IMG/VR virus record: IMGVR_UViG_3300013132_000018
Coordinates: 103,648 to 167,647 of that record
Direction: 5' to 3' (one strand)
Source: a virus
DNA: 64,000 bases
Shown here: positions 1-64,000 of the stretch, piece by piece
Position numbering within the stretch: position 1 is the stretch's first letter
Layout: every line of letters begins with the position of its first letter
Program-made: the position numbers and the translations under genes
The notes under the pieces: model-generated
Database searches by the model: none
What the model saw: only the letters and a program-made list of their open reading frames with translations
Told to the model about the DNA's origin: nothing

Positions 1-18
1 GCCTGACCTGTATCCACC

Positions 19-1068
19 ATGAACCGGCTTCAAGTAACCCGACTGGCCCAGCTTCTCCCAGAAGGCTGCACCTATCTCCGATCACTTCCAGCCGCCCCGA
101 GGCGGCTTGATCCCAACACGGACGGACTGGTGGACCGGCTGGTGTTCTGCCTGCATGATCCCCAGGTCGGCTTCCGTTTTGTGCAGGCGCACATCGAGAT
201 GGGCGTGCCAATGGATCCGACCATCAACGAGGAGTCGCTGCACCTGGCCTACAACTACATGAAATGCACGGACACGGAGCACCAGCATTTCATGACGGCC
301 TATGCCCTGCACATGAACCATCCGCAGAGCGGCGTGCTGGGCAGCCTGGTGCGTGCCTACCTGATCTGCCCGGACATCAGCTACCAGAAGATCAGTTCCG
401 ACCTGAAGGTGCCGGTGGCGGCGGTGCGGCTCTTCGAGGAACTGTTCTTCAACGTCCGCGACCGGATGGACGAGCCGGCCTATATTCACGGCGTGGTGTT
501 CCCTGAGACCCGCATGCCTATCATGCGTCCGGGCTATGGTGACCGTGAGGATCCTCGCCTCATCGTGCTGCGCATGGCCTACGATCACGGGATCGAGCCG
601 GCCATGGCGGTGTCCGGCCGTCGGTCGGCCATGACGCAGGAACACAACTCCTCGGATTCGGCGTTGCGTGTGGAAGGTTCCATCATGAGCACGGCGCTCA
701 CCCAGGCGCGCATCGGCATGGGCAGCGGCGCGGCCCTCAGCCACGCCCGGCAGATGATCTCGGCGGCCAAGATCGGCGGGCAGGAGCAGGGCAATGACGG
801 GCGCATCTCCGGGCTGGAGTCGGTGGCCAATCGGCATCCGGTCTCAGATGAGATCAAAGCCTACAACAATCCGGACACCCGCGCGCGGTTGTTGAACGAG
901 TCGTTCAGCGAGGTGGCGAAGAAATCGCCGGACGCCCTCATGCTGCCTGACCAGTTACCGTCGCGCCGTCCTGACTATCAGCCAGGCGTGGCGCCGGAAC
1001 TCATCGCCAAGCTGCGCAGTGCCGGAATCAAGAAAGAGGCGGCCAAGGCACAGCCAGTCAAGGCTTAG
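19..1068 (+). CDS. Unknown protein with helix-turn-helix-like segment, head-gene region
   Basis: A 349-residue protein of unrecognised family. The ATG at 19 follows a TGA at 4-6 that probably ends the preceding gene. Residues about 120-150 (ISYQKISSDLKVPVAAVRLFE) read like a helix-turn-helix, followed by FFNVRDRM. The C-terminal 150 residues are polar and low in hydrophobics, with an AS-rich stretch (ALTQARIGMGSGAALSHAR). It is the first complete gene of the window, upstream of the protease, scaffold and capsid genes, so a packaging or head-assembly role is possible. A DNA-binding role, such as a terminase small subunit, is only a guess, because the large terminase gene lies 50 kb away. Confidence 0.6.
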   Translation: MNRLQVTRLAQLLPEGCTYLRSLPAAPRRLDPNTDGLVDRLVFCLHDPQVGFRFVQAHIEMGVPMDPTINEESLHLAYNYMKCTDTEHQHFMTAYALHMNHPQSGVLGSLVRAYLICPDISYQKISSDLKVPVAAVRLFEELFFNVRDRMDEPAYIHGVVFPETRMPIMRPGYGDREDPRLIVLRMAYDHGIEPAMAVSGRRSAMTQEHNSSDSALRVEGSIMSTALTQARIGMGSGAALSHARQMISAAKIGGQEQGNDGRISGLESVANRHPVSDEIKAYNNPDTRARLLNESFSEVAKKSPDALMLPDQLPSRRPDYQPGVAPELIAKLRSAGIKKEAAKAQPVKA

Positions 1069-1141
1069 AGGTCAAGCTCAATTTGGGCTTGTTAAAGCCA
1101 ACCACGCTGCCTATTGTGGCCCAACGCAGTGGCTATGGCTT

Positions 1142-2608
1142 GTGAGACAAGAACTTCTAACTTGGCTGGTTGATGACATTGCTCCGGCAGTGAAGCAGGG
1201 CGCTTCGGCCGAGGACGCAATCATCAAGCTCGCGACCGATCAAAACCTTGCCCCGGCTGCCGTCGAGGCGCTTGGCCAGTTGTTCAACACGGCCAAGACT
1301 GTCTCCTACCTGGACAAGGCAGCTTCGCGCGGCGGCACCTTCAAGATTCTCGACGTGCCGGGACTGGTGTCGCGGTATCTCACGATGAAGCCCGTCACCA
1401 CCTCGACCAAGACCGCTGGCGCCGAGCCGCTGTGGGAGGCCGATTGGGACGAGGTGCAGACCCTGCCCTCCGTGCTCAAGTCGCTGGTGCAGGACGCCGA
1501 CCCCGTGCTGGAGACTGCCATGCCGGCAGCGCACATCCTGGCCAAGAGCGCCTCCGCGCCGCTGGCATCGCAGGATCTCGTCAAGGCCGCCGGGGATGTG
1601 CTGCGTCAGCGCGAGTTCGACCTGCTGGAAGATGCGCGAGGCGTGCTTCGACAGATCCACGCCAAGGTGGCGGGCTGCACCATCTCGTTCAGCGAGGTGG
1701 AGGCGGATGCCCTGCTGCTGCACGGCGACAAGATCAAACCTGCCGTCGAGCAGGCGGCGCGTTTCTGCAAGGCTTCGCACCTGGCGGTTGAGCGTGCTAC
1801 CGGCCCCGGCTCCCGGCGCCTGGTGATCGACACCGAAGGCATGCAGCCGCTCTTCCTCAAGCTGGCCGAACTGCAGTCACAGCTTGATCAGGTGCGCGGC
1901 AAGACCACGCAGATGGATGCGTTGACCAAGGAGGCGGTCAGCGCCGCCACGGCCACTGAGTCGTCCCGTGCATCCACCAAGCCCAAGGTGCCTGACATGC
2001 ACGCCGCCCCGGCCGATGACGCCGAAGGTGGCAAAGGTTCTGATCGAGGCGACCGTTCTTCCGGCGGCAAACCGCAAGGCGGCAAGCCTGCGCGACCTTC
2101 TGGTGGCGGTAGCTCACCCTCTGCGCCCAGTGGTGGCAAGGGTGGCGGCGGCAGTGCCAAGACAGTGCTGACGGACTCGTCGGAGTGGCTGTCCAAAGGA
2201 CCGGTTGGCGCCATGGCCGACGAGTATGTCAGCCAGGCCAAGAAGGTGCTGATGTCGCCAAACAACACCGGGCAGGAACTCGTGGACGACAGCGCGCAGG
2301 ATTACGAGCAGACCTCCATGCTGCAGAAGCTGCTCCTGACCGATGAAGTGCTGTCTGACGCCGACCCTGAGCGCGTTGCCGAAATCTACAACACGTTCCG
2401 GACCACGATGCCGGCGTTGGCGGCTGATCCAAATGTGATGCGCGTCGCGCTGCGCAGCGCGCTGCAGCACGACGGCATCGCGCCGTTCGATGTGAAAGGT
2501 TTCCTCGACACGCAACTGGCCGCGCAGCGGATGGACCTCAACCGCCGGCAGTTGAAAGACACCCTCTACAAGGGCAAAGACTTGCCAGCCGCCAAGGGAC
2601 GGGATTAA
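1142..2608 (+). CDS. Unknown virion-type protein with Gly/Ser-rich linker
   Basis: The reading frame is open from a GTG at 1019 inside the previous gene. The bases before 1142 translate into unlike, basic sequence, so I prefer the GTG at 1142, which begins a helical N-terminus (RQELLTWLVDDIAPAVKQG). No clear ribosome-binding site precedes either start. The product is about 488 residues: an alpha-helical first 300, a low-complexity linker rich in Gly, Ser, Lys and Pro (nt about 2020-2160), and a helical C-terminal domain of about 150 residues. This two-domain-plus-linker build suits an internal or ejected virion protein. No portal signature was seen. Function unknown. Confidence 0.65.
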   Translation: MRQELLTWLVDDIAPAVKQGASAEDAIIKLATDQNLAPAAVEALGQLFNTAKTVSYLDKAASRGGTFKILDVPGLVSRYLTMKPVTTSTKTAGAEPLWEADWDEVQTLPSVLKSLVQDADPVLETAMPAAHILAKSASAPLASQDLVKAAGDVLRQREFDLLEDARGVLRQIHAKVAGCTISFSEVEADALLLHGDKIKPAVEQAARFCKASHLAVERATGPGSRRLVIDTEGMQPLFLKLAELQSQLDQVRGKTTQMDALTKEAVSAATATESSRASTKPKVPDMHAAPADDAEGGKGSDRGDRSSGGKPQGGKPARPSGGGSSPSAPSGGKGGGGSAKTVLTDSSEWLSKGPVGAMADEYVSQAKKVLMSPNNTGQELVDDSAQDYEQTSMLQKLLLTDEVLSDADPERVAEIYNTFRTTMPALAADPNVMRVALRSALQHDGIAPFDVKGFLDTQLAAQRMDLNRRQLKDTLYKGKDLPAAKGRD

Positions 2609-2618
2609 ACTCTCCGGC

Positions 2619-2927
2619 ATGAGCGAGCCCACCATCCAGGCCAAGGTCGATCCCGCCCGGCATGCCGCCGATGTCCTGCAGCAGCTTTTCCAGTCGGATC
2701 CGGAGGGCTGTCAGAAATTTATCGCCAACCGCACCACCGTGGAACTGAAGGGGCCGGACACGCTGCCGGTTGAGTTCGTCAAGAAAGGCGACAAGATCAC
2801 AGTGGGGCCGCTGGGCCTGCTCAATGGCGTGCTGGCCGGATTGTCCAACAACTATGTCTGCGCCACCGTCAACGAGGAGGGCCGCATCGTCGGCTTCAGC
2901 ACCATGCCGCGCCAACTCCCGTCATGA
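2619..2927 (+). CDS. Small unknown protein, head-gene region
   Basis: A 102-residue protein starting 10 bp after the previous stop and overlapping the next start by 4 bp (ATGA). It has a helical first third (ARHAADVLQQLFQSDPEGCQKFIANR) and then a beta-rich part with the pattern GDKITVGPLGLLNGVLAGL. I see no known motif. Its coupling with neighbours on both sides makes it a real gene of the head operon, perhaps a minor structural or chaperone protein. Confidence 0.6.
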   Translation: MSEPTIQAKVDPARHAADVLQQLFQSDPEGCQKFIANRTTVELKGPDTLPVEFVKKGDKITVGPLGLLNGVLAGLSNNYVCATVNEEGRIVGFSTMPRQLPS

Positions 2928-3538
2928 AAATCCGCAAGCTCGTTGAGAACCTGGGTGGACGCTACCACGTCCAGATTTCACCGTTCGACTTCACGGCGCT
3001 GGAGGAGGAGAAGCTCGCGGTGTTTGGCGAGCCCATCGTCAATGCCGGCGGCACCTTCCTCGGCGACGTGACCCGGCCTGGTCAGGTCAACACCGTGGTG
3101 GCTGCCTCGGGCGGCGGTGGCAGTGGCGCCACGTTCGAGCCGGTTCTCGACATCAACGGCGCCATCGTGGAGATCAAGATTCTCACCCAGGGCACCGGCT
3201 ACACGTCCAGCCCGACACTGACCATCACCGGCGCTGGTTCCGGGGCAGAGGCGCTGGCTGTGGTCGAGGACGGCAAGGTCACGGACATCGAGATCATCGC
3301 CTCCGGCACCGGGTATCAGAAGACGCCGGTGACGGTCTCGTTCACGCTACCCAACCGGCATCGCCGGCTGCGTTCTGACTTTCCCGTCAAGCAGGTGTTC
3401 GACCTGGCCGATGATGTCAATGCCGACGCCAAGGCCGAGCACTGGGCCAAGGTGGTGCAGGACCGCATGATCGAGGCGCGTGACTCGGTGCTGCTCCGTG
3501 CGCGGCCTCTCGAAGGCGAGACCGTGGTGACGGTGTGA
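2924..3538 (+). CDS. Virion protein with GxGY repeat insert
   Basis: A 204-residue protein. Residues 1-60 and 140-204 are ordinary globular sequence; the C-terminal part is helical (AKAEHWAKVVQDRMIEARDS). Between them sit two copies of a glycine-rich beta module, GTGYTSSPTLTI and GTGYQKTPVTVSF, each preceded by VEIKIL or DIEIIA. The same module occurs many times in the tail sheath (12397-16776) and in the 1193-residue adhesion-type protein (33946-37527). The module is probably surface exposed, which makes this a candidate minor capsid or head-surface protein. ATGA overlap couples it to the gene before. Confidence 0.6.
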   Translation: MKIRKLVENLGGRYHVQISPFDFTALEEEKLAVFGEPIVNAGGTFLGDVTRPGQVNTVVAASGGGGSGATFEPVLDINGAIVEIKILTQGTGYTSSPTLTITGAGSGAEALAVVEDGKVTDIEIIASGTGYQKTPVTVSFTLPNRHRRLRSDFPVKQVFDLADDVNADAKAEHWAKVVQDRMIEARDSVLLRARPLEGETVVTV

Positions 3539-3542
3539 TCGT

Positions 3543-4574
3543 ATGACCATCCCTCAAATCGACCCGCAACTGGTCAAGGATCTCGTCCTTCCCGGCCTCG
3601 TAGGCGCTGCCGGCGGTGGCGGACTGGCGGGCTATCTGGCCAGCCAGGAAGCCCGCCCTGACGAGGCTCCCGGCGAGCGGCGTCGGCGCATCATGCGCAA
3701 TGCGCTCATGGGCACGGCGCTGGGTGGCGTGACGGGCGCGGCTCTCCCGCAAGGTGTGAAGATGATGACAGGACCGTTTCGTGAAGGCGGAGCCAGTCCG
3801 GGCATGTTCTCGCGGGGCGTGGATGGCTTGACTGATTTCGGCATCAACCACGCCGCAGGGTTGGGCACGCTGGCCCTGGGCGGCATGGGTGTCAGGCATC
3901 TGGTGCGCAGCAACCGGACCAACGCGCTGCGCCGCATCGCCCAGATGGTCAAGGGCGAGAAGTCCCTGGCGCACCGCATCACTCCCGGCGAACTCACACC
4001 CGATGTCCTCCATTCGTTCCTCACCGCTTCACCGGAAAACCGGTCCAAGGTCATGCACGTTGTGGACAGTGCTCTGAACCGCCGGTCGGAGCGGGGCATG
4101 GGCCTGGCTGCCAACGAGCTTCTGATGGAGGCTGGCGTGCGAGGGTTCCCGTTCAACCGGGCCACTGCGTTTGCTGACGAGAGCTACGACCTGCTGCACT
4201 CCAAGCCGGTGCCCAAGCGGGTGGCGCGCGGTCTGGCTGAGCATCTTGGCCAGTCCGGTCGTGGCTTCATGTCCAACCAGGTGGCGCGCATCGCCGACGG
4301 GACTGGTCCGTTGCTGGGTGACGCCGGCAAGCGCATGACCCGTGGCATCTCTGATCTCATGCCCGCCTGGGTGCCCGATCACATTGCCCAGCGCATCGCC
4401 GGAATTCCGAGCACGCGTGGCCATGACATTGGGCGGATGTTCTCGGAAGTGTTCCGTCCTTCGCTGCGCGGTTCGGAGGGCATCTCGCAGTTCTCGCCTA
4501 CCACCATGACGGCTGGGACGCTGGCGGGTGCGGGTGCCGCCGATGAACTGCAGAACCGCCTGATGGGCAACTAG
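3543..4574 (+). CDS. Unknown protein with glycine-zipper hydrophobic segments
   Basis: A 343-residue protein. The N-terminus holds a Gly/Ala-rich hydrophobic segment (LPGLVGAAGGGGLAGYLASQ), a second at residues about 55-70 (MGTALGGVTGAALPQG) and a third near 105 (GLGTLALGGMGV); the C-terminus is again Ala/Gly-rich. Such glycine zippers insert into or cross membranes in some ejected phage proteins. The rest is soluble and basic. It lies directly before the putative protease with a 3-bp gap. A similar Gly-zipper protein follows the capsid gene (9786-10493). A role as internal or ejection protein is inference. Confidence 0.6.
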   Translation: MTIPQIDPQLVKDLVLPGLVGAAGGGGLAGYLASQEARPDEAPGERRRRIMRNALMGTALGGVTGAALPQGVKMMTGPFREGGASPGMFSRGVDGLTDFGINHAAGLGTLALGGMGVRHLVRSNRTNALRRIAQMVKGEKSLAHRITPGELTPDVLHSFLTASPENRSKVMHVVDSALNRRSERGMGLAANELLMEAGVRGFPFNRATAFADESYDLLHSKPVPKRVARGLAEHLGQSGRGFMSNQVARIADGTGPLLGDAGKRMTRGISDLMPAWVPDHIAQRIAGIPSTRGHDIGRMFSEVFRPSLRGSEGISQFSPTTMTAGTLAGAGAADELQNRLMGN

Positions 4575-4577
4575 CGC

Positions 4578-6041
4578 ATGGACAAGGTCATCTTCTCCCA
4601 CGACAACGACGCGGTCCTGAAACGGGCCGGCGGGCATCTGGCCTTCCTGTTCGAGAATGCGCGTCAGGTGAAGTCGGCGGCCTCGTCGGCTTTCTCTGAC
4701 AAGCTGCTGCGCCAGCATCTGCCGGACGACAACCACTTCGGCGTGCACCTCATTGCCATGGGGGCGAGCGAGAACTACGGCTTCAACAAGAACGGCGACC
4801 ACTGGGCCAGGCCCGACCTCAAAGCCCGGCACGACACGTTCGTGAAGTGCGGTCATTTCTTCGTCGAGCACCGCAACCGCGATCCCAAGCTCGCCATCGG
4901 CAAGATCGCGGCGTCGGGCTACAACGACGAGATGGACCGGGTGGAGTTGGTGGTGCACGGCTGCAAGAAGAAGGCGGCGGAACAGCACGAGCGCGCCAAG
5001 CGAGGTGAGCCACTCGCCTTCTCGATGTCAGCGCGGGTGCCCCACGATGTCTGCTCGTGCTGCGAGAACCACGCCAAGAGCGCGCGGTTTTATTGCACGC
5101 ATCTGGCCAACCGCATGACCCAGTTCGTGCCGGAGTTCCAGAAGTTCGCCTACGCGCGCAATCCGCAGCCGACGTTCTTCGACATCTCCGACGTGCGTAA
5201 TCCGGCTGACCGCATCGCCTGGTATCTCGAATACATGCTGGACAAGGACCACCAGAAGGCGGCGTCGGCGGAGTTCCCGTTCAGCAACCTGGTGGCCGAG
5301 CGCATCGGCGTCGGACTGCCGACGGAGTTGGGCTGGTCCACCGTGGCGGGACGGGCCGTGCTGGAAAAGCTCGCGCACGAGGAGGCGTTCACGCAGGCCG
5401 TCCTCCGGGGCGAAGTGAAAAGCGAGGATGGTCGCGCGCATCTCGTGAAAGAAGCGATGCCGTTCCTGTTCACGGGCGACGAGATTTCTGACGCGCAGTT
5501 GCAGATCTTGCGGCAGGTGCAGCCCGACGTGGTGTTTCACCATCTGGCCAAGCATGCGGCCGTGCTGCCTTTTCCAACTTTCTTCGCGATGGTCAACGGC
5601 ATCACACTGGCCGAAGCGGATCAGCACGCGGTCTGCAAGGCCGCACAGCAGAAGCTGTCCACGCTGTTCCGCGACCTGCAGCAGCAGCCGGCCGAGCCGG
5701 AACTGGAGCAGTTGTTCGCGCCGGCATCGCTGTTCAAGGCCGCCTGTGAGTGTGGGCCGGGTGACCCGGTTCAGTCACTACTCGACCAGGTCGGCGAGAA
5801 ACTTTCCATGCAACCTGCCCAGGTGCGTGTCCGGGTGGTTCGGACCTGTGCAGCCGCCCCGGAGCAACACAAGAGCGCGTCGGCTGTTTCCGACGAGTTC
5901 CCGGCCGAGGTCATGGAGAAGGCGGCGAACGTCAGCCGTGCCTACGCCACTTACAGGGTGGCGCAGTTGGTTCACCTCACTGATCACAACCTGATTGACG
6001 ATCCGGTTGTGCCGCTGCTATTCTGTCAGCACAAACGCTAA
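4578..6041 (+). CDS. Putative prohead maturation protease
   Basis: A 487-residue protein. Residues 60-180 hold a block that fits phage prohead serine proteases: a histidine in FFVEHRNRD (His98), followed by GKI and RVELVV beta strands, then GEPLAFSMSARV with candidate nucleophile serines at 149 and 151. Immediately after comes a cysteine/histidine cluster (DVCSCCENH and FYCTH, Cys159, 161, 162, 173, His175) that could bind zinc. The remaining 300 residues are mostly helical and may be a scaffold-type or delivery domain removed on maturation. Position before a scaffold-like gene and the major capsid protein supports the assignment. The family assignment rests on motif pattern and context, not on a search. 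Confidence 0.5.
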   Translation: MDKVIFSHDNDAVLKRAGGHLAFLFENARQVKSAASSAFSDKLLRQHLPDDNHFGVHLIAMGASENYGFNKNGDHWARPDLKARHDTFVKCGHFFVEHRNRDPKLAIGKIAASGYNDEMDRVELVVHGCKKKAAEQHERAKRGEPLAFSMSARVPHDVCSCCENHAKSARFYCTHLANRMTQFVPEFQKFAYARNPQPTFFDISDVRNPADRIAWYLEYMLDKDHQKAASAEFPFSNLVAERIGVGLPTELGWSTVAGRAVLEKLAHEEAFTQAVLRGEVKSEDGRAHLVKEAMPFLFTGDEISDAQLQILRQVQPDVVFHHLAKHAAVLPFPTFFAMVNGITLAEADQHAVCKAAQQKLSTLFRDLQQQPAEPELEQLFAPASLFKAACECGPGDPVQSLLDQVGEKLSMQPAQVRVRVVRTCAAAPEQHKSASAVSDEFPAEVMEKAANVSRAYATYRVAQLVHLTDHNLIDDPVVPLLFCQHKR

Positions 6042-6046
6042 CCGCT

Positions 6047-7234
6047 ATGTCTCAATCAATCCTCACCTTCGAGCAGCTTGGCCAGCGCCTCAACGCCCGT
6101 TCCAAGTCGGCCTCCACTCCCGCGACGCCGACCAAGTCGGCCTGTGATGTTCCGGCCGTGCCGGAGAAAGATCCGCAGGACAAGGGCAACGTGGGCGTGC
6201 CGGTTGATCCCGCCGCCGCGCCCGCCAAGCAGAACGTGCCGGCCAGCGCCAGCAACGGCGGCGCCACTCCGACGCTCCCCGCTCCTGCGCCGGCCAAGAC
6301 CGTTTCCGGCGAGGAGTCGCCGTCGCTCACCGACAAGATCGCCAAGGTGTCGTCCGGCATTGCCGGTGCCATCACCGCGATGCGCGCCGGCAAGTCCGCC
6401 TCCGAAGCTGCGCCGCCGAACGACAAGAAGAACACCGACGGCGACGCCGGCAAGGAAGCCAAGCCGGCGGATGCCGCCAAGGATCCCGCTGCCGCACCGG
6501 CTCCCGCTCCGGCCGCCGACCCCAAGGGTGCGCTGCCCAAGACCGAGCCGACCAACACGGACGCCAAGAAGGAGGCCAGCGAAGAAGTCACCATCGACCC
6601 GGCGCTCTATGCCAAGTTCGCGGCGGAACTCGCCACCAGCGAGGAAGGCCAGGCGGTGATGCGCAAGATCGCTGAAGCCAAGTTCGGCGCTGGCGTGGCT
6701 GACGACCTGATCAAGGCCGCCATGTTCATGGCCGAGCAGGAAGCCCTCATCGAGGAAGCTGAGGCGTCCGGCGCATTTGCCGCCGAGGAAGCGTTCAAGT
6801 CTGCCTCTGCCGAGGACCAGCAGGCCATCATCAAGCTCGCCCACATCCACCAGGCCGGAGTCGCTGGCTGCACGGATGAACTGGAGCAGCACTTCTACCT
6901 GGAAGGCGCCAAGGCGGCTGCCGCCATGATGGAAGATCCCGCCATGATGGGCGAGGAGATGCCGGCCGACTACAACGGCGAGGGTGTGTCCGACACCGAC
7001 ATCGTCGCCGTGCTCGACCAACTCGTGCAGTCTGGCAAGGTCACCCCGGAAGAGGCCGCCCAGGCGCTGGCCATTCTGCAGGGTGGCGGCGAAGGCGGCG
7101 GTGAAGCTCATCCGGCTGGTGCCGGGGAACCGGCCGACGACGCTCCGCCCGAAGAGAAGGAAGCGCACGCGATTCTCAAGCAGGCCAACGCCATCGCCGC
7201 AGGCGAGACGCCGGCTGCTCCTGCCAAGGCATAA
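6047..7234 (+). CDS. Ala/Pro-rich acidic protein, scaffold-like
   Basis: A 395-residue protein starting 5 bp after the protease gene. The first 190 residues are low-complexity, rich in Ala, Pro, Lys and Asp (SASTPATPTKS, DPAAAPAPAPAADPK). The middle (residues 190-300) is acidic and strongly helical with many Ala, Glu and Met (AEEAFKSASAEDQQAIIKLA). The C-terminus is Gly/Ala/Glu-rich. High helix content, acidity, no cysteine-rich fold, and a position between protease and capsid genes are what is expected of a capsid scaffold or core protein. Function is inferred from composition and place only. Confidence 0.55.
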   Translation: MSQSILTFEQLGQRLNARSKSASTPATPTKSACDVPAVPEKDPQDKGNVGVPVDPAAAPAKQNVPASASNGGATPTLPAPAPAKTVSGEESPSLTDKIAKVSSGIAGAITAMRAGKSASEAAPPNDKKNTDGDAGKEAKPADAAKDPAAAPAPAPAADPKGALPKTEPTNTDAKKEASEEVTIDPALYAKFAAELATSEEGQAVMRKIAEAKFGAGVADDLIKAAMFMAEQEALIEEAEASGAFAAEEAFKSASAEDQQAIIKLAHIHQAGVAGCTDELEQHFYLEGAKAAAAMMEDPAMMGEEMPADYNGEGVSDTDIVAVLDQLVQSGKVTPEEAAQALAILQGGGEGGGEAHPAGAGEPADDAPPEEKEAHAILKQANAIAAGETPAAPAKA

Positions 7235-7255
7235 CCGGCAGACATCGTTTCCGGC

Positions 7256-7744
7256 ATGGACCGCAATCTTCATGACGCAGTGGCGGGTCCGATGGGGGAA
7301 GCCCTGGCTACCTTGGAGGAAGCACTGTTGCAGCATGCGTCCGACCAGGCCAAGATTGCCGCCCTAACGGGCAAGCTCGCCGAGCAGGAACAAGTTCTCC
7401 TGCGGGTGGCTGATCTGGAGACCAAGCTTGCGGCGCAGGACAAGGTTATCCTGGAGAAGGTGGCGGCTGGTCGCCGTCCATTCGCCGCAGGCGACCTGCA
7501 GAACTGCCTTACCCGGCTGGTCAATCTACATCTGCTGCGACCTGAGGTTCAGGAGAAGGTTGCCTCAGAACTTCAAGAGAATCCCAACCGGGTGTTCGGC
7601 ATGATGCTCAGCCTGACCCAGGCGCTCATGAGCACGCCTTCGGAAGGCCAGCCGCTTACCAAGGAGGCTGACACCGATGCTGACGCCGACCCTGACGGCT
7701 GGTGGCGCGCGGCGCGTGGCCTGCCGGTGGCAATGCGCTCGTGA
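7256..7744 (+). CDS. Small coiled-coil protein, head region
   Basis: A 162-residue protein. Residues about 15-75 have heptad-like spacing (ATLEEALLQHASDQAKIAALTGKLAEQEQVLLRVADLETKL) cut by few helix breakers, so a coiled coil is likely. A short second helical part follows, and the C-terminus is acidic with DTDADADPDGWW. The stop overlaps the GTG of the next gene (GTGA). It may be a second scaffold component or an assembly factor. I do not recognise a family. Confidence 0.55.
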   Translation: MDRNLHDAVAGPMGEALATLEEALLQHASDQAKIAALTGKLAEQEQVLLRVADLETKLAAQDKVILEKVAAGRRPFAAGDLQNCLTRLVNLHLLRPEVQEKVASELQENPNRVFGMMLSLTQALMSTPSEGQPLTKEADTDADADPDGWWRAARGLPVAMRS

Positions 7745-8052
7745 ACACCTTGTCCCCATCGTCTCGGCTGGAGGTTGCATTCGTGCTGGTCAAGCAGGCC
7801 GGTGCTTTGAACTGGCTGGCCCGCGGCGCTCGTGCTCTGCGCGGCACCATGAATGTCCCCATCGGGCGCACCCTCAACCCAGATCTCAGCGAGATGGTCC
7901 TGCGCCAGCCCAAGACCAACTGGTTGCCGCGCAGTCTGCGTCCGGCGCCTAAGAAGCTGCCCATCGCACCAGACGGCGGTGATTCCGTTTTCCGTCCTCA
8001 AGCTCCTGCAACTGGTGGCTTGCCTTTTGAGCGTCCGCCTGGCAGTCTTTGA
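7741..8052 (+). CDS. Small unknown basic protein, head region
   Basis: The likely start is the GTG at 7741 in a GTGA overlap with the previous stop, giving 103 residues. An upstream in-frame start at 7702 would only add sequence that overlaps the previous gene. The protein begins NTLSPSSRLEVAFVLVKQAGALNWLARGARALRG, a helical stretch, and ends in a Pro-rich, basic tail. No motif recognised. It closes the cluster before the decoration-like and capsid genes. Confidence 0.5.
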   Translation: MNTLSPSSRLEVAFVLVKQAGALNWLARGARALRGTMNVPIGRTLNPDLSEMVLRQPKTNWLPRSLRPAPKKLPIAPDGGDSVFRPQAPATGGLPFERPPGSL

Positions 8053-8137
8053 ACCGTCAACACTTTGAGGGGAATCCTCAAGCCCAGCGCCGGCTGTTCC
8101 GGCGGTGGTGAGTCAACAGTAGAAACGAAGCACACAA
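8053..8137 (+). promoter_or_regulatory. Structured leader before decoration and capsid genes
   Basis: An 85-bp gap, long for this genome. It holds two small perfect inverted repeats: TTGAGG/CCTCAA around GGAAT (8065-8081) and CGCCGG/CCGGCG around CTGTT (8088-8104). Neither is followed by a T run, so they do not look like terminators. They may form a 5' leader that affects stability or translation of the highly expressed capsid transcript. No convincing -35/-10 pair was seen. Confidence 0.3.
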
Positions 8138-8683
8138 ATGCCTACTTACGGTGAATACCGGCGTTCAGTGCCCCGCGTCAACGTCCGTCGTGGTTACCAC
8201 GGCAACGAGACCAGCGGCCTGACCCGCACCGCCAAGCCCAAGGCGAATGAAAGCATCCAGTCCGGTCAACTCATCTCCCTCGACAGCAATGGCGAGTGGG
8301 TCAAGGGTGTGGCCGCTGGCAAGGAACCGTTCATCGCGTTCCATGACCAGGCCGACACGGATGTTCAGTCGTCAGGGCTGCTTCTCGGGCTCTCATGCGC
8401 CGGGGATTACGTGATCGAAACAGGCTGGTTCGTGGCCGCGTCCGTCTATGCCGAGGGCACTCCCCTCATGGCCGCGACGGGTGGCGACGCTGGATCAGTG
8501 AACGTGGCCACCGATGGCTATGCTGGAACCACCGACATCGTTGGCGTCGTCTCGCACGGCGGCAAGCAGAACGTCGCGGCGGTCAACAGCCAGGCCGCCG
8601 CCACCGTCGTCAGCAGCGTGCTCACGCTCAATGTGCTGACGTTCACGACCCGCTGGATCCCGCATCGCGCGGATCAGGCTTAA
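8138..8683 (+). CDS. Putative head decoration protein
   Basis: A 181-residue, beta-rich, small-residue-rich protein directly before the major capsid gene. It has the look of capsid decoration proteins: an extended N-terminus (MPTYGEYRRSVPRVNVRRGYHG), then strands such as SIQSGQLISLDSNGEWVKG, a Gly/Ala-rich turn region and a C-terminal TTRWIPHRADQA. The gap of 29 bp to the capsid gene carries that gene's ribosome-binding site, so both are probably expressed together. Assignment rests on size, composition and position. Confidence 0.5.
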   Translation: MPTYGEYRRSVPRVNVRRGYHGNETSGLTRTAKPKANESIQSGQLISLDSNGEWVKGVAAGKEPFIAFHDQADTDVQSSGLLLGLSCAGDYVIETGWFVAASVYAEGTPLMAATGGDAGSVNVATDGYAGTTDIVGVVSHGGKQNVAAVNSQAAATVVSSVLTLNVLTFTTRWIPHRADQA

Positions 8684-8712
8684 TGCCCTGAACCCAGAAA
8701 GGACTCACTACC

Positions 8713-9663
8713 ATGAATCCCCAGACTCAAGATCCAGTGGAAAACATCCAGGAACTGAACCAGAAACTTCTGGCGCAGATCGTGGAATCGCAGGACGGCG
8801 AGGTCAAGCAGGCGAGCGCGGCCGGATCGAACATGATCCGCCGCAAGATCCGCGAGGAAGGTTTCCTCCGCCGGATCATCCCCGAGCAGACCGCGACCAA
8901 CGACATGCTCGACCGGGTGCTCGAACACGACCGGCCCGTCATCATCGAAGACATGGAGCCGCTCTCCCGGGGCGCCCAGTCCATCCCGTTCGGGGCGAGT
9001 GCCTACGCTGAAGCCTACTACGGCAACAAGTTTGCCTGCGTCTTCAACGAGATCACGACCCCCGAGTGGACGAAGGACATCAACGAGTTGCGGACCTACA
9101 AGATGGACCTCCGCCAGGTCATCACGGACAATTCCCTCAAGGACGTCCAGACCGAGGAGGACGGCAAGTTCATCGCCTCGGTGGACGACATCTGCGGGGC
9201 GAGCAACGGGGTCGGTGCAGCGGGGGTGCAGCAGCACTTCTCGTATAGTGGCGGGATCACGCGCGCGAACTACGTCAAGGCGCTGTCGGTCCTGGAAGAC
9301 CAGTCCCTGAACAACGGGGTGTTCCTCTGCAATCGCAAGACTGCCAAGGAGTTCCTGAAGTTCAAGCGCGACGAAGTCGGCGGCGACCTGGCGGAGAAAC
9401 TCTTCCAAGAGGGCCTCACCGCGCTGCAGACCTCGACGATCATGGGCGTGAAGCACATCTTCACGATCAAGCGCGACCTGGTCCCGGATGGCATCGTCTA
9501 TCTTTTCACGGAGCCCGGCTATCTCGGCCGATTCTACTCCTTGCAAAGTTTGACTCTGTTCGTGGAGAAGAAGAAGAACATCCTGCGCTTCTCGGCGCGG
9601 GAGACGATCTCGACCACCATCGCCAACCAGGCGGGTGTGGCCAAGATCAACTTCAACATCTAA
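8713..9663 (+). CDS. Major capsid protein (HK97-fold type)
   Basis: A 316-residue protein. Its order of parts suits HK97-like capsid proteins: a charged helical N-terminal arm (residues 1-50), an extended segment (residues about 50-90, TATNDMLDRVLEHDRPVIIEDM), a long spine-type helical region, and a C-terminal beta part with PDGIVYLFTEPGYLGRFYSLQSLTLFVEKKKNILRF. AAAGGA at about 8698 is a clear ribosome-binding site for the ATG at 8713. A strong terminator follows the stop, as expected for the most expressed gene. The preceding protease, scaffold-like and decoration-like genes agree. Confidence 0.75.
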   Translation: MNPQTQDPVENIQELNQKLLAQIVESQDGEVKQASAAGSNMIRRKIREEGFLRRIIPEQTATNDMLDRVLEHDRPVIIEDMEPLSRGAQSIPFGASAYAEAYYGNKFACVFNEITTPEWTKDINELRTYKMDLRQVITDNSLKDVQTEEDGKFIASVDDICGASNGVGAAGVQQHFSYSGGITRANYVKALSVLEDQSLNNGVFLCNRKTAKEFLKFKRDEVGGDLAEKLFQEGLTALQTSTIMGVKHIFTIKRDLVPDGIVYLFTEPGYLGRFYSLQSLTLFVEKKKNILRFSARETISTTIANQAGVAKINFNI

Positions 9664-9683
9664 TCCACGTCGAAAGACTCACG

Positions 9684-9719
9684 AACCGGCGGCTGTTCAC
9701 TCAGCCGCCGGTTTCTTTT
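9684..9719 (+). terminator. Strong intrinsic terminator after capsid gene
   Basis: A perfect 12-bp stem, AACCGGCGGCTG (9684-9695) with CAGCCGCCGGTT (9702-9713), around the loop TTCACT, followed by TTTCTTTT. It lies 20 bp past the capsid stop codon and should end the head transcript or protect its 3' end. Confidence 0.9.
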
Positions 9720-9785
9720 GGTGGAGGTCTGTCACTGGGAGCTTGTCTTTTCGCTGACGCACGCGCATCCTGTCGGCACGTCATC

Positions 9786-10493
9786 ATGACCACGATTCCC
9801 GTTCCCTACTCTCCCAGTTTCATCCGGGGCTTCACTGAGCGGTGCATGGCGCTGGGCCTGCCCGAGGAGGCGGCCTGCGAGCACTTCGCCAAGTTCGCCA
9901 ACTGCCAGTTGCTCACCGACGGCGACATCGGCCAGGCGTTCGCGCAGACATTGAAAGCCAAATCCGCCACCGTCAGCACCCGCCACCTGACCCGGACACT
10001 CAACCCGGATGTGCTGGCTGCGGCGGTTTCGCTGCGCGTGTGGCATGGTGATGATCCGCTGTCCGATGCCATGCGCAAGGCCGCCGGGGCGCCTGATCCC
10101 GACGCCCAGACCGAATGGGACAAGCGCGATCCGCGGATCGTCAAGATCGCCACCACGCTTTCCGGCATGAGTGGGCAGTTCAATCAGATGCCGCTCAACC
10201 AGAAGCTCCTCATCGCCATGATGCTGGGCGGACTGGGTGGTGGCGCCTACCGGGCAGCCCAGCCTTCGGATGAAGACCAGGTGGCGGGGCGCGGGGTGAC
10301 CAACCGGTTCGTCCGTGGCGCTGGTCGCGGTGCGGCCGTGGGTGCAGGCGCTGCGGCCGGCACCACGCTGGGGTCCGGACTGTCCGACTCCATTCACGCC
10401 AGCCCGGACTTCCGCATGCTGGCCGCTGCGCTGGGTGGCATCGGCGGCGGTGCCGTCGGCAACCGGCTGGTGGACGAAGGCCTGGGTCGCTGA
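9786..10493 (+). CDS. Unknown protein with C-terminal glycine zipper
   Basis: A 235-residue protein, first gene after the capsid terminator. Residues 1-130 look helical and soluble (RCMALGLPEEAACEHFAKFA). The last 100 contain several Gly/Ala-rich hydrophobic stretches (LGGLGGGAYRAA, GRGAAVGAGAAAGTTLGSG, ALGGIGGGAVGNRL), as in the protein at 3543-4574. That composition suits a membrane-active or internal virion protein. No family recognised. The 122-bp gap before it holds the terminator and presumably a promoter for the neck/tail genes, but no standard promoter was seen. Confidence 0.55.
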   Translation: MTTIPVPYSPSFIRGFTERCMALGLPEEAACEHFAKFANCQLLTDGDIGQAFAQTLKAKSATVSTRHLTRTLNPDVLAAAVSLRVWHGDDPLSDAMRKAAGAPDPDAQTEWDKRDPRIVKIATTLSGMSGQFNQMPLNQKLLIAMMLGGLGGGAYRAAQPSDEDQVAGRGVTNRFVRGAGRGAAVGAGAAAGTTLGSGLSDSIHASPDFRMLAAALGGIGGGAVGNRLVDEGLGR

Positions 10494-10499
10494 GCCGAC

Positions 10500-10946
10500 A
10501 TGCCTACCGAGATCCCATCCACCGACGACCGCGGAGGGGCCATCACCCCGGCCAAGGTGCGCATGTTCATGGCCGACCAGCAGGTGCGCCAGAACCTGCT
10601 CGACATGGACCTGCAGTTCACGGAGCAGGAGATCGGCAACGCCATGGAGTCGGCGGCCATGGATTTCAATGAGATGGATCCGCAGGTGGTGTTCGTGACC
10701 GCCAGCACCATGCCCTACGGCATGTGCTTCCTGTTCGGCATCGGTTACTACCTGCTGCTGGCCAAGCTGCAGGAGTGGATGCGCTCCGACCTGGCCTACC
10801 AGGCTGGCAACATGACCGTGTCACCGCAGAGCAGACGCATCGACCACTTCAAGGAAATGCTGAAGCTGTTCCGCGAGGAGTTCGCCAGCCGATCCAAGGC
10901 GCACAAGCTGCGCATCAACATACACTCTGCGTTTGCCGCACTGTGA
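10500..10946 (+). CDS. Putative head-tail connector adaptor
   Basis: A 148-residue mostly helical protein. It includes QQVRQNLLDMDLQFTEQEIGNAMESAAMDFNEM, a hydrophobic helix (MCFLFGIGYYLLLAKLQEW) and a basic C-terminal helix. Small helical proteins of this size directly after the capsid gene and before neck and tail-completion genes often act as the adaptor bound to the portal (gp6 of HK97 type). Assignment comes from size, helicity and position. Its stop is overlapped by the GTG of the next gene. Confidence 0.45.
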   Translation: MPTEIPSTDDRGGAITPAKVRMFMADQQVRQNLLDMDLQFTEQEIGNAMESAAMDFNEMDPQVVFVTASTMPYGMCFLFGIGYYLLLAKLQEWMRSDLAYQAGNMTVSPQSRRIDHFKEMLKLFREEFASRSKAHKLRINIHSAFAAL

Positions 10947-11713
10947 GCGCATTCCTCAAGATCAAGGTGGTGCCGGCCTACGGCAACAACGAGATTGCGG
11001 TGCTGTGGAAGACTGTGCCGGAACTGGCTGCCGCGCGCTTCTTCATCTACCGGTCGGATGATGGCGTGACGGGCTGGGTGCAGGTTGGCCAGGTGGACGG
11101 CGGCAGCTACTTCCTCGACCGGCTGGTTCCGCGCGGCAACCAGACCGACACCTACTACAAGGTGGTGCTGCAGGCTCCGGGGGTGCGTGAGGATTCCGAC
11201 ATCGTGGCCACGTTCGGCGATGTGCCGCGCCGCGAGTTCGGCATGGCGGCGGTGATCCTGCGGGACGAGTTCACGATCCTGCGGCTCTGCCTGCCCATCA
11301 AGATCGCCCGGCTGCGTCACGGCGGGGCGCGCTGCCAGAAGTGCTCCGACAAGCAGACGGGGCAACGGCTGGCCACCACGCTCTGCGCACATTGCTTCGG
11401 CACTGGCTTTGCCGGCGGGTTCCATGCCCCGGTGGACAGCTTCATGCGCAAGCTCGACATCAGCCAGAAAGCCGTGGCGGCCAAGCCGGACGGGAACGGC
11501 ACGCTGGACATGCAGGGCGTGAAGATGCGCACGCTGGCCCTGCCGCTGCTGGAGAAGGAGGACATGGTGGTGGAGCCGGATGCCGATCGTCGTCATCTCG
11601 TGGATGTCGTGGACGTGCATTACGTCAACGGTAGGTTTCCCGTCCTGCAGGAGGCCACGCTGACCTTGCTTCCCCGCACGGATGTGCGCTACAAGTTTCC
11701 ATTGACGTCATGA
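10943..11713 (+). CDS. Neck/head-closure protein with zinc-ribbon
   Basis: I take the GTG at 10943 in a GTGA overlap as start, giving 256 residues. Residues 1-95 look like a small beta sandwich (FFIYRSDDGVTGWVQVGQV, TYYKVVLQ), fibronectin-like. Residues 131-155 hold two CxxC pairs, CQKC (131-134) and CAHC (148-151), followed by FGTGFAGGF, a zinc-ribbon pattern I associate with phage neck proteins of contractile tails. The C-terminal 90 residues are beta-rich. The gene sits between the adaptor-like and tail-completion-like genes, which agrees with a head-closure role. Confidence 0.55.
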   Translation: MSAFLKIKVVPAYGNNEIAVLWKTVPELAAARFFIYRSDDGVTGWVQVGQVDGGSYFLDRLVPRGNQTDTYYKVVLQAPGVREDSDIVATFGDVPRREFGMAAVILRDEFTILRLCLPIKIARLRHGGARCQKCSDKQTGQRLATTLCAHCFGTGFAGGFHAPVDSFMRKLDISQKAVAAKPDGNGTLDMQGVKMRTLALPLLEKEDMVVEPDADRRHLVDVVDVHYVNGRFPVLQEATLTLLPRTDVRYKFPLTS

Positions 11714-12384
11714 GCGATGTGCTTGAATCGCCAGATTCGGTGATGCGCAACTTGGGCCGGCTGCCCAAGTCACCCACCAACCTGCGCAAGCTCTTCCTCC
11801 TGCTGACCAGGATGCACTACTCGGCACCGGAAAATTTCGGCGAGCTTGCTGATCTGCTGAGAAACTACGTCTGGAAGGCCGAGGAACCTCGTGGTCTGGA
11901 CATCATGTTGGACTTCCAGTTCGACCGCAGCCAGGCGCGCACGGTGCCGGCCATTTACGTCGGCATGACAGATTTCATCTACAGCCGGCGGGTTATTGAC
12001 AACCACAAGGAGTTCACCGAGGACCGGTCGGGCCGGATGCAGGTCAAGTCCGTGGGCACCACGGTCATCCTTCGCCACACTTCTGCCTCGGCCGACGAGG
12101 TGCTCAACCTGGCTGATCTGACCGCGCAGTTTTACCTGGGCGCCCAGGATCTGCTGCGCGAACAGGCCGGCTTCGCGCAGTTCGAGGTGCAGAACCTCCT
12201 GCAGCCGAAAATCTTCAACCGGTCACCCGAGCAGTCCTATCAGCAGTTCGAGGCGGATGTCATCCTGGGGCTGCAGTTCGACGCGGTCTGGTGGACCTTC
12301 ACCGAGAGCCACCGGATCAAGCAGATCACCTTCAAGCAAAGTCTTGCGGAATTCGCCAGCCCCGCTAAAGTGTCCGAAAAGTAA
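11710..12384 (+). CDS. Putative tail completion/terminator protein
   Basis: A 224-residue protein coupled by ATGA to the neck gene and 12 bp before the sheath gene. It contains alternating strands and helices (DIMLDFQFDRSQARTVPAIYVGM, TTVILRHTSASADEVLNLADLTAQFYLG), the alpha/beta make-up seen in tail terminator proteins. Location immediately before sheath and tube is the usual place for a tail-completion factor. No diagnostic motif. Confidence 0.5.
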   Translation: MSDVLESPDSVMRNLGRLPKSPTNLRKLFLLLTRMHYSAPENFGELADLLRNYVWKAEEPRGLDIMLDFQFDRSQARTVPAIYVGMTDFIYSRRVIDNHKEFTEDRSGRMQVKSVGTTVILRHTSASADEVLNLADLTAQFYLGAQDLLREQAGFAQFEVQNLLQPKIFNRSPEQSYQQFEADVILGLQFDAVWWTFTESHRIKQITFKQSLAEFASPAKVSEK

Positions 12385-12396
12385 TCTCGTCCCGCC

Positions 12397-15300
12397 ATGA
12401 TCACTTCATACTCGAAGCCGCAGTTGACCGTTCGCCAGTTGCTCGACGTGGTGCTGCCCGTCACGCCCTCAGTGCGACACGCCTGCGTGCTCGGGCCGCA
12501 GTTCGACCTTCGCCGGGTGACCAACGCGGACGAGCGCGCCGCCATGAAGGGTGTGCTGTTCGCCGAGAACACCGACCCGGATCCCGCCGCGCGGCAGTTG
12601 GTCGCCTACGAGAACCTCCGCCCCGGCCCCATCGTGGACCGTGCGTTCACCAAGCTCTACGCCGAAAACCTGGAGGGTCAGCTTTGGCAGGCCAGTTCTC
12701 CGGCCGTCAACGACCAGGTGAGCCAGGCGAAGTATGAGTTCCTCATCACCTCGCTGGCCACGCCCAACCAGGTGCGGGTCGTCCGGCGCGGAGCGCGCAT
12801 CGTGGTCTTCTACGACGCCTACAGCGGCCAGATCAACGGTGCGGCAGTCATCTTCTCTGGCAGCGGTTATCCGCTGGCCAGCACGGTGGACGTGCCTGTG
12901 GCGGGCGGTTCTGGTTCAGGCGGCGTGCTGCGGCTCACCACCGACGCCAACGGCGCGGTGATCCTGGCCGTGGTGATTTCGCCAGGTGCCGGCTACACCG
13001 CCAACATCGTTTTCGACGCTCCGGTGGCGACCGGCGCCAACGTCGGCGTGGATGACGCCACCCTGATCCCCGAGCTTCGCGGCCGACAGATCAAAGCCGG
13101 CGACGTGGTCTATACCACTTTCGGCGATGCCACGGTGCGTCGCACGGTGCGCCGGGTGGACAAGGAGAACACGGTGGCCAAGGCGGGTTCCGCCGCCGGC
13201 AGCGATGATGGCAAGATGGTGGCGTCGCCGCTCAACCCGATCCAGAGCGAAGCGGCCAGCTTCAACAACCCGTCGGCCCCGCCCAACTGGGACGTCCTGC
13301 TCAGCCACAACTCGGTCCTCAAGGCGACCATCAGCAATGCCGGCAGCGGCTACACCACGGCTCCGAACGTGGCGCTCTCGGCCCCGCCCAGCATCGGCGG
13401 CGCGCTCCTCTGGGCCAATGCCCAGGCGCTGGCCTCGGCCACTGTCGTGGACGGCAAAGTGACCGCCATCTCCATCGACCATCCTGGCGCGGGCTATGTG
13501 GACGGTGGCGTGGTGACGCTGGTCATCAGCAATGCTGGCAGCGGATACCAGGCGGTGCCGACCATCACCCTCGCGGCACCTCCTTCGGGCGGTATCCAGG
13601 CCAAGGCCGAGGCGATCGTCTCCGGCGGCCAGGTGACCGGCTACCGCATCATTGAACCCGGCCAGGGCTACACCAGCGCGCCGGCGGTCTCATTCTCGGG
13701 CGGCACGCCCACTGCGGCGGCCGTGGCCACCTCCACCATCGCGTCGGCTCCCACCATCACCTTCTCTGGCGGCGGTGGCAGCAATGCGGCGGCCACCGTG
13801 GTTCTGCGCTCGCTGGCCTCCGACTGGAACGGTCTCAAGGAAGGCGCGATCTACGCGGGCCAGTATGGCGAGCGTTACGCCATCACCGTCGTCAAGGGCG
13901 GGTCGGATGACCAGGTGCCCCGGGTGCGTGTTCGCAGCCAGTCCGGCGGCTTCCTCGCCGACAACGTCGTGGTGCGCCGGCTCGGTAACGCCTACGTGCT
14001 CAACCACGCCGTCTTTGGCGGACTGGTGCCTGAGCTTCGCTACATCGGTCTGGCCAGCACGGTTCCCCCGCTCAACCTGGGTGACCAGTTCAGCTTCGTG
14101 GTGTTCGGCAAATACAAGCCGCTCGACCTCATCGCTGGCGGTTCGGTTGCGTCCTACAATGTTCTCAGCGGCGGCACGGGTTACACGACTGGCAACACCA
14201 CTATCGAGATCAGCACGCCCCCTTCGGGTGGTGTGCAGGCCACAGCCACTGCCCAGATTTCTGGCGGTGAGTTGACGGGCTGCGTAATCGACAATCCCGG
14301 GTCCGGTTACGTTTATCCGCCGGTGGTCAAGGTCAAGTCAACCCAGGTGAGCGGGACTGCCTCGGCTTCGTCCGAGGTGACCGGTTCGGAAGCGGCCAAG
14401 GCGTTCGACGGCGATCTGAACACCCTATGGTCTTCAACGGCCGATCCTTCCTCGGTCAGCGGCGGCGAGTGGGTCAAATGGGTGTTCGGCAGCGGCAAAC
14501 AAATCACCGGTTACGCCATCGCGTTCCCGGTCAACAACCGGCCGCTGAACTTCGTCCTGGAAGGTTCCAACAACGGCACGACCTGGGACGTGCTCGACAT
14601 GGTCAGCGGAAACACCAGCATGGCCACGGCCATCTCCCGCCAGTTCAGCAACCAGACCAGCTACACGCAGCTTCGGGTGCGCGCGACGGCGATGAACAGC
14701 GAGGGGCTCGGCGTGGCGGTGCCGTTCAAGATCCGCTCCTTCGACCTCAGCACCGCCAACGGCGACGCGCTCCAGGTTGGCTACGGCGCCATCGTCACCG
14801 CCAACCTCGCCACGCCGGCGGCCAGCCGCAGCATCACGCTGGTGGCTTCGGGCCTCTACCGCGGCACGGCGGACACCCGCTACCAGGTGACGGTCGTCTC
14901 CTCCGGTAACAACGCGGTGCCCACACCCTACAACGGGGCGGTGGTGCGCATCACCGACTCGGCGGGCATTGATGCCCTGCAGGAGATCGCGGTCACCCAG
15001 GGGGTCGAGTATCCGCTCGGCACGCTGGGTCTGCGCTTCATCTTCCCAGCCCGGGATGCGAGCGTGCACACCCATCAGGTTGGCCTCCGCAAGGGTGACG
15101 TGTTCTACGTGCACGCCACTTCACAGAAAGCCAACGGCGCGGCCAGCATTCTGGTGCTCAACGGCCAGGCGGCGGACACGATGGAGTGGTCCGACTTCGA
15201 CCTGCCCATCAACAAGCTCAACATCGACGGCCGGGCGCTCTTCACCGGGGAACTGGTGGCCAAGCGCAACTCGGCGCCGCTGCTGGCCTACGAGGCGGGC

Positions 15301-16776
15301 ACGGAGTCGGTGGGCGGCATTCTGGTGCGCGACACCCTCAAGCTCAAGTTCACCGACCGCGATGCCGACTACCAGTGGGTGCCGGCCAAGGCATCGCTGG
15401 CGGGACGGCTCTTCGCGCATTACCGCGCGCTCGTGCCGGCGACCAGCGCCGACACGTTCAAGCTCTACGGCTCGGAGGCTGACCTCATCACGACCTTCGG
15501 CAAGAACGACGCCGACAATCCGGTCTGCCACGGTGCGGTCATCGCGTTCCGCGCGGCGCAGACGAAGCCCGTCTATGTGGGCCGGCTGGCCAGCGACGAC
15601 CGCGCCGGCTACACGGCCATGCTCCGCAAGGCCGAGCGCGTGCGCGGCATCTATGCCGTGGCGCTCATGACGTCCGACTACACGATCCAGCAGGATCTCC
15701 GGACGCACTGCAACAAGGTGTCCACCGAGAAGGGCAAGCTCTGGCGCCGTGGCTACATTGGCACCGCCAATCCCGGTTCCTACCCGCTGCTCGCGCTGCA
15801 GGCGGATGGTGCCCTCTACGAGGCGGTCATCCTGGCCAATGGCTCTGGCAACGTCCGGGTGGTTTCGCCGGACGCGAAGTTCCTGACGTTGGGCGTGAAG
15901 CCGGGCGATCAGTTCCGCACCAACTACCGGGCGAACGAGTGGAACGACACGGTGTTCGACAGCTACGTGGTGGCCAACGTCCTCGAAGAGGATGAGCTTC
16001 TGCTGGAGACAGGTCCGGGCGCCGCGGTCAATCCGGCGGTGAAGTTTGAACTCTGGCGGCCGGACAACGGCCTTTCCCAGGCCGAGTTCATTGGCGGCCG
16101 GTCGGAGCAGTTCCTCGACCGCCGCGTCAACAACCTGTGGGTGGACAGCCCGCTCCGTCGCAATGTCGCCGGCAGCCTGCTCTCCCAGCCGCTCTGCTTC
16201 CTTGCTGCCGAGGCAGCGGGTCTCCGCTCGGTGCTCCTGCCGCAGCAGGGGCTGACCCGCGTGCAGTTCGAGCACTCGGTCACGGCCGCCCCGCTGATGT
16301 TCTCCAAATACTCCGACGAGGAACTGGATGTGGCCGCCAGCCGCGGCACGTTCATCGTCACGCAGGAGTTGGAGGACGGGCCGGTGTTCGTCCGTCACCA
16401 GCTTACGACGGATTCCAACCGCGGCATCCTCTACTACGAGGACTCTGTGGGTGCGAACCTCGACGACATGTCCTACAAGGTCGTGGACATCCTGGACCGC
16501 TACGTCGGCCGCCGCAACGCGGTGCAGGCCGTGGTCGAGGAGATCATGACCGACATGCGCAACCTGTTGGATTCGTCCAAGGACACCCCGTCGGCGGTGC
16601 CGGATGCGGGTCCGCAGATCGTGGACTACGCCAACCTCAAGGTCGCCATCGACCCTGTGCTCAAGGACACCATCAACGTGTCCGTGGACATCGACTTCCC
16701 GCTCCCGCTCAACCATCTGCGGGTCACCCTGCGCGCCGCGCGCTCGCTGGGAGCGGAGAACACTGCAGCCGTCTGA
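12397..16776 (+). CDS. Giant tail sheath protein with GxGY repeats and discoidin domain
   Basis: A 1459-residue protein, about twice to three times the usual sheath length. Residues about 950-1459 form the sheath core: RRNVAGSLLSQPL, STDSNRG-type strands and a typical C-terminus (YVGRRNAVQAVVEEIMTDMRN, then DTINVSVDIDFPLPLNHLRVTL). Residues about 150-640 carry at least eight glycine-rich modules with GSGYxxxP, GAGY or GQGY. Residues about 650-790 form an F5/8 type C (discoidin) domain: AKAFDGDLNTLWSS, WVKWVFG, ITGYAIAFP, FVLEGSNNGTTWDVLD, FSNQTSYTQLRVRATA. The inserts should sit on the outside of the tail, where they could bind glycans or other surfaces. The next gene is the tube protein, as usual. 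Confidence 0.85.
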   Translation: MITSYSKPQLTVRQLLDVVLPVTPSVRHACVLGPQFDLRRVTNADERAAMKGVLFAENTDPDPAARQLVAYENLRPGPIVDRAFTKLYAENLEGQLWQASSPAVNDQVSQAKYEFLITSLATPNQVRVVRRGARIVVFYDAYSGQINGAAVIFSGSGYPLASTVDVPVAGGSGSGGVLRLTTDANGAVILAVVISPGAGYTANIVFDAPVATGANVGVDDATLIPELRGRQIKAGDVVYTTFGDATVRRTVRRVDKENTVAKAGSAAGSDDGKMVASPLNPIQSEAASFNNPSAPPNWDVLLSHNSVLKATISNAGSGYTTAPNVALSAPPSIGGALLWANAQALASATVVDGKVTAISIDHPGAGYVDGGVVTLVISNAGSGYQAVPTITLAAPPSGGIQAKAEAIVSGGQVTGYRIIEPGQGYTSAPAVSFSGGTPTAAAVATSTIASAPTITFSGGGGSNAAATVVLRSLASDWNGLKEGAIYAGQYGERYAITVVKGGSDDQVPRVRVRSQSGGFLADNVVVRRLGNAYVLNHAVFGGLVPELRYIGLASTVPPLNLGDQFSFVVFGKYKPLDLIAGGSVASYNVLSGGTGYTTGNTTIEISTPPSGGVQATATAQISGGELTGCVIDNPGSGYVYPPVVKVKSTQVSGTASASSEVTGSEAAKAFDGDLNTLWSSTADPSSVSGGEWVKWVFGSGKQITGYAIAFPVNNRPLNFVLEGSNNGTTWDVLDMVSGNTSMATAISRQFSNQTSYTQLRVRATAMNSEGLGVAVPFKIRSFDLSTANGDALQVGYGAIVTANLATPAASRSITLVASGLYRGTADTRYQVTVVSSGNNAVPTPYNGAVVRITDSAGIDALQEIAVTQGVEYPLGTLGLRFIFPARDASVHTHQVGLRKGDVFYVHATSQKANGAASILVLNGQAADTMEWSDFDLPINKLNIDGRALFTGELVAKRNSAPLLAYEAGTESVGGILVRDTLKLKFTDRDADYQWVPAKASLAGRLFAHYRALVPATSADTFKLYGSEADLITTFGKNDADNPVCHGAVIAFRAAQTKPVYVGRLASDDRAGYTAMLRKAERVRGIYAVALMTSDYTIQQDLRTHCNKVSTEKGKLWRRGYIGTANPGSYPLLALQADGALYEAVILANGSGNVRVVSPDAKFLTLGVKPGDQFRTNYRANEWNDTVFDSYVVANVLEEDELLLETGPGAAVNPAVKFELWRPDNGLSQAEFIGGRSEQFLDRRVNNLWVDSPLRRNVAGSLLSQPLCFLAAEAAGLRSVLLPQQGLTRVQFEHSVTAAPLMFSKYSDEELDVAASRGTFIVTQELEDGPVFVRHQLTTDSNRGILYYEDSVGANLDDMSYKVVDILDRYVGRRNAVQAVVEEIMTDMRNLLDSSKDTPSAVPDAGPQIVDYANLKVAIDPVLKDTINVSVDIDFPLPLNHLRVTLRAARSLGAENTAAV
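12850..14340 (+). repeat. GxGY glycine-rich protein repeats inside sheath gene
   Basis: Successive modules of about 45-50 codons with the pattern (V/I)xNxGSGYxxxPxV, then PPSGGxxAxA and an xxGGxVTxxxI strand. GxGY cores lie near nt 12862, 12987, 13340, 13492, 13541, 13662, 14176 and 14299. The DNA copies are diverged, so this is an old protein repeat and not a recent tandem duplication. Confidence 0.75.
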
Positions 16777-16800
16777 ACAGCAACCTGAACTCACTGAACT

Positions 16801-17304
16801 ATGCCTGGCGATCTTGACTTCTTCGGCTACCAGCGGGAACTGGTCGGCCAGAACCACCTCATCTCCTCCGACTACACCTCGATCTTCATCCCGGCGCCCA
16901 ACGGCAACGGGCGGCTGGGTCTGGTGCAGGGATCGCAGCTTACCTACGGCCACCGGGTCATGCCGCGGTTCGAGGGTGGCAGTTCCGAGCTTTACTGGGT
17001 GACGGGCCAGCCCAGCGGCGCGCTTCAGGTGGGCCGCCTCGTCGGCAACAACGGCGTGCTGGCCAGCCTGCGACCCGAGTCCAATCCCGGCAGCATCCGC
17101 AAGGCGGTGCTCAGTTCCGTGGAGTTCAAGGTCGGCCGTGCATCGCCCTTTGGCGCCACCACCAGCCAGGATGTGATCGTCCTGCGCGGGTGCGTCATGG
17201 AGAACGTCTCGTGGAATTTCAACGTCGACGGGCTGGACGTGGCCGAGAGCTTCAACATCCAGGCGGCGCTGGTGAAGAAGGCTTCCGGCGGTTTCGCCTC
17301 GTAA
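16801..17304 (+). CDS. Tail tube protein
   Basis: A 167-residue beta-rich protein 24 bp after the sheath gene. Size, order (sheath then tube) and sequence type (VLSSVEFKVGRASPFGATTSQDVIVLRGCVMENVSWNFNVDGLDVAESFNIQAALV, with paired strands at the C-terminus) fit the inner tube of contractile tails. A strong terminator follows, as at other highly expressed virion genes here. Confidence 0.65.
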   Translation: MPGDLDFFGYQRELVGQNHLISSDYTSIFIPAPNGNGRLGLVQGSQLTYGHRVMPRFEGGSSELYWVTGQPSGALQVGRLVGNNGVLASLRPESNPGSIRKAVLSSVEFKVGRASPFGATTSQDVIVLRGCVMENVSWNFNVDGLDVAESFNIQAALVKKASGGFAS

Positions 17305-17354
17305 CCGGCAGACTTTCGGTGTAGAGGTTGTCTGTGGTTGGTTCCTTGTGTTCG

Positions 17355-17391
17355 GGCCGCCCAGGGGTGCATGACCTGGGCGGCCTTTCCA
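17355..17391 (+). terminator. Strong intrinsic terminator after tube gene
   Basis: A perfect 11-bp stem, GGCCGCCCAGG (17355-17365) with CCTGGGCGGCC (17375-17385), around a 9-nt loop and followed by TTTCC. It separates the sheath/tube transcript from the spike and baseplate genes. The T tract is short, so termination may be partial. Confidence 0.8.
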
Positions 17392-17441
17392 TTTCGACAG
17401 CTTGACGCCAGGCTGCCAGACACGTTGACTTGAACCCGCAC

Positions 17442-19448
17442 ATGAACTCCAAAACCCGGCAGAGCAACATCCGGCCTGGCGTGGTCATCGGCACACGGCT
17501 GCCGGGGCAGGTGGTCGAGGTGAAGATGGAGGGCGATGGCGAGGTGGTGCGCTGCGTGTGGGCGGCGGGCATCATGTGTGGCCTGCTGGGCTTCCGGCTG
17601 ACCCACATTCCCACCATCAACACCCGCGTGCTGGTCCTGCATTCCGGCATGGAGCACGACTTCATCATCGGCACACTGCCCGCCTTGATCGTGGATGGTG
17701 TCCAGCCTGATCGACGGGTGACTGGCAATGGCGCCGCCGACTACACGCGCACCGAACCCTTCACCGCCCGGCTGGACCCAGAGGAGGCCGGCTATCTGGA
17801 CCATCGTCCGCCGGTGGATCTGGTTGAAGGCGAGATTGACCTGTCCAACCTGCAGGGTGTCGGGCTGACGCTGCTGCGCCGGCTGGTGTCGCTGCAGGCC
17901 GGCGACCTGGCCCGGGTGGAGTGTCACCTGCACGACGACATGGTCCGGATCATCAGCGACGCCTTCAAGCACTACACCGCGTTCGGGGAGCACAGCATCA
18001 CCAACGACGGCGGCCGTCTTAATGTGGTCTGGCATGGCACCAGCCGGGAGCACGAGGCGATGGGCCGGATGCGGGAGAACGATCCGCTGGTGAATCTCAA
18101 GGACGGTGACACCGTGGACCAGACGGATGTGGATCCGGAAAAGGATGATGGTCGCTGGCGCTTCAGCCAGTATGTCGGCTGGCTGGGCAATTTCGTGAAC
18201 ATGTTTGTCACGGACCCGGTGAACCAGATCGGCCGGCTGGCTGAGGACGCGTTCCGCTCGGGCAAGGCGCGCGTGCATGTGGGCAACGACGGCGCCATCC
18301 TTCTGCAGTCGGTCAGCGACATCGTGCTGGAGAAGGTGGTCCGCATTCCGGTGCCCGTGCCGCTGCGGCGCGAGGACAGCGGTGACGGCAACCGCACGGA
18401 CGACCCGGCGGCCAACTACGAGTTCCTCAAGGCCTGGCAGCCCTCCGACCAGAACAACGTGTTCGAGATGGCCTTCCAGTTGCGCGAGTATGCCCGCTGG
18501 CTGTCCGCCACCCACAGCCTCGCCCGGTTCCACCAGTTGAACCGGGAGTGGAAGGTGCCCAGCGAATCACAGACTCCGGCCCCGTCGCTGGGCGCCGATG
18601 AGGTGGACCGCAAGCAGGCCAACCTGCCCACGGCGTCCGCCAGCGTGGCGGCATGGCGGCTGGCCTACTCGGCCATCCGGATCTTCCGTGATGGCTCCAT
18701 CCAGACTGTGGATGCCTACGGCAACAGCACAACAACCACCAAGACGGGTGTTCTATTCGACACGCCCCGGGACTTCACCTTCGTGGCGGGAGGCTCGTTC
18801 AATGTCCTGGCCGCGCGCGACATCAACCTGGTGGCGCAGAAGGATGTGGGCATCACCGCCGCCAAGGGGGCGGTGCGGGTGAAGGCGGAGACGGCCCTGC
18901 AGATGTTCGTCAAAACTGGCCACGCCGTCATCGAGACCACCGGCACCTACCTGCTCAAGCTGATCGGCGCGTTCAAGATCGGCACGCGCATGGACGTGTC
19001 GAAGGAAGGTGACATGATCCTGCGCGGCACGCTGCACGCCGAGACCGCCTACGTTCAGGGCGATGTCATCGCGCGCTACATGGCCCATGCGACGCCGCTG
19101 GCTGGACCGTGGAACCACTACAACCATGTCGGCATCTCTGGCCCGCCGCCTATGCCAGTTGGACAGCCGGTCCAGGACGAGTTCAAGTTTCCCGCCAGCC
19201 ACCCCGGAGAGGCGCTTTACGAACCCTACGGCCAGCAGATGCTTCGGCGCGGTGAACTGGGCGGAACTACAGCCTGGAACCTGGCGGACAACGCCGTGGA
19301 AGGAAAGGGTGCACCCTGGCCGGGCAGCAATCAATGGAAGCAGGCTGATGGTGGCGACGCCCTCAACACGCCTTCGACCGAAGCGGCACCGGCCGCCAAA
19401 CCTCAACCCTTGACCAGCGCGCCCGTCGTGGTGCGCTCACCTGCATGA
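17442..19448 (+). CDS. Baseplate spike protein (gp5/gpV/VgrG-like)
   Basis: The ATG at 17442 is preferred over a TTG four codons upstream; product 668 residues. Near the N-terminus an OB-fold-like stretch (GTRLPGQVVEVKMEGDGEVVRCVWAAGI) is typical of spike proteins. Residues about 445-560 are runs of short regular strands (FTFVAGGSFNVLAARDINLVAQKDVGITAAKGAVRVKAETALQMFVKTGHAVIETTGTY cut into hydrophobic/polar alternation) that suit an intertwined beta-helix spike. The C-terminus is Pro/Ala-rich. The gene follows the tube and precedes the chaperone and tape-measure genes. The beta-helix assignment is from the repeat rhythm alone. Confidence 0.6.
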   Translation: MNSKTRQSNIRPGVVIGTRLPGQVVEVKMEGDGEVVRCVWAAGIMCGLLGFRLTHIPTINTRVLVLHSGMEHDFIIGTLPALIVDGVQPDRRVTGNGAADYTRTEPFTARLDPEEAGYLDHRPPVDLVEGEIDLSNLQGVGLTLLRRLVSLQAGDLARVECHLHDDMVRIISDAFKHYTAFGEHSITNDGGRLNVVWHGTSREHEAMGRMRENDPLVNLKDGDTVDQTDVDPEKDDGRWRFSQYVGWLGNFVNMFVTDPVNQIGRLAEDAFRSGKARVHVGNDGAILLQSVSDIVLEKVVRIPVPVPLRREDSGDGNRTDDPAANYEFLKAWQPSDQNNVFEMAFQLREYARWLSATHSLARFHQLNREWKVPSESQTPAPSLGADEVDRKQANLPTASASVAAWRLAYSAIRIFRDGSIQTVDAYGNSTTTTKTGVLFDTPRDFTFVAGGSFNVLAARDINLVAQKDVGITAAKGAVRVKAETALQMFVKTGHAVIETTGTYLLKLIGAFKIGTRMDVSKEGDMILRGTLHAETAYVQGDVIARYMAHATPLAGPWNHYNHVGISGPPPMPVGQPVQDEFKFPASHPGEALYEPYGQQMLRRGELGGTTAWNLADNAVEGKGAPWPGSNQWKQADGGDALNTPSTEAAPAAKPQPLTSAPVVVRSPA

Positions 19449-20215
19449 TCCCCTGCAATCAAGTCATCAGCCAGACCTTCGCCCTCATCAGTTCGGCACA
19501 GGCGTTCACCAATCCCCAGGCCACGGCGCTCGACAACCTCAAGTCCCTGACCAGCGGGCGCATCCTGGTGGTGGATCAGTTGATCCTGCAGTTGGATCCA
19601 CTCGACCCGGACTATCCGGTCAAGCTGCTGAACCTCAACACGCTCAAGACCAACCTGGTCAACATGGTGGGCGGTCAGAACTATGCCAACTTCCAGAACT
19701 CCCCCATCGGGCAGTTCCTGGCCTACACGGATTTCCTGAGCGGCAAGCGCAGCAGTTTCCCGGCGGAGCTTTCTGCCATCGCCGGCACAGTGCCGGGTTC
19801 GGCGGTGCTGGCCGGGGCCACGTTCTTCACGGTGCTGTCGGTGGCCGGCGCCTGGCCGCACTTCAGCAGTGAACTCTGCGAGGAGGTTGATCCATCCGAT
19901 CCCTGTGCCCACGTTCACGGCATGTTCGGAGCCGTGCTGGGCGAGTTCAACCAGAACCTGTCCAACATGCTGTCCTGGATGTCTGGCGATTGGCTGCTGC
20001 AGAGTGTTGAGGCGGCGATCCAGAAAGTGCAGGAGTTCGTCCAGCAGGTGCTGGGCAAGATCGTTGAGGGCTTGACCAAAATGACGGAAGCCTTCATCAA
20101 GGCGGCGAACCACGGCGTGGCCAAGCTGCTGGAAGCGCTGAAAATCGACCCGTGCATCGCGAGCCTGCTGCACGCGGTTGGAACCCAGCAGTTGCGCAAC
20201 GTCCTGGAAGTCTGA
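19445..20215 (+). CDS. Unknown tail-cluster protein
   Basis: A 256-residue protein overlapping the spike gene by ATGA. It is helical with a hydrophobic middle (VPGSAVLAGATFFTVLSVAGAW, residues about 120-140) that could be a membrane-spanning or buried helix, then an amphipathic helical C-terminus (VEAAIQKVQEFVQQVLGKIVEGLTKM). Two short Cys-containing stretches occur (ELCEEVDPSDPCAH). Its place between spike and chaperone genes suggests a tail-tip or baseplate component. No family recognised. Confidence 0.5.
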   Translation: MIPCNQVISQTFALISSAQAFTNPQATALDNLKSLTSGRILVVDQLILQLDPLDPDYPVKLLNLNTLKTNLVNMVGGQNYANFQNSPIGQFLAYTDFLSGKRSSFPAELSAIAGTVPGSAVLAGATFFTVLSVAGAWPHFSSELCEEVDPSDPCAHVHGMFGAVLGEFNQNLSNMLSWMSGDWLLQSVEAAIQKVQEFVQQVLGKIVEGLTKMTEAFIKAANHGVAKLLEALKIDPCIASLLHAVGTQQLRNVLEV

Positions 20216-20228
20216 CGTATCCAAGCCT

Positions 20229-20924
20229 ATGACTGAAACCAAGCCCGTAGCCGACGTGCTGGGCGGCGACCGTGCCGACCTGGAGATGCAGCAGAGCGCC
20301 ACCACCGCCGATGCCGTGAAGGCGTTTCTGAAGGAAAAGCAAGGTCAGGACGCCGCGCCCGAGAGCGCTGGCTCCCGAACCCGAATCACCCCCGACGACA
20401 GCTTTGACCAGCTTCCACCTGACGCCCTCCGGGAGGAGGCGCTGGCCGCGCACGAGAAGCTGGTCGTGACGGAGGACCAGAAGATCAGGTTCCTCAAGTC
20501 CCTGCTTAACGATGAGCGGTTCACCGACCAGACCAGCCTGTTCAACGGACAGCTTCTGGTTGAGGTGCGCTCCCGCAACCTGGCGGAGCAGCGCTGGATT
20601 CTGGACCTGCTGGCCGCGGACATCGCCGACGGGCTGATCGACAAGGACTCGCCGGTGATCGCCTTTACCCGGTTCCAGTATTACGCGGCGCTCCTGATGG
20701 TGCGCCGGATCAACACCCAGACGTTCTCCGACCTGGAGTTCGATCCGGCTCAGGACGTCAAGGCGCGCAAGGAGAAGTTCCGTCAGGCGGTCGAGGCCAA
20801 GCTGCACCAGATGAGCGGACCGCGCTGGCAGGCGGTGCTCAAGGCCATGTCCCGGTTCGAGGCGTTGTGCGCGAAGCTCAACGAGGAGGCGATCAACGAG
20901 GATTTTTGGAAAACCCGCGCCTGA
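20229..20924 (+). CDS. Putative tail assembly chaperone, zero-frame product
   Basis: The ATG at 20229 gives 231 residues; an upstream in-frame start would overlap the previous gene. The protein is helical and charged (AHEKLVVTEDQKIRFLKSLLNDERF, FDPAQDVKARKEKFRQAVEAKLHQM). It lies directly upstream of a -1-frame partner (to 21319) and then the tape-measure-like gene. This is the standard arrangement of tail assembly chaperones that are expressed as a short form and a frameshifted long form. Family assignment is by context. Confidence 0.55.
   Translation: MTETKPVADVLGGDRADLEMQQSATTADAVKAFLKEKQGQDAAPESAGSRTRITPDDSFDQLPPDALREEALAAHEKLVVTEDQKIRFLKSLLNDERFTDQTSLFNGQLLVEVRSRNLAEQRWILDLLAADIADGLIDKDSPVIAFTRFQYYAALLMVRRINTQTFSDLEFDPAQDVKARKEKFRQAVEAKLHQMSGPRWQAVLKAMSRFEALCAKLNEEAINEDFWKTRA
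20901..20909 (+). other. Candidate -1 ribosomal frameshift site
   Basis: In the zero frame the codons are GAT TTT TGG AAA ACC, with stop at 20922-20924. The run of five T at 20903-20907 lets the Phe tRNA on TTT slip back one base and still read TTT; the next -1 codon is TTG. The -1 frame then stays open to 21319, for a fused product of about 363 residues. It is not a perfect X XXY YYZ heptamer, because the second codon is TGG. Confidence 0.45.
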
Positions 20925-21319
20925 GGCTGCTGTTCCTTGCCTGGCTGCGGGGTTACATCAAGGCAGACTACCAATACGGAGTCCGTTCACGGATCCGCGA
21001 GGAACTGGCCATGCGCGCCGTTTCCCGGGAACTGGAGGCCGGACACCTGGCCGAGATGGTCAGCCTGCGGCAGGCTACCTTGCCGCTGGTCAACCCGATG
21101 GCCCGGCAGAACGCCTACACGTCCACGGGGCGGATGCTGGAGCGGCTGCAGGCCATGCGCAAGATGATGCCCATCAACCGGGTGAAGGACATAGGGTCGG
21201 TGGAGGAGTCCATGCGGGAGATCCGTCAGATGGGGGCAGCCCTTAAAGTTTTGCAGGCGTCCAACCTTTCTGCCAAGCTGGAGCAGATCGCCGAAGCCGG
21301 TCAAGAACAAGACCTGTGA
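20906..21319 (+). CDS. Tail assembly chaperone extension or separate small protein
   Basis: The -1 frame relative to the preceding gene. The protein-like part begins at about 20906 (LENPRLRLLFLAWLRGYIKADYQYG) and ends at 21319, 137 residues, helical and basic. It may be reached by -1 frameshifting at the T run 20903-20907. Alternatively it is started at the TTG at 20906, which has GAGG five bases upstream; a GTG at 20867 is also in frame. It ends 3 bp before the tape-measure-like gene, which favours the chaperone interpretation. Confidence 0.5.
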   Translation: MENPRLRLLFLAWLRGYIKADYQYGVRSRIREELAMRAVSRELEAGHLAEMVSLRQATLPLVNPMARQNAYTSTGRMLERLQAMRKMMPINRVKDIGSVEESMREIRQMGAALKVLQASNLSAKLEQIAEAGQEQDL

Positions 21320-21322
21320 ACC

Positions 21323-24142
21323 ATGCTGCCGTTTGACGCACCAAATCCCTACGGCGGGTATTTCAACTTTGACCAGTTGTCCACGCTGGCCAACGGGCCG
21401 CAGAACTTTGGTCCGGGCATGGCGCCGGGGGTGATGGGCGCGATGGGGATGGGATCGGGCGGCTTCAATCCCACCCGGTCGGAGTTCATCCAGAACCAGG
21501 TCCAGCGCCGCTACAACGACGAGTTCATGTCCTACGTGCTGCGCTCGGATGAGCGGGCCGGCGTGTTCCGCTCCATGCTGATGAAGCAGATGACGGGCGG
21601 GGATCTCAAGAAGCAGGCCGAGATCACCAAGCTGTTTGGCGGGCAGGACAAGTTTGCCGAGGTGTTCTCCTACGCGCTCAACCGGCCTGAGATCTCCTCG
21701 TTCGTGGGCGGCAGCATCAAATCGCTGGGGGTGGGATCGCTGGCGGTGACCAGCAGCGGCATGGTGCTCAACAACCGAGGCTTCTCGGGTGAGGGGCTGA
21801 TGCAGACCGCCGCCGCCCAGGGCGTGTTCCGCCATGTGCAGAGCCAGTTCTACCACCCGTCCGGCGGCGCCAATCTACGCATGACCCAGGGGATGAACAT
21901 GGACCAGATCGGCGGCATCATGACCCTGGCCAGCGAGCAGGGTGCGTTTGCCGGCCTGAACCTGGGCAAGTTCAAGAACGGCGCGCTGACCTTCAACAAC
22001 GGCTCCCTGGACAAGATCACGGACACGGTCAAGAACGCGGCCAAGGCCCTGGGCCAGATCATCGACGTGTATGGCGACGGCAGCGTGGCGGAACTCATGC
22101 AGAAGGCCAACCGCATCACCGGACTCAACTTCTCCCGGCCGGAGCATGTGGACCTGATGCGCCAGCGGCTGCAGAACATGCGGACCTACTCCACCATGTC
22201 CGGGGTGAATCTGCAGACGGTGATGGACATGGCGGCAACGGGGACGCAAAACCTGCAGGGATTGGGATTCTCGCCCATCGCGGCTGGTGGGCTGAGCGAG
22301 GCGGCCACCCGCAATGCCCTGCTCAACTTCAACAGCCAACGCGCCAACTCCGGCAACTACTACACGGTTGGACCTTCCCTCTCGCAGTTGAACTTCGCCG
22401 CCCAGCGCGACCTGGCCGGCATGGCCCAGGACCCCGTGGGTGCCCGGCGCGCGGCGGTGGAGATGCTAATCCAGACCGGCACCATCAAGACCGCAGAGGC
22501 CGGAAAGATGCGTGAACTGGCGATGGGCGTGACGCATGAGACGTATGGCCGGCTGGACTCTGAGATCGCCGGCCGTTACGGCATCGGGCTGGACAGTTAC
22601 ATCCAGCAGATGGGTGGGGTGAAGAACATGCTGGGTCAGTTGCAGCCGCACCGCATCGACGTGGTGAGCGAGGCCAACGGCGCCGAGATGCGCAAGCGCC
22701 AGCTTCGCCTGCTGCGCCAGCAGGCGGGTGATTTCATGGGCGGCCGGTTCGACTCCGATGAGATTGACGCCATGAGCCGGCTGACCGGCGAACTGGGCGG
22801 CGGCACCAGCAAGCGCCTGATGGAGGCGATGGACAAGGGCATGGATGAGAAGGGGTTGCAGACCATCATCGCGGAAGATCCGCTCGGCCGGACCAGGGTG
22901 AAGGACTACATGTCAGACGTGGCTCGGCTGCGTGGCCGCAAAGGCGACCTGGCCTCCACCGCCGCCAACCTGGCGACCATGGCCAAGACCAACCCGCTGA
23001 CGTCCGGCTTTGCCTCAGAGTCCGATCACCGGACAGCCATCGCCAATCAGCGCCGCAATGCGGCCATTGCCGCCAATGATGTGGACCGCATCCGGTCGGG
23101 CAACTTCTTCTCCACCATGACCCAGGGCTTCCTGGAGAAGATGGACGCACGCGATCCGGCTTCGCTGTTCGCCATCGTGCATGCGGCCTACGGAGCCGAT
23201 GCCATCGCCGGACTGAACGGTGGACTCAATTTGGATCCGGCTCAGCTTCGCAAACAGGATGGCGAGATCAACCGTGCCGCTGCGATCGAGATGGCGCGGA
23301 ACATGACTGATCAGTTCCGCAAGGTGGACGCCAACTTCATGAGCCGGACGTTCCAGATGAACGGCTCGCATTTCGGCAAGGATGCAAATGGTAATATCAT
23401 CGGGCCGAACCAGGCCGCGCTGGAAAAGTTTGTGGCGACCATGGAGCGGCCGGAACTGCGTGCGGCAGCGTTTGCCGACTTCCGTGAGTTTCGGATTGCC
23501 GGTCCAGATGGAACGATGTCCTCGGCGTTCATGAAGAACACCGACGCGGAATATGCCGCTGAATACGGCGGGCGTGGCGCGATGCTGGAGAAGATGGCGC
23601 AGGACATGATCTTCGGCACAGACAGCGACGCTAACAAGAAGCAGCAGGGCGTGTTCCTGCACTCCATAGCCGTGAGCCTGAGGAAGCGCCAGGACCTGGC
23701 ATCTTCGCTCGACGGCAGCGGTAACATCAGCACCCGGGTCGTCACGCCTGGGCTGCTGGGCGATGACCGCGCAAAGCAGATGGTCGGCCTGCTGGACGGA
23801 TTCTTCTCTGACTACTCCAACCTGGAGATGCTTTCCAAAGACCAGATCTCTGGCCTTGCTGGAGCCAACCGTCAGTGGGGTAAGAGCATGATGATGGCGC
23901 TGGGCAGCCGGGTGCAGAATCTCCAGCAGTTGGACCGTGAGGGTAAGCTGGGTGGTCAGTCCGGCAAGTTGAAGGACGACCTGGAGAAGCTGCAGGCTTT
24001 GCGTCAGATGGGCATCCAGCCCGACGCAGGCCGGTCTTACAGCATTAACGGTGAGTTGAAACTGGAGCATGGTGCGCTGAAGCTCATGCACGCCCTGCTG
24101 AGTCTGCCAGATGACGCGCTGCCGGAGGCGGCCAAGAAATGA
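21323..24142 (+). CDS. Tape-measure-like tail protein
   Basis: A 939-residue, mainly helical protein and the longest helical one of the window, directly after the chaperone pair. The first 80 residues are Gly/Met/Asn-rich (PQNFGPGMAPGVMGAMGMGSGGFNP); the rest is alpha-helical with many Ala, Gln, Met and Arg (LMQTAAAQGVFRHVQSQ, IADQ-type helices). No peptidase motif was seen. If it is the ruler, helical length at 1.5 angstrom per residue would predict a tail near 130-140 nm. Identification depends on place and composition. Confidence 0.6.
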   Translation: MLPFDAPNPYGGYFNFDQLSTLANGPQNFGPGMAPGVMGAMGMGSGGFNPTRSEFIQNQVQRRYNDEFMSYVLRSDERAGVFRSMLMKQMTGGDLKKQAEITKLFGGQDKFAEVFSYALNRPEISSFVGGSIKSLGVGSLAVTSSGMVLNNRGFSGEGLMQTAAAQGVFRHVQSQFYHPSGGANLRMTQGMNMDQIGGIMTLASEQGAFAGLNLGKFKNGALTFNNGSLDKITDTVKNAAKALGQIIDVYGDGSVAELMQKANRITGLNFSRPEHVDLMRQRLQNMRTYSTMSGVNLQTVMDMAATGTQNLQGLGFSPIAAGGLSEAATRNALLNFNSQRANSGNYYTVGPSLSQLNFAAQRDLAGMAQDPVGARRAAVEMLIQTGTIKTAEAGKMRELAMGVTHETYGRLDSEIAGRYGIGLDSYIQQMGGVKNMLGQLQPHRIDVVSEANGAEMRKRQLRLLRQQAGDFMGGRFDSDEIDAMSRLTGELGGGTSKRLMEAMDKGMDEKGLQTIIAEDPLGRTRVKDYMSDVARLRGRKGDLASTAANLATMAKTNPLTSGFASESDHRTAIANQRRNAAIAANDVDRIRSGNFFSTMTQGFLEKMDARDPASLFAIVHAAYGADAIAGLNGGLNLDPAQLRKQDGEINRAAAIEMARNMTDQFRKVDANFMSRTFQMNGSHFGKDANGNIIGPNQAALEKFVATMERPELRAAAFADFREFRIAGPDGTMSSAFMKNTDAEYAAEYGGRGAMLEKMAQDMIFGTDSDANKKQQGVFLHSIAVSLRKRQDLASSLDGSGNISTRVVTPGLLGDDRAKQMVGLLDGFFSDYSNLEMLSKDQISGLAGANRQWGKSMMMALGSRVQNLQQLDREGKLGGQSGKLKDDLEKLQALRQMGIQPDAGRSYSINGELKLEHGALKLMHALLSLPDDALPEAAKK

Positions 24143-25803
24143 ACATGGAAACAGGCGACACAGAGATGCAAGTCAACGATCCGGTGCCTGTTGAGGCGCG
24201 GCAGGTGTCGCGCACGTATGAGGACCGGCTGGTGGATGCCTACCGTGAAGCCTACAACAACAACGACCCTGACAATCTGGATGCCGTCCATGCCGAGATC
24301 GAAGCGCTTGAGCGCAAGAAGGAGGAACGGGACAAGGCAAACACTGGTCCGCTGACACGTTCCGAGCGGCTGACTGCTTTGAAGAATGCCGCCGAGCAGA
24401 CGGAAGACACGGAAGAACGGACCAACCTGCAGAGCGAGGTGGCTGCCATGGAGGCGGAGAATCTGAAGCGCAACATGGTGCGCGGACCTCTGCCGCGTGA
24501 AGCACAACTGGCAGAACTGCGCAGTCGTGCCGCGGATACCACAGATTCCGAGGAGTTGGCTAACCTGCAAGGGCAGATTCAAGATCTGGAAAGTCAGCCT
24601 GCGAATGAGCAAAGCGGAGCCTCTGATCGTGGCGCCATCCACTGGATAGCGGCGCGTGGCACGTTCTACGCCGTAAGTCTGCTGGAAGATGTCGATGCGT
24701 CTGGCAATGCTCCTAACCGATGCTATGGCCTGTATCAGATGGAAGTGGATCAGGCCGCAGACGAAACGCCGCGGAACATCCGAGGATTCGACAATCTAAC
24801 CATGACTGGAGCACGAGGCAATCAGCCCATCCTGCTGACCTCGGTCACGCTCGGCCAGCGCGACATCGTCGGACAAGCTGCCTGTCTGGAGAACCAGAAG
24901 GTCTTCTACACTTTCGGCCAGAACTTTGGGAACATCCAGATCACCGGAGAAATCCTGCTGGGCGCGCTGGCGGACGCCAAGGCCCAGGACGAAGGCATCC
25001 AGACGCTGCGCGAGTTCTTCGCCAACTACCGGGTGTCGGTGTTCAAGAAGCCCGTGGCTGTCACCATCTCCCGGAACGAGGCGGTGTTCGCCTACCTGGT
25101 TGGCTTGGACATCGGAAACCTGGACGCTGAGTTCAACATCCTGCCGTTCACGTTCCACGGTGTGCTGCTGGATTTGGCCAAGATCCCAGTTGGCTCTGTC
25201 AACCCGCAGGGGTCGGTAACGGTGGATGGGGTGCAGGCGCTGACGGAGAAGCTGCTGGATGAGCCGCAGGAGTTGAAGCGACTGCTGGCGCTGCGGGATC
25301 TGCCGGAGGCGGAGGTCGTGGTGGCGGCTCAGCGGAAGGCTGCTGATTCGGTCAAATCTGGCGATGTGGCGCAGGTAACTGAATCCACCCAGATAGACGA
25401 CGTAGAGCGGTCGGAGACGCAGGCGGAATTAAACGCACGGCAGTATGCTGTGGCCGAAGACAACATGCCCAGATCGATATGGGCACGCATTGCTGAGAAG
25501 CAGTCTGCTGGAGATACGTTGACTGAACCAGAGCAGGCGCTGCTCAAACATCAAAAGAACATGGTCCGGCTGAAAAACGGCGGACCTGTTCGAGATTCAG
25601 CCGGTCGCATACACACCACACGCAATTCATACTGGGAGGCCAACAGTGCTGAGATTACGGCAATAAGGAACCAGAGCGCGGATGCGGATCCGCTGGTATT
25701 CGCAGCCAATTACAGGGGCGACAACTCGATCTACAAACGGGCCGAGAGACAGCGCGCCATAGAGGCAGCCAACGCTGTCCCCACAGCCCCAATCGCAAAC
25801 TAA
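24139..25803 (+). CDS. Putative baseplate/tube-initiator protein
   Basis: A 554-residue protein overlapping the tape-measure gene by ATGA. Residues 1-160 are charged coiled-coil-like (ALERKKEERDKANTGPLTRSERLTALKNAAEQTEDTEER). Residues about 165-360 form a beta-rich domain (NIQITGEILLGALADAKAQDEGIQTLREFFANYRVSVFKKPVAVTISRNEAVFAYLVGLDIG), similar in style to baseplate proteins that start tube polymerisation. The C-terminal 190 residues are polar. This part of the gene has slightly less GC-biased codons than its neighbours. The function is inferred from position after the tape measure. Confidence 0.5.
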   Translation: MNMETGDTEMQVNDPVPVEARQVSRTYEDRLVDAYREAYNNNDPDNLDAVHAEIEALERKKEERDKANTGPLTRSERLTALKNAAEQTEDTEERTNLQSEVAAMEAENLKRNMVRGPLPREAQLAELRSRAADTTDSEELANLQGQIQDLESQPANEQSGASDRGAIHWIAARGTFYAVSLLEDVDASGNAPNRCYGLYQMEVDQAADETPRNIRGFDNLTMTGARGNQPILLTSVTLGQRDIVGQAACLENQKVFYTFGQNFGNIQITGEILLGALADAKAQDEGIQTLREFFANYRVSVFKKPVAVTISRNEAVFAYLVGLDIGNLDAEFNILPFTFHGVLLDLAKIPVGSVNPQGSVTVDGVQALTEKLLDEPQELKRLLALRDLPEAEVVVAAQRKAADSVKSGDVAQVTESTQIDDVERSETQAELNARQYAVAEDNMPRSIWARIAEKQSAGDTLTEPEQALLKHQKNMVRLKNGGPVRDSAGRIHTTRNSYWEANSAEITAIRNQSADADPLVFAANYRGDNSIYKRAERQRAIEAANAVPTAPIAN

Positions 25804-26456
25804 TGCACATCGGACGAAACACCGCAGTCGTGCTCACCCAGCTTCCAAGCTGGGTTCCAGAGCACACCGCGCCCTACACCCAGCGCGCCATGGCGCGGTT
25901 GCTGTTGGGCTTCCCAGAATTGCGGCGCAGCTTGCGGGACACCGAGACTGCCTGGACAGCAGAGGATCTGCGACCTGCGCGTCCAGTCATCGCTGGCGGA
26001 GAATTCCTGCAGATGTCGGGACGTTGTGGTCGGTTCACGGACAGACCTGCAACCAGCTTCCCGGTCGAACGCACCTTCCGGCTGCTTCGCCGAACCGACA
26101 CTCTGCTGCGCTGTGAGGTTTTGGAGAGCGGCCGGGCCGAGCAGTTGGTCTGCGCGCCGTTCGAGCCACAGCCAGGACAGCACGGGCTGGATGTCCAGTG
26201 GTCAGCAACGCTGCCGTTCGACGGGCCGCTGCGGCTGCATCAGACGTGGTTCGGCAACGCCATGGTGGAGATCAAGACCGAACCGACCCGCTATCCGTGG
26301 GCTGTTCTGGCCAGCCGGGCGGCTGGGTCGAACGACGCGCTCATGGTCCTGAGTCAGGCGGAGTTGATGGACGAGTTCACCAGCGCGCACGATCCCAAGG
26401 AGAAGTGTGCGCTCTTGCTGGTCGCCATTGCCAGACTACACCCGCTCTTCGCATGA
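25803..26456 (+). CDS. Unknown baseplate-cluster protein
   Basis: A 217-residue protein whose ATG overlaps the previous stop (TAATG). It is beta-rich with many Arg and Trp (VERTFRLLRRTDTLLRCEVLESGR, GLDVQWSATLPFDGPLRLHQTWFGNAMVEIKTEPTRYPWAVL). No motif recognised. The stop overlaps the next ATG. Location between tube-initiator-like and hub genes suggests a baseplate component. Confidence 0.5.
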   Translation: MHIGRNTAVVLTQLPSWVPEHTAPYTQRAMARLLLGFPELRRSLRDTETAWTAEDLRPARPVIAGGEFLQMSGRCGRFTDRPATSFPVERTFRLLRRTDTLLRCEVLESGRAEQLVCAPFEPQPGQHGLDVQWSATLPFDGPLRLHQTWFGNAMVEIKTEPTRYPWAVLASRAAGSNDALMVLSQAELMDEFTSAHDPKEKCALLLVAIARLHPLFA

Positions 26457-26725
26457 AAGCCTTCATCGCCGACATCCACACCGCGCCACGACCCAGCAAA
26501 CCGCGCATGCTGCAGGTCACCATCCAGGTCACTGGCCTGATCGATTACGCCATCATCGACTACGGGGATGGGACCGAAGAGCGCGCGGACATACCGCTGG
26601 ACGAGCCCCATCCTCGGCTGCTGGCGGAGCACACCTACAATCCCGGCCGTCATCGCATGACCGTCAGCATCTGGCACAAGAACGTGCAGCAGGAGCGGCG
26701 GGTGGTGGCGGTGTCTGTCTCCTGA
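26453..26725 (+). CDS. Small PKD-like beta-sandwich protein
   Basis: A 90-residue protein starting at the ATG of an ATGA overlap. It matches the PKD fold signature: IDYGDGTEE followed by AEHTYNPGRHRMTVSIW, the equivalent of the usual DFGDGT and HTYxxPGxYTVT strands. It consists of almost nothing but that domain, without a signal peptide. PKD domains occur in phage adhesion and baseplate proteins. Here it is a free-standing subunit coupled by TGATG to the hub gene, so it may decorate the baseplate. Confidence 0.6.
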   Translation: MKAFIADIHTAPRPSKPRMLQVTIQVTGLIDYAIIDYGDGTEERADIPLDEPHPRLLAEHTYNPGRHRMTVSIWHKNVQQERRVVAVSVS

Positions 26726-28278
26726 TGTCCACTTCGTTCCAGTCGGCGCGGACGCCCAGCGCGAAGGTGACCCTCGGCAGCCTGCAGCCGGCGGTGACCC
26801 GGGTGCAGGTGCGTCACGAGATCAACGTCTTGCCGACCATCAGTCTGGACCTTCAAATCGTGGCTGGCCCGACTTCGGATGGCCGGACACCATCGGTGGA
26901 CATCGACCTGCCCAAGTTCGGCCGCTACAACCGGGCGATGCAGGAGCGAATCCTCAACGAGTTCGGCACTGCACCTGATCTGCGGGTGGTGATGGATGAC
27001 GGTGATGGTCACGCTCGCACCTTCACGGGCTTCTCTGGCAATCCCACGTTCGGACTCCAGAACGGCGGCATCGCGCTGGGGATCAATGGCGTGCACGAGA
27101 TGATCGCGCTCACCGGCTTCATCGGCGCCATCTACACCCGGCAGGTCGTGGCTGGCGACTACTATGCGGTCGTCGAGAAGGCCAAGGCCGACAACATCGG
27201 CCTGATGGTGCAGTCGATGCTGGCCGAACTGATGAAGCGCTACACGGGCGAAAACGGCGCGCGGACTGCAGATCGGGACACAGCGGTGGACATCCTGCCG
27301 GTGCACCGGCTCAACTCCAAGCTGCTGCCGTATGCGGAAAAGTATTTGGCTTACAGCCAGGTGGGAACTGTTTTCGCCGATCTCGACAAGCCGGAAACAG
27401 TCGCGCAAGCACAGCCAATAGTCGCCCGGCTGAAGCAGTTGCTGGTTGGCAGCCCCAATCTGCTCACGGCGTTCGACGCCATCCGTAACATGTTCGTGTT
27501 CCAGATGAATTCGTCCTGGGACGGCAAGGCGTGGCTGGAGCAGACCAGGACTTCGGACAGCCCGACGGGAATGCTGATCAAGGTGCCGACGACTTCCGTG
27601 CGGTTCAACCTGGCCGGTTTGTTTCGCATCCCCATCGTGCAGGTGGTGGTGCAAGGGCCGGGTGTGCCGTTCTACGGCATCACCGGCGACAACGGCGTGG
27701 GTGGCGGTGACACCAACGCCACGCTGGCCGAACTGTCGCTGGCCGGCGCCAACTCGCTGGGGATGCTTGGACGGTATCCGTCAACCGTGGCGAAGGATGC
27801 CACCGGTCGGTATGAATTCGTCAACGCGCCCGACTGGCTGCCAGCGGTTACGCCCCGCATCAAGGACCGCATCAGTTCCAACTATGCCGGCAAGTCGCGC
27901 GCCGAACGGGCGCTGGAGGATGTGAGCCGGTCGGTCAAGCTGACTAATGATCGTGGACAGGTGCGGCAGTCGTTTGTGGACTACCTGGCGGAGATGGAGT
28001 TTCGCAACCGCTATCTGGCTGAGGCCACGGCTGAACTTACGCTGCCGATGAACCTGCAGGTGCAGCCAGGCTACACCTATTACGTGGAGTCGATGGACGG
28101 GCACGAACTGTTCAGTGGCTACCTGCAGGCGGCGGCGCACGACCTGATGGTGGCTCCGGACGGATCGGGCGGTGCGGCCACCACGCGGCTGGCCTTTTCG
28201 CATGTCCGCGCGCCGGGCGCCGTCATCACTGCGTTGCGAGAGCAGCTTGCCGGAGCGGACGTGCTGTCGGACCAGTAG
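26725..28278 (+). CDS. Putative baseplate hub protein (gp27/gpD-like)
   Basis: The ATG at 26725 (TGATG overlap) gives 517 residues. The N-terminal region is beta-rich with hub-type strands (VTRVQVRHEINVLPTISLDLQIVAG) and then LRVVMDDGDGHARTFTGFSG. The C-terminal part has another strand set, ELTLPMNLQVQPGYTYYVESMDGHELFSGYLQAAAHDL, like the second barrel of gp27/gpD hubs. Location close to the spike, wedge and gp25-like genes supports a hub role. Homology was not tested. Confidence 0.5.
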   Translation: MSTSFQSARTPSAKVTLGSLQPAVTRVQVRHEINVLPTISLDLQIVAGPTSDGRTPSVDIDLPKFGRYNRAMQERILNEFGTAPDLRVVMDDGDGHARTFTGFSGNPTFGLQNGGIALGINGVHEMIALTGFIGAIYTRQVVAGDYYAVVEKAKADNIGLMVQSMLAELMKRYTGENGARTADRDTAVDILPVHRLNSKLLPYAEKYLAYSQVGTVFADLDKPETVAQAQPIVARLKQLLVGSPNLLTAFDAIRNMFVFQMNSSWDGKAWLEQTRTSDSPTGMLIKVPTTSVRFNLAGLFRIPIVQVVVQGPGVPFYGITGDNGVGGGDTNATLAELSLAGANSLGMLGRYPSTVAKDATGRYEFVNAPDWLPAVTPRIKDRISSNYAGKSRAERALEDVSRSVKLTNDRGQVRQSFVDYLAEMEFRNRYLAEATAELTLPMNLQVQPGYTYYVESMDGHELFSGYLQAAAHDLMVAPDGSGGAATTRLAFSHVRAPGAVITALREQLAGADVLSDQ

Positions 28279-28325
28279 ATGGCGATTCTTGAAAGCCTGG
28301 CTTAATTGTGCATCCTGTGTCTGCC

Positions 28326-29033
28326 ATGACCGACACCAATACCATTGATACGGCCTATCAGGCATGGCAGGCCGACCCGCGGCCGGAGACGCTCAACCAG
28401 GTGGTGACGCACCTCAAGCCCACCATCGAATACGCGGTGGCATCGGTGGGAGCAGCCAAGAATCCGGTGGTCCAGGCCAAGGCCCGTCTGGTGGCGGCTG
28501 AGGCCGTGGAGAAATTTGATCCCACCAATGTCAGCAAGGCCAGCCTGCCCACGTTCGTGGCGTCGCAGCTTCGCCAGGTGAGCCGTCTCTCCCGGGAGAG
28601 TGCGTTTCCCATCAAGGTGCCGGAGCGAATGCAGATGGATCTCTACCGGGTCAGCCGGGAGCGGAGCCGGCTGACCGAGTCCATGGGTCGCGAGCCTGAC
28701 ATGCTGGAGTTGTCCGACGCCCTGCGCATGCCTATGAAGCGGCTGCAGAAGGTCTTCAAGGCGCAGGTGGCGATGCCGACGGAGAGCGCTTATGGAGAAG
28801 TGGAGCAGGAGGGACCAGACCACGATCAGGAAGCGCTGGAGTATGTCATGCACGGCTCTGATCACACCGACCGCCGTGTGCTTGAGTTGAAGCTCGGGCT
28901 GGGCGACCAGCCGCCCATGCCGCCGCACCAGATCGCCAAGGTGCTCAATCTCACCCCCACGCAGCTTAGCCGGCGCTCCATGCGGCTGGCGGCGCGCATC
29001 AACAGTATCCGGGAGAGCCTGGGTCAGATCTGA
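28326..29033 (+). CDS. Sigma-70-like RNA polymerase sigma factor
   Basis: The ATG at 28326 gives 235 residues. Residues 50-90 resemble sigma region 2 (AAEAVEKFDPTNVSKASLPTFVASQLRQVSR, compared with the usual ALEKFDP and TYA...IRQ). Residues 91-145 match region 3 (FPIKVPERM, RLTESMGREPDMLELSDALRMPMKRLQKV, compared with LGREPTPEELA). Residues 180-230 match region 4 with a helix-turn-helix (DRRVLELKLGLGD, HQIAKVLNLTPTQLSRRSMRLAARI). Region 1 is absent. It would redirect host RNA polymerase, probably to virion gene promoters. It is unusual in lying within the baseplate operon. The 47-bp gap before it has TTGAAA at 28289 but no good -10. Confidence 0.8.
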   Translation: MTDTNTIDTAYQAWQADPRPETLNQVVTHLKPTIEYAVASVGAAKNPVVQAKARLVAAEAVEKFDPTNVSKASLPTFVASQLRQVSRLSRESAFPIKVPERMQMDLYRVSRERSRLTESMGREPDMLELSDALRMPMKRLQKVFKAQVAMPTESAYGEVEQEGPDHDQEALEYVMHGSDHTDRRVLELKLGLGDQPPMPPHQIAKVLNLTPTQLSRRSMRLAARINSIRESLGQI

Positions 29034-29464
29034 TGCCACTCGCACCCACATCCGGCTTGCGCGCCCTGCAGGCGCTGAAGTATGTCCGCGCCTGGGTCAA
29101 CGCCAAGACACGACACCTCTTCGCGGCAGAGCGCATGGGCGGCGACCTGGCTGCGCTGCTGAAGGAGCAGGAGAAGCTGGCAGCGCAGGAGCAGTCCTCC
29201 CGTTTTCGACACGAGTTCGCCGAGACGTTCACGCTCCTCCGCGACACCCGGTATGCCCGGCTGAACCGTAGAGCGCTTTACGCACGGGGCATCCAGTCCA
29301 AGCTGGATGCCGAGAACGAGGCTTGGCTGAGGTTTGCCAGGGAGAATCGTGGCACTGGCCTGAAGGACCAGACGGCCGGCGATCCTGACTTGCTGGCGGA
29401 GAAGACTTTCGGCACACTGATGGAACGAAACACTCTGGATGCGCGGAACAGTGATCAAGTTTGA
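29033..29464 (+). CDS. Unknown small helical protein
   Basis: A 143-residue basic, helical protein. Its ATG overlaps the sigma gene stop (TGATG). It has many Arg, Leu and Glu (RALQALKYVRAWVNAKTRHLFAAERMGG, LLKEQEKLAAQEQSSRFRHEF), possibly coiled coil. Being translationally coupled to the sigma factor and running into the gp25-like gene, it could be a baseplate subunit or a sigma partner. No family recognised. Confidence 0.5.
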   Translation: MPLAPTSGLRALQALKYVRAWVNAKTRHLFAAERMGGDLAALLKEQEKLAAQEQSSRFRHEFAETFTLLRDTRYARLNRRALYARGIQSKLDAENEAWLRFARENRGTGLKDQTAGDPDLLAEKTFGTLMERNTLDARNSDQV

Positions 29465-29834
29465 GGCGGCCGGACCACGGCTGGACTTCACGGATGTGCG
29501 GCGGGATTTCGCCTGCACCGTGCAGAACGCACTGACGCACGTCGGCACGGACTACGGGACGGACAGGGTGTATCCCGAGCGCGGCACCGACCTGCTCCGG
29601 CTGGCCACCTCCGGCACGCTGGTCAACCGGCTGTGGGCCGATCAACGGGCAGGGCTGGCGGCTCTTCGAGTGCTCGCCTTCACCCGGCAGACCGACAGTC
29701 CAGCCAACCAGGACCAGTTGCAGGAATTCAAACTTCGGGCCGTTCAGATGCGTGATGGGTTTGCCGAGTTCCTCGCGCAGGCCGTCAGCAGCCGGGGTGA
29801 ACGGGCCGGCATGATGGCCGACCTCAAGGCATGA
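29439..29834 (+). CDS. Baseplate wedge protein, gp25-like
   Basis: The ATG at 29439 gives 131 residues and overlaps the previous gene by 26 bp; a GTG at 29451 is an alternative. The segment DFTDVRRDFACTVQNALTHVGTDYGTDRVYPERGTDLLRL is the gp25/lysozyme-like baseplate pattern (helical, ending in a conserved RGT). The C-terminus is helical. It overlaps the gpJ/gp6-like gene by ATGA, the usual neighbour in contractile tails. Confidence 0.6.
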   Translation: MRGTVIKFEAAGPRLDFTDVRRDFACTVQNALTHVGTDYGTDRVYPERGTDLLRLATSGTLVNRLWADQRAGLAALRVLAFTRQTDSPANQDQLQEFKLRAVQMRDGFAEFLAQAVSSRGERAGMMADLKA

Positions 29835-31810
29835 CAACTTCCAAATTCAACCTGGCTGATTACCTTCCTGGTCCAGAGGTCATGGACCCTGCCGCCATTC
29901 AGGACTCCCGCGCGCGGCTGGAGCAGTGCGTCAAAGCCTGGTGGCCGGAACTGGACACTCGTCCCGGCTCAGTGTTCGGCGATCTGCATCTCGCGCCGCT
30001 GGCCACGCTGCTGGCGTCGTTGGAGGATGCTCTCCGTCAACGCGACCGCGACACCGATCTCGATGCCATCTCTCGTGGATTGGTGACTGACCCTGATCTG
30101 GCTCGCACCTTCCTTGCCAATTTCGGTGTTACCGAAACTTCCGCCACCAAGTCCAACGGACTGGCTCGTCTGGTGTTCGCCAAGAACCAGGATGTGAGTC
30201 TTGATCCGGACATGCGTTTTCAGGCCGGCAACAGCTTGTTCAACGTGGTCACGAAGGATGGCGCGGCGTTGGTCATCCGGCAGGCCGGAACCGCTGGTGC
30301 GCGCTACGTGCTGACCGCTGAGGCTGGGCAGTTCGTGGTCTATGTGCCGCTGCAGGGAACGCCCGGCTCCTCGGTCAAAGCGGGAACTGCCATGACCTAT
30401 GGACAGGCACTGGATGGGTTGGTGGGCATCACCGCCGCTGGTGACTTTGATTCCGGGGTGCCTGCCTTGAGCCTGCCGCAGATGGCCATTCGCGCGCGTG
30501 CCCTGTTCACGGCGGGCGGTCTGGGCACACGGCGTGGCGCGGTGGGTTTGCTGCGCGCTCACTTTCCCGGCCTGGTGTCGGCTGGCGCTGTAATCACGGG
30601 TGATGTCGAGATGTCCAGGGACACCGACAACATTCTCGGGCTGGCTCAGGGGGCCATGGATGTGCTGGTGCGTGGCAGCCGCGAATTCCAGAAGGCCGCC
30701 GGCAAGGTAACGCTGACTTACGACCTGGCGCGGGGCGCATGGGCTGGGCGGTTGGACACCCCCGTGACGCCAGCCTTCTTCGACCTGGCTGCTGGCGTGT
30801 TCAAGGTGAGCCGGTTCAACAACGACCGCGCGCAGCGCCGGGTATTGATGCGCTCCCTGCATCCCCGCCAGGACTCCGCCGGCTTGGCCTACTCGCGGCA
30901 CCAGCAGCTTGGTCTGCTGGTGGATGATCTAGACGTGGGCAACAGCACACCAGCCAGCATCACGCCGCCGGTGCAGATTTCCGGCACGCCGGCGGTGCTG
31001 CTCGTAAGCGGTGAGTATGGCGGGCACGTCTTTTCCAACTCCTCGCGCCGCGACCTGATGCTACAGGTGGAGCGTGTGGCTGCTGATGCCACCTATGGCG
31101 AAGTCCTGGTGGTGTCGGTCAAGGACCGCCTGTCAGGCGAGTCGGGAGAGATCACGCTGGCGGTCAACTCGCCCAGCACGCCGCTATTCGCCGTGCCGGT
31201 GGCGTCGGGCACCTACACGGAATTTTTCAACGGCCTGGCACTCCGTCTGACCCCGGCTGACAACATCTATGTCAGCAGCCGGTTTGTGGGCTGCTCCTAC
31301 CAACTGTCGTTCCAAGGCCGCAGTGCTGAGTTCGAGGTGGGCTACCTCTACGATCCAACGCTGCCGCAGGTGGAGGCACTGCTGGAGCAGGACGACTATC
31401 GTCCGGCGGCCATGTCGGTGCTTGCCAGAGGATTTGCCATCTGTCATGTGAGCGCCTTGGCGATCTCGTATCAGGTGCCGTTCGGCAAGAACATCGATCT
31501 GACTGCGGCACGGCAGCGCATGGCCGACTACCTGAACGGGCTGGCTCGGCCGGAGAGCTACGACAGCAACCGGATCGCCGCCATCATGCTGGAGGCCGGA
31601 GCCAGCGCGGTCAGCGCCGTCGCACCGCAAGGCATCATCTATCCGAGCCTGGCCACGGTGTTCGTGGACAAGCAGGGCGTGGAGACCAGCATCCCACGCA
31701 TCCCAACCCGCTCGCTGCTGCCTCCGGCAGGAGTGCCGGGACTGGGTGCGCGCAACCTGGCCTACCTGATCGAACCCACCGCCATCACGTTCAATGCCAC
31801 TGCCCGGTAA
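29831..31810 (+). CDS. Baseplate wedge protein, gpJ/gp6-like
   Basis: A 659-residue protein following the gp25-like gene. It starts with a helical segment and the pattern WPELDTRPGSVFGDLHLAPLATLLASLEDALRQRDRDTDLDAI, typical for baseplate J-like proteins (RPGSxxxD). Next come beta-rich parts (VVYVPLQGTPGSSVKAGTAM, FTAGGLGTRRGAVGLLRAHFPG). The C-terminal domain has SYQVPFGKNIDLTAARQRMADYLNGL, a late helix characteristic of the family. It should form the wedge ring. It is long for gpJ (usually 300-400) and closer to gp6. Confidence 0.6.
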   Translation: MTTSKFNLADYLPGPEVMDPAAIQDSRARLEQCVKAWWPELDTRPGSVFGDLHLAPLATLLASLEDALRQRDRDTDLDAISRGLVTDPDLARTFLANFGVTETSATKSNGLARLVFAKNQDVSLDPDMRFQAGNSLFNVVTKDGAALVIRQAGTAGARYVLTAEAGQFVVYVPLQGTPGSSVKAGTAMTYGQALDGLVGITAAGDFDSGVPALSLPQMAIRARALFTAGGLGTRRGAVGLLRAHFPGLVSAGAVITGDVEMSRDTDNILGLAQGAMDVLVRGSREFQKAAGKVTLTYDLARGAWAGRLDTPVTPAFFDLAAGVFKVSRFNNDRAQRRVLMRSLHPRQDSAGLAYSRHQQLGLLVDDLDVGNSTPASITPPVQISGTPAVLLVSGEYGGHVFSNSSRRDLMLQVERVAADATYGEVLVVSVKDRLSGESGEITLAVNSPSTPLFAVPVASGTYTEFFNGLALRLTPADNIYVSSRFVGCSYQLSFQGRSAEFEVGYLYDPTLPQVEALLEQDDYRPAAMSVLARGFAICHVSALAISYQVPFGKNIDLTAARQRMADYLNGLARPESYDSNRIAAIMLEAGASAVSAVAPQGIIYPSLATVFVDKQGVETSIPRIPTRSLLPPAGVPGLGARNLAYLIEPTAITFNATAR

Positions 31811-33320
31811 AGTCGAAGCGACCCACAAGAGCCTGGTCTTTCAAGGGCTGGGATCATTTTGGACGTCCGTGTTCCGGGACAAGGCTCAGGTTCGCCGGCT
31901 GCTGGACCTGGTCTGGCAGACCTCCACGTTGTCAGACTTCAACGCCGCCACCGGACACCGGGCCGGCGACTACCAGCTTTCCCGCATTCGTTCCGGCATC
32001 ATTCGGTTTGCACCCGAGGAAGTTCTCACCGCTGACCAGGTAAGCTACGACGAGCCCGAGGCTGGCAGCTACGGCACGACGGCTGATTACCGGCGCGTGT
32101 TTGACGGAGCGCGAAACTGGCACGGTGTTCCGTGGCGCGACCTCCTGCCGCTGGCGGTGCAGGGGCGCTCGGGTAGGCTGGGCGTTGGACAGGACTTCTG
32201 GGTGCATCCCGGCGGCTGGGTATTCTTCCGTGACGACCCTGCCGTGGAGTTTCCCGATGGCGTCATCGCCGTGCTGGAAGGACTCGCTCCGGCTGGATCT
32301 ACGGCAGCGGCCTGGCTGGCGGAAGCCAATGGGCGGGACCAGCAGGCGTTGGTGACAAAATATCTTCGTTGCCACCAGACTCCCGGCGCATTTCGGCTGG
32401 CTTTGGCCGCGGTAGCTGGTCTTACCGTGCTGGAAACCAGACAGCGGCTGCTGGCCGTGTTTCCGACTCGGCGCGGTCAGCGCTACGTATTTGAGCAGAG
32501 CACTAGGCTGGCGGACTATCCGCACACGCCACTGACTGTCGGACAGGATTATGCTGCCGGCACCATCATCGGCGATGGCGTGCAGGTGGTGCACGACGAC
32601 GGCACGGCCCGCGCCTGGTGGCGCAGCGTGAACTGGCGTGGAGGAATCAGCCTGGACCCGTTACTGACAGCGCGCGGGCTGCGCGCCCTGGACCGGGACG
32701 TGTCGGCCTATTCAGCCGGATCAGACACCGGTTCGTCGGCTGGATCAAAGCTTCATGCGCGCGTGCCGTTGAGCGCTGACTTCTGGCAGGACCATGCCTA
32801 CTGGAGCGCGGTGGCCAAGCGCGAGACCGCTGACGGTCAGTATCTCAACCGGCTGGTCGGTTTGCCTGAAGCTGACGGCACCGACCAGGTCGGCTCGCTG
32901 GCGGCACTGCTGGTTGCGGCAACGGACGCCGAACAGGTCAGCCGCGTGCTCAACCTGCCGCTGGAGCAGCCCAACATTGACGCCCTGCACAACACCAGGC
33001 TGATCAACGCCATCGACCTGCTGTTTCAGGCCGTGCTCGGCCGACGTGGTCTGGTGGTCGTGCTCGATCAAGGCAAAGTGCCTTACCCGCAGGCCGCGCT
33101 GGAATTCATCCGCGAGCACCTGCCGGCGGGTTGTGTGCCGGTGGTATTGTCGCATCCGGCGGATTTGCCAGTTGAACGCATCACGGTTGGTGATAATCTC
33201 GGCGTCACTGAAAGCGTGACCATTGGCGTGCTGGTTCCTCGCTCTGCCACGGAGCAGGTGCTGCTGGGCGGCATGACTGCGGAACGCGTGGCCATCCGGC
33301 ACCTGGTGCCCGTCACCTGA
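31794..33320 (+). CDS. Putative baseplate wedge protein
   Basis: A 508-residue protein that starts inside the 3' end of the gpJ/gp6-like gene (17-bp overlap). Beta-rich, with many Trp, Arg and Asp (VWQTSTLSDFNAATGHRAGDYQLSRIRSG, GVPWRDLLPLAVQGRSGRLGVGQDFWVHPGGWVFF). The position directly downstream of gp25- and gp6-like genes is where a wedge or tail-protein-I-like subunit is normally coded. No motif that I recognise. Confidence 0.5.
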   Translation: MPLPGKVEATHKSLVFQGLGSFWTSVFRDKAQVRRLLDLVWQTSTLSDFNAATGHRAGDYQLSRIRSGIIRFAPEEVLTADQVSYDEPEAGSYGTTADYRRVFDGARNWHGVPWRDLLPLAVQGRSGRLGVGQDFWVHPGGWVFFRDDPAVEFPDGVIAVLEGLAPAGSTAAAWLAEANGRDQQALVTKYLRCHQTPGAFRLALAAVAGLTVLETRQRLLAVFPTRRGQRYVFEQSTRLADYPHTPLTVGQDYAAGTIIGDGVQVVHDDGTARAWWRSVNWRGGISLDPLLTARGLRALDRDVSAYSAGSDTGSSAGSKLHARVPLSADFWQDHAYWSAVAKRETADGQYLNRLVGLPEADGTDQVGSLAALLVAATDAEQVSRVLNLPLEQPNIDALHNTRLINAIDLLFQAVLGRRGLVVVLDQGKVPYPQAALEFIREHLPAGCVPVVLSHPADLPVERITVGDNLGVTESVTIGVLVPRSATEQVLLGGMTAERVAIRHLVPVT

Positions 33321-33322
33321 CT

Positions 33323-33943
33323 ATGGACAAGCTTAACTTCAAAGATCTGGCCCGTTCCGTGGTGGTCATCCGGGAATGGGACGCGGCGGGCCGGCTGCTG
33401 CGCACCCAGCGCACGACCAACACCCTCACCTACGCCGCTGCGGGGCTGTTGCTGACTGCTCTGCTGCGTTCCGGCCCATCACAGGTGACCCACCTGTATG
33501 CCCGGTTCGGCACGGACGCCCAGCCTGGCTTCCTGGTTCCGGACAATGCTGATGTGCAGCGCACCCAGCGGGTTGACTTTCTCGAAGCGCCCAACGCTGC
33601 CACCGGCGGGCTGTGGGTGCCCGTGCTGGCGGCACCCGTTCAGGAAACCACGGACAACACGAAATACGCCGGCAACCGCGCCACCTTCCTGTTCCGCATT
33701 CCCTACAACCTGACGGCGGCGCAGATTTCACCGGCAGAAAACTTCGACCTCTCAAACTCGAAGATCTTCGCCCTCGGCCTGGCGGTGGCGCAGAACCTTA
33801 ACCTTCGGGAGCAGGACGTGATCTTCTCGGTGCTGCAGGCGTTCACTAATGACGCTGATCCGACTTCCGGCTACTTCCAGAAGTTCCTCATTGCGCCGGG
33901 TGGTCAGACCACGGTCGATTACACGGTCGAGATGTTCTCCTGA
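33323..33943 (+). CDS. Unknown tail protein before the adhesion genes
   Basis: A 206-residue protein with strands at the N-terminus (SVVVIREWDAAGRLLRTQRTTNTLTYAAAGLLLTALL) followed by beta-rich sequence. The pattern of an initial structured segment and then THLYARFGTDAQPGF is seen in phage proteins linking baseplate and fibres, but I cannot name the family. It is spaced by only 2 bp from its neighbours on both sides. Confidence 0.5.
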   Translation: MDKLNFKDLARSVVVIREWDAAGRLLRTQRTTNTLTYAAAGLLLTALLRSGPSQVTHLYARFGTDAQPGFLVPDNADVQRTQRVDFLEAPNAATGGLWVPVLAAPVQETTDNTKYAGNRATFLFRIPYNLTAAQISPAENFDLSNSKIFALGLAVAQNLNLREQDVIFSVLQAFTNDADPTSGYFQKFLIAPGGQTTVDYTVEMFS

Positions 33944-33945
33944 GC

Positions 33946-36900
33946 ATGAGCGCAAACCCTGATCTCAGCCAAGTGCGGCATGTGCAGTCTGGCGATCCGG
34001 TGGCCAGTGCGCCGACGTCGCAGCCCACACGCGCCCTAGAACTGCAGATCCAGCAGTTGCGCGAACTTATCTCGCAGCAGACAGCCGGCACGCTCAGCAA
34101 GCTCGTCATTCCCGGCGTGAAGCTGGCGGACAACGTCCTGCCTTACGACGTGGTGCACTACAACGGCGCCACCGGCAGGTATGAGCGAGCAGTGGCTGGT
34201 GTGACTTTTGTTGAGGACCACTTCTCCACCAACCCGTCTTCCTTGTCATTCGGGCTGGTGTTGTCCCGCAACGGCGGGCTGGGTGACGTGATGGTGGGCG
34301 GCTGGATGAACTGGCCGAACTCAGGTGTCCGCGCTGCGATGCTGGAAACGGGCCAGGTGTTCCTGCCGGGCGTGCCTTACTTCTTGTCCGCCGTCGAGCC
34401 TGGCCGGATTACCCGGCAAGCACCAGCGTTACGCATCCAGATCCTGATGGCCACGGACGACCATCTGGTGCTGATGCCAGCTTTCACCACGCCGGAAAGC
34501 ATCGAGAGCAATTTCCGAAAGGCCGTCGGCATGCGTCCGGTTGGTTCCCTGCGCCAGCATGGCGTGGACAACGACCGTCAGGTCATTGTCGGTTTCGACG
34601 GCGTGGAACTGGCCGATGCCTCCACTAACGAATTGGTGCACACCCAGGACAGCATCACCGAGACCATCCGCAAATACGGCTGGGTGCTGGCCGACGCAAG
34701 TGTCGCCATGCAGCCAGCGGCGCCGCTCTATCTCATGATCGAGGTGGATGCCACCACCGGCGCGATTCGCATTTTCTCCGCCGACACCCTGGCGGAGTTG
34801 TCCTCGGGCGGACCCGGCACCTTCAATCCGGCGACCTTGACGCTGGACAACAACGTCAATCACGCCTACGCCGTGCTGGACCGGCAGGGCAACACGCTGG
34901 GAACGCTGACATTCCGTTTCCTCACCAGCAATGCGTCACGCAAGCGCCGCGCGGTGTTCAAGTTCCCGGACAGCTTCCAGGGATGGAAGCTGACCTGGCC
35001 TCCCATACAACCTTCCGCCACGGCGGTTATCGGTGCCGCTGGAACCACCACGGCGGGCAAGCTGATCCGGGTGGATGTCAAGGAAGGTGGCATCGGTTAT
35101 GTGACACCGCCGACCGTCGTGATTTCCGGTGGCGGTGGGGCCGGCGCCACGGCGGTTGCCCTGCTAAACGAGCATGGCGTAATCTCCGAGGTGGTGGTCA
35201 CCAACGCCGGTGCCAACTACAGCAGCACGCCGACCGTTACCTTCGATTCCAAGGCGATCTCGGTGCGTGTGGTCAATGGCGGAAATGGTGCGACGCTGGC
35301 TGCTGCGGTGTCCGGTGGACAGTTGACCGGCGTGACAGTTACGGCGGGCGGTTCTGATTACCTGCAGGCGCCTTCGGTTGAGGTGGTGGATGTCACCGGC
35401 AGCGGAGCGCGCGTCGTCACGGAAGTGGCCAACGGACAGGTCATCAGTGCCAGGATTGTGTCGGCTGGTGCCGGTTATTCCGGCAGTCCTGTGCTGCGGG
35501 TGCGGCCCAGCGGCAATGCCGGCTATCGCACGGGCGAAGCTGACGTGGTGTTCTCGTCTGGCAATGCTGGTGCCGCAGCCGTGCTGGATCCAGTCGGCAT
35601 CTTCCGGGTGGAAGTGCTTTGTGGCGGCAACCACTACACCAGCGCGGCGGCCATTGTGGTCAGCGGCGGAGGGGGCAGTGGCGCCGACATCCGACCGATC
35701 GTAGAGAGCGGGCGCATCGTGGATGCTGTGGTGCTGAACCCTGGCACTGGCTTCACCGCTGAACCGACCTTGACGGTCACCGACAGCGCCGGCAACGCCC
35801 ACGGGGCCAAGTTTAAGGCGGTGATAGGAGCGTCCGTCCGAGGTGTCACCCTGAGCACGGGCGGCACCGGATTGACTGAACTGCCGACGGCCAACGTCGG
35901 GTCGCGCGTGGATGAGCTTTCAATCGAGGATGGCGGGGCCGGCTACACAGTGGCGCCAGCAGTCAGCTTCAGCGGAGGGCAAGGCTCCGGTGCAGCGGCG
36001 ACCGCCTATCTTGGACCGGCCATCAACCAGATCGTCATCCTTAACCGCGGATCGGGTTACACCCAGGCGCAGATCGCGGCAATGACCATCAGCCTGTCCT
36101 ACAACCCCGGCAGCGATGCGTTGCTGGTGCCGGTGTTCGAGCAGGTCAGCGGTGACAATTACCGGCTGAAAGGCGTGGAGATCATCCAGGCTGGTCACAG
36201 CTTTACGTCGGGTCCGCCGACGCTCAGCTTCAGCGCCGCTCCGGCGGGCGGCGGTGGCGTGGCGGCCAGCATCGCAGCGGTGCTCAGCAACGGCGGCTCA
36301 GTGGTGGCCCTCAAAAAGACCGCCGCCGGAAGCGGGTATGTGACTCCTCCAGATGTGACCATGCCGCCGCCCCCTTCGGGCAGCGGTGTGCGCGCGGCGC
36401 GGGCCACGGCCAAACTGGGCGGCTTCGGCGCCCGGCTGGATGTCACCAGGTCAGGGCACGGCGGCTTTGTGGTGCCAACGCCTGATCCGGCGCCGCCGAC
36501 CGGCAACTTCCTGCAGATCTTCGACTACCACGCCGATCACTTGGAACCGGCTGGCGCGAAATTTGCCCGTCCTCCGGGCGGGGTGCTCTACTACAACTTC
36601 AAGGCCGACCCAGGCGCCCGGGAGCGCTATCCGGCGGTGCCGGTGGACAAATGCCTGTTCGTGCTGAACGGCGTGGAGGCGCACACGGCGGTGCTCAACG
36701 AGGCCTCCGGCAAGTTCCGTGATCCGAACGCCGACGTGGGGCTGTCCCGCAAGACCATCTTTTGGTGCAGCAACTACTTGCACGGCACGCCCTGGGACTT
36801 CGCCTGGCGCCAGCTTGCCTTCCGACCCGGATCAGGCGGCCGGGATCATGTGGTGGCTGGCACCAACCGCAACAGCGATCCGGAACTGGTCTGGAAGTGG

Positions 36901-37527
36901 TGGGAGCATCTGTTCGACATCGAGCCACAGTTGAACCGGGGCTGGCTGCACATCGCGCGAGCGAGCCGGTTCTTCCAGAGCGGCCGGGTCACTGCCCTGG
37001 GTGCCATGGCCCCGCTGCGGTTAATCGATGTGGCGACCGGTGTGGATGTCAGCCAGGACGGTCGGTTAATGAACGGTCAGTTGATGCTCACACTGGACAA
37101 CCAGACCAATCTCATGGGCGGCACTGGCAGCCAGATCGAGATGGCACGCTCGGGCGATCTGCAGGTCATCTACATCAACGAAACTGGCCGCAACGTGATG
37201 GTGACGTCCATCCTGCTGCAGGTGGTGCACCAGACCCAGTCTTCGCCGGCGGACGTGACCAAGGCCGCGCGGGTGGTGATCGGGACGGCGGAGAATCTCT
37301 ACGCCGACCTGGTTGGTGAGACCGTGGCCGCAGATGGGTCGGTTGTCCGTGGCGTGTCAGCCCGCTTGTTCCAGGGCGGACAGGTCAAGGAGTTGTTTCC
37401 TGACAGCCATAAGCCGGTGCCGGCGCTGGCGCCAGGCCAGAAGATTTACCTGCGGGTCGAGCAGCCGGCCGGTGCACCGATTATCAGCCAGGTGGTGGTG
37501 GCCAAGCTCAAAGGGCACGTCCTCTAA
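33946..37527 (+). CDS. Large adhesion/tail-fibre-type protein with GxGY repeats
   Basis: A 1193-residue protein in three parts. Residues 1-350 are a helical start (ALELQIQQLRELISQQ) followed by a beta domain. Residues about 365-845 hold a series of glycine-rich modules such as GIGYVTPPTVVISGGGGAGATAVA, GAGYSGSPVLRV, GTGFTAEPTLTV, GAGYTVAPAVSFSGG, GSGYTQAQIAA and GSGYVTPPDVTM, the same repeat found in the sheath. Residues about 855-1193 form a distinct domain (PPGGVLYYNFKADPGARERYPAVPVDKCLFVLNGVE) related to the C-terminus of the next gene. Probably a peripheral tail or adhesion protein. The binding target is unknown. Confidence 0.6.
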   Translation: MSANPDLSQVRHVQSGDPVASAPTSQPTRALELQIQQLRELISQQTAGTLSKLVIPGVKLADNVLPYDVVHYNGATGRYERAVAGVTFVEDHFSTNPSSLSFGLVLSRNGGLGDVMVGGWMNWPNSGVRAAMLETGQVFLPGVPYFLSAVEPGRITRQAPALRIQILMATDDHLVLMPAFTTPESIESNFRKAVGMRPVGSLRQHGVDNDRQVIVGFDGVELADASTNELVHTQDSITETIRKYGWVLADASVAMQPAAPLYLMIEVDATTGAIRIFSADTLAELSSGGPGTFNPATLTLDNNVNHAYAVLDRQGNTLGTLTFRFLTSNASRKRRAVFKFPDSFQGWKLTWPPIQPSATAVIGAAGTTTAGKLIRVDVKEGGIGYVTPPTVVISGGGGAGATAVALLNEHGVISEVVVTNAGANYSSTPTVTFDSKAISVRVVNGGNGATLAAAVSGGQLTGVTVTAGGSDYLQAPSVEVVDVTGSGARVVTEVANGQVISARIVSAGAGYSGSPVLRVRPSGNAGYRTGEADVVFSSGNAGAAAVLDPVGIFRVEVLCGGNHYTSAAAIVVSGGGGSGADIRPIVESGRIVDAVVLNPGTGFTAEPTLTVTDSAGNAHGAKFKAVIGASVRGVTLSTGGTGLTELPTANVGSRVDELSIEDGGAGYTVAPAVSFSGGQGSGAAATAYLGPAINQIVILNRGSGYTQAQIAAMTISLSYNPGSDALLVPVFEQVSGDNYRLKGVEIIQAGHSFTSGPPTLSFSAAPAGGGGVAASIAAVLSNGGSVVALKKTAAGSGYVTPPDVTMPPPPSGSGVRAARATAKLGGFGARLDVTRSGHGGFVVPTPDPAPPTGNFLQIFDYHADHLEPAGAKFARPPGGVLYYNFKADPGARERYPAVPVDKCLFVLNGVEAHTAVLNEASGKFRDPNADVGLSRKTIFWCSNYLHGTPWDFAWRQLAFRPGSGGRDHVVAGTNRNSDPELVWKWWEHLFDIEPQLNRGWLHIARASRFFQSGRVTALGAMAPLRLIDVATGVDVSQDGRLMNGQLMLTLDNQTNLMGGTGSQIEMARSGDLQVIYINETGRNVMVTSILLQVVHQTQSSPADVTKAARVVIGTAENLYADLVGETVAADGSVVRGVSARLFQGGQVKELFPDSHKPVPALAPGQKIYLRVEQPAGAPIISQVVVAKLKGHVL

Positions 37528-37529
37528 CC

Positions 37530-38420
37530 ATGCCGCTGGAAACTTCCATCACGTTGACCCGGCTGGGCATGGACCCTGACACGCTGGAAGCCGGTCAGCA
37601 GCAGGTCTGGCGGCTGGTCATTCAAGCACAGGCTGAAGGCGGCATTCCGGCGGAGATCTTCGTGCACCGGGTAGGAATGTCAGGCGCATTGCTGGAGGGC
37701 GACCTGTTCGAGTGCGTCGCGTCGGTCAGCCAGATGCACGAGCTTCCCCGGCTGGGTGGCGCTGTCAGTCCGGACAGCCAGATTCCGTTCTACCGCTCCA
37801 ACCAGGTTGAACTGGTGCTGCGGACACCGGAGGAGGCGGAGCGTGTGTGGAAGCTGATCCGGGAAGACGTGGCGCTGCTGGTCCGAAACTGGGTGGCCAT
37901 GGAGCGGCTGCTGGCCGTTGAAATTGTCCGCGCCAAGGAGGACGTTGTCGAGAAACTGAGCACCAACATGAAACCGCCTGAGGTCATCTCGCTGTCCTAT
38001 CATCCGGCCGGCACCGCCACGCTGAGTAGCGGTGTGCAGGGGCTGGTGGATCCCGATCCATCCGTGCGCGGCTGGTTGCCGGCTTCCGAGGCGCCGGCCG
38101 GCTGGCAGGTGCCTGGCGGTGCCTTGTTTTTCTACAACCTCGCCAAGGACGATGCCCTCAAAGACCGTTTCCCGCTGCCGGAGCCGGCAGCGGGGCATCT
38201 GCTGTCCCGTAACGGCATTTTGCTGCCGCATGGAGTCACGCATCTGATCACGCGCGACACAATCTGGTGGTTAAAGTTTGCACCCGCGGCCATCCCTGGC
38301 TACAGTCGGCTCAGTGGTCAACCGCAGGATGGCAATGCGCCGTGGCCGTTGGATTACGTTGACGCTCTGAATCCGGGCCAGTTGCCCGTGCTGTTGAAAC
38401 TGAGCGTCTTCGGATCATGA
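37530..38420 (+). CDS. Tail protein sharing the C-terminal domain of its neighbour
   Basis: A 296-residue protein. Its second half (PGGALFFYNLAKDDALKDRFPLPEPAAGHLLSRNGILLPHGVTH, then IWWLKFAP and APWPLDY) parallels the C-terminal domain of the preceding protein (PPGGVLYYNFKADPGARERYP, VLNGVEAH, IFWCSNY, GTPWDF). The first half is mixed alpha/beta (LILREDVALLVRNWVAMERLLAVEIVRAKEDVVEKL). Both genes are contiguous, so an ancestral duplication is likely. Role unknown; probably peripheral tail. Confidence 0.5.
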   Translation: MPLETSITLTRLGMDPDTLEAGQQQVWRLVIQAQAEGGIPAEIFVHRVGMSGALLEGDLFECVASVSQMHELPRLGGAVSPDSQIPFYRSNQVELVLRTPEEAERVWKLIREDVALLVRNWVAMERLLAVEIVRAKEDVVEKLSTNMKPPEVISLSYHPAGTATLSSGVQGLVDPDPSVRGWLPASEAPAGWQVPGGALFFYNLAKDDALKDRFPLPEPAAGHLLSRNGILLPHGVTHLITRDTIWWLKFAPAAIPGYSRLSGQPQDGNAPWPLDYVDALNPGQLPVLLKLSVFGS

Positions 38421-38947
38421 GTCACGGCACCTTTCCAATTCCTGGCCTTATGCAACCTGGAGCACCAAATTGGGAACAGCGGGTCGAAGTTCATTTCGGC
38501 CAGACCGCCGAGATACCCATCATGACGATCGGGCAGGACGTGCCCACGCCTGCCTTCGACGTTTATGTCTCCCGCGAGCAGGGAACCACGGTCAAGTTGC
38601 TGTTCGCCTCCAAGGACAATGTCCACATCTTCACCCGTCCCAAGGGAACGGGATTCAAGGAGTGTTACATCAAGTTCGACAGCGACACGCTCCGCATTTT
38701 CCCCGGCACGTATGTCGTCCGGGTGTTTCGTAACGGCGCCAAGCTCGTGGAAAAATACATGAGCGTGCTGGACAGCCCGACGCCGCAGGTGACGGTGCCG
38801 GCACAGTCAGCCGGCTCCACGTCCGGCATTGACGTCAAGCTTACGGACACCGACGACGGGTCGGTCATGGTTTATCGGAAAGACACCCAGCGGTTTGAGA
38901 CCACCAACGAGCCAACCCAGTTGGATATGGACGGGGGCAGGTTTTGA
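38417..38947 (+). CDS. Unknown tail protein, beta-rich
   Basis: A 176-residue protein overlapping the previous stop by ATGA. It reads as strand-rich (IMTIGQDVPTPAFDVYVSREQGTTVKLLFASKDNVHIF, DTLRIFPGTYVVRVFRNGAKLVEKYMSVLD) with a C-terminal tail DTDDGSVMVYRKDTQRF. The paired strands and small size suit a beta-sandwich adaptor that could link fibres. Not recognised. Confidence 0.5.
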   Translation: MSHGTFPIPGLMQPGAPNWEQRVEVHFGQTAEIPIMTIGQDVPTPAFDVYVSREQGTTVKLLFASKDNVHIFTRPKGTGFKECYIKFDSDTLRIFPGTYVVRVFRNGAKLVEKYMSVLDSPTPQVTVPAQSAGSTSGIDVKLTDTDDGSVMVYRKDTQRFETTNEPTQLDMDGGRF

Positions 38948-38997
38948 CCAGATAGTGATCAGCAAGCAGCAACCACGCAGTATAACTAGAAAAACTT

Positions 38998-40299
38998 ATG
39001 GCTAACGTCATTCGCATCAAGCGCCGTAGCAGCGGCGCAACAGGCGCCCCCTCATCGCTCGCGAGCGGTGAGTTGGCGGTCAACGAGATGGATGGAAAGC
39101 TCTACTACGGCAAGGGCAACAACGGCTCGGGCGTCGCCACGAGCATTGTCGTCCTGGGCACCGAGGGATCCATCAACGGCAACGATACCATCACCCTCTC
39201 CGGCGATGCGTCGGGTTCCGGCACCACCTCGATCGCGGTCACGCTCGCCAACAGCGGCGTGTCGGCCGGCAGCTACACCAAGGTCACCGTCGATGCCAAA
39301 GGTCGTGTCACCTCGGGCACCACGTTGTCTGATTCGGACATCCCGACGCTGACGGCCTCCAAGATCAGCGACTTCGACACCCAGGTCCGCACCAGCCGCC
39401 TCGACCAGATGGCGTCGCCGACGGCCTCGGTCTCGATGAACAGCCAGCGCATCACCAGCCTGGCCACCCCGACCAGTGCCAACGACGCCGCCACCAAGGC
39501 GTATGTCGATGCCACCAAGCAGGGGCTCGACATCAAGGCGTCGGTTCGCGTGACCACCCAGGCGGCCCTGCCGGCGGTCACCTACGACAACGGCACGTCC
39601 GGGGTCGGCGCCACGCTGACGGCGGATGCCAACGGCGACATCAATGATGAACTCATCGACGGTCTCAGCGACCTCGTGGTAGGCGACCGTATCCTGGTCA
39701 AAAATCAAGCGGCCGGTCTGCAGAACGGCATCTATGATGTCACCGCGGTCGGTGATGGCAGCAATCCGTTCTTGCTCACCCGCACCACCGACGCGGATAC
39801 GGGTGGTGCGTCCGGCGACATCACCGGCGGCATGTTCACCTTCGTCGAGGAAGGCACTGCCAGTGCCGACTCGGGCTGGGTGCTCACCACCAACGGCGCG
39901 CTCACCATCGGCACCACGGCCCTGACCTTCGTCCAGTTCTCGGGCGCTGGTCAGATCACCGCTGGCGCGGCGCTCACCAAGACCGGCAACACGCTCGACG
40001 TGGCGGTGGACGGCTCGTCCATCGAAGTCAACTCGGATGCGCTGCGGGTCAAGGCTGGCGGCATCACCAACGCGATGCTGGCAGGTTCGATCGACCTGAC
40101 GGCCAAGGTCACGGGCGTCCTGCCGGTGGCCAACGGCGGCACCAACCTGTCCAGCTACACGGCGGGTGACCTGGTCTATGCCTCCGGCACCACCACGCTC
40201 TCGAAGCTGGCGGCCGGCACGGCGGGCCAGGTGCTCGTCATGAACTCCGGCGCCACGGCGCCCGAGTGGGCTGACGGTCTCGATGGCGGGAGCTTCTAA
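38998..40299 (+). CDS. Tail fibre protein, shaft type
   Basis: A 433-residue protein. Features typical of phage fibres are seen: an N-terminal module (VIRIKRRSSGATGAPSSLASGELAVNEMDGKLYYGKG), VTVDAKGRVTSGTTLSDSDIP, ANDAATKAYVDATKQG, and a C-terminal VLPVANGGTN followed by a strand-rich end. The 50-bp gap upstream contains an A/T-rich TATAAC at about 38980 and CTAGAAAAACTTATGG, which may be a promoter and leader. A terminator follows, so this gene seems to be separately expressed. Confidence 0.65.
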   Translation: MANVIRIKRRSSGATGAPSSLASGELAVNEMDGKLYYGKGNNGSGVATSIVVLGTEGSINGNDTITLSGDASGSGTTSIAVTLANSGVSAGSYTKVTVDAKGRVTSGTTLSDSDIPTLTASKISDFDTQVRTSRLDQMASPTASVSMNSQRITSLATPTSANDAATKAYVDATKQGLDIKASVRVTTQAALPAVTYDNGTSGVGATLTADANGDINDELIDGLSDLVVGDRILVKNQAAGLQNGIYDVTAVGDGSNPFLLTRTTDADTGGASGDITGGMFTFVEEGTASADSGWVLTTNGALTIGTTALTFVQFSGAGQITAGAALTKTGNTLDVAVDGSSIEVNSDALRVKAGGITNAMLAGSIDLTAKVTGVLPVANGGTNLSSYTAGDLVYASGTTTLSKLAAGTAGQVLVMNSGATAPEWADGLDGGSF

Positions 40300-40321
40300 G
40301 CCCGGCCAAGTCTGTCGTAAC

Positions 40322-40367
40322 GACCCGCCGGGCATGCCTGTAACAGGGCTGTCCGGCGGGTCTTCTT
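40322..40367 (+). terminator. Intrinsic terminator after first fibre gene
   Basis: A perfect 10-bp stem, GACCCGCCGG (40322-40331) with CCGGCGGGTC (40353-40362), whose loop holds a second small stem (CCTG/CAGG), followed by TTCTT. It lies between two fibre genes, just 10 bp before the next ATG, so it also overlaps that gene's leader. Confidence 0.75.
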
Positions 40368-40377
40368 GAAACCGCCC

Positions 40378-40902
40378 ATGCCTATTGCGATCAAGCACAA
40401 GTCCAGCAGCACGGCCAGCGCCGTGCCGGCGGCCAACGACCTGGTGCTGCGCGAACTGGCGGTCAACACGACTGACGGAAAGCTCTTCATCAAGACAGGG
40501 GCAGGAGGGGTGGTCACCTTCAGCAACGACAGCAACTCACCCAACCGGGTGCTGTTTGACAGCGACGATCCCGGTAGCGGCGAGGGTGTCAATAACAACT
40601 TCTGGCTTAACACCACATCCAAGGATTTCTTTTACAAGTCCGGCGGGACCTGGACGCTGATTGCCAACCTTGGCGGCGGGGCGACTTTCGTGGATGACGA
40701 ACTGGTTGGCGTCGGGGACAACACGACCACGGTATTCAACCTGGACAGCGCGCCAGTTTCCGGAAGCGTCCATGTTTATGTGGGTGGTTTCCGGAAACTG
40801 GGCGGTGCTGGCAATGACTACACAATTTCTGGCGGCGAGATCACTTTCGCCACGGCGCCGGCAGACGGCGAGAACATCGTGGCGGATTACCGAACGGCCT
40901 GA
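40378..40902 (+). CDS. Tail fibre/fibre-tip module protein 1
   Basis: The ATG at 40378 is chosen over a TTG four codons upstream that overlaps the terminator; 174 residues. The N-terminus (PIAIKHKSSSTASAVPAANDLVLRELAVNTTDGKLFIK) repeats the N-terminal module of the preceding fibre (IRIKRRSS, GELAVNEMDGKLYY). The C-terminal 65 residues (VGVGDNTTTVFNLDSAPVSGSVHVYVGGFRKL, YTISGGEITFATAPADGENIVADY) are a beta module also found at the end of the next protein. Confidence 0.55.
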   Translation: MPIAIKHKSSSTASAVPAANDLVLRELAVNTTDGKLFIKTGAGGVVTFSNDSNSPNRVLFDSDDPGSGEGVNNNFWLNTTSKDFFYKSGGTWTLIANLGGGATFVDDELVGVGDNTTTVFNLDSAPVSGSVHVYVGGFRKLGGAGNDYTISGGEITFATAPADGENIVADYRTA

Positions 40903-40905
40903 TTT

Positions 40906-41571
40906 ATGGCAGCTACAGTAGGCGCTCCCAGCAACATCATCGGACTGACCAGCGCGTTGGCCGCTGTGACCACACGCTTGGGCGCTTCGCAGTTGTCCGT
41001 GAGCCAGACCGACCACGGACTAGCGGTGGGAAACCCTGTCCGGCACAACGGGACCAGCTACGTAAAAGCGCAAGCAAACGGAGTGGCCCAAGCAGAAGTT
41101 CTGGGGGTTGTGAGTGCAGTCGCCGATGCGGACAATTTCATCGTAACATTGCCAGGCAATGTGGTCGCTGGGCTAAGCGGGTTGACGGCAGGGTCCGTTG
41201 GATTTCTGTCTTCCGTCACAGCCGGCGAAGTGCTGGAGACAGATGCACCAGACGGCACTGTATCCAAACCAGTGTGGGTGGCGCTGACCTCTACTACGGC
41301 GTTGATTGTTGCCAGCAGAGGTATTTACAAGGTATCGGGAACGTCCCCAGCCACGGACATCTACAACGAGCCGGTGGGAGTGGGCACAGTGGACGGCACG
41401 GAGACCGTCTTCACCCTGGCACAGACCCCGGCAGCCAACTCACTGCGATTGACGATGAACGGTGTGTTGCGGCGGGTGGATGTGGATTACACCCTGAGTG
41501 GGGTTACGGTTACCTTCACGGTGCCGCCCCCGGTGGACTCCTTGATTCTGGCCAGCTACGAGATTGACTGA
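40906..41571 (+). CDS. Tail fibre module protein 2
   Basis: A 221-residue protein. The first 140 residues are beta-rich (QLSVSQTDHGLAVGNPVRHNGTSYVKAQ). The last 65 (VGVGTVDGTETVFTLAQTPAANSLRLTMNGVLRRV, YTLSGVTVTFTVPPPVDSLILASYEID) repeat the C-terminal module of the preceding protein. The codon use is less GC-biased than in the sheath gene. It is followed 2 bp later by the collagen-like fibre. Confidence 0.55.
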   Translation: MAATVGAPSNIIGLTSALAAVTTRLGASQLSVSQTDHGLAVGNPVRHNGTSYVKAQANGVAQAEVLGVVSAVADADNFIVTLPGNVVAGLSGLTAGSVGFLSSVTAGEVLETDAPDGTVSKPVWVALTSTTALIVASRGIYKVSGTSPATDIYNEPVGVGTVDGTETVFTLAQTPAANSLRLTMNGVLRRVDVDYTLSGVTVTFTVPPPVDSLILASYEID

Positions 41572-41573
41572 GC

Positions 41574-42656
41574 ATGACTACGATTGAGCTTTTGGCCGCT
41601 GAACTCTCCCTCTACGGGGTGACTGGACCGGCTGGTCCGCAAGGCCCACAGGGCGATACCGGCCCACAAGGCCCGGCAGGTGCGGACGGTTCAGCGGGGG
41701 CTGACGGGGCCAACGGTGCGGACGGTGCACCGGGTGCGGACGGGGCCAACGGTGCGGACGGTGCTGATGGAGCCACGGGACCGCAAGGCCCACAGGGCGA
41801 TACCGGCCCACAAGGCCCGGCAGGTTCCACAGGGGCCAGCGGTGACAACATTTACGTTGCCTACGCCAGCGACGACAGCGGGACGGACTTCACCACCACC
41901 TTCGACGCCAACCTCGATTACATCGCTATCCTCAAGACTGGCACCTGGATCGAGACTCCGCAGGCATCGGATTTCACGGGCTTGTGGAAAAACTACAAGG
42001 GTGCCACGGGTTCGACTGGATCTGCGGGTGCCGATGGTGCTTCGGCGTATGCCTACATCGCCTACGCCAGTGACGACAGCGGAACGGACTTCACCACCAC
42101 TTTTGACGCCAACCTCAACTACGTTGCCATCGTCACCAGCACGACGGCATTGACGCCGGTGGTCGGAGACTTTGCTGGACTATGGAAGAATTACAAAGGT
42201 GCTACGGGGGCTACCGGCGCAGCCGGGGCCGATGGCGCGGCGGGTGCGGACGGGGCCAACGGTGCGGACGGTGCTGATGGAGCCACGGGACCGCAAGGCC
42301 CGGCAGGTTCCACAGGGGCCAGCGGTGACAACATTTACGTTGCCTACGCCAGCGACGACAGCGGGACGGACTTCACCACCACCTTCGACGCCAACCTCGA
42401 CTACATTGCAGTGCTGAAGACTGGCACTTGGATTGAGACCCCACAGGCTTCTGATTTCACAGGTTTGTGGAAAAACTACAAGGGTGCCACGGGTTCGACT
42501 GGATCTGCGGGAGCAGCAGGCGCAGATGGCGATGCCGACGCCTATACGCCCACCCCTCCGTCCGACTGGGACGGCACCGCACCCACCACGATTGGCGAGG
42601 CGTTGGACCGTCTGGCTGCGCTGGTAAAAACACTCAACGGCGGCACTGGGCCGTAA
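41574..42656 (+). CDS. Collagen-like tail fibre with three repeated modules
   Basis: A 360-residue protein. Gly-X-Y tracts (GPQGPQGDTGPQGPAGADG and GADGANGADGADGA) alternate with three copies of a globular module: NIYVAYASDDSGTDFTTTF, ANLDYIAILKTGTWIETPQ, DFTGLWKNYKG at nt about 41845-42003, 42045-42201 and 42327-42485. The middle copy is diverged. The C-terminus (DGTAPTTIGEALDRLAALVKTLNGG) is a helix that may seed trimers. Gly-X-Y tracts form triple helices in other phage fibres. The gene contains long exact DNA repeats. Confidence 0.75.
   Translation: MTTIELLAAELSLYGVTGPAGPQGPQGDTGPQGPAGADGSAGADGANGADGAPGADGANGADGADGATGPQGPQGDTGPQGPAGSTGASGDNIYVAYASDDSGTDFTTTFDANLDYIAILKTGTWIETPQASDFTGLWKNYKGATGSTGSAGADGASAYAYIAYASDDSGTDFTTTFDANLNYVAIVTSTTALTPVVGDFAGLWKNYKGATGATGAAGADGAAGADGANGADGADGATGPQGPAGSTGASGDNIYVAYASDDSGTDFTTTFDANLDYIAVLKTGTWIETPQASDFTGLWKNYKGATGSTGSAGAAGADGDADAYTPTPPSDWDGTAPTTIGEALDRLAALVKTLNGGTGP
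41811..41917 (+). repeat. 107-bp exact direct repeat, copy 1
   Basis: Identical to 42294-42400, 483 bp downstream, within the collagen-like fibre gene. It covers the end of a Gly-X-Y tract and the first half of a globular module. A further 61-bp exact match joins 41731-41791 and 42241-42301 with a different offset (510 bp). Confidence 0.9.
42294..42400 (+). repeat. 107-bp exact direct repeat, copy 2
   Basis: Second copy of 41811-41917. The sequence following it codes for nearly the same protein as after copy 1 but with many synonymous changes, then becomes identical again near 42467-42510. Confidence 0.9.
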
Positions 42657-42659
42657 TCT

Positions 42660-42890
42660 ATGCCTGACTTTTCATCCATCTCGTTGATTGGCCCACAGGG
42701 GCCGACCGGAGCCACCGGTGCCCAAGGCCCGGCAGGCGCTACCGGAGCCACCGGTGCCCAAGGCCCGGCAGGCGCTACCGGAGCCACCGGTGCCCAAGGC
42801 CCGGCAGGCGCTACCGGAGCCACCGGTCCGGCTGGCCCATCCGGCTTAGATCCTGCGGAACTGTTGTCCCACATGATGATGCGCGCCTGA
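42660..42890 (+). CDS. Short collagen-like protein
   Basis: A 76-residue protein, almost entirely Gly-X-Y triplets. It begins [16 protein letters not shown], continues with three exact copies of [12 protein letters not shown] and ends [17 protein letters not shown], which may be a small cap or trimer-forming end. It lies between the larger collagen-like fibre and another fibre gene, spaced by 3 bp on each side. It may assemble as a separate short fibre or connector. Confidence 0.6.
42705..42827 (+). repeat. 36-bp tandem repeat coding collagen triplets
   Basis: Three perfect 36-bp copies at 42705-42740, 42741-42776 and 42777-42812, followed by a 15-bp partial copy to 42827. Each codes for four Gly-X-Y triplets. 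Perfect identity implies recent expansion or ongoing slippage. Confidence 0.95.
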
Positions 42891-42893
42891 CCT

Positions 42894-43814
42894 ATGATAC
42901 TCATTGCTTCAACCCACACCTTGGAGGTCGTCCTGACGGCGGCCAAGACCGCCAACGACATGCCGGTGGTCGGCGCGTTCGTGAACCACAACAGCAGCTT
43001 TTCGGTCACGGCCCTGACGCCGATTGTGACCACCACCAACGGCACCACGGTGGCAACCGCCGTGGCCGCAGCGGCCAGCGGCGAAGTGCGCCAGGTAAAG
43101 TCGCTCACCGTCTTCAACCAGGACACGGCGAACAAGACGGTGAAGGTGCAGATGAACGCGGTATCCGGTGGAGCCAAGAGCGTCATCATCCAGGCATCCC
43201 TGGATGTGGGTGACTGCCTTCAGTTTTCGGACACTGACGGCTGGTTCGTGTTGAACAGCATCGGACAGGTCAAGACTGGTGCGGCAATCGCCTTGGAGGA
43301 TGACTCGGTGGTGACATCCAAGATCCTCAACAACAACGTCAACAACGCCAAGCTGGCCCAGATGGCGGCGCTCACGGTCAAGGGCAACGCCACTGGCAGC
43401 ACGGCCAATGCGGGTGACCTCAGCATGGACACGCTCTTTTCAATCCTGAAGGGCAAGATCCCGGTGGCTTATGCTTTTGCCATCTCCGACGAGACCAACG
43501 CCATCGCCACCACCGGGGACAAGGTGAAGGGCATCCGCATCCCGTTCAACATGAGTTGCACGGCCATCACCGGCAGCCTGTCGGTGGCGCAGTCGGCTGG
43601 CAATGCTCTGACCTTGAACGTCAAGCGGGATGCCACGTCCTTGTTTTCAACCCAGTTGGTCTTCACCAACGGTGTCCGCACTTGCACTACGGGAGTGCTA
43701 ACCAGCACTCCGCTGGCGCTGTATGCGCAGGACGAGATCATCGGGGCAGTGTCCCAGGTGGGCACGGCAGCAGCGCTGGGTGCGAAAATCACCATTCATG
43801 GATTCATGGCATGA
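42894..43814 (+). CDS. Tail fibre protein with shaft-like repeats
   Basis: A 306-residue beta-rich protein starting 3 bp after the short collagen-like gene. N-terminal strands (SFSVTALTPIVTTTNGTTVATAVAAAASGEVRQVKSLTVFNQD) are followed by a fibre-like middle with NNVNNAKLAQMAALTVKGNATGSTANAGDLSM, a phrase common in phage fibre shafts. A C-terminal beta domain (LTLNVKRDATSLFSTQLVF) closes it. It overlaps the next gene by ATGA. Confidence 0.6.
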   Translation: MILIASTHTLEVVLTAAKTANDMPVVGAFVNHNSSFSVTALTPIVTTTNGTTVATAVAAAASGEVRQVKSLTVFNQDTANKTVKVQMNAVSGGAKSVIIQASLDVGDCLQFSDTDGWFVLNSIGQVKTGAAIALEDDSVVTSKILNNNVNNAKLAQMAALTVKGNATGSTANAGDLSMDTLFSILKGKIPVAYAFAISDETNAIATTGDKVKGIRIPFNMSCTAITGSLSVAQSAGNALTLNVKRDATSLFSTQLVFTNGVRTCTTGVLTSTPLALYAQDEIIGAVSQVGTAAALGAKITIHGFMA

Positions 43815-44650
43815 TCTGCGGCCTTCTTAATTCTCCATTGCTGGGTGTGTCCATTGGCAGTTATCAGCCGGAGACATCGGCTTGGATTACCCGCACGGAA
43901 GCAGCAGGCGGAACCATCCCTACCGCCACCAAGGACGCGGTGGACGCCTTCGTGGTGTCCTGCAAAGCGGCAGGTATCTTTACCAAGTTCAAGCGGTTGA
44001 ACCTGTTTTGTGGCAGCAACCTCACGGCCTGCCTCTCCCCGCTGGTGAACACGGTTGGCAGCACTATGGACACGAACAGTGGCTTTGTGTCAGGAGACTA
44101 TTCCGAGGCGGGCGGACTGGTGGGTGACGGCACCAGCTATCTGTCCACCGGCTTGGTGCCGAATACGACGCTGGCCTACAACAACTGGCACTTGAGCACC
44201 TACGTATCGGCGTCATCTCCTACCAGCCGCATGGACATCGGGTGTTTCGGGCACCCCAGCGGCAACATCCAGTTCCGCATGGTGTCCAATTACAACGGAT
44301 CTATAGGTTTTATTGTGACCGCTGGTGACTATAACGGCGGCGGTAATCCGTCGTTTAATAAGTCCGAAGGGGTCGGCATAACCGGACACATGCTGGTCTC
44401 CAGAAAAGCCAGCAATTCCATGCGCGTGCGTAACACCAGCGGGAGCGTGAACTACCAGTATAACGACGCATACGCAGGCATACAGGCCCTTCCAACCACA
44501 CAGATGTATGCCATGTCAGATCAGCACTCTGGTCCGACTAGCCACACCTTGGCAGGTTATAGCGTGGGGCTGGGTCTGACGGACGGCGAAGGAGCGAGCT
44601 ATTGCTCCATCCTGCAGACCTTTCAAGGGGCTTTGGGCCGAGCGGTGTGA
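43811..44650 (+). CDS. Putative fibre-tip/receptor-binding protein
   Basis: The ATG at 43811 gives 279 residues. The sequence is lectin-like: WITRTEAAGGTIPTATKDAVDAFVVSCKAAGIFTKFKRLNLFCGSNLTACLSPLVN, then TDTNSGFVSGDYSEAGGLVGDGTSYLSTGLVP and a long beta-rich part with Gly, Ser and Asn (YNGSIGFIVTAGDYNGGGNPSFNKSEG). Phage end-fibre domains with a concanavalin-like (LamG) fold have this make-up. As the last gene of the fibre block it is the best candidate for the receptor-binding tip. Base use is clearly more A/T-rich than neighbours, a common sign of exchanged host-range genes. Confidence 0.55.
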   Translation: MICGLLNSPLLGVSIGSYQPETSAWITRTEAAGGTIPTATKDAVDAFVVSCKAAGIFTKFKRLNLFCGSNLTACLSPLVNTVGSTMDTNSGFVSGDYSEAGGLVGDGTSYLSTGLVPNTTLAYNNWHLSTYVSASSPTSRMDIGCFGHPSGNIQFRMVSNYNGSIGFIVTAGDYNGGGNPSFNKSEGVGITGHMLVSRKASNSMRVRNTSGSVNYQYNDAYAGIQALPTTQMYAMSDQHSGPTSHTLAGYSVGLGLTDGEGASYCSILQTFQGALGRAV

Positions 44651-44655
44651 CCTGA

Positions 44656-47148
44656 TTAGCCGATCATGGGCGTGAGCGCCACAGGCTTGGCCGGCATATT
44701 CACCTTGCCGTAGAAGATCTCCACCAGGCTGTTGAACACCCCGAGACTGAATTCGACCCGATCCTTGTCCAGCATCCGGGCCGTAGCGTCTAGTCGCTGC
44801 AATTCATCCCGGAGGATTTCCGCGACGGCCTGCCGACGGTCCACCTTCATCACCACGGTCTGGTTCGACAGGTTGAACTCCACCATCATGGGTAGCCGGT
44901 CGGACGGCACCTTGTAGAGCAAGGCGTTGAACGCCGGCACTGGGCTCATTGTCCGCACCACAAACTCGCCCGGCGCACCAACCTGAACCGCCAGGTCGCG
45001 TCCCCGCTGGATGAGCCGTTCGACAGTCGTCTGCTCGGGCTCTTCGATGTGGACAGGTCGCCCTTCCTGAATCAAGCCCATGGCGAGCCGGGAAGTCAGG
45101 TGTCGGGCGGCCGAGGAAAGCTCGGCATACTCATGCTGGCGCAACGGCTCGCCGACAGAGAAGCCCGTGCTCGACTGCACCAGCACTGGGTCACGCAAGT
45201 TCAGCGCTTCGGGCGTGTCGCTGGTGACCAGCACCGGCAGACCATCCAGGTGCATGGAATCCAGACGCGGGCCACGGCTGCGCTGGTTGTTGCCCACATG
45301 CACCGGCTGCATCTGACCGAAGGCGTTGAACACGGCTTCCAGCGCCTGCCGGGTAGGCTGGTCGGACTGGGTCATCACCAAGGGGGATGGCAGGGCTAAA
45401 AAAGAGCGCTCCATCAAGGCCAGCACAATGGCCAGCAGCGTGTTGGTTTCTGGCCGGTCACAGCGCCAGGTGTGGCGCCAGTTGAATGCCCTGGCCGCGT
45501 AGTGCCGGGACAGCATGTCGGAAAACGGATACAGCAGCTTCTCCGTCGGTTTGATCTGGGTGGCCTCAGCGATCCAGGTTGGGGTGACGAAACGCGTCCG
45601 GTGCTGGGTCCAGCCCAGCGTCATGATGCCAGTCACGTTGCGACCGCATTTGGACGCCTGCACGCTGATGACCGTCGGCAGGCGTGCACGCATGGTGGTG
45701 TCCGTGACCACCGGAAGTTCAGTCGTCTGGCCGTGGCGTCGGACCGCCAGTATGGCCTGGTTGAGGACTTCCTGCGGCTTGTTGGCGTCCTTGTTGAGGA
45801 TCTGAAATGGAAACGCCTGCCGGTTAATGCGGACTTGCCCGTAGTGGGCGAACACGGTGTCGCTGAACCAGACGTTCTTTTCCACCGTGATGGTGAAGTT
45901 GGTGAAGAGCGACTCCGCCCGACCTTCGCGCCGGCCGACGTAACCGTCAGGTGTTTCCAACACCCGCATGGCGCCCAGAACGAGTTCGCTCATCCTGGAT
46001 ACTCCCTCCTGCACCCGGCGCATGACCGGCATGGGCGTCCCGTTGCGCTCCAGATGGGCGATGAGCTTGTCCACCGTAGCGGAGTCGTGGCTCAGGTGCA
46101 GCAGGAAGTCCTGCATCTCAGGCGACCGTTCCTGGCCGGTCTTGATCCAATACTCGATCCGCTGGATGACGAAGTCCGTCCAGGTAGTAACGACGGGCAT
46201 CCTGGCGTCCATCAGTCCGGTGTGCCGGCTGGCGATGTAGAATTCGTCGAACGCGTTTCGAGCCATCGCCAGCAAGGCAGTGTCATCGCCTTCTCCGTGC
46301 ATGCCAATGGCCGCCGGCAGGCGCATGCCCGCTGCGTGCCGGGCCGAGTTGAGCCAGACCTGCACGGTGCCCAGGTTGAGGCAGGCGCCGCAGGAGATCT
46401 GCAGCAGGACGTCCCGCCAGTCGGTGTAACAGTGCACGCGCGGCTGCTGGGGCGGGGCGGACAAGGCGCCGAAGAACGCGTGCGATACGTCCTCCATCCA
46501 GACACGACTCACATCATCGGGGTGGCGGACCGGCACAAGCTCAACGGCAGCGATCTGGCTGAACCGGCTGTAGGCTGGCAGCACCAGGAACTGCGCTACC
46601 GGGTCCAGGGTGACGTGCTCCAGGCCGGGCAGCCGGGACAGGTCTTCACCGGTGGCGCCGAACAGCAGACCGGCGGTCAACCGAGGATGCGCCTGCAGGC
46701 GGCGCAGTAGCATCCTGACTTCCGCATACTTCTGGGTGTCCCAGGCGAACCGGGCAAACTGCTGGTCCCACTGCCGCCGCACATCCCGGCGCTGCTTCAG
46801 GTCTGAAGCCAGGAATCCGGCCGTCTGTTGCAGCATGGCCGGCTCGGAAGCCAGGTGGGTGTAGTGCTGGATGACATGTCGCACCGCCTGCTGCTCGCCG
46901 CCCAACCGCCAGGCCAGGAAGTCGAACACGTCGCCGCAGCGGAAGTCGTCCACGATGTCCAGGCAGACGAACTCCGTGTCGGTCAGCCAGATGCGGGAAT
47001 CAGCACGGGAAGGATGCTGCAGCCAGCAACCGCGCGCTTCCTGTTGTGGTCGCAGCCCCAGGTCCCTGGCCACGCGGAACGGCGTGAGGTCCCGGAAAAG
47101 CTGTTGAATTTTGACCTGTGATTGGTAGGATTCAGCCATGGACTTCAT
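44656..47148 (-). CDS. Large leftward protein with primase-like zinc-binding N-terminus
   Basis: An 830-residue protein on the opposite strand (827 if started at the ATG ending at 47139). Residues 41-84 resemble a primase CHC2 zinc domain in degenerate form: Cys41-x3-His45, then EFVCLDI (Cys62) and FRCGDVFDFLAWRLGGEQQAVRHVIQHY (Cys71), where the GDVFDF phrase and following helix fit primases. A later region (VHCYTDWRDVLLQISCGACLNLGTVQVWLNSA) could be a worn TOPRIM domain. No Walker A motif is seen. The gene ends 5 bp from the convergent fibre gene, and its start overlaps the divergent gene at 47138. Primase-like identity is tentative. Confidence 0.5.
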   Translation of the reverse strand: MKSMAESYQSQVKIQQLFRDLTPFRVARDLGLRPQQEARGCWLQHPSRADSRIWLTDTEFVCLDIVDDFRCGDVFDFLAWRLGGEQQAVRHVIQHYTHLASEPAMLQQTAGFLASDLKQRRDVRRQWDQQFARFAWDTQKYAEVRMLLRRLQAHPRLTAGLLFGATGEDLSRLPGLEHVTLDPVAQFLVLPAYSRFSQIAAVELVPVRHPDDVSRVWMEDVSHAFFGALSAPPQQPRVHCYTDWRDVLLQISCGACLNLGTVQVWLNSARHAAGMRLPAAIGMHGEGDDTALLAMARNAFDEFYIASRHTGLMDARMPVVTTWTDFVIQRIEYWIKTGQERSPEMQDFLLHLSHDSATVDKLIAHLERNGTPMPVMRRVQEGVSRMSELVLGAMRVLETPDGYVGRREGRAESLFTNFTITVEKNVWFSDTVFAHYGQVRINRQAFPFQILNKDANKPQEVLNQAILAVRRHGQTTELPVVTDTTMRARLPTVISVQASKCGRNVTGIMTLGWTQHRTRFVTPTWIAEATQIKPTEKLLYPFSDMLSRHYAARAFNWRHTWRCDRPETNTLLAIVLALMERSFLALPSPLVMTQSDQPTRQALEAVFNAFGQMQPVHVGNNQRSRGPRLDSMHLDGLPVLVTSDTPEALNLRDPVLVQSSTGFSVGEPLRQHEYAELSSAARHLTSRLAMGLIQEGRPVHIEEPEQTTVERLIQRGRDLAVQVGAPGEFVVRTMSPVPAFNALLYKVPSDRLPMMVEFNLSNQTVVMKVDRRQAVAEILRDELQRLDATARMLDKDRVEFSLGVFNSLVEIFYGKVNMPAKPVALTPMIG

Positions 47149-48223
47149 CCGTGATCGCTCGGGTCGGTGTCTGTTTCAGGTGCACAATCTGGGTGTCGCG
47201 CCCGACTACGTCAAGCAGAGCGCCATCAACGACGAGTGTGTGGCCGATCTGTTGCCGGGTCAATTCGCGGATCCCGACCGCCGGCTCTTTCCGTTGGACA
47301 CCGCCGGCCACGTCTATCTGAGCCACGCCTACGTCAAGTATGCCGGGGTCAGTGACGCCAGGATTCTTCGCCGGATCAAGAAGGCCGCCGACCTGTTGAA
47401 CATCGCTGACGACCTGGTGAAGCTGGACTCGGCCTTGGCGGCGGGGCAGGAGAAGCAGGCTACCACCAACAAGCCGCGCTTTGCCCTCCATGTCGATTTC
47501 GGCACCGGTGACCAGACGGCGAAGCACATCCTGGTAAAGCAGGGTGGCGTGCATGGGTTCTACCCGCTCAACAATCACGACCAGGTGCTCGCGTCGGCGC
47601 GCGATCTGGTCAACCAGTCGGCGGCACTGCCGGACGCGAATTTCGTCCTGGCCTGCCGCGAGGTGGTTAAGGCGGCCGATGACCACCACATTCCCCGGCA
47701 GGCTCTTCCGCCTGCCGTGCTCAGCCGTGGACAGCACCGCGCGCCGGATCTGGCGTTTCTGCGGGAGCAGGCCGAGAAGCGGTCTGCCTCGACCAACGAC
47801 CCCACCTACCGAGAACTGGTGGCCGCCTTTGAGCGCGAAGGCGATCCGGCCGGCTGGGACAAGTGGGCTTCGCTCTGGGAGCAGGCCGACACGCTCAACA
47901 ACTACGTCGGCGACAATCTGAGTTTCAACGCATGGGCAATTTTCAATTCCGGACTTCCCGTGGCCGCGGTGGAGAAAGAAGCCGCCGCCTGGCTGATGGT
48001 GGCCGACGTGCCCGTCCCCGTGACGGCCGTGGCCAGCCTCGACGCGACCGCCGCCCGTTCCAGGCTGGACAAGGTGACCGCCGAACAGGTGACCGCCATC
48101 AAGACCGCCGCCGCTTCTGGTCTCGTCTCCGACCTGCAGGACAAGATTCTGCAGTTGCCCAGCGCCGCCCAGGAATGGGTCGTGCGGCTGGCCTTGCAGA
48201 CGCCCCAGGTGGCTGCGGCATGA
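47138..48223 (+). CDS. Unknown protein divergent from primase-like gene
   Basis: A 361-residue protein. Its ATG at 47138 lies in CCATGG, where the complementary strand carries an ATG of the leftward gene. AGGA seven bases upstream is a good ribosome-binding site. The sequence is mixed alpha/beta with a helical second half (LREQAEKRSASTNDPTYRELVAAFEREGDPAGWDKWASLWEQADTL) and an Ala-rich C-terminus. No known motif. It overlaps the next gene by ATGA. Confidence 0.6.
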   Translation: MDFIRDRSGRCLFQVHNLGVAPDYVKQSAINDECVADLLPGQFADPDRRLFPLDTAGHVYLSHAYVKYAGVSDARILRRIKKAADLLNIADDLVKLDSALAAGQEKQATTNKPRFALHVDFGTGDQTAKHILVKQGGVHGFYPLNNHDQVLASARDLVNQSAALPDANFVLACREVVKAADDHHIPRQALPPAVLSRGQHRAPDLAFLREQAEKRSASTNDPTYRELVAAFEREGDPAGWDKWASLWEQADTLNNYVGDNLSFNAWAIFNSGLPVAAVEKEAAAWLMVADVPVPVTAVASLDATAARSRLDKVTAEQVTAIKTAAASGLVSDLQDKILQLPSAAQEWVVRLALQTPQVAAA

Positions 48224-48807
48224 CAGTTCCCCCGATCTCTCTCGACAAGCTGACCGTGGCCCGCCTGATCGGCGACATCGCCACGCTGGGCACCACGCTG
48301 CATGTGATCTGCCTGACCGCCTACGGCGAGGAGATCTACACCCTGGACATCCTCGAACTGCTCGCCAGGCTGCGGGAGGACTTCGGGGTGGAACTGCCGG
48401 AGGACAATGAGAACAAGCTGCAAGCCATGCTGACGGCCGTGAGCACGGAGGCGTTCCATCAGGACGTGGAAGCCTTCAACACCATCTGCAACACCCTGAG
48501 CAGCGGCGACCCAGGACTGGAAGAACTGGATGACGTCACCCTGCCGGAGATGATGTGGGCCATGTTCGAGGTGGAGGTCAACCGGGGGCCGGATGAGTTC
48601 AGCCCGTCGGTGATGAGCCGGATTGAGCAGATCATGGCCGCCGAGATGGACCCGGAATCCGACCCCAACCCTTACCGCTACGCCAGCGGCTTCGTGGAAG
48701 ACCTGCATGCCCTGCTGGTGGACCAGATGGTGGCCCTGGGGGTTCCTGCCAGTAGCGTCCCCAGCCTGCCGGCGCCAGCGCAATGGGCACCCGAGCCTAC
48801 CCTGTAA
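48220..48807 (+). CDS. Unknown acidic protein
   Basis: The ATG at 48220 (ATGA overlap) gives 195 residues. It is acidic and helical (LDILELLARLREDFGVELPEDNENKLQAMLTAVSTEAFHQDVEAF, LPEMMWAMFEVEVNRGPDEFSPSVMSRIEQIMAAEMDPESDPNP) with a Pro-rich end. No motif recognised. It is the last gene before the structured non-coding region, so its transcript would read into it. Confidence 0.55.
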   Translation: MTVPPISLDKLTVARLIGDIATLGTTLHVICLTAYGEEIYTLDILELLARLREDFGVELPEDNENKLQAMLTAVSTEAFHQDVEAFNTICNTLSSGDPGLEELDDVTLPEMMWAMFEVEVNRGPDEFSPSVMSRIEQIMAAEMDPESDPNPYRYASGFVEDLHALLVDQMVALGVPASSVPSLPAPAQWAPEPTL

Positions 48808-49155
48808 TGGAGGGCGGTTTTGGGGTATAAGATACTGGTAGAGACTTTAGGTTTTGTTGGTTTTGGGCGTCCTTGGACTATCTCGCGTTTCCCCTAAACA
48901 CTGGCCCTTCCCCTGGCCGCTGTTCACGCCTGGTCCTTGGACGCCTGCTTTCCCGATCGCCCCTGACCTGAAACAATGGTCGTGAAACTCTGAACTCAGC
49001 AGGCGCCATGCTACGGGTATGGTGATAGCTGGGACTAAGGGGCAAGGTGGTTGGGATATTTTGCCGAAAGGCAATGGCGGCCAGCTAACGTAGCCGGCCT
49101 TGCCCCTGGTCCCGCGTCATGTCGGGACCAGGGGCGCATCATTAAAGGATCGACT
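48808..49155 (+). ncRNA. Candidate structured RNA/regulatory region of 348 bp
   Basis: The only long non-coding stretch. Visible elements: (a) arms 48866-48878 and 48933-48945 (GGCGTCCTTGGAC with GTCCTTGGACGCC) that pair over 7 and 4 bp around a TT/TT mismatch; (b) TTGCC-GAAA-GGCAA at 49061-49074, a perfect GNRA tetraloop hairpin; (c) a hairpin with one mismatch at 49079-49099; (d) a long stem 49031-49047 with 49098-49113 (5 and 10 bp around a TA/G internal loop) enclosing b and c; (e) a perfect 13-bp hairpin 49102-49114 with 49123-49135 that competes with d. No T run follows e, so it is not a simple terminator. The ParB-like gene starts 20 bp after. It could be a riboregulator, a stable RNA, or a replication or packaging site. 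Confidence 0.45.
49145..49149 (+). promoter_or_regulatory. Ribosome-binding site deciding a TTG start
   Basis: AAAGGA ends at 49149, six to seven bases before the TTG at 49156. There is no ATG or GTG in frame nearby, and in-frame sequence further upstream falls in the structured region, so this site fixes the start of the ParB-like protein. Confidence 0.6.
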
Positions 49156-49845
49156 TTGCTTTATCTGTCCAATGACTCGCTGTGGTATGACACCCGTCCC
49201 GATGACTACGGGCGGGATGCTGATTGGGAAGTTGCGGCCAAATCCATTGAATCGAACCATGTGCCCAGTGACCCGGCGCACTGGGAGAAGTTCCTGACCT
49301 CCATCCGAGAGAACGGCGTCAAGAAGCCCATCACGCTGCAGCGCCGGAACGGCGGCTGGCGTGTGACCCAAGGACACCATCGGGTTTGGGGTGCGAACAA
49401 GACGCATCGGTTTTGGGTGCCCGTTCGGCTGTCTTCGGCGGCAGACTTGGCGCGCGAGAAAGCGCTGCTTCAGAACGGCCAGCCAAAGTGGGTGCGGGTG
49501 TATGACAACGAAGGTGAATCGGCTGACCGATACACTGTGTGCTTTACAGGTCGTTATCGCACCCCGCTGCCGCCAGATCAGCATGCCTACTACGGTCGCT
49601 ACACCTGGTATCAATACCTGGGCATGAGCGCTAACCCATTCAACCCGCAAGGCATTGGAATGCACGCCGAGAACCGAAAACAGATCGACGTGAACAAATC
49701 AGGCTTCGCGCCAGCTATCGGACGGCGCTGCCATCTCGGCAAGCGCATTCCGTTCGACGAATTGCCGTTCGACTGCCAGCGGCTGGCGTGGCGTGACTAC
49801 AGCATGCTGTGGATGGTCAGAGTGCCGAGAAAACTTCTGGGATGA
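49156..49845 (+). CDS. ParB-like domain protein with unknown C-terminal domain
   Basis: Started at TTG 49156, 229 residues. Residues 25-92 have the ParB/sulfiredoxin-like pattern: AHWEKFLTSIRENGVKKPITLQRR, then WRVTQGHHRVWGANKTHRFWVPV, where GHHRVWGA matches the nucleotide-binding GxHR box. Residues about 120-229 form another domain with GRYTWYQYLGMSANPFNPQGIGMHAEN and HLGKRIPFDELPFDCQRLAWRDY, which I do not recognise as a named family. ParB-like domains in phages act in DNA binding, nuclease or CTP-dependent roles. The gene lies directly after the structured region and heads a three-gene cluster. Confidence 0.6.
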   Translation: MLYLSNDSLWYDTRPDDYGRDADWEVAAKSIESNHVPSDPAHWEKFLTSIRENGVKKPITLQRRNGGWRVTQGHHRVWGANKTHRFWVPVRLSSAADLAREKALLQNGQPKWVRVYDNEGESADRYTVCFTGRYRTPLPPDQHAYYGRYTWYQYLGMSANPFNPQGIGMHAENRKQIDVNKSGFAPAIGRRCHLGKRIPFDELPFDCQRLAWRDYSMLWMVRVPRKLLG

Positions 49846-50132
49846 GCCAACGACACGTAATTCTGTCCGGCATAGGCTACCGGGTTGAGGTGGCGGACAA
49901 CCAGGTGCTCTTCACCGAAGAGATCTGCATCAGCGGGTGCCATTGCCGGTTTGCGCTGGAGCGTCCTCCGGAGATCAACAACAGTCCCGGTATCTGGTGG
50001 TTGGTCCATCTTGACTCAACCTCTGGCCGGATACCGGCCTCGCACATTGCCAAGGCGTTGGAGTATTGCGAGCGGGAGTTTGGCGCCAGTTTCAAACCCT
50101 ACAGTGGCGGGCTTCACTGCAACGTAACATGA
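49842..50132 (+). CDS. Small unknown protein
   Basis: The ATG at 49842 (ATGA overlap) gives 96 residues. Alpha/beta with a Cys-rich short motif (EEICISGCHCRF). Later WWLVHLDSTSGRIPASHIAKALEYCEREFGASF. It is coupled to both neighbours by ATGA. No family recognised. Confidence 0.5.
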   Translation: MSQRHVILSGIGYRVEVADNQVLFTEEICISGCHCRFALERPPEINNSPGIWWLVHLDSTSGRIPASHIAKALEYCEREFGASFKPYSGGLHCNVT

Positions 50133-50488
50133 GCGAAACGACAACCCTAGCCGATGGTCTGCAGATTGTGTCTCCGCGTGAGCCTGTCGGGCATGTGGAT
50201 GCAACACCTGACGACGACTACGTGCTGCGCATCCTTGGCGCGCACCTGGACATGCAGAACTGCACTGTGACGGCCGATCCGCCCAACGTGCTGGCCGACT
50301 ACATGAACTACTGCACCGAGCGGCGCCGTGTGCTGCTGGCGCATGCCATGGCCGTGCTGGTGAACCATGCCGACGCGGAGCGCGTCAAGCTGGCGCCCCA
50401 TCTGGCCACAGTGGAGGAGAAATGGAAGGCTACGCTGACGAAGGTCAGCGGGAAAACGCCCGAGGCATCTGCGCCCCCACCGACGTGA
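50129..50488 (+). CDS. Small unknown protein convergent with terminase
   Basis: The ATG at 50129 gives 119 residues. The middle is helical (NVLADYMNYCTERRRVLLAHAMAVLVNHADAERVKLAPHLATVEEKW) and the C-terminus Pro-rich. Its last 44 bp overlap the 3' end of the convergent terminase gene. Small helical proteins beside the large terminase gene are sometimes small terminase subunits, but no DNA-binding motif is visible, so I leave it unassigned. Confidence 0.5.
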   Translation: MSETTTLADGLQIVSPREPVGHVDATPDDDYVLRILGAHLDMQNCTVTADPPNVLADYMNYCTERRRVLLAHAMAVLVNHADAERVKLAPHLATVEEKWKATLTKVSGKTPEASAPPPT

Positions 50489-52295
50489 TGTGCGCCAGCG
50501 GGCTCTTGAGCGCGCTCTCCACCCGGATCCGGGTGGAGAGGTCGGCGAACATCGGCTCGCCCAGCAGTATCTTGGTGAGCATGAACCCGTAGTTGAGCGC
50601 CATCAGCGTGTCGTTGGGTTTGCTGGCGCTGCCGCGGTAGATGAACGTCGAGGCACCCGTGCCGGACTTCCCGCCCGGCGCGCGGTAGATGTTCAGGCAG
50701 TCCGTCAGCATGGCCTGGGCAAGCTCCCAGGAGTAGCAGCGGAACCGGCCTTTACGCAGCGCCTCGAAGGTGAGCGACAGCGACTCGGTCTTGTTGAGCG
50801 ACCACTGGTTGTAGAGGTGCTCCTTGCCCGGTTCGGAGATGAGCGCCGATTCCGGTCCGACGTAGTTGAAGATGAGGTGCCGCTCCAGTGGCAGCTTCTG
50901 ACGGATGCGGCTGTTATAGACCGCGCCGACACCGAAGTCCGTGGCGATGGCAAAGCCGCCCATGCGCTGATGGTGGGCGATGATCGTGTCCGAGATGTCG
51001 TCGTAGTCCATGCCCGAATAGCGGCGCATGTGCACGATGTCGATTTGTCCCAGCGGGGAAATGCCCAGCATCACATGCACCGTGGTGCTGACCTTCATGT
51101 TCTCCGCTGGGATGTAATCGCTGCCACCCCAGTCGCAGGCGCTGATGACGAACTGGTAGCCGCCTTTGGCGGCCTTCTGCTCCAGCGCGCCGACATCGTT
51201 GCCCAGCGTGCACAAGGCCTGCAGGTGAGACTTGGTGAGTTCGCGTTCGCCAGTTTCAGTGGCGATGCCAAGAATCTCCTGCAGGAATTTTCGTGAATCC
51301 TGGCTGTGCTTCTTCTCACAGATTTCCGCCCAGCGGAACTGGTTGTAGATAACGGCCGGCACGATCAACTGAGGGATGTGAAAGCCGACTTTCTTCTGCG
51401 CCAGGCGGTCGCCGTAGGCATGGACAAACTGACCATCGAGGATGTTGAGCAGCTTGCCACACTTGACGCAGGAAGGACCGGCCGGCTGGATCATGTCCAT
51501 CACCTTGAAGTCAGGGAGCGGGATGTTGTCAGTGCGACAGCCGTCGCATTTGGTGACCCAGACACCCTGTGACGAGGCATCCCACTTGGCCTCCAACATG
51601 GTGTCGGTGGTGATGCTCGTTCCGGCGTAGATCTTGATCGGCATCTCCGATGCGCTCTGCACCTGCTCCACCTCAAGCTCAAGATCTGGGTCGAAGTCCT
51701 GCACCTCGTCGTAGAGCAGTTCGTCCGTGCTCTTGGAGCGCGCGTTGGCGGCGGTGGACAGGACGTAAATCAGTTCAATGCGGGAACCGCTGGCGAATTC
51801 CTTCAGATGCAGGTTGTTGCGCAGCGAGTGGTCGGGCTTGTAGTGGATGTGCGCACGGTCCACATCCCGGAGACGATTGGAGTAGGTGTTGAGATACTGC
51901 CGCCGTGGGCAGAGGTAAAGCGAAGCGAAATTGGGCAGCAGCCGGGCCATCATGATCTGCCTGGCAGCCAGTGAACTGCTCTTCGCGATCTGACGGCTGC
52001 CCTTGAAAACGCTGAAACCGCCAACCTGGATGTTGAACATCTGGAAGGCGTAGGGGTAGTTGATGAAACTTAACGGCTTGTCCTTCGGATACCGGGGGAA
52101 ATAGAGTGGGGCCAGAAATGCCAGGTTGAACTTGCAGAATTGGATGAGGTCCCACTGTGCATCCGACAGCGGACCCGCCGCCGAAGGCGTCGCGTCCAGC
52201 TTGATCCGCAGATCCTCCACCAACTTGACCTTTCTCTGCAGGCCGTGGCGAAACTCGCCATCAGTCCTGGCTGTGCGTTCAAGATCGAAATACAT
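50445..52295 (-). CDS. Terminase large subunit
   Basis: A 616-residue leftward protein. The ATPase half has the Walker A-type loop GSRQIAKSS (residues 99-107), where the usual Gly before Lys is Ala, and a Walker B strand LLYDE (193-197). Cys250/253 and Cys276/279 (CDGC, CVKC) suggest a zinc ribbon between the domains. The nuclease half has the three acidic positions: SACDWGG (Asp388), ATDFGVG (Asp453) and SKPNDTLMALNYG (Asp562). It packages genomic DNA into proheads through the portal. It is read against the flow of the structural genes. Its start codon is 5 bp from the divergent gene at 52301. Confidence 0.85.
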   Translation of the reverse strand: MYFDLERTARTDGEFRHGLQRKVKLVEDLRIKLDATPSAAGPLSDAQWDLIQFCKFNLAFLAPLYFPRYPKDKPLSFINYPYAFQMFNIQVGGFSVFKGSRQIAKSSSLAARQIMMARLLPNFASLYLCPRRQYLNTYSNRLRDVDRAHIHYKPDHSLRNNLHLKEFASGSRIELIYVLSTAANARSKSTDELLYDEVQDFDPDLELEVEQVQSASEMPIKIYAGTSITTDTMLEAKWDASSQGVWVTKCDGCRTDNIPLPDFKVMDMIQPAGPSCVKCGKLLNILDGQFVHAYGDRLAQKKVGFHIPQLIVPAVIYNQFRWAEICEKKHSQDSRKFLQEILGIATETGERELTKSHLQALCTLGNDVGALEQKAAKGGYQFVISACDWGGSDYIPAENMKVSTTVHVMLGISPLGQIDIVHMRRYSGMDYDDISDTIIAHHQRMGGFAIATDFGVGAVYNSRIRQKLPLERHLIFNYVGPESALISEPGKEHLYNQWSLNKTESLSLTFEALRKGRFRCYSWELAQAMLTDCLNIYRAPGGKSGTGASTFIYRGSASKPNDTLMALNYGFMLTKILLGEPMFADLSTRIRVESALKSPLAHITSVGAQMPRAFSR

Positions 52296-52300
52296 GAGTT

Positions 52301-52879
52301 ATGCCGGATGATGTAACAGCGCCCAGCGCGCCAGCAACCACCGAACCGGAAACCAGTCCGACCGCGCCCGCCAGCCCGCAGGGGGATACACCAGCCGGAG
52401 CGCCCGGGGTGACCAATTCAAGCCGGCAGGCACGGCCTTTGCCAGCAGAAACTCGAAGCGAGTTCTTTGCTGGTCGGCCTCCTTCTGTGGAAGGCCAGGC
52501 CGAACCACCGTCGCCACCAGTTGCGCCAGCAGAACCGCCGCCGGTGAGGGGTGATCTGGATGATGAGGACTTGGAGTTCAAGATCCATCTGACGATTGTC
52601 GGTCGAAAGGGTGAACTGGCGAGCCGGTCAGTCACCATCTCGTGCTCTGGCGGTCTGGGTCGCACCAAAGACGGGGCCGTGCTGCAGGCCAGAGAGGCAG
52701 CTACATCGCAGATGCAGACGCTGCTGCGCCGCATGCTGGACAAGCTGCAGGCCGACGCCAGCAAGTTGACGGACACGCCACCACTCGCCTTGGCGCCTGG
52801 GCCGTCGGCAATCGCCGCGCTGGCCGTTGAACCGCCTTCTGCGGAGGGCGAGTTGGAGGAATTGGCACCGCGGACCTGA
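52301..52879 (+). CDS. Unknown Pro-rich protein divergent from terminase
   Basis: A 192-residue protein. Residues 1-85 are Pro/Ala/Thr-rich and probably disordered. Residues 85-150 are ordered: DEDLEFKIHLTIVGRKGELASRSVTISCSGGLGR, then a helix (VLQAREAATSQMQTLLRRMLDKLQADASKL). The end is again Pro/Ala/Glu-rich. It is overlapped at its stop by the next ATG (TGATG). No family recognised. Confidence 0.5.
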   Translation: MPDDVTAPSAPATTEPETSPTAPASPQGDTPAGAPGVTNSSRQARPLPAETRSEFFAGRPPSVEGQAEPPSPPVAPAEPPPVRGDLDDEDLEFKIHLTIVGRKGELASRSVTISCSGGLGRTKDGAVLQAREAATSQMQTLLRRMLDKLQADASKLTDTPPLALAPGPSAIAALAVEPPSAEGELEELAPRT

Positions 52880-53145
52880 TGAAGAACTACGACTGTCGGT
52901 TTGTCCTGGGTTCACAGCGCCTGGGTGTGGTGTTGCAGTTGCTGGTTGCGCTGCCGGATACTGATCGGCCGAGTAAAGCCAGGCTGGTGGAGGCCGCCCG
53001 AACACAGTTGCGCGCGGCGTGGCATGACAGCCCGCATTTGGACCTGTCCGTAAATTCTTCCGGCCCGCTCAGAAATTTCACAGCGATAGTGACCTGGACT
53101 TCGCTGACGGAAGACAACCTCGTGGAGTGGCACCCCGCCAAGTGA
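52879..53145 (+). CDS. Small unknown protein
   Basis: An 88-residue protein with a helical start (QRLGVVLQLLVALPDTDRPSKARLVEAARTQLRAAWHD) and a strand-rich end (LDLSVNSSGPLRNFTAIVTWTSL). It is coupled through TGATG upstream and GTGA downstream, in front of the RNase H gene. Not recognised. Confidence 0.45.
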   Translation: MKNYDCRFVLGSQRLGVVLQLLVALPDTDRPSKARLVEAARTQLRAAWHDSPHLDLSVNSSGPLRNFTAIVTWTSLTEDNLVEWHPAK

Positions 53146-53666
53146 GTGATTCAAATTCCAGCAAGATTCCATTGGACTACTCGGTTTTCACCGACGGGTC
53201 TGGCCATCCAGACGGGTATGGCGGATGGGCCGCGACGGCCATCGAAAACGCCACCGGACGCAAGATGTTCCGGATGGGCGGACAGTCCGGCACCTCCGTC
53301 GAACGGATGGAGTTGACGGCCCTGATCGAGGGCCTGCTGATGTGCGCCGAACTTGGCCGGCTGGCGCTGAACGTCGAGCCGCACCAAATCTATTTCCGCA
53401 AAACCGTCCTGTGGCGATCTGACCGGGAGTCATTGGTCAAGACCATCACAGGTGAATACCGGCGCAGCACGGAGCCAGACCTCTGGAAGCGCCTGGATGT
53501 GGTGATGGCCCGGTTCGCCATCTCCGCCGAACACGTCAGTCGGGAGAATGACTTTCCCGAGTTTGGGCCGGTGGACCTGCACGCGTCTTCCGCCCGTATC
53601 ATCATGAAATCCTACACGTTGAGTGCAGAGATGCCGGCACCGTGTCTTCCTTTCGACCAAGCATGA
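53142..53666 (+). CDS. Ribonuclease H (type I fold)
   Basis: Started at the GTG of a GTGA overlap; 174 residues. The four acidic residues of RNase HI are in place: Asp18 (YSVFTDGSG), Glu57 (ERMELTALIEGL), Asp94 (WRSDRESLV) and Asp145 (PVDLHASSAR). An RNase H here would remove RNA primers from Okazaki fragments. The gene is directly followed by a DNA ligase gene (ATGA overlap), which seals the nicks left after primer replacement. Confidence 0.75.
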   Translation: MSDSNSSKIPLDYSVFTDGSGHPDGYGGWAATAIENATGRKMFRMGGQSGTSVERMELTALIEGLLMCAELGRLALNVEPHQIYFRKTVLWRSDRESLVKTITGEYRRSTEPDLWKRLDVVMARFAISAEHVSRENDFPEFGPVDLHASSARIIMKSYTLSAEMPAPCLPFDQA

Positions 53667-55681
53667 GCTTTACCGTTTTGAAAACCATGACCGTGAGCGA
53701 CTACTGGGCGCTGGTCCAACAGATCAACGAACTCGACCACGCCTACCACGTCTTGAACCAGCCGACCGTTCCGGATGCAGTTTATGACGAGCTTATTCGC
53801 CGGCTGCTGGAGTTTGAGGCCGTGCACCCGACGCTGGCGCTGCCCAACTCGCCCTCCCGGCGGGTCGGCTCTTGCCTGACCGGCGACCGCCTGCAGGTGC
53901 CGCATGCGCAGCCGATGCTGAGTCTCGACAACATCTTCGAGGTGGAGGTGCTGGTCCGCCGGCTGGAAGCGCTGCTGGACAATGGCGACACCGACTGGGT
54001 GCTGGAGCCGAAAGTGGACGGACTCAGCATCAACCTGACTTACGAGCAGGGTAACCTGGTGCGCGCCACAACACGCGGAGATGGCGCGGTCGGTGAAGAT
54101 GTGACCGCGGCGGTAATGACCATTGGCGATGTGCCGCTGAAGCTGCGCGATGGACAGATTCCCTCCCGGGTGGATGTGCGGGGCGAAGCATTTATCGAAC
54201 GGGCGGACTTCGACGCCTGGAACGGCCGGCGGGTTGCGGCCGGTGAGCAGCCCATGGCCAATCCACGCAACGCCGCCGTCGGCGCCGTGATGCGCAGCGA
54301 CAGCCGAGAGACTGCCAAGGTTCCGTTGCGGTTCGTGCCCTACACGCTGCCAGACTCATCGATGGAGTTCGCCACCTATGCCGAGCAGAAACTCTGGTTC
54401 AAGGCGGCGGGTTTCAGTTCGCTGCGCGACTGGTATGCCCGGGATGTGCAGACACTGGCCGACTTGGTGATCAAGTTCAACGACGTGTGGCGGTCGGAAC
54501 TGCCATTCCCTACCGATGGCGCGGTCATCAAGGTCAACAACCTTGCGTTGCGCAAAAAGCTGGGAGCGCACGACAAGGCGCCGCGCTGGGCGTTCGCATT
54601 CAAATATCAGGCAGAGCGCGCGGAGACGCAGTTGAACGGCATCACCATCCAAGTGGGCCGGCTGGGTGCGTTGACGCCTGTGGCAGAACTGAATCCAGTC
54701 GAACTGGCTGGCACCACCATCCGTCGGGCGTCGCTGCACAACTTCGACATGATCAAGGCGCTCGACCTGGCGGTTGGGGACACCGTGCTGATCGAGAAAG
54801 CCGGCGAGATCATTCCGTATGTCCTGGCCGTAACGCACAAGCATCCCAAACGGGTGCCCACAGCCACGCCCGACAAATGTCCGGTCTGCGGCGGCGCAGT
54901 GGAACGGCGCCATAACGACGACGGTGAAGCCGGTGTGGCGCTGACCTGCGTCAACTATCACTGTGAGGCGCAGATTATCGGCCGACTGGAGAAATGGTGC
55001 AGCAAAGAGGCCATGGACCTGGAGGCGGTTGGTCCGGGAATGGTGGAGAAGCTGGTGCGTGAACTGAACGTGCGCGAGCCGGCGGACCTCTATCGCGAAA
55101 CCCTGCCGGACAGGCTGGCGCTGCTCGCCGGTATGGGAGACAAGAAGATCGCCAACTTCGTGTCTGAACGGGACGCCAGCAAGAGCCGCGGCATGCAGGC
55201 GGTGCTGACCGGCCTCTGCATTCCCCGGATCGGCAACACGATCGGGAAGAAGTTGGCACGTCGGTTTCCCGACCTGCTGGCGTTGATCAAGGCCGTGGAC
55301 GAGAACACCAGCCTGCCCGGCATGGGCAAGGTTGACTTCCAGGCCTTGAAGGCTTGGTTTGCCGATGGTCCGCGGCACGCCATGATCGGACGGCTGGCGG
55401 AGGCTGGAGTATCGCTCAAGTCCAGCACCTATTCCGAGAAGGAAGCTGCCGGTCCGTTCAGCGGACAGTTGGTGGTGTTCACGGGCACGCTGGAAAGCAT
55501 GGAGCGCGATGTCGCGCGCAGCCGGGTTGAAGAGCTTGGCGGCCGGACGTCCGGTAGTGTCAGCGGCAAGACCACCATGCTGGTGGCCGGCGAAGAAGCT
55601 GGCAGCAAGTTGGACAAGGCGCGCAAGCAGGGTATCCGTATCCTGACCGAGGCTGAGTTCCTGGAGATGTTGAAGTCATGA
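53663..55681 (+). CDS. ligA: NAD-dependent DNA ligase
   Basis: The ATG at 53663 gives 672 residues, the usual length of bacterial LigA. Domains in order: the NMN-binding Ia region (YHVLNQPTVPDAVYDELIRRL, residues 28-48), the adenylation core with the catalytic lysine in EPKVDG (Lys117), RGDG and GEDVT, an OB fold (PVGRLGALTPVAEL-type), a four-cysteine zinc finger (CPVCGG and CVNYHCEAQ, near residues 405-435), helix-hairpin-helix repeats, and a C-terminal BRCT domain (FSGQLVVFTGTLESMERDVARSRVEELGG). All catalytic features look intact. NAD-dependent ligases are less common than ATP ligases in tailed phages. Confidence 0.9.
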   Translation: MSFTVLKTMTVSDYWALVQQINELDHAYHVLNQPTVPDAVYDELIRRLLEFEAVHPTLALPNSPSRRVGSCLTGDRLQVPHAQPMLSLDNIFEVEVLVRRLEALLDNGDTDWVLEPKVDGLSINLTYEQGNLVRATTRGDGAVGEDVTAAVMTIGDVPLKLRDGQIPSRVDVRGEAFIERADFDAWNGRRVAAGEQPMANPRNAAVGAVMRSDSRETAKVPLRFVPYTLPDSSMEFATYAEQKLWFKAAGFSSLRDWYARDVQTLADLVIKFNDVWRSELPFPTDGAVIKVNNLALRKKLGAHDKAPRWAFAFKYQAERAETQLNGITIQVGRLGALTPVAELNPVELAGTTIRRASLHNFDMIKALDLAVGDTVLIEKAGEIIPYVLAVTHKHPKRVPTATPDKCPVCGGAVERRHNDDGEAGVALTCVNYHCEAQIIGRLEKWCSKEAMDLEAVGPGMVEKLVRELNVREPADLYRETLPDRLALLAGMGDKKIANFVSERDASKSRGMQAVLTGLCIPRIGNTIGKKLARRFPDLLALIKAVDENTSLPGMGKVDFQALKAWFADGPRHAMIGRLAEAGVSLKSSTYSEKEAAGPFSGQLVVFTGTLESMERDVARSRVEELGGRTSGSVSGKTTMLVAGEEAGSKLDKARKQGIRILTEAEFLEMLKS

Positions 55682-56034
55682 GCAGACGACGTAAAAGCAA
55701 GCCGGAGGCGCCGACTGCGCCGACAACGGGATCAGCCCGTGAAGTGACGTGGGATAAATTGCTGACTTTGTTCGACAAGACGTTGCACGAGCAGTTTGAA
55801 AAATGGCGCAAGAACCGTGGCGTGGAGGCGGTGGTATGTTTCGAGAACGTCCTCACCGGCGAGCGCAGCGCGATGGCCGTCGGCCACGCCTGCACGCACC
55901 GGCTGGAAGAGGCGCTGAATGGCAAGCTGGCCGGCAAGTCCGGCGACAGCGGCAACGACAAAATCCCAATCGAGTATGCCTGGTGTAGAACAACAGCCGT
56001 GGAAGTCCAGGGGGACACCGGTGCTGGGACGTGA
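55678..56034 (+). CDS. Small unknown protein after ligase
   Basis: A 118-residue protein overlapping the ligase stop by ATGA. Basic N-terminus (RRRKSKPEAPTAP), then a helix (DKLLTLFDKTLHEQFEKWRKN) and short strands (VEAVVCFENVLTGERSAMAV). No family recognised. Confidence 0.5.
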   Translation: MSRRRKSKPEAPTAPTTGSAREVTWDKLLTLFDKTLHEQFEKWRKNRGVEAVVCFENVLTGERSAMAVGHACTHRLEEALNGKLAGKSGDSGNDKIPIEYAWCRTTAVEVQGDTGAGT

Positions 56035-56197
56035 CGGCAAGTCCCGTGGTGAGACCACGGGCAAGTTGAAACCGTGCAACATCGAAGGCTGCCCTGGGCA
56101 GATGTTCCAGGTGCAGTGGACGGCGCCGGTGGAGAAGACCTGGTGCTGTTGCTGTGACATCCAGGTGCGCAAGGGAATGATTCGACTGGTGGATTGA
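56021..56197 (+). CDS. Small zinc-finger-like protein
   Basis: Probable start GTG 56021, with GGGGG about eight bases upstream; 58 residues, overlapping the previous gene by 14 bp. It has CNIEGC and a CCCC cluster (TWCCCCDIQVRKG), enough for one zinc site. Tiny zinc ribbons of this kind are often nucleic-acid or protein adaptors. The start is not certain: the frame is open further upstream. Confidence 0.5.
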   Translation: MLGRDGKSRGETTGKLKPCNIEGCPGQMFQVQWTAPVEKTWCCCCDIQVRKGMIRLVD

Positions 56198-56199
56198 GC

Positions 56200-57309
56200 A
56201 TGAGCACAACAAGCAAACGTGTGGCCTGGCTGAGCGACACGCATCTCGGGTATCGGCAATACGGATTGGCCCGTCGCCAGCAGGACTTCAGCCTGGCGCT
56301 GGAGAGCGCACTGGCGGACATCTACAAACAGGGCATCAGACTGGTGCTCAACACCGGTGACCTTCTGCATAGCAACCGGCCCGGTGCGGACACAATGGCG
56401 GATGTCCAGCGCATGCACACCTGGCTGGTGGCGCAGCAGATGATGATGCTGGTGATTCCAGGCAACCATGACCGGGCGTTGGATGAGCACCACTGGATAC
56501 ATGTGGTGAATCCCAACAACTCGCCGGGAGGTATTGGGCTGCTTGACGGCGCGACCGCGTCGATAGCTGGTATTCGTATTCACGGCGTCGGGCATTTGGC
56601 CAAGGAGAAGTTCCTGGCCCATCCGTTTCCGGCTCAGATGGACATCATCATGTGCCATCAGGCCGTCGTGGAGTTCATCAACTTCGAGAGTGCTTCGGCC
56701 CTGCACATTGCCGACCTGCCGCTGGCAAAAGCTCGTGCGGTATTGTTGGGCGACATCCACATCACCGACCTGCGCTATGTGGGCGATGTGCTGGTCGGAT
56801 ACCCTGGATCGACGGAATCAAATTCGGCGTCGGAACCCGATCAGAAACACTGGGTGGAGCTTGCGGTCCCGGAAACCGGACGCATCGAGTTCACCCTGCA
56901 CCCCATTGCCACCCGGCCTGTGCTCCGGGCCGAGGTCAACCGGCTGGAGGACATAACTGCGCTGGTCACCAAGGCCAGCAGCACGGGACGTCCGCCGGTG
57001 ATCCACGTCAGCTATGACGCTTCGGTGCCGGAGTTGCAGCCCGCCCTTCTGCGGGAACTGAACCCAGACCGGTTTGTGCTGCGACTGGAACCCCGGCTGA
57101 CTCAGCCGGGAGTTCGCCGTGACACGTCGCTGCCAGAGCCGGCTGAAGCCGCCGACATCAATCCGGAACTGATCCTGCGAGACATGGTGGGCGACGATCC
57201 GGATCTCTACGCAGTGGCCGCTGGACTCGTCCGGGCTGACAACAATCCTGCGTCGGTGCTGTCCGGCTTTGTGGACCGGCGGCTGCGCGAGATCCAGGCT
57301 GCGGCATGA
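56200..57309 (+). CDS. SbcD/Mre11-like DNA nuclease subunit
   Basis: The ATG at 56200 gives 369 residues. Metallophosphoesterase motifs in order: SDTHLG (Asp13, His15), TGDLLH (Asp54), GNHDRAL (Asn89, His90), MCHQAV (His153) and GDIHITD (Asp185, His187). This is the Mre11/SbcD/gp47 family: nuclease of the recombination and break-processing complex that works with an SbcC/Rad50 ATPase. That partner follows 325 bp later. The C-terminal capping region is present and of normal length. The gene is coupled to the next by ATGA. Confidence 0.8.
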   Translation: MSTTSKRVAWLSDTHLGYRQYGLARRQQDFSLALESALADIYKQGIRLVLNTGDLLHSNRPGADTMADVQRMHTWLVAQQMMMLVIPGNHDRALDEHHWIHVVNPNNSPGGIGLLDGATASIAGIRIHGVGHLAKEKFLAHPFPAQMDIIMCHQAVVEFINFESASALHIADLPLAKARAVLLGDIHITDLRYVGDVLVGYPGSTESNSASEPDQKHWVELAVPETGRIEFTLHPIATRPVLRAEVNRLEDITALVTKASSTGRPPVIHVSYDASVPELQPALLRELNPDRFVLRLEPRLTQPGVRRDTSLPEPAEAADINPELILRDMVGDDPDLYAVAAGLVRADNNPASVLSGFVDRRLREIQAAA

Positions 57310-57686
57310 CACCCAGCCAGCAGGCATGCCGGCTGCAGCGTGAACGGAACGTGTTTCCGCACGCGCTGTGGATGGAGGATGCCATGGTGACCTCACCCTG
57401 TTCCCTGCTGCTGGTTCATCCCGATGAGCCGGCAGCAGGGCGGTCGGTGGAGGCGTTTGGTTTTTACGTCCTCGATGAGGATGAGCAGCAGCAGGCCATG
57501 CAGATCTGCGCGGGCCGAGTAATGCGCTGCTCGTTCATGGGAGACGGGCTACGGCAGTGCCGCATCGAAATCGTCGAGGACGGACAGGCCTGCTGGTTCC
57601 GGTGTGCTGGCGACAAGTTCAAGAAACTGAAACATGCGAATCAAGAAACTGACGGCGGCCAACTACGGCCGCCATGCGAAGGTTGA
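57306..57686 (+). CDS. Small unknown protein between SbcD- and SbcC-like genes
   Basis: A 126-residue protein coupled by ATGA to the nuclease gene and overlapping the ATPase gene start by 53 bp. Five or six cysteines are spread over the sequence. Strands at the middle (CSLLLVHPDEPAAGRSVEAFGFYVLD) and end (QCRIEIVEDGQACWFRCAG). No motif recognised. Its conserved-looking position suggests a link with the nuclease pair, as with small genes between gp47 and gp46 in some phages. Confidence 0.5.
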   Translation: MTPSQQACRLQRERNVFPHALWMEDAMVTSPCSLLLVHPDEPAAGRSVEAFGFYVLDEDEQQQAMQICAGRVMRCSFMGDGLRQCRIEIVEDGQACWFRCAGDKFKKLKHANQETDGGQLRPPCEG

Positions 57687-60174
57687 CTTCGACTGCGACG
57701 GCGCAGTGGTGGGTCTGGTTGGGCCAAACGGCAGCGGCAAATCAACGCTGCTGCACCTGCTCAGCTTTCTGGTGACCGGCGAGTCTGACGACCCCGCGCC
57801 CACCTACGTCCGTAATCTCGAAGGCAACGGCTCGGGCGAACTGACCTTCGAGAAGAACGGCCGCAAGGGTGTCATCTTCCGGCAGGTGGGCAGCACGCCC
57901 AAGCGCACGCTCGAATGGGACGGCAAGACCTACCGCGCGGCCAAGGATGTTGACCGGGTGATGCAGGAGATCTTCGGCGCCGACAAGAAGGCCATCTCCG
58001 CCGCCGTCTTCATCAAGCAGGGCGTGCTGGAGGGCATCCTCTTCGGAGACTACGCCGAGCGGCGCAAGATGTTCATCCGGGTGCTCAACCTGGCGCACTG
58101 TGAACAGCGTGCGCGCATGGTGGCCGACCAGGTGCGGCTGCTGGAGCAGACCATCGTTGACCTTACCCCGGCGCTGCTGGAAGCCCGGCGGACCCTGGAC
58201 ACCATGTCTGGCCGTTGCAGCCTGGAACTGGAAGCGCTGGGACAGACGCCTGATCTGCTGCCGATGCTCAGGCTGGTGCAGACCAGCCGAACTGCGGTGG
58301 CCACCCGCGACACGCTGGCGCAGCAGCTTTCCGCGGCCGACAGCGAGCAGATGAGCCGGATGCAGGGGCTGCAGGCATTGCTGCAGGCGCCTCAGGCCAG
58401 GTGGCTGGACGGCTCGCCGGGGACGCCGTCTCCGGTGGCGCTGCTGGAGCAGCGGATCAGTGAGCAGTTGCGGCTGAAGGCCGCGCTGGAAGATCTGGCC
58501 TGGGACTGGCGCCGACATCAGCAGCTAACGTCCGACCTGCAACAAGTCCAGGTCGAGATTACCCAGCGGCAGCAGGAGCTTGCTGGCATGACTGGCGGTA
58601 GCGATACCCGTGTCTGGCAGGAGCAGCAGCACCTGGCGTGGAAGGCATTGGAGCAGGAACTGCAGTCCGCCTCGCTGCGTAACCTGCAGCAGAACCAGGC
58701 CGCTTCGTTGAAGACCGAAGTTGCTCGGCAAGCGGGCCTGCGGGAACAGGCCAACACCGCCCTGCTGAAGCTGCATGAAGATGGGATTGACGAAAACGCA
58801 TTATCGGCAGCCGCCACCAGCTTGAACCACGACCACGGAGTGCTGCAGTTCATGGAACGGACACTGAGCATGCGTGAGCGGCTCGGCGTTTCGGAGAACT
58901 GTCACGACTGCCCGGAATGTGGGATCAAGCTGGCCGACCCAAAATCGCTTAGTGCCGAGTGTCTGGAAAACCATCGCCGGCTGACGCAAGAGCAAAGGCG
59001 GAAGGTGCAGGAGCAATCGCGATCGCTGCAGGAGCATCAGCAAACACTACGCAAGTGGCAGGTGCAACATGCCGATGCCGAACGGCTACTGGCCGAGCTT
59101 GTCGCGCGGTTGCAGGAAGCAGAGAAGCATCTGGCGGAGACTGCCGGCGTCAGGCCAGTGGAACAACTCCGGGCCGGCATGGATGATCTGCAGACCAAGA
59201 TGCGTCTGGTGGCCGGCACGCAGACGCGGCTCGAAGCTCTTCAGGCCACGGCCCGAACCCACACGGAAGCGATGGGACAGTGCGCCCATGTGCTGCGGGA
59301 AGGTGCGGACAAGGCCGCCGGAGCTTCGATTGAAGTTGCCAAGGTCGTAGCTGGCATTGATGCGCTGCAGGCGGAACTGACGGCGGCCAAAGTGTTCCGT
59401 CAGCAGTATCAGAACGAGACCACCAACCTGCAGCAGACAGTCCAGCGCCGAACCAAGCTGGCGGCTGAGTTTGAAGCCGCCTACCAACTGGCCAAGGCGT
59501 CGCATCTGGAGCAGTTGATGGTGCAGTTCCAGGTAACCACGTCGGAGGCCCTCGAACTGGAGCTTCAAGTGCGGCAGGACAAGCGCAAGCAGCAGGAAGG
59601 CGCGCTCGTGGAACTGCAAAAACAAGTCGAGATCGCCCGGCAGACGGTGGCGGATCTGGAGAAGCGCCAGCGCGCCGACGCAGGCAAGGCCAAGCTGCTG
59701 GAACAGTTGCGGTCGCTGCGCGATCTGTTGCTGGACTCGGGCCTGCCGGCCCGGGTGGTCAAGCATCACTTCGCGCACCTGACCACGCTGACCCAAGGGT
59801 TCCTGCGTGAGATGAACGCTAACTTCGCCATCACGCCGGATCCGGACGAGGACGTCAGCTACCAGTTCATCCGGCTCGATACTCCGGACGGTGTCCGGTT
59901 GCCGATGGCCAAGCTGTCTGGCGGGCAGCGGGTGCGACTGTGCGTGTCGTTCCTGATGGCCGTGCAGCAGTGGCTGGTCAAGGACGTCGGGCTGTTGGTG
60001 CTGGACGAACCCACCGTCCATTTGGACGAGGAGGGCATCGAAAGCCTGGTGGATCTGCTGGCGAGCATGCAGCAGCGGTTGAAGAACACGGACCTGCAAA
60101 TCTGGGTGTGCGATCACTCCCCGAGAGTGGCGCTGGCCATGGAGAAGGTCCTGACATTGAACAAGCATGAGTAG
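57634..60174 (+). CDS. SbcC/Rad50-like ATPase subunit
   Basis: An 846-residue protein. Walker A GPNGSGKST (residues 30-38) at the N-terminus, a long coiled coil in the middle with a CxxC zinc hook (CHDCPECGIKL, near residues 423-433), and a C-terminal ABC half with the signature LSGGQRVRL (near 762) and Walker B LLVLDEPTVHLDE (near 787), followed by an H-loop (VCDHSPRV). It is the ATPase partner of the SbcD/Mre11-like nuclease, as gp46/gp47 in T4. The complex resects double-strand ends for recombination-dependent replication. Confidence 0.85.
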   Translation: MRIKKLTAANYGRHAKVDFDCDGAVVGLVGPNGSGKSTLLHLLSFLVTGESDDPAPTYVRNLEGNGSGELTFEKNGRKGVIFRQVGSTPKRTLEWDGKTYRAAKDVDRVMQEIFGADKKAISAAVFIKQGVLEGILFGDYAERRKMFIRVLNLAHCEQRARMVADQVRLLEQTIVDLTPALLEARRTLDTMSGRCSLELEALGQTPDLLPMLRLVQTSRTAVATRDTLAQQLSAADSEQMSRMQGLQALLQAPQARWLDGSPGTPSPVALLEQRISEQLRLKAALEDLAWDWRRHQQLTSDLQQVQVEITQRQQELAGMTGGSDTRVWQEQQHLAWKALEQELQSASLRNLQQNQAASLKTEVARQAGLREQANTALLKLHEDGIDENALSAAATSLNHDHGVLQFMERTLSMRERLGVSENCHDCPECGIKLADPKSLSAECLENHRRLTQEQRRKVQEQSRSLQEHQQTLRKWQVQHADAERLLAELVARLQEAEKHLAETAGVRPVEQLRAGMDDLQTKMRLVAGTQTRLEALQATARTHTEAMGQCAHVLREGADKAAGASIEVAKVVAGIDALQAELTAAKVFRQQYQNETTNLQQTVQRRTKLAAEFEAAYQLAKASHLEQLMVQFQVTTSEALELELQVRQDKRKQQEGALVELQKQVEIARQTVADLEKRQRADAGKAKLLEQLRSLRDLLLDSGLPARVVKHHFAHLTTLTQGFLREMNANFAITPDPDEDVSYQFIRLDTPDGVRLPMAKLSGGQRVRLCVSFLMAVQQWLVKDVGLLVLDEPTVHLDEEGIESLVDLLASMQQRLKNTDLQIWVCDHSPRVALAMEKVLTLNKHE

Positions 60175-60589
60175 CGTATTCTGGGCACGGACTAACTTCT
60201 TCCGCGTGCGTAAAAGCAAGCGTGAGGAGTTCGGCGCATGGGCGCGTAAAATGAGCCTGACACTGGCCACCTCTGGAACCGACCAGCGTCCGAGTTACTG
60301 CCTGATGGCCGGCGCTGGCGACGGCTGGCCAGCCTACGATCCGACCGGCGAGGATCGCGGCGAAGAGTCGTCAGCGTTCAAGCATCAAATCAGCCGGTTT
60401 CTGGCCCCGGGATCGGTGGCTGTCATGATCGAGGCTGGGTGTGAAGGCATGGCCTATGTCGGCGGGCATGCCATCGCGGTGGATCATCGTGGCAACACCG
60501 TGTCGCTCAGTCTGCAGGATGGCATCATGGACAAGGCTAGTCGCAAGTGGCCGAAATCCAAAATCACACGTCCATCGTATGGCGGCTAA
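60167..60589 (+). CDS. Unknown protein after SbcC-like gene
   Basis: A 140-residue protein overlapping the ATPase stop by 8 bp. It begins SSVFWARTNFFRVRKSKREEFGAWARKMSL and has an acidic middle (AYDPTGEDRGEESSAFKHQISRFLAPGSVAVMIEAGCEGMAYVGGHAIAVDHRG), a compact alpha/beta fold. I cannot name a family. Confidence 0.5.
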   Translation: MSSVFWARTNFFRVRKSKREEFGAWARKMSLTLATSGTDQRPSYCLMAGAGDGWPAYDPTGEDRGEESSAFKHQISRFLAPGSVAVMIEAGCEGMAYVGGHAIAVDHRGNTVSLSLQDGIMDKASRKWPKSKITRPSYGG

Positions 60590-60794
60590 ACTGCGTCCGT
60601 TCGGTTCCCTGTCGGCGAGTTACGACAGTGGTTACACGCTGCCGTTGTTGGTCGGGCATCTGGAGGGTCTGGTGTCCGAAGAAGAGATGATCGACACTGC
60701 CAGCAAAAGTCCGCGCGCCAAACGGCTGGCCAAAGTGCAGGACGCGGTCCAGTTGCTGCAGGAGGCCATTGACATGGGTCAGGAGGATCGTTGA
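60579..60794 (+). CDS. Small unknown protein
   Basis: The ATG at 60579 gives 71 residues, overlapping the previous gene by 11 bp. N-terminal AAKLRPFGSLSASYDSGYTLPLLVGHLEGLVSEEEMID, then a basic helix (SPRAKRLAKVQDAVQLLQEAIDM). Not recognised. Too short for a confident fold. Confidence 0.45.
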   Translation: MAAKLRPFGSLSASYDSGYTLPLLVGHLEGLVSEEEMIDTASKSPRAKRLAKVQDAVQLLQEAIDMGQEDR

Positions 60795-60825
60795 CGAAGC
60801 TGCGGTGTCGGGAGATGCTGGCGGC

Positions 60826-61695
60826 ATGCTGATGACAGCCAGGCTAAAGCTGCTCTCCCCATTCCTCGGTGATCTCCGTCCGGATGTCCATGGCGTGCGC
60901 CGGTTCCGCAAGGAGCAGGGCGATCTCGTCGTGGACATCCGGCTCTGGCAGGACCAGTTGAATGCCGCCGCCAAGAGCCTGGGCTTGCGTTACGACACCC
61001 GCACCATCCAGCCGGAACGTCGGCTGCGCGCCCCCACGCTGCATCTGTATCGCCGCGAATTCTCCCGGGTCCAGGCGGAGCTTTTTGAGAGTATCCGCAA
61101 GGGCACGGTGCTGACGGTCAACCTGCTGATCCGAGAAGATCAGCCCGGCTTTCCTCCACCGACCGCCATGCAGGCGCTGCTGGATTGCGTGGGCGAGTAT
61201 CTCGGGCTGTCGCCGTTTGGCTCGAAGTTTGGCTTCGGCCGTTTCTCTGTTCTGTCGCTTGAATCAAATCATGTCGCTCAATCCGCTGGAGCCTCCGGTT
61301 CCACCCAACACGTCCCGCTTGCTGTGGTCCAACGCGGACCTGATCATCTGTCATCCTCACCCCACGGTGGAGAACTGGCTGCACTACTATCACCGGTCGC
61401 TGGAGAAGCCGGCGCCGCATCTGCCCGCCGAGGTGACGTCCGAAAAGGTGGATCTGTTCCGGGTGCTGAACCAGAACCCGAAGGTGATCGTCACCTACCA
61501 GGGCTTTCTGGACAAGGTGCTGGAACTGACGCAGAAGGCCGGCATGCAGGTGCAGTTTGCCGACCGGAGGGTGCCATTCCCCAACCCGCTGATCGCACAG
61601 GCGCGGGGGTTCCGGCACAGCCAGTTCGAGATGTTCGTCAAGATGTTGCAGCCGTGCCGGTCGGGGTTGTTGAAAGCCCCCACGCGCTACGGTAA
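60826..61695 (+). CDS. Unknown protein, 3' half overprinting helicase gene
   Basis: The probable start is the ATG at 60826 (another at 60832). Residues 1-145 look like a normal folded domain (LKLLSPFLGDLRPDVHGVRRFRKEQGDLVVDIRLWQDQL, then a YLGLSPFGSKFGFGRFSVLSLE end that reads like a natural C-terminus). The frame stays open after nt 61262 and runs 425 bp inside the helicase gene in another frame, giving a Gly/Ala/Pro/Arg-rich tail of about 144 residues. Either the tail is real overprinting or a single-base error moved a stop: a TGA lies in the next frame at 61260-61262. Function unknown. Confidence 0.45.
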   Translation: MLMTARLKLLSPFLGDLRPDVHGVRRFRKEQGDLVVDIRLWQDQLNAAAKSLGLRYDTRTIQPERRLRAPTLHLYRREFSRVQAELFESIRKGTVLTVNLLIREDQPGFPPPTAMQALLDCVGEYLGLSPFGSKFGFGRFSVLSLESNHVAQSAGASGSTQHVPLAVVQRGPDHLSSSPHGGELAALLSPVAGEAGAASARRGDVRKGGSVPGAEPEPEGDRHLPGLSGQGAGTDAEGRHAGAVCRPEGAIPQPADRTGAGVPAQPVRDVRQDVAAVPVGVVESPHALR

Positions 61696-62725
61696 AACGG
61701 CCCTACTGGCCAACACCTGCGCCGTATTCCCGCACGTCCCTACCGTCATCACCGCACCCGGCGCCAGTCTGCTGGACCAGTTGGTTAAGGATCTGCGCGG
61801 CTGGCTGCCGCAGCGGGACATACGGGGTGTGTTCTCGGGCAGCAAGGACCGCAAGCCGTCGGACGACATCTCGGTGGTCAGCATGGATTCGCTGCACAAA
61901 GTTGACGCCGCGGCGACCCGTCTGCTGTTGATCGACGAACCGCACGCGCTGCCGGCGGCCAGCCGGCTGGCCAAGATCATGGCGTTCACCCAGGCCAGAA
62001 TTTACGGCTTTGGCGCAACACTAACCGGACGATTCGACCATGCTGACAAGGTCATGTTCGGAGTGATCGGACCAGTGCTGGCGGAGAAGACCTTCAAGGA
62101 GGCAGTGGCTGAAAACGCCATCTGCAACATCAAGGTGTTCGTGCTGGAGATGCCGGTGCCGGATCATTTCGCCAGCATCACTGACCGGCTGTCCGCCTAC
62201 CGCCGTCTGATCTACCAGAGCGAGGAGTTCAACCAGACGGTGCGTCGGATCACGGCCCAGGCCATTCCGGAGGACTGGCAGACGCTGGTGTTCGTGGATG
62301 AGATCAAGCAGGCCGACCTGGTGCAGTTGATGGTGGACAACGGGACCATCGCCGTGGCCTCGCGCATGTCACCGGCGGAACGACGAAAGTCCATGGAGGA
62401 CATGGCGGGCAACGTGATCAAGCGCTGCATCGCCACGGACATCTATGCCCAGGGCGTCACCTTCCCGGATCTACGGGTCATAGTGAACGCGGCGGGTGGC
62501 GGCGGTTCCACCACCAGCACACAGAAACCGGGCCGACTGGCGCAGATACGGCCAGGCAAGGCGTGCGGCTACATGATCGACTTCGCCTTTCAGGCGCCCT
62601 ACGACTGCTGCGGCAAGGGCGTGACGGCGGTGGTGCGTGACTGCGCTGCCCGGGAGAAGGTGTATCGGGAGAATGGTTACGATGTGGTGCGAGTGAGGCG
62701 GGTAGATGAAATCAAACTGACATGA
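61271..62725 (+). CDS. Superfamily 2 DNA/RNA helicase
   Basis: The ATG at 61271 gives 484 residues; further upstream in-frame starts overlap the preceding gene. Motifs: APTRYGKTAL (Walker A, near 136), LLLIDEPHALP (motif II DEPH, near 218), GFGATLTGR (motif III), VFVDEIKQAD in the second RecA fold, and QKPGRLAQIRPGK (motif VI, near 418). This resembles UvsW/type III-like phage helicases that unwind branched DNA or R-loops. Its place in the recombination/replication operon fits a UvsW-like role. Confidence 0.75.
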   Translation: MSLNPLEPPVPPNTSRLLWSNADLIICHPHPTVENWLHYYHRSLEKPAPHLPAEVTSEKVDLFRVLNQNPKVIVTYQGFLDKVLELTQKAGMQVQFADRRVPFPNPLIAQARGFRHSQFEMFVKMLQPCRSGLLKAPTRYGKTALLANTCAVFPHVPTVITAPGASLLDQLVKDLRGWLPQRDIRGVFSGSKDRKPSDDISVVSMDSLHKVDAAATRLLLIDEPHALPAASRLAKIMAFTQARIYGFGATLTGRFDHADKVMFGVIGPVLAEKTFKEAVAENAICNIKVFVLEMPVPDHFASITDRLSAYRRLIYQSEEFNQTVRRITAQAIPEDWQTLVFVDEIKQADLVQLMVDNGTIAVASRMSPAERRKSMEDMAGNVIKRCIATDIYAQGVTFPDLRVIVNAAGGGGSTTSTQKPGRLAQIRPGKACGYMIDFAFQAPYDCCGKGVTAVVRDCAAREKVYRENGYDVVRVRRVDEIKLT

Positions 62726-63330
62726 TTGACGTGGAAAAACTGGCGTTTGAGTGCGAGCGTTATCTGGAGTGGGATTCGAGCGAAACCTGGGACCGTGCGC
62801 GGCGGCAGGTGTTCGATCAAACGCTGGACGACTACTTGGACGACCAGAACAAGTTGGAGCTTGGGCTCGAAGAGCACCACGAACTGATGGCCTTGCTCAA
62901 AGCAGGTCAGGCTACTGGCCAGGTGTCCGAGTGGAGCGTCTGGTTCGAGAAAGAGCATCCGGCCTGGTTCAAACGGCTGATGAAGGTCTGCGAGCGCGAC
63001 AGCCTGCTGGAGATGTATTGCCAGGACGAATACGACAACCTGGTGGAGGCACTGACCGGTGTCATCGAAGACCTGGGCATCACAGACTGGCTGGCACAAG
63101 GCCGCCAGATGGGCTGGATGAAACGTCGCGGCTACAAGCTGTTCAGTGCGCGAACCGGGAAGGAGTTGCTACGGGCGGTATTACCCAACACGGACTGCAG
63201 CTTCACCATCCACATTCATCCTGAGCATCTAGCCATGCGGGTGTCGCATCATGACGCCCCGACTGGTGAGATCTACTGGCTGACCGCACAACCCTCCGAA
63301 GAAAATGGCGACGCATCCGAAGAAGAATAA
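62722..63330 (+). CDS. Unknown acidic protein
   Basis: A 202-residue protein coupled to the helicase by ATGA. Acidic, with helices (DRARRQVFDQTLDDYLDDQNKLELGLEEHHELMALLKAGQ) and many Trp in the middle (WSVWFEKEHPAWFKRL); the end is very acidic (EENGDASEEE). No motif recognised. Confidence 0.5.
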   Translation: MIDVEKLAFECERYLEWDSSETWDRARRQVFDQTLDDYLDDQNKLELGLEEHHELMALLKAGQATGQVSEWSVWFEKEHPAWFKRLMKVCERDSLLEMYCQDEYDNLVEALTGVIEDLGITDWLAQGRQMGWMKRRGYKLFSARTGKELLRAVLPNTDCSFTIHIHPEHLAMRVSHHDAPTGEIYWLTAQPSEENGDASEEE

Positions 63331-63523
63331 CCAGCAGAAAGTGCTGTCGCTGCTGGATGAGGCGGCGGGAAAACTGAGCGAAGTGCAGATGCTGCTGGCA
63401 CAGGCTGGCGATTCCCGCGCGGAGGACTTGCAAAAATTCCGCCGCCGGTTAAACACCCAGGCCCGCCGATTCCAGGAACACCCGGTCGGCGCAGAGAAGT
63501 ATTGCTATGACCAGCCAGAGTGA
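63305..63523 (+). CDS. Small basic helical protein
   Basis: A 72-residue protein overlapping the previous stop by 26 bp. Lys/Arg-rich start (ATHPKKNNQQK), then helices (VLSLLDEAAGKLSEVQMLLAQAGDSRAEDLQKFRRRLNTQARRF). It overlaps the next gene by 17 bp. Not recognised; could bind nucleic acid. Confidence 0.45.
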   Translation: MATHPKKNNQQKVLSLLDEAAGKLSEVQMLLAQAGDSRAEDLQKFRRRLNTQARRFQEHPVGAEKYCYDQPE

Positions 63524-64000
63524 CAACCAGTCGCCGGTGAACTTGGCGGAGATCGAGGCGCAGATCCGGAAGCATTTCAGCCATTTGAAACAGCAGCAGC
63601 GTAACACCACCTACCGACCGCACGCCAGGTTCAGGAAGCCGGAGATCTGGGAGCGCGCGGCGGAAAATTGTGCCGGACTGCGGGCCAGTCCTTACGCGTT
63701 CGTGCTGGCTGCGTTCATCTACAACACGGTGCCGGGCGGACCGTTTCCGCAGCAGTTGACGGGCGGTGCGGCCATCAAGTGGTATCACGAATACCAGCGC
63801 GCCAACCACGCCAAGGACGACGAGGATCCGTTCCTGTTGAACACGCAGAGCAAGCTGGTGACGGGTCTGTCGATGTCCTTGAACCATCCGTTCGCCACAC
63901 CAGCCGAGGCGCTCATGGTCGAGGCCAACAACCTGCCGGCCTGGGTGCGCGTGCTGCTGGCGCCGGACTATCCTCCAATCTGGGCGTCGTATGGCCGCAC
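63507..64000 (+). CDS. Unknown protein, cut by right window edge
   Basis: The ATG at 63507 begins a frame that stays open to the last base, so at least 164 residues are coded. It begins MTSQSDNQSPVNLAEIEAQI, continues with a basic segment (KQQQRNTTYRPHARFRKPEIWERAAENCAG) and then a helical, hydrophobic part (YAFVLAAFIYNTVPGGPFPQQLTGGAAIKWYHEY). It overlaps the preceding small gene by 17 bp. No motif recognised. Confidence 0.6.
   Translation, partial: MTSQSDNQSPVNLAEIEAQIRKHFSHLKQQQRNTTYRPHARFRKPEIWERAAENCAGLRASPYAFVLAAFIYNTVPGGPFPQQLTGGAAIKWYHEYQRANHAKDDEDPFLLNTQSKLVTGLSMSLNHPFATPAEALMVEANNLPAWVRVLLAPDYPPIWASYGR

Follow-up and report, generated by a model that had tools for sequence, protein, structure and literature searches.

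A predicted structured RNA with competing pairings, possibly a leader, in a non-coding gap ahead of a phage gene with a ParB-like domain

A non-coding gap between two plus-strand genes

The window analysed here is a stretch of 64,000 nucleotides, positions 103648-167647 of a 167,647-bp IMG/VR virus record, in which a gap of 348 bp (48808-49155) separates the plus-strand genes 48220-48807 and 49156-49845. The features of the locus are listed in Table 1. The C-terminal part of the protein encoded by the first downstream gene matches phrog_4496 (2e-8), and beyond the two small genes that follow lies the gene for the terminase large subunit, on the opposite strand. The neighbouring genes of the gap have no match to a defence family.

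Table 1. Features of the 348-bp gap and its flanks (window coordinates)
Feature	Position	Strand	Remarks
Upstream gene	48220-48807	+	195 aa; short, weak, sub-threshold acyl-carrier-like match
Non-coding gap, predicted structured RNA	48808-49155	+	codon score negative; fold z -3 to -4
Possible 25-codon leader ORF	48820-48897	+	TTG start; weak; coding score neutral (+1.7 over 25 codons)
TATAAGATACT, possible -10-like element	48826-48836	+	weak; no -35 found
Closing helix P1, 5' strand GUUGGUUUU	48856-48864	+	pairs with 49146-49154; MFE helix
Domain A	48865-48946	+	long stem 48865-48880/48931-48946, symmetric UU/UU internal loop, inner hairpin
Domain B	48951-49056	+	11-bp stem 48951-48961/49046-49056 around hairpins 48964-48982 and 48995-49033
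Anti-arm GGGACUAAGGGGCAAGG	49031-49047	+	rivals the 13-bp hairpin for 49098-49113
GAAA tetraloop hairpin UUGCC-GAAA-GGCAA	49061-49074	+	sequence and fold
Hairpin GGCC-A-GCUA-ACG-UAGC-C-GGCC	49079-49099	+	fold
Shared strand	49098-49113	+	partner is 49031-49047 or the 3' arm of the 13-bp hairpin
Perfect 13-bp hairpin GCCCCUGGUCCCG / CGGGACCAGGGGC	49102-49135	+	terminator-like; followed by GCAUCAUUAAAG, no U-tract
Shine-Dalgarno AAAGGA	49144-49149	+	AGGA within closing helix P1 in the MFE fold
First downstream gene	49156-49845	+	TTG start; 229 aa; ParB-like N-terminal domain, phrog_1033 1.2e-7
Two further small genes	49809-50132, 50129-50488	+	without family; probably one transcription unit with the 49156 gene

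The gap is non-coding, as the initial annotation had it. Under a codon model trained on long ORFs of this phage, the ORFs of at least 35 codons tested inside it score negative, the gene 49156-49845 scores +36, and a missed gene was rejected. So was an earlier TTG start of the downstream gene at 49051, since the 35-codon extension scores -4.2, whereas the gene's own opening 35 codons score +7.4. The two flanking proteins match unrelated families, so that no interrupted gene is involved. The same annotation had placed the gap in a genome with almost no spacing; this is true of most of the window, yet across the whole 167-kb record nine more gaps longer than 300 bp are called, two of them overlapping structured RNAs (a tmRNA and a group I intron).

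The tmRNA gene (record positions 14908-15325, L004; RF00023, E 4.6e-41) has a long ARAGORN tag, ANSQEDAGLLAEAARIMGNPDAVLAKYEQAVLA, and the phage collection contains no DNA resembling it. The group I intron (L004:12034-12921; RF00028, 67 bits) has a long insert after model position 208, which probably holds an ORF for an HNH-type endonuclease. Two short motifs recur in gaps of the record. The 8-mer AACCATCA, possibly a regulatory motif of the phage, has nine intergenic-gap copies, eight of them on the plus strand (e.g., L004:1866, L005:9799 and 9815, L006:9071, L007:7320 and 8818), where the genome frequency predicts about 0.3 for one gap strand; it is absent from the gap 48808-49155. A CCTTTAGCT-like motif (L007:12172, 15815, 18735-18769; L005:9917) often stands directly 3' of GC-rich hairpins. 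Elsewhere in the window, putative tail-fibre genes contain, at 41624-42836, collagen-like repeats with a 9-nt register and duplicated blocks of 82 to 300 nt. The minus-strand gene 44656-47148, which at its 5' end shares 11 bp with the divergent gene 47138, encodes an 830-aa protein with no match in Pfam, PHROGs, NCBIfam or PADLOC. Within the terminase gene, a perfect 11-bp hairpin, CTCTCCACCCGGATCCGGGTGGAGAG, lies at 50515-50540, about 70 nt before the stop codon.

Stems and predicted fold

The stems that had been pointed out in the gap are all present in the sequence at the positions given: the GAAA tetraloop hairpin; the 13-nt inverted pair 48866-48878/48933-48945 with its TT/TT mismatch (85% complementary), which lies in the long stem of domain A; and the perfect 13-bp hairpin, with arms 49102-49114 and 49123-49135 around an 8-nt loop. 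In the minimum free energy (MFE) fold of the 348-nt RNA, the pair probabilities are 0.95-0.99 for domain A and mostly 0.91-0.99 for domain B, and the closing helix P1 has a mean of 0.80. With 145 nt of coding sequence added, P1 falls below 0.06 and the stem of domain B below 0.15: the fold model is context-sensitive, several stems shifting when coding sequence is included.

The inverted pair contains two identical palindromic 10-mers, GTCC-TT-GGAC, at 48869-48878 and 48933-48942, of which the 167-kb record has four copies, both strands counted. The palindromes might be misread as RNA stems and belong to an element acting at the DNA level (an operator, partition, packaging or origin site), for instance as a protein site, in a neighbourhood that has a gene with a ParB-like domain and the terminase gene nearby. 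We regard this as most improbable: the remaining copies of the 10-mer are unclustered, the gap has no iterons, the GC skew does not turn at the gap, and the excess folding covers domains that lack these palindromes.

Domain A also bears on the possible leader ORF. A strong Shine-Dalgarno-like GGAGG (48809-48813) directly follows the previous stop, 6 nt 5' of the TTG, and the stop codon of the ORF (48895-48897) falls within the domain A stem-loop, so that a ribosome on this ORF could determine how domain A folds and, through this, which pairing forms downstream. Such control by a leader peptide is very unlikely, given the TTG start, the neutral coding score and the lack of a run of a regulatory codon in an ORF of a size, 25 codons, that is expected fairly often by chance.

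Predicted stability against controls

The predicted stability of the gap RNA exceeds that of random segments. The MFE of the 348-nt plus strand, -148.7 kcal/mol, corresponds to a z of -4.0 (100 shuffles) or -3.0 to -3.1 (a second set of shuffles), and 40 random segments of the same length from the window, taken as a control, have a mean z of -0.59 (sd 0.83, minimum -2.3). As yardsticks from the same phage, the tmRNA has a z of -2.6 and the two ends of the group I intron -1.7 and -3.9. The segment 48850-48960, around domain A, reaches -3.9. For 48856-49154, inside the MFE closing helix, the z is -5.1, beyond that of either yardstick, and for 48856-49101, cut before the hairpin, it is -3.0, both with boundaries picked from the fold, which favours these values.

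Part of this stability is explained by the 13-bp hairpin alone, as the whole-gap z of other gaps with perfect hairpins is comparable or even lower (about -3 to -4.5). The hairpin could thus be an ordinary terminator or boundary hairpin between two operons, with the other ~290 bp unselected or a relic, and the other stems and the competing arm the work of chance in a GC-rich gap. This would suit the z of only -1.35 for the full 294 nt without the hairpin, and also the single windows with equal or lower z that occur in some of 60 control segments. It sits poorly with the z of 48856-49101 and with the sliding-window result: over 110-nt windows, the hairpin-less 294 nt has the lowest mean z (-1.94) of 71 segments, a set that includes 60 random controls and 10 other long gaps, albeit by a small margin (best control, -1.89). 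The competing arm, at about the 1% level (see below), and the distance of 294 nt from the gene to be terminated speak against it as well. We consider this terminator-plus-chance explanation unlikely; the gap likely encodes an unusually structured RNA.

Two pairings compete for one strand

The shared strand can pair upstream, as had been proposed, in a perfect 10-bp pair (49038-49047/49098-49107), which is lengthened by GGGAC/GUCCC (49031-49035/49109-49113) across a UA/G bulge. The segment 49096-49115 binds upstream sequence at -35.2 kcal/mol. Binding this strong occurs in 18 of 2000 dinucleotide shuffles and in none of 2959 random genome segments, which gives a p of about 0.01 for a pairing that had been pointed out before testing. 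The mutually exclusive stems of the initial annotation thus both exist, and the upstream arm is better than chance.

We listed the perfect hairpins of at least 9 bp throughout the record and tested other intergenic ones for upstream competitors. Most of the other intergenic perfect hairpins of at least 11 bp have a called gene end at most 50 nt upstream, in the fashion of terminators, and the 13-bp hairpin of the gap lies 294 nt past the previous stop and, as annotated, 20 nt ahead of the next start, TTG 49156. Its upstream competitor beats all shuffles (0/200); none of the other intergenic hairpins tested has a comparable one, except a hairpin at genome position 196, beside a near-duplicate hairpin. 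Near the start of the record, two hairpins, L004:108-140 and L004:196-221, have sequence in common (CTCGTTAATGG... and CATTAACGAG...).

When the anti-arm pairing is enforced, the best fold of the 348-nt RNA has -146.2 instead of -148.7 kcal/mol, a gap of 2.5 kcal/mol, and with the RNA extended to 49170 the two global folds are about 4.5 kcal/mol apart. In the enforced fold, 48958-48964 captures the freed 3' arm 49130-49136, which makes a four-strand exchange. In folding of a growing transcript, the MFE fold has the anti-arm pairing when the 3' end is at 49110, 49120 or 49145, and the hairpin when it is at 49135 or 49155. For transcripts starting at 48808, 48836 or 48842 and ending at 49155-49300, the predicted ensemble is 91-100% in the hairpin state.

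Expression signals

In the MFE fold, P1 ends one base before the start codon of the 49156 gene. The predicted mean unpaired probability of the Shine-Dalgarno sequence is 0.40-0.41 with the hairpin and 0.26-0.32 with the alternative enforced: the alternative state does not raise access to this site, and a translational switch was rejected on this ground. No U-tract follows the 13-bp hairpin, the tail of which is GCATCATTAAAG, and the terminator scan did not call it. The notion that the two exclusive states form a switch is only partly supported: by the competing pairings, but not by the one-sided ensemble, the missing U-tract or the access to the Shine-Dalgarno sequence.

No good sigma-70-type promoter was found in the gap. 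The promoter motif GGGGTATAAGA, which the record has twice, each time in a gap, was rejected, as this is no excess over estimated chance. No terminator was found between the gene 48220-48807 and the structured part, so that the RNA could be intercistronic.

These signals bear on whether the gap might instead encode a free-standing, trans-acting non-coding RNA of the phage, spanning about 48840-49135 on the plus strand, with the 13-bp hairpin as its terminator and a downstream gene that merely follows. The multi-domain fold with a strong 3' hairpin, the TATAAGATACT element just 5' of the structured part, and the tmRNA and group I intron as other structured RNAs of the phage would all be in keeping with such an RNA. 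Yet P1 takes in part of the Shine-Dalgarno sequence and stops short of the start codon, which is more in line with a leader; neither a U-tract after the hairpin nor a -35 element is present, and nothing terminator-like stands between the upstream gene and the RNA. We hold a free RNA to be rather unlikely, although it comes next after the leader reading discussed below.

Searches for relatives and known RNA families

Rfam 15 has no match at gathering level in the window; at E <= 10, a single microRNA match was obtained, below threshold at 20.7 bits (E 0.084; gathering score, 60). Neither ARAGORN nor Rfam detects a tmRNA or tRNA in the gap, there is no tRNA or tmRNA in the window, and no group I or group II intron core of Rfam matches the gap.

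No DNA relatives were found among the phages and plasmids searched. Five neighbouring or nearby proteins, compared with IMG/VR, led only to contig IMGVR_UViG_3300013131_005142 (L001), which is identical over the gap and differs by about 0.1% across the shared stretch. Distant relatives of the terminase occur at 75 loci, mostly with 22-28% identity. A covariance model of 48950-49101, built from the single sequence, found only itself in 1.0 Mb of terminase-relative loci and 25 whole records. In these 25 terminase-relative records phrog_4496 was not found, but the control was also undetected there, so that its absence is not proven. Stem patterns searched in IMG/VR returned six other contigs, none with further likeness to the gap, and an 18-mer search of genome contigs gave eight matches, about as many as a collection of this size should yield by chance, and the covariance model fits none of them. 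In all, DNA, protein, stem-pattern and covariance-model searches yielded no diverged homologue of the gap, and the phage lineage is, by sequence comparison, without close relatives in the collections searched.

Discussion

The gap RNA may be compared with three kinds of known systems. The rplJL leader of Bacillus subtilis (PMC4538822) is an example of terminator-antiterminator exchange, and the expression platforms of riboswitches have been reviewed (PMC10907184). Attenuators and riboswitch platforms have, like the gap RNA, a shared strand whose partner lies either upstream or in a hairpin shortly ahead of the first gene, and structured domains upstream. The two exclusive pairings of 49098-49113, with 49031-49047 or with 49123-49135, are those of an attenuator; an intrinsic terminator with a U-tract is absent at the gap hairpin, and the Shine-Dalgarno site does not alternate between masked and open, as it would in a translational riboswitch. 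The gap RNA further differs from these systems in having no known ligand or protein and no conservation evidence, and in its strongly one-sided equilibrium. The manA and wcaG motifs of cyanophages (PMC2864571) are likewise structured RNAs in potential 5' UTRs of tailed phages, but they are families with many members, whereas the gap RNA comes from one lineage and has no Rfam match. The tmRNA and the group I intron are, like the gap RNA, large structured RNAs in this same phage; unlike the tmRNA, the gap RNA has no RF00023 match, tRNA-like domain or tag ORF, and unlike the intron, no RF00028 match or interrupted gene.

In our judgement, the best single reading is an unclassified structured RNA, about 300 nt long, that is encoded in the gap and acts in cis as an attenuator-like 5' (or intercistronic) leader of the ParB-domain operon 49156-50488; we favour it tentatively, at somewhat less than an even chance, over the free RNA and, third, the terminator with chance stems. 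The analysis shows the gap to be non-coding, the stems to be present, the competing pairings to be better than chance and the predicted stability to be in excess; that the RNA is transcribed, which of its states is ON, termination and any ligand or protein involved are inferred.

In such a leader, domains A and B and the two small hairpins would stand ahead of the expression platform. Once the polymerase has passed 49113, the shared strand could first pair back to the anti-arm. With 49135 transcribed, the 13-bp hairpin could form instead, just ahead of the start codon, and the stem of domain B would then occupy 49046-49056, adjoining the anti-arm. The hairpin state would lower downstream expression via termination, pausing or 3'-end formation; stabilisation of the alternative, by a bound factor, a translating ribosome or the speed of transcription, would raise it. 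That the RNA represents a new class, a large multi-domain phage RNA that senses a signal during infection and uses a hairpin lacking a U-tract to control the ParB-domain operon, appears doubtful at best.

As an RNA predicted in a single lineage cannot be checked by covariation, the leader is to be taken as a good candidate, not as a result. If real, it would add an unclassified structured leader RNA from a lineage without close relatives in the collections searched, and it would offer a concrete, mutable two-state element.
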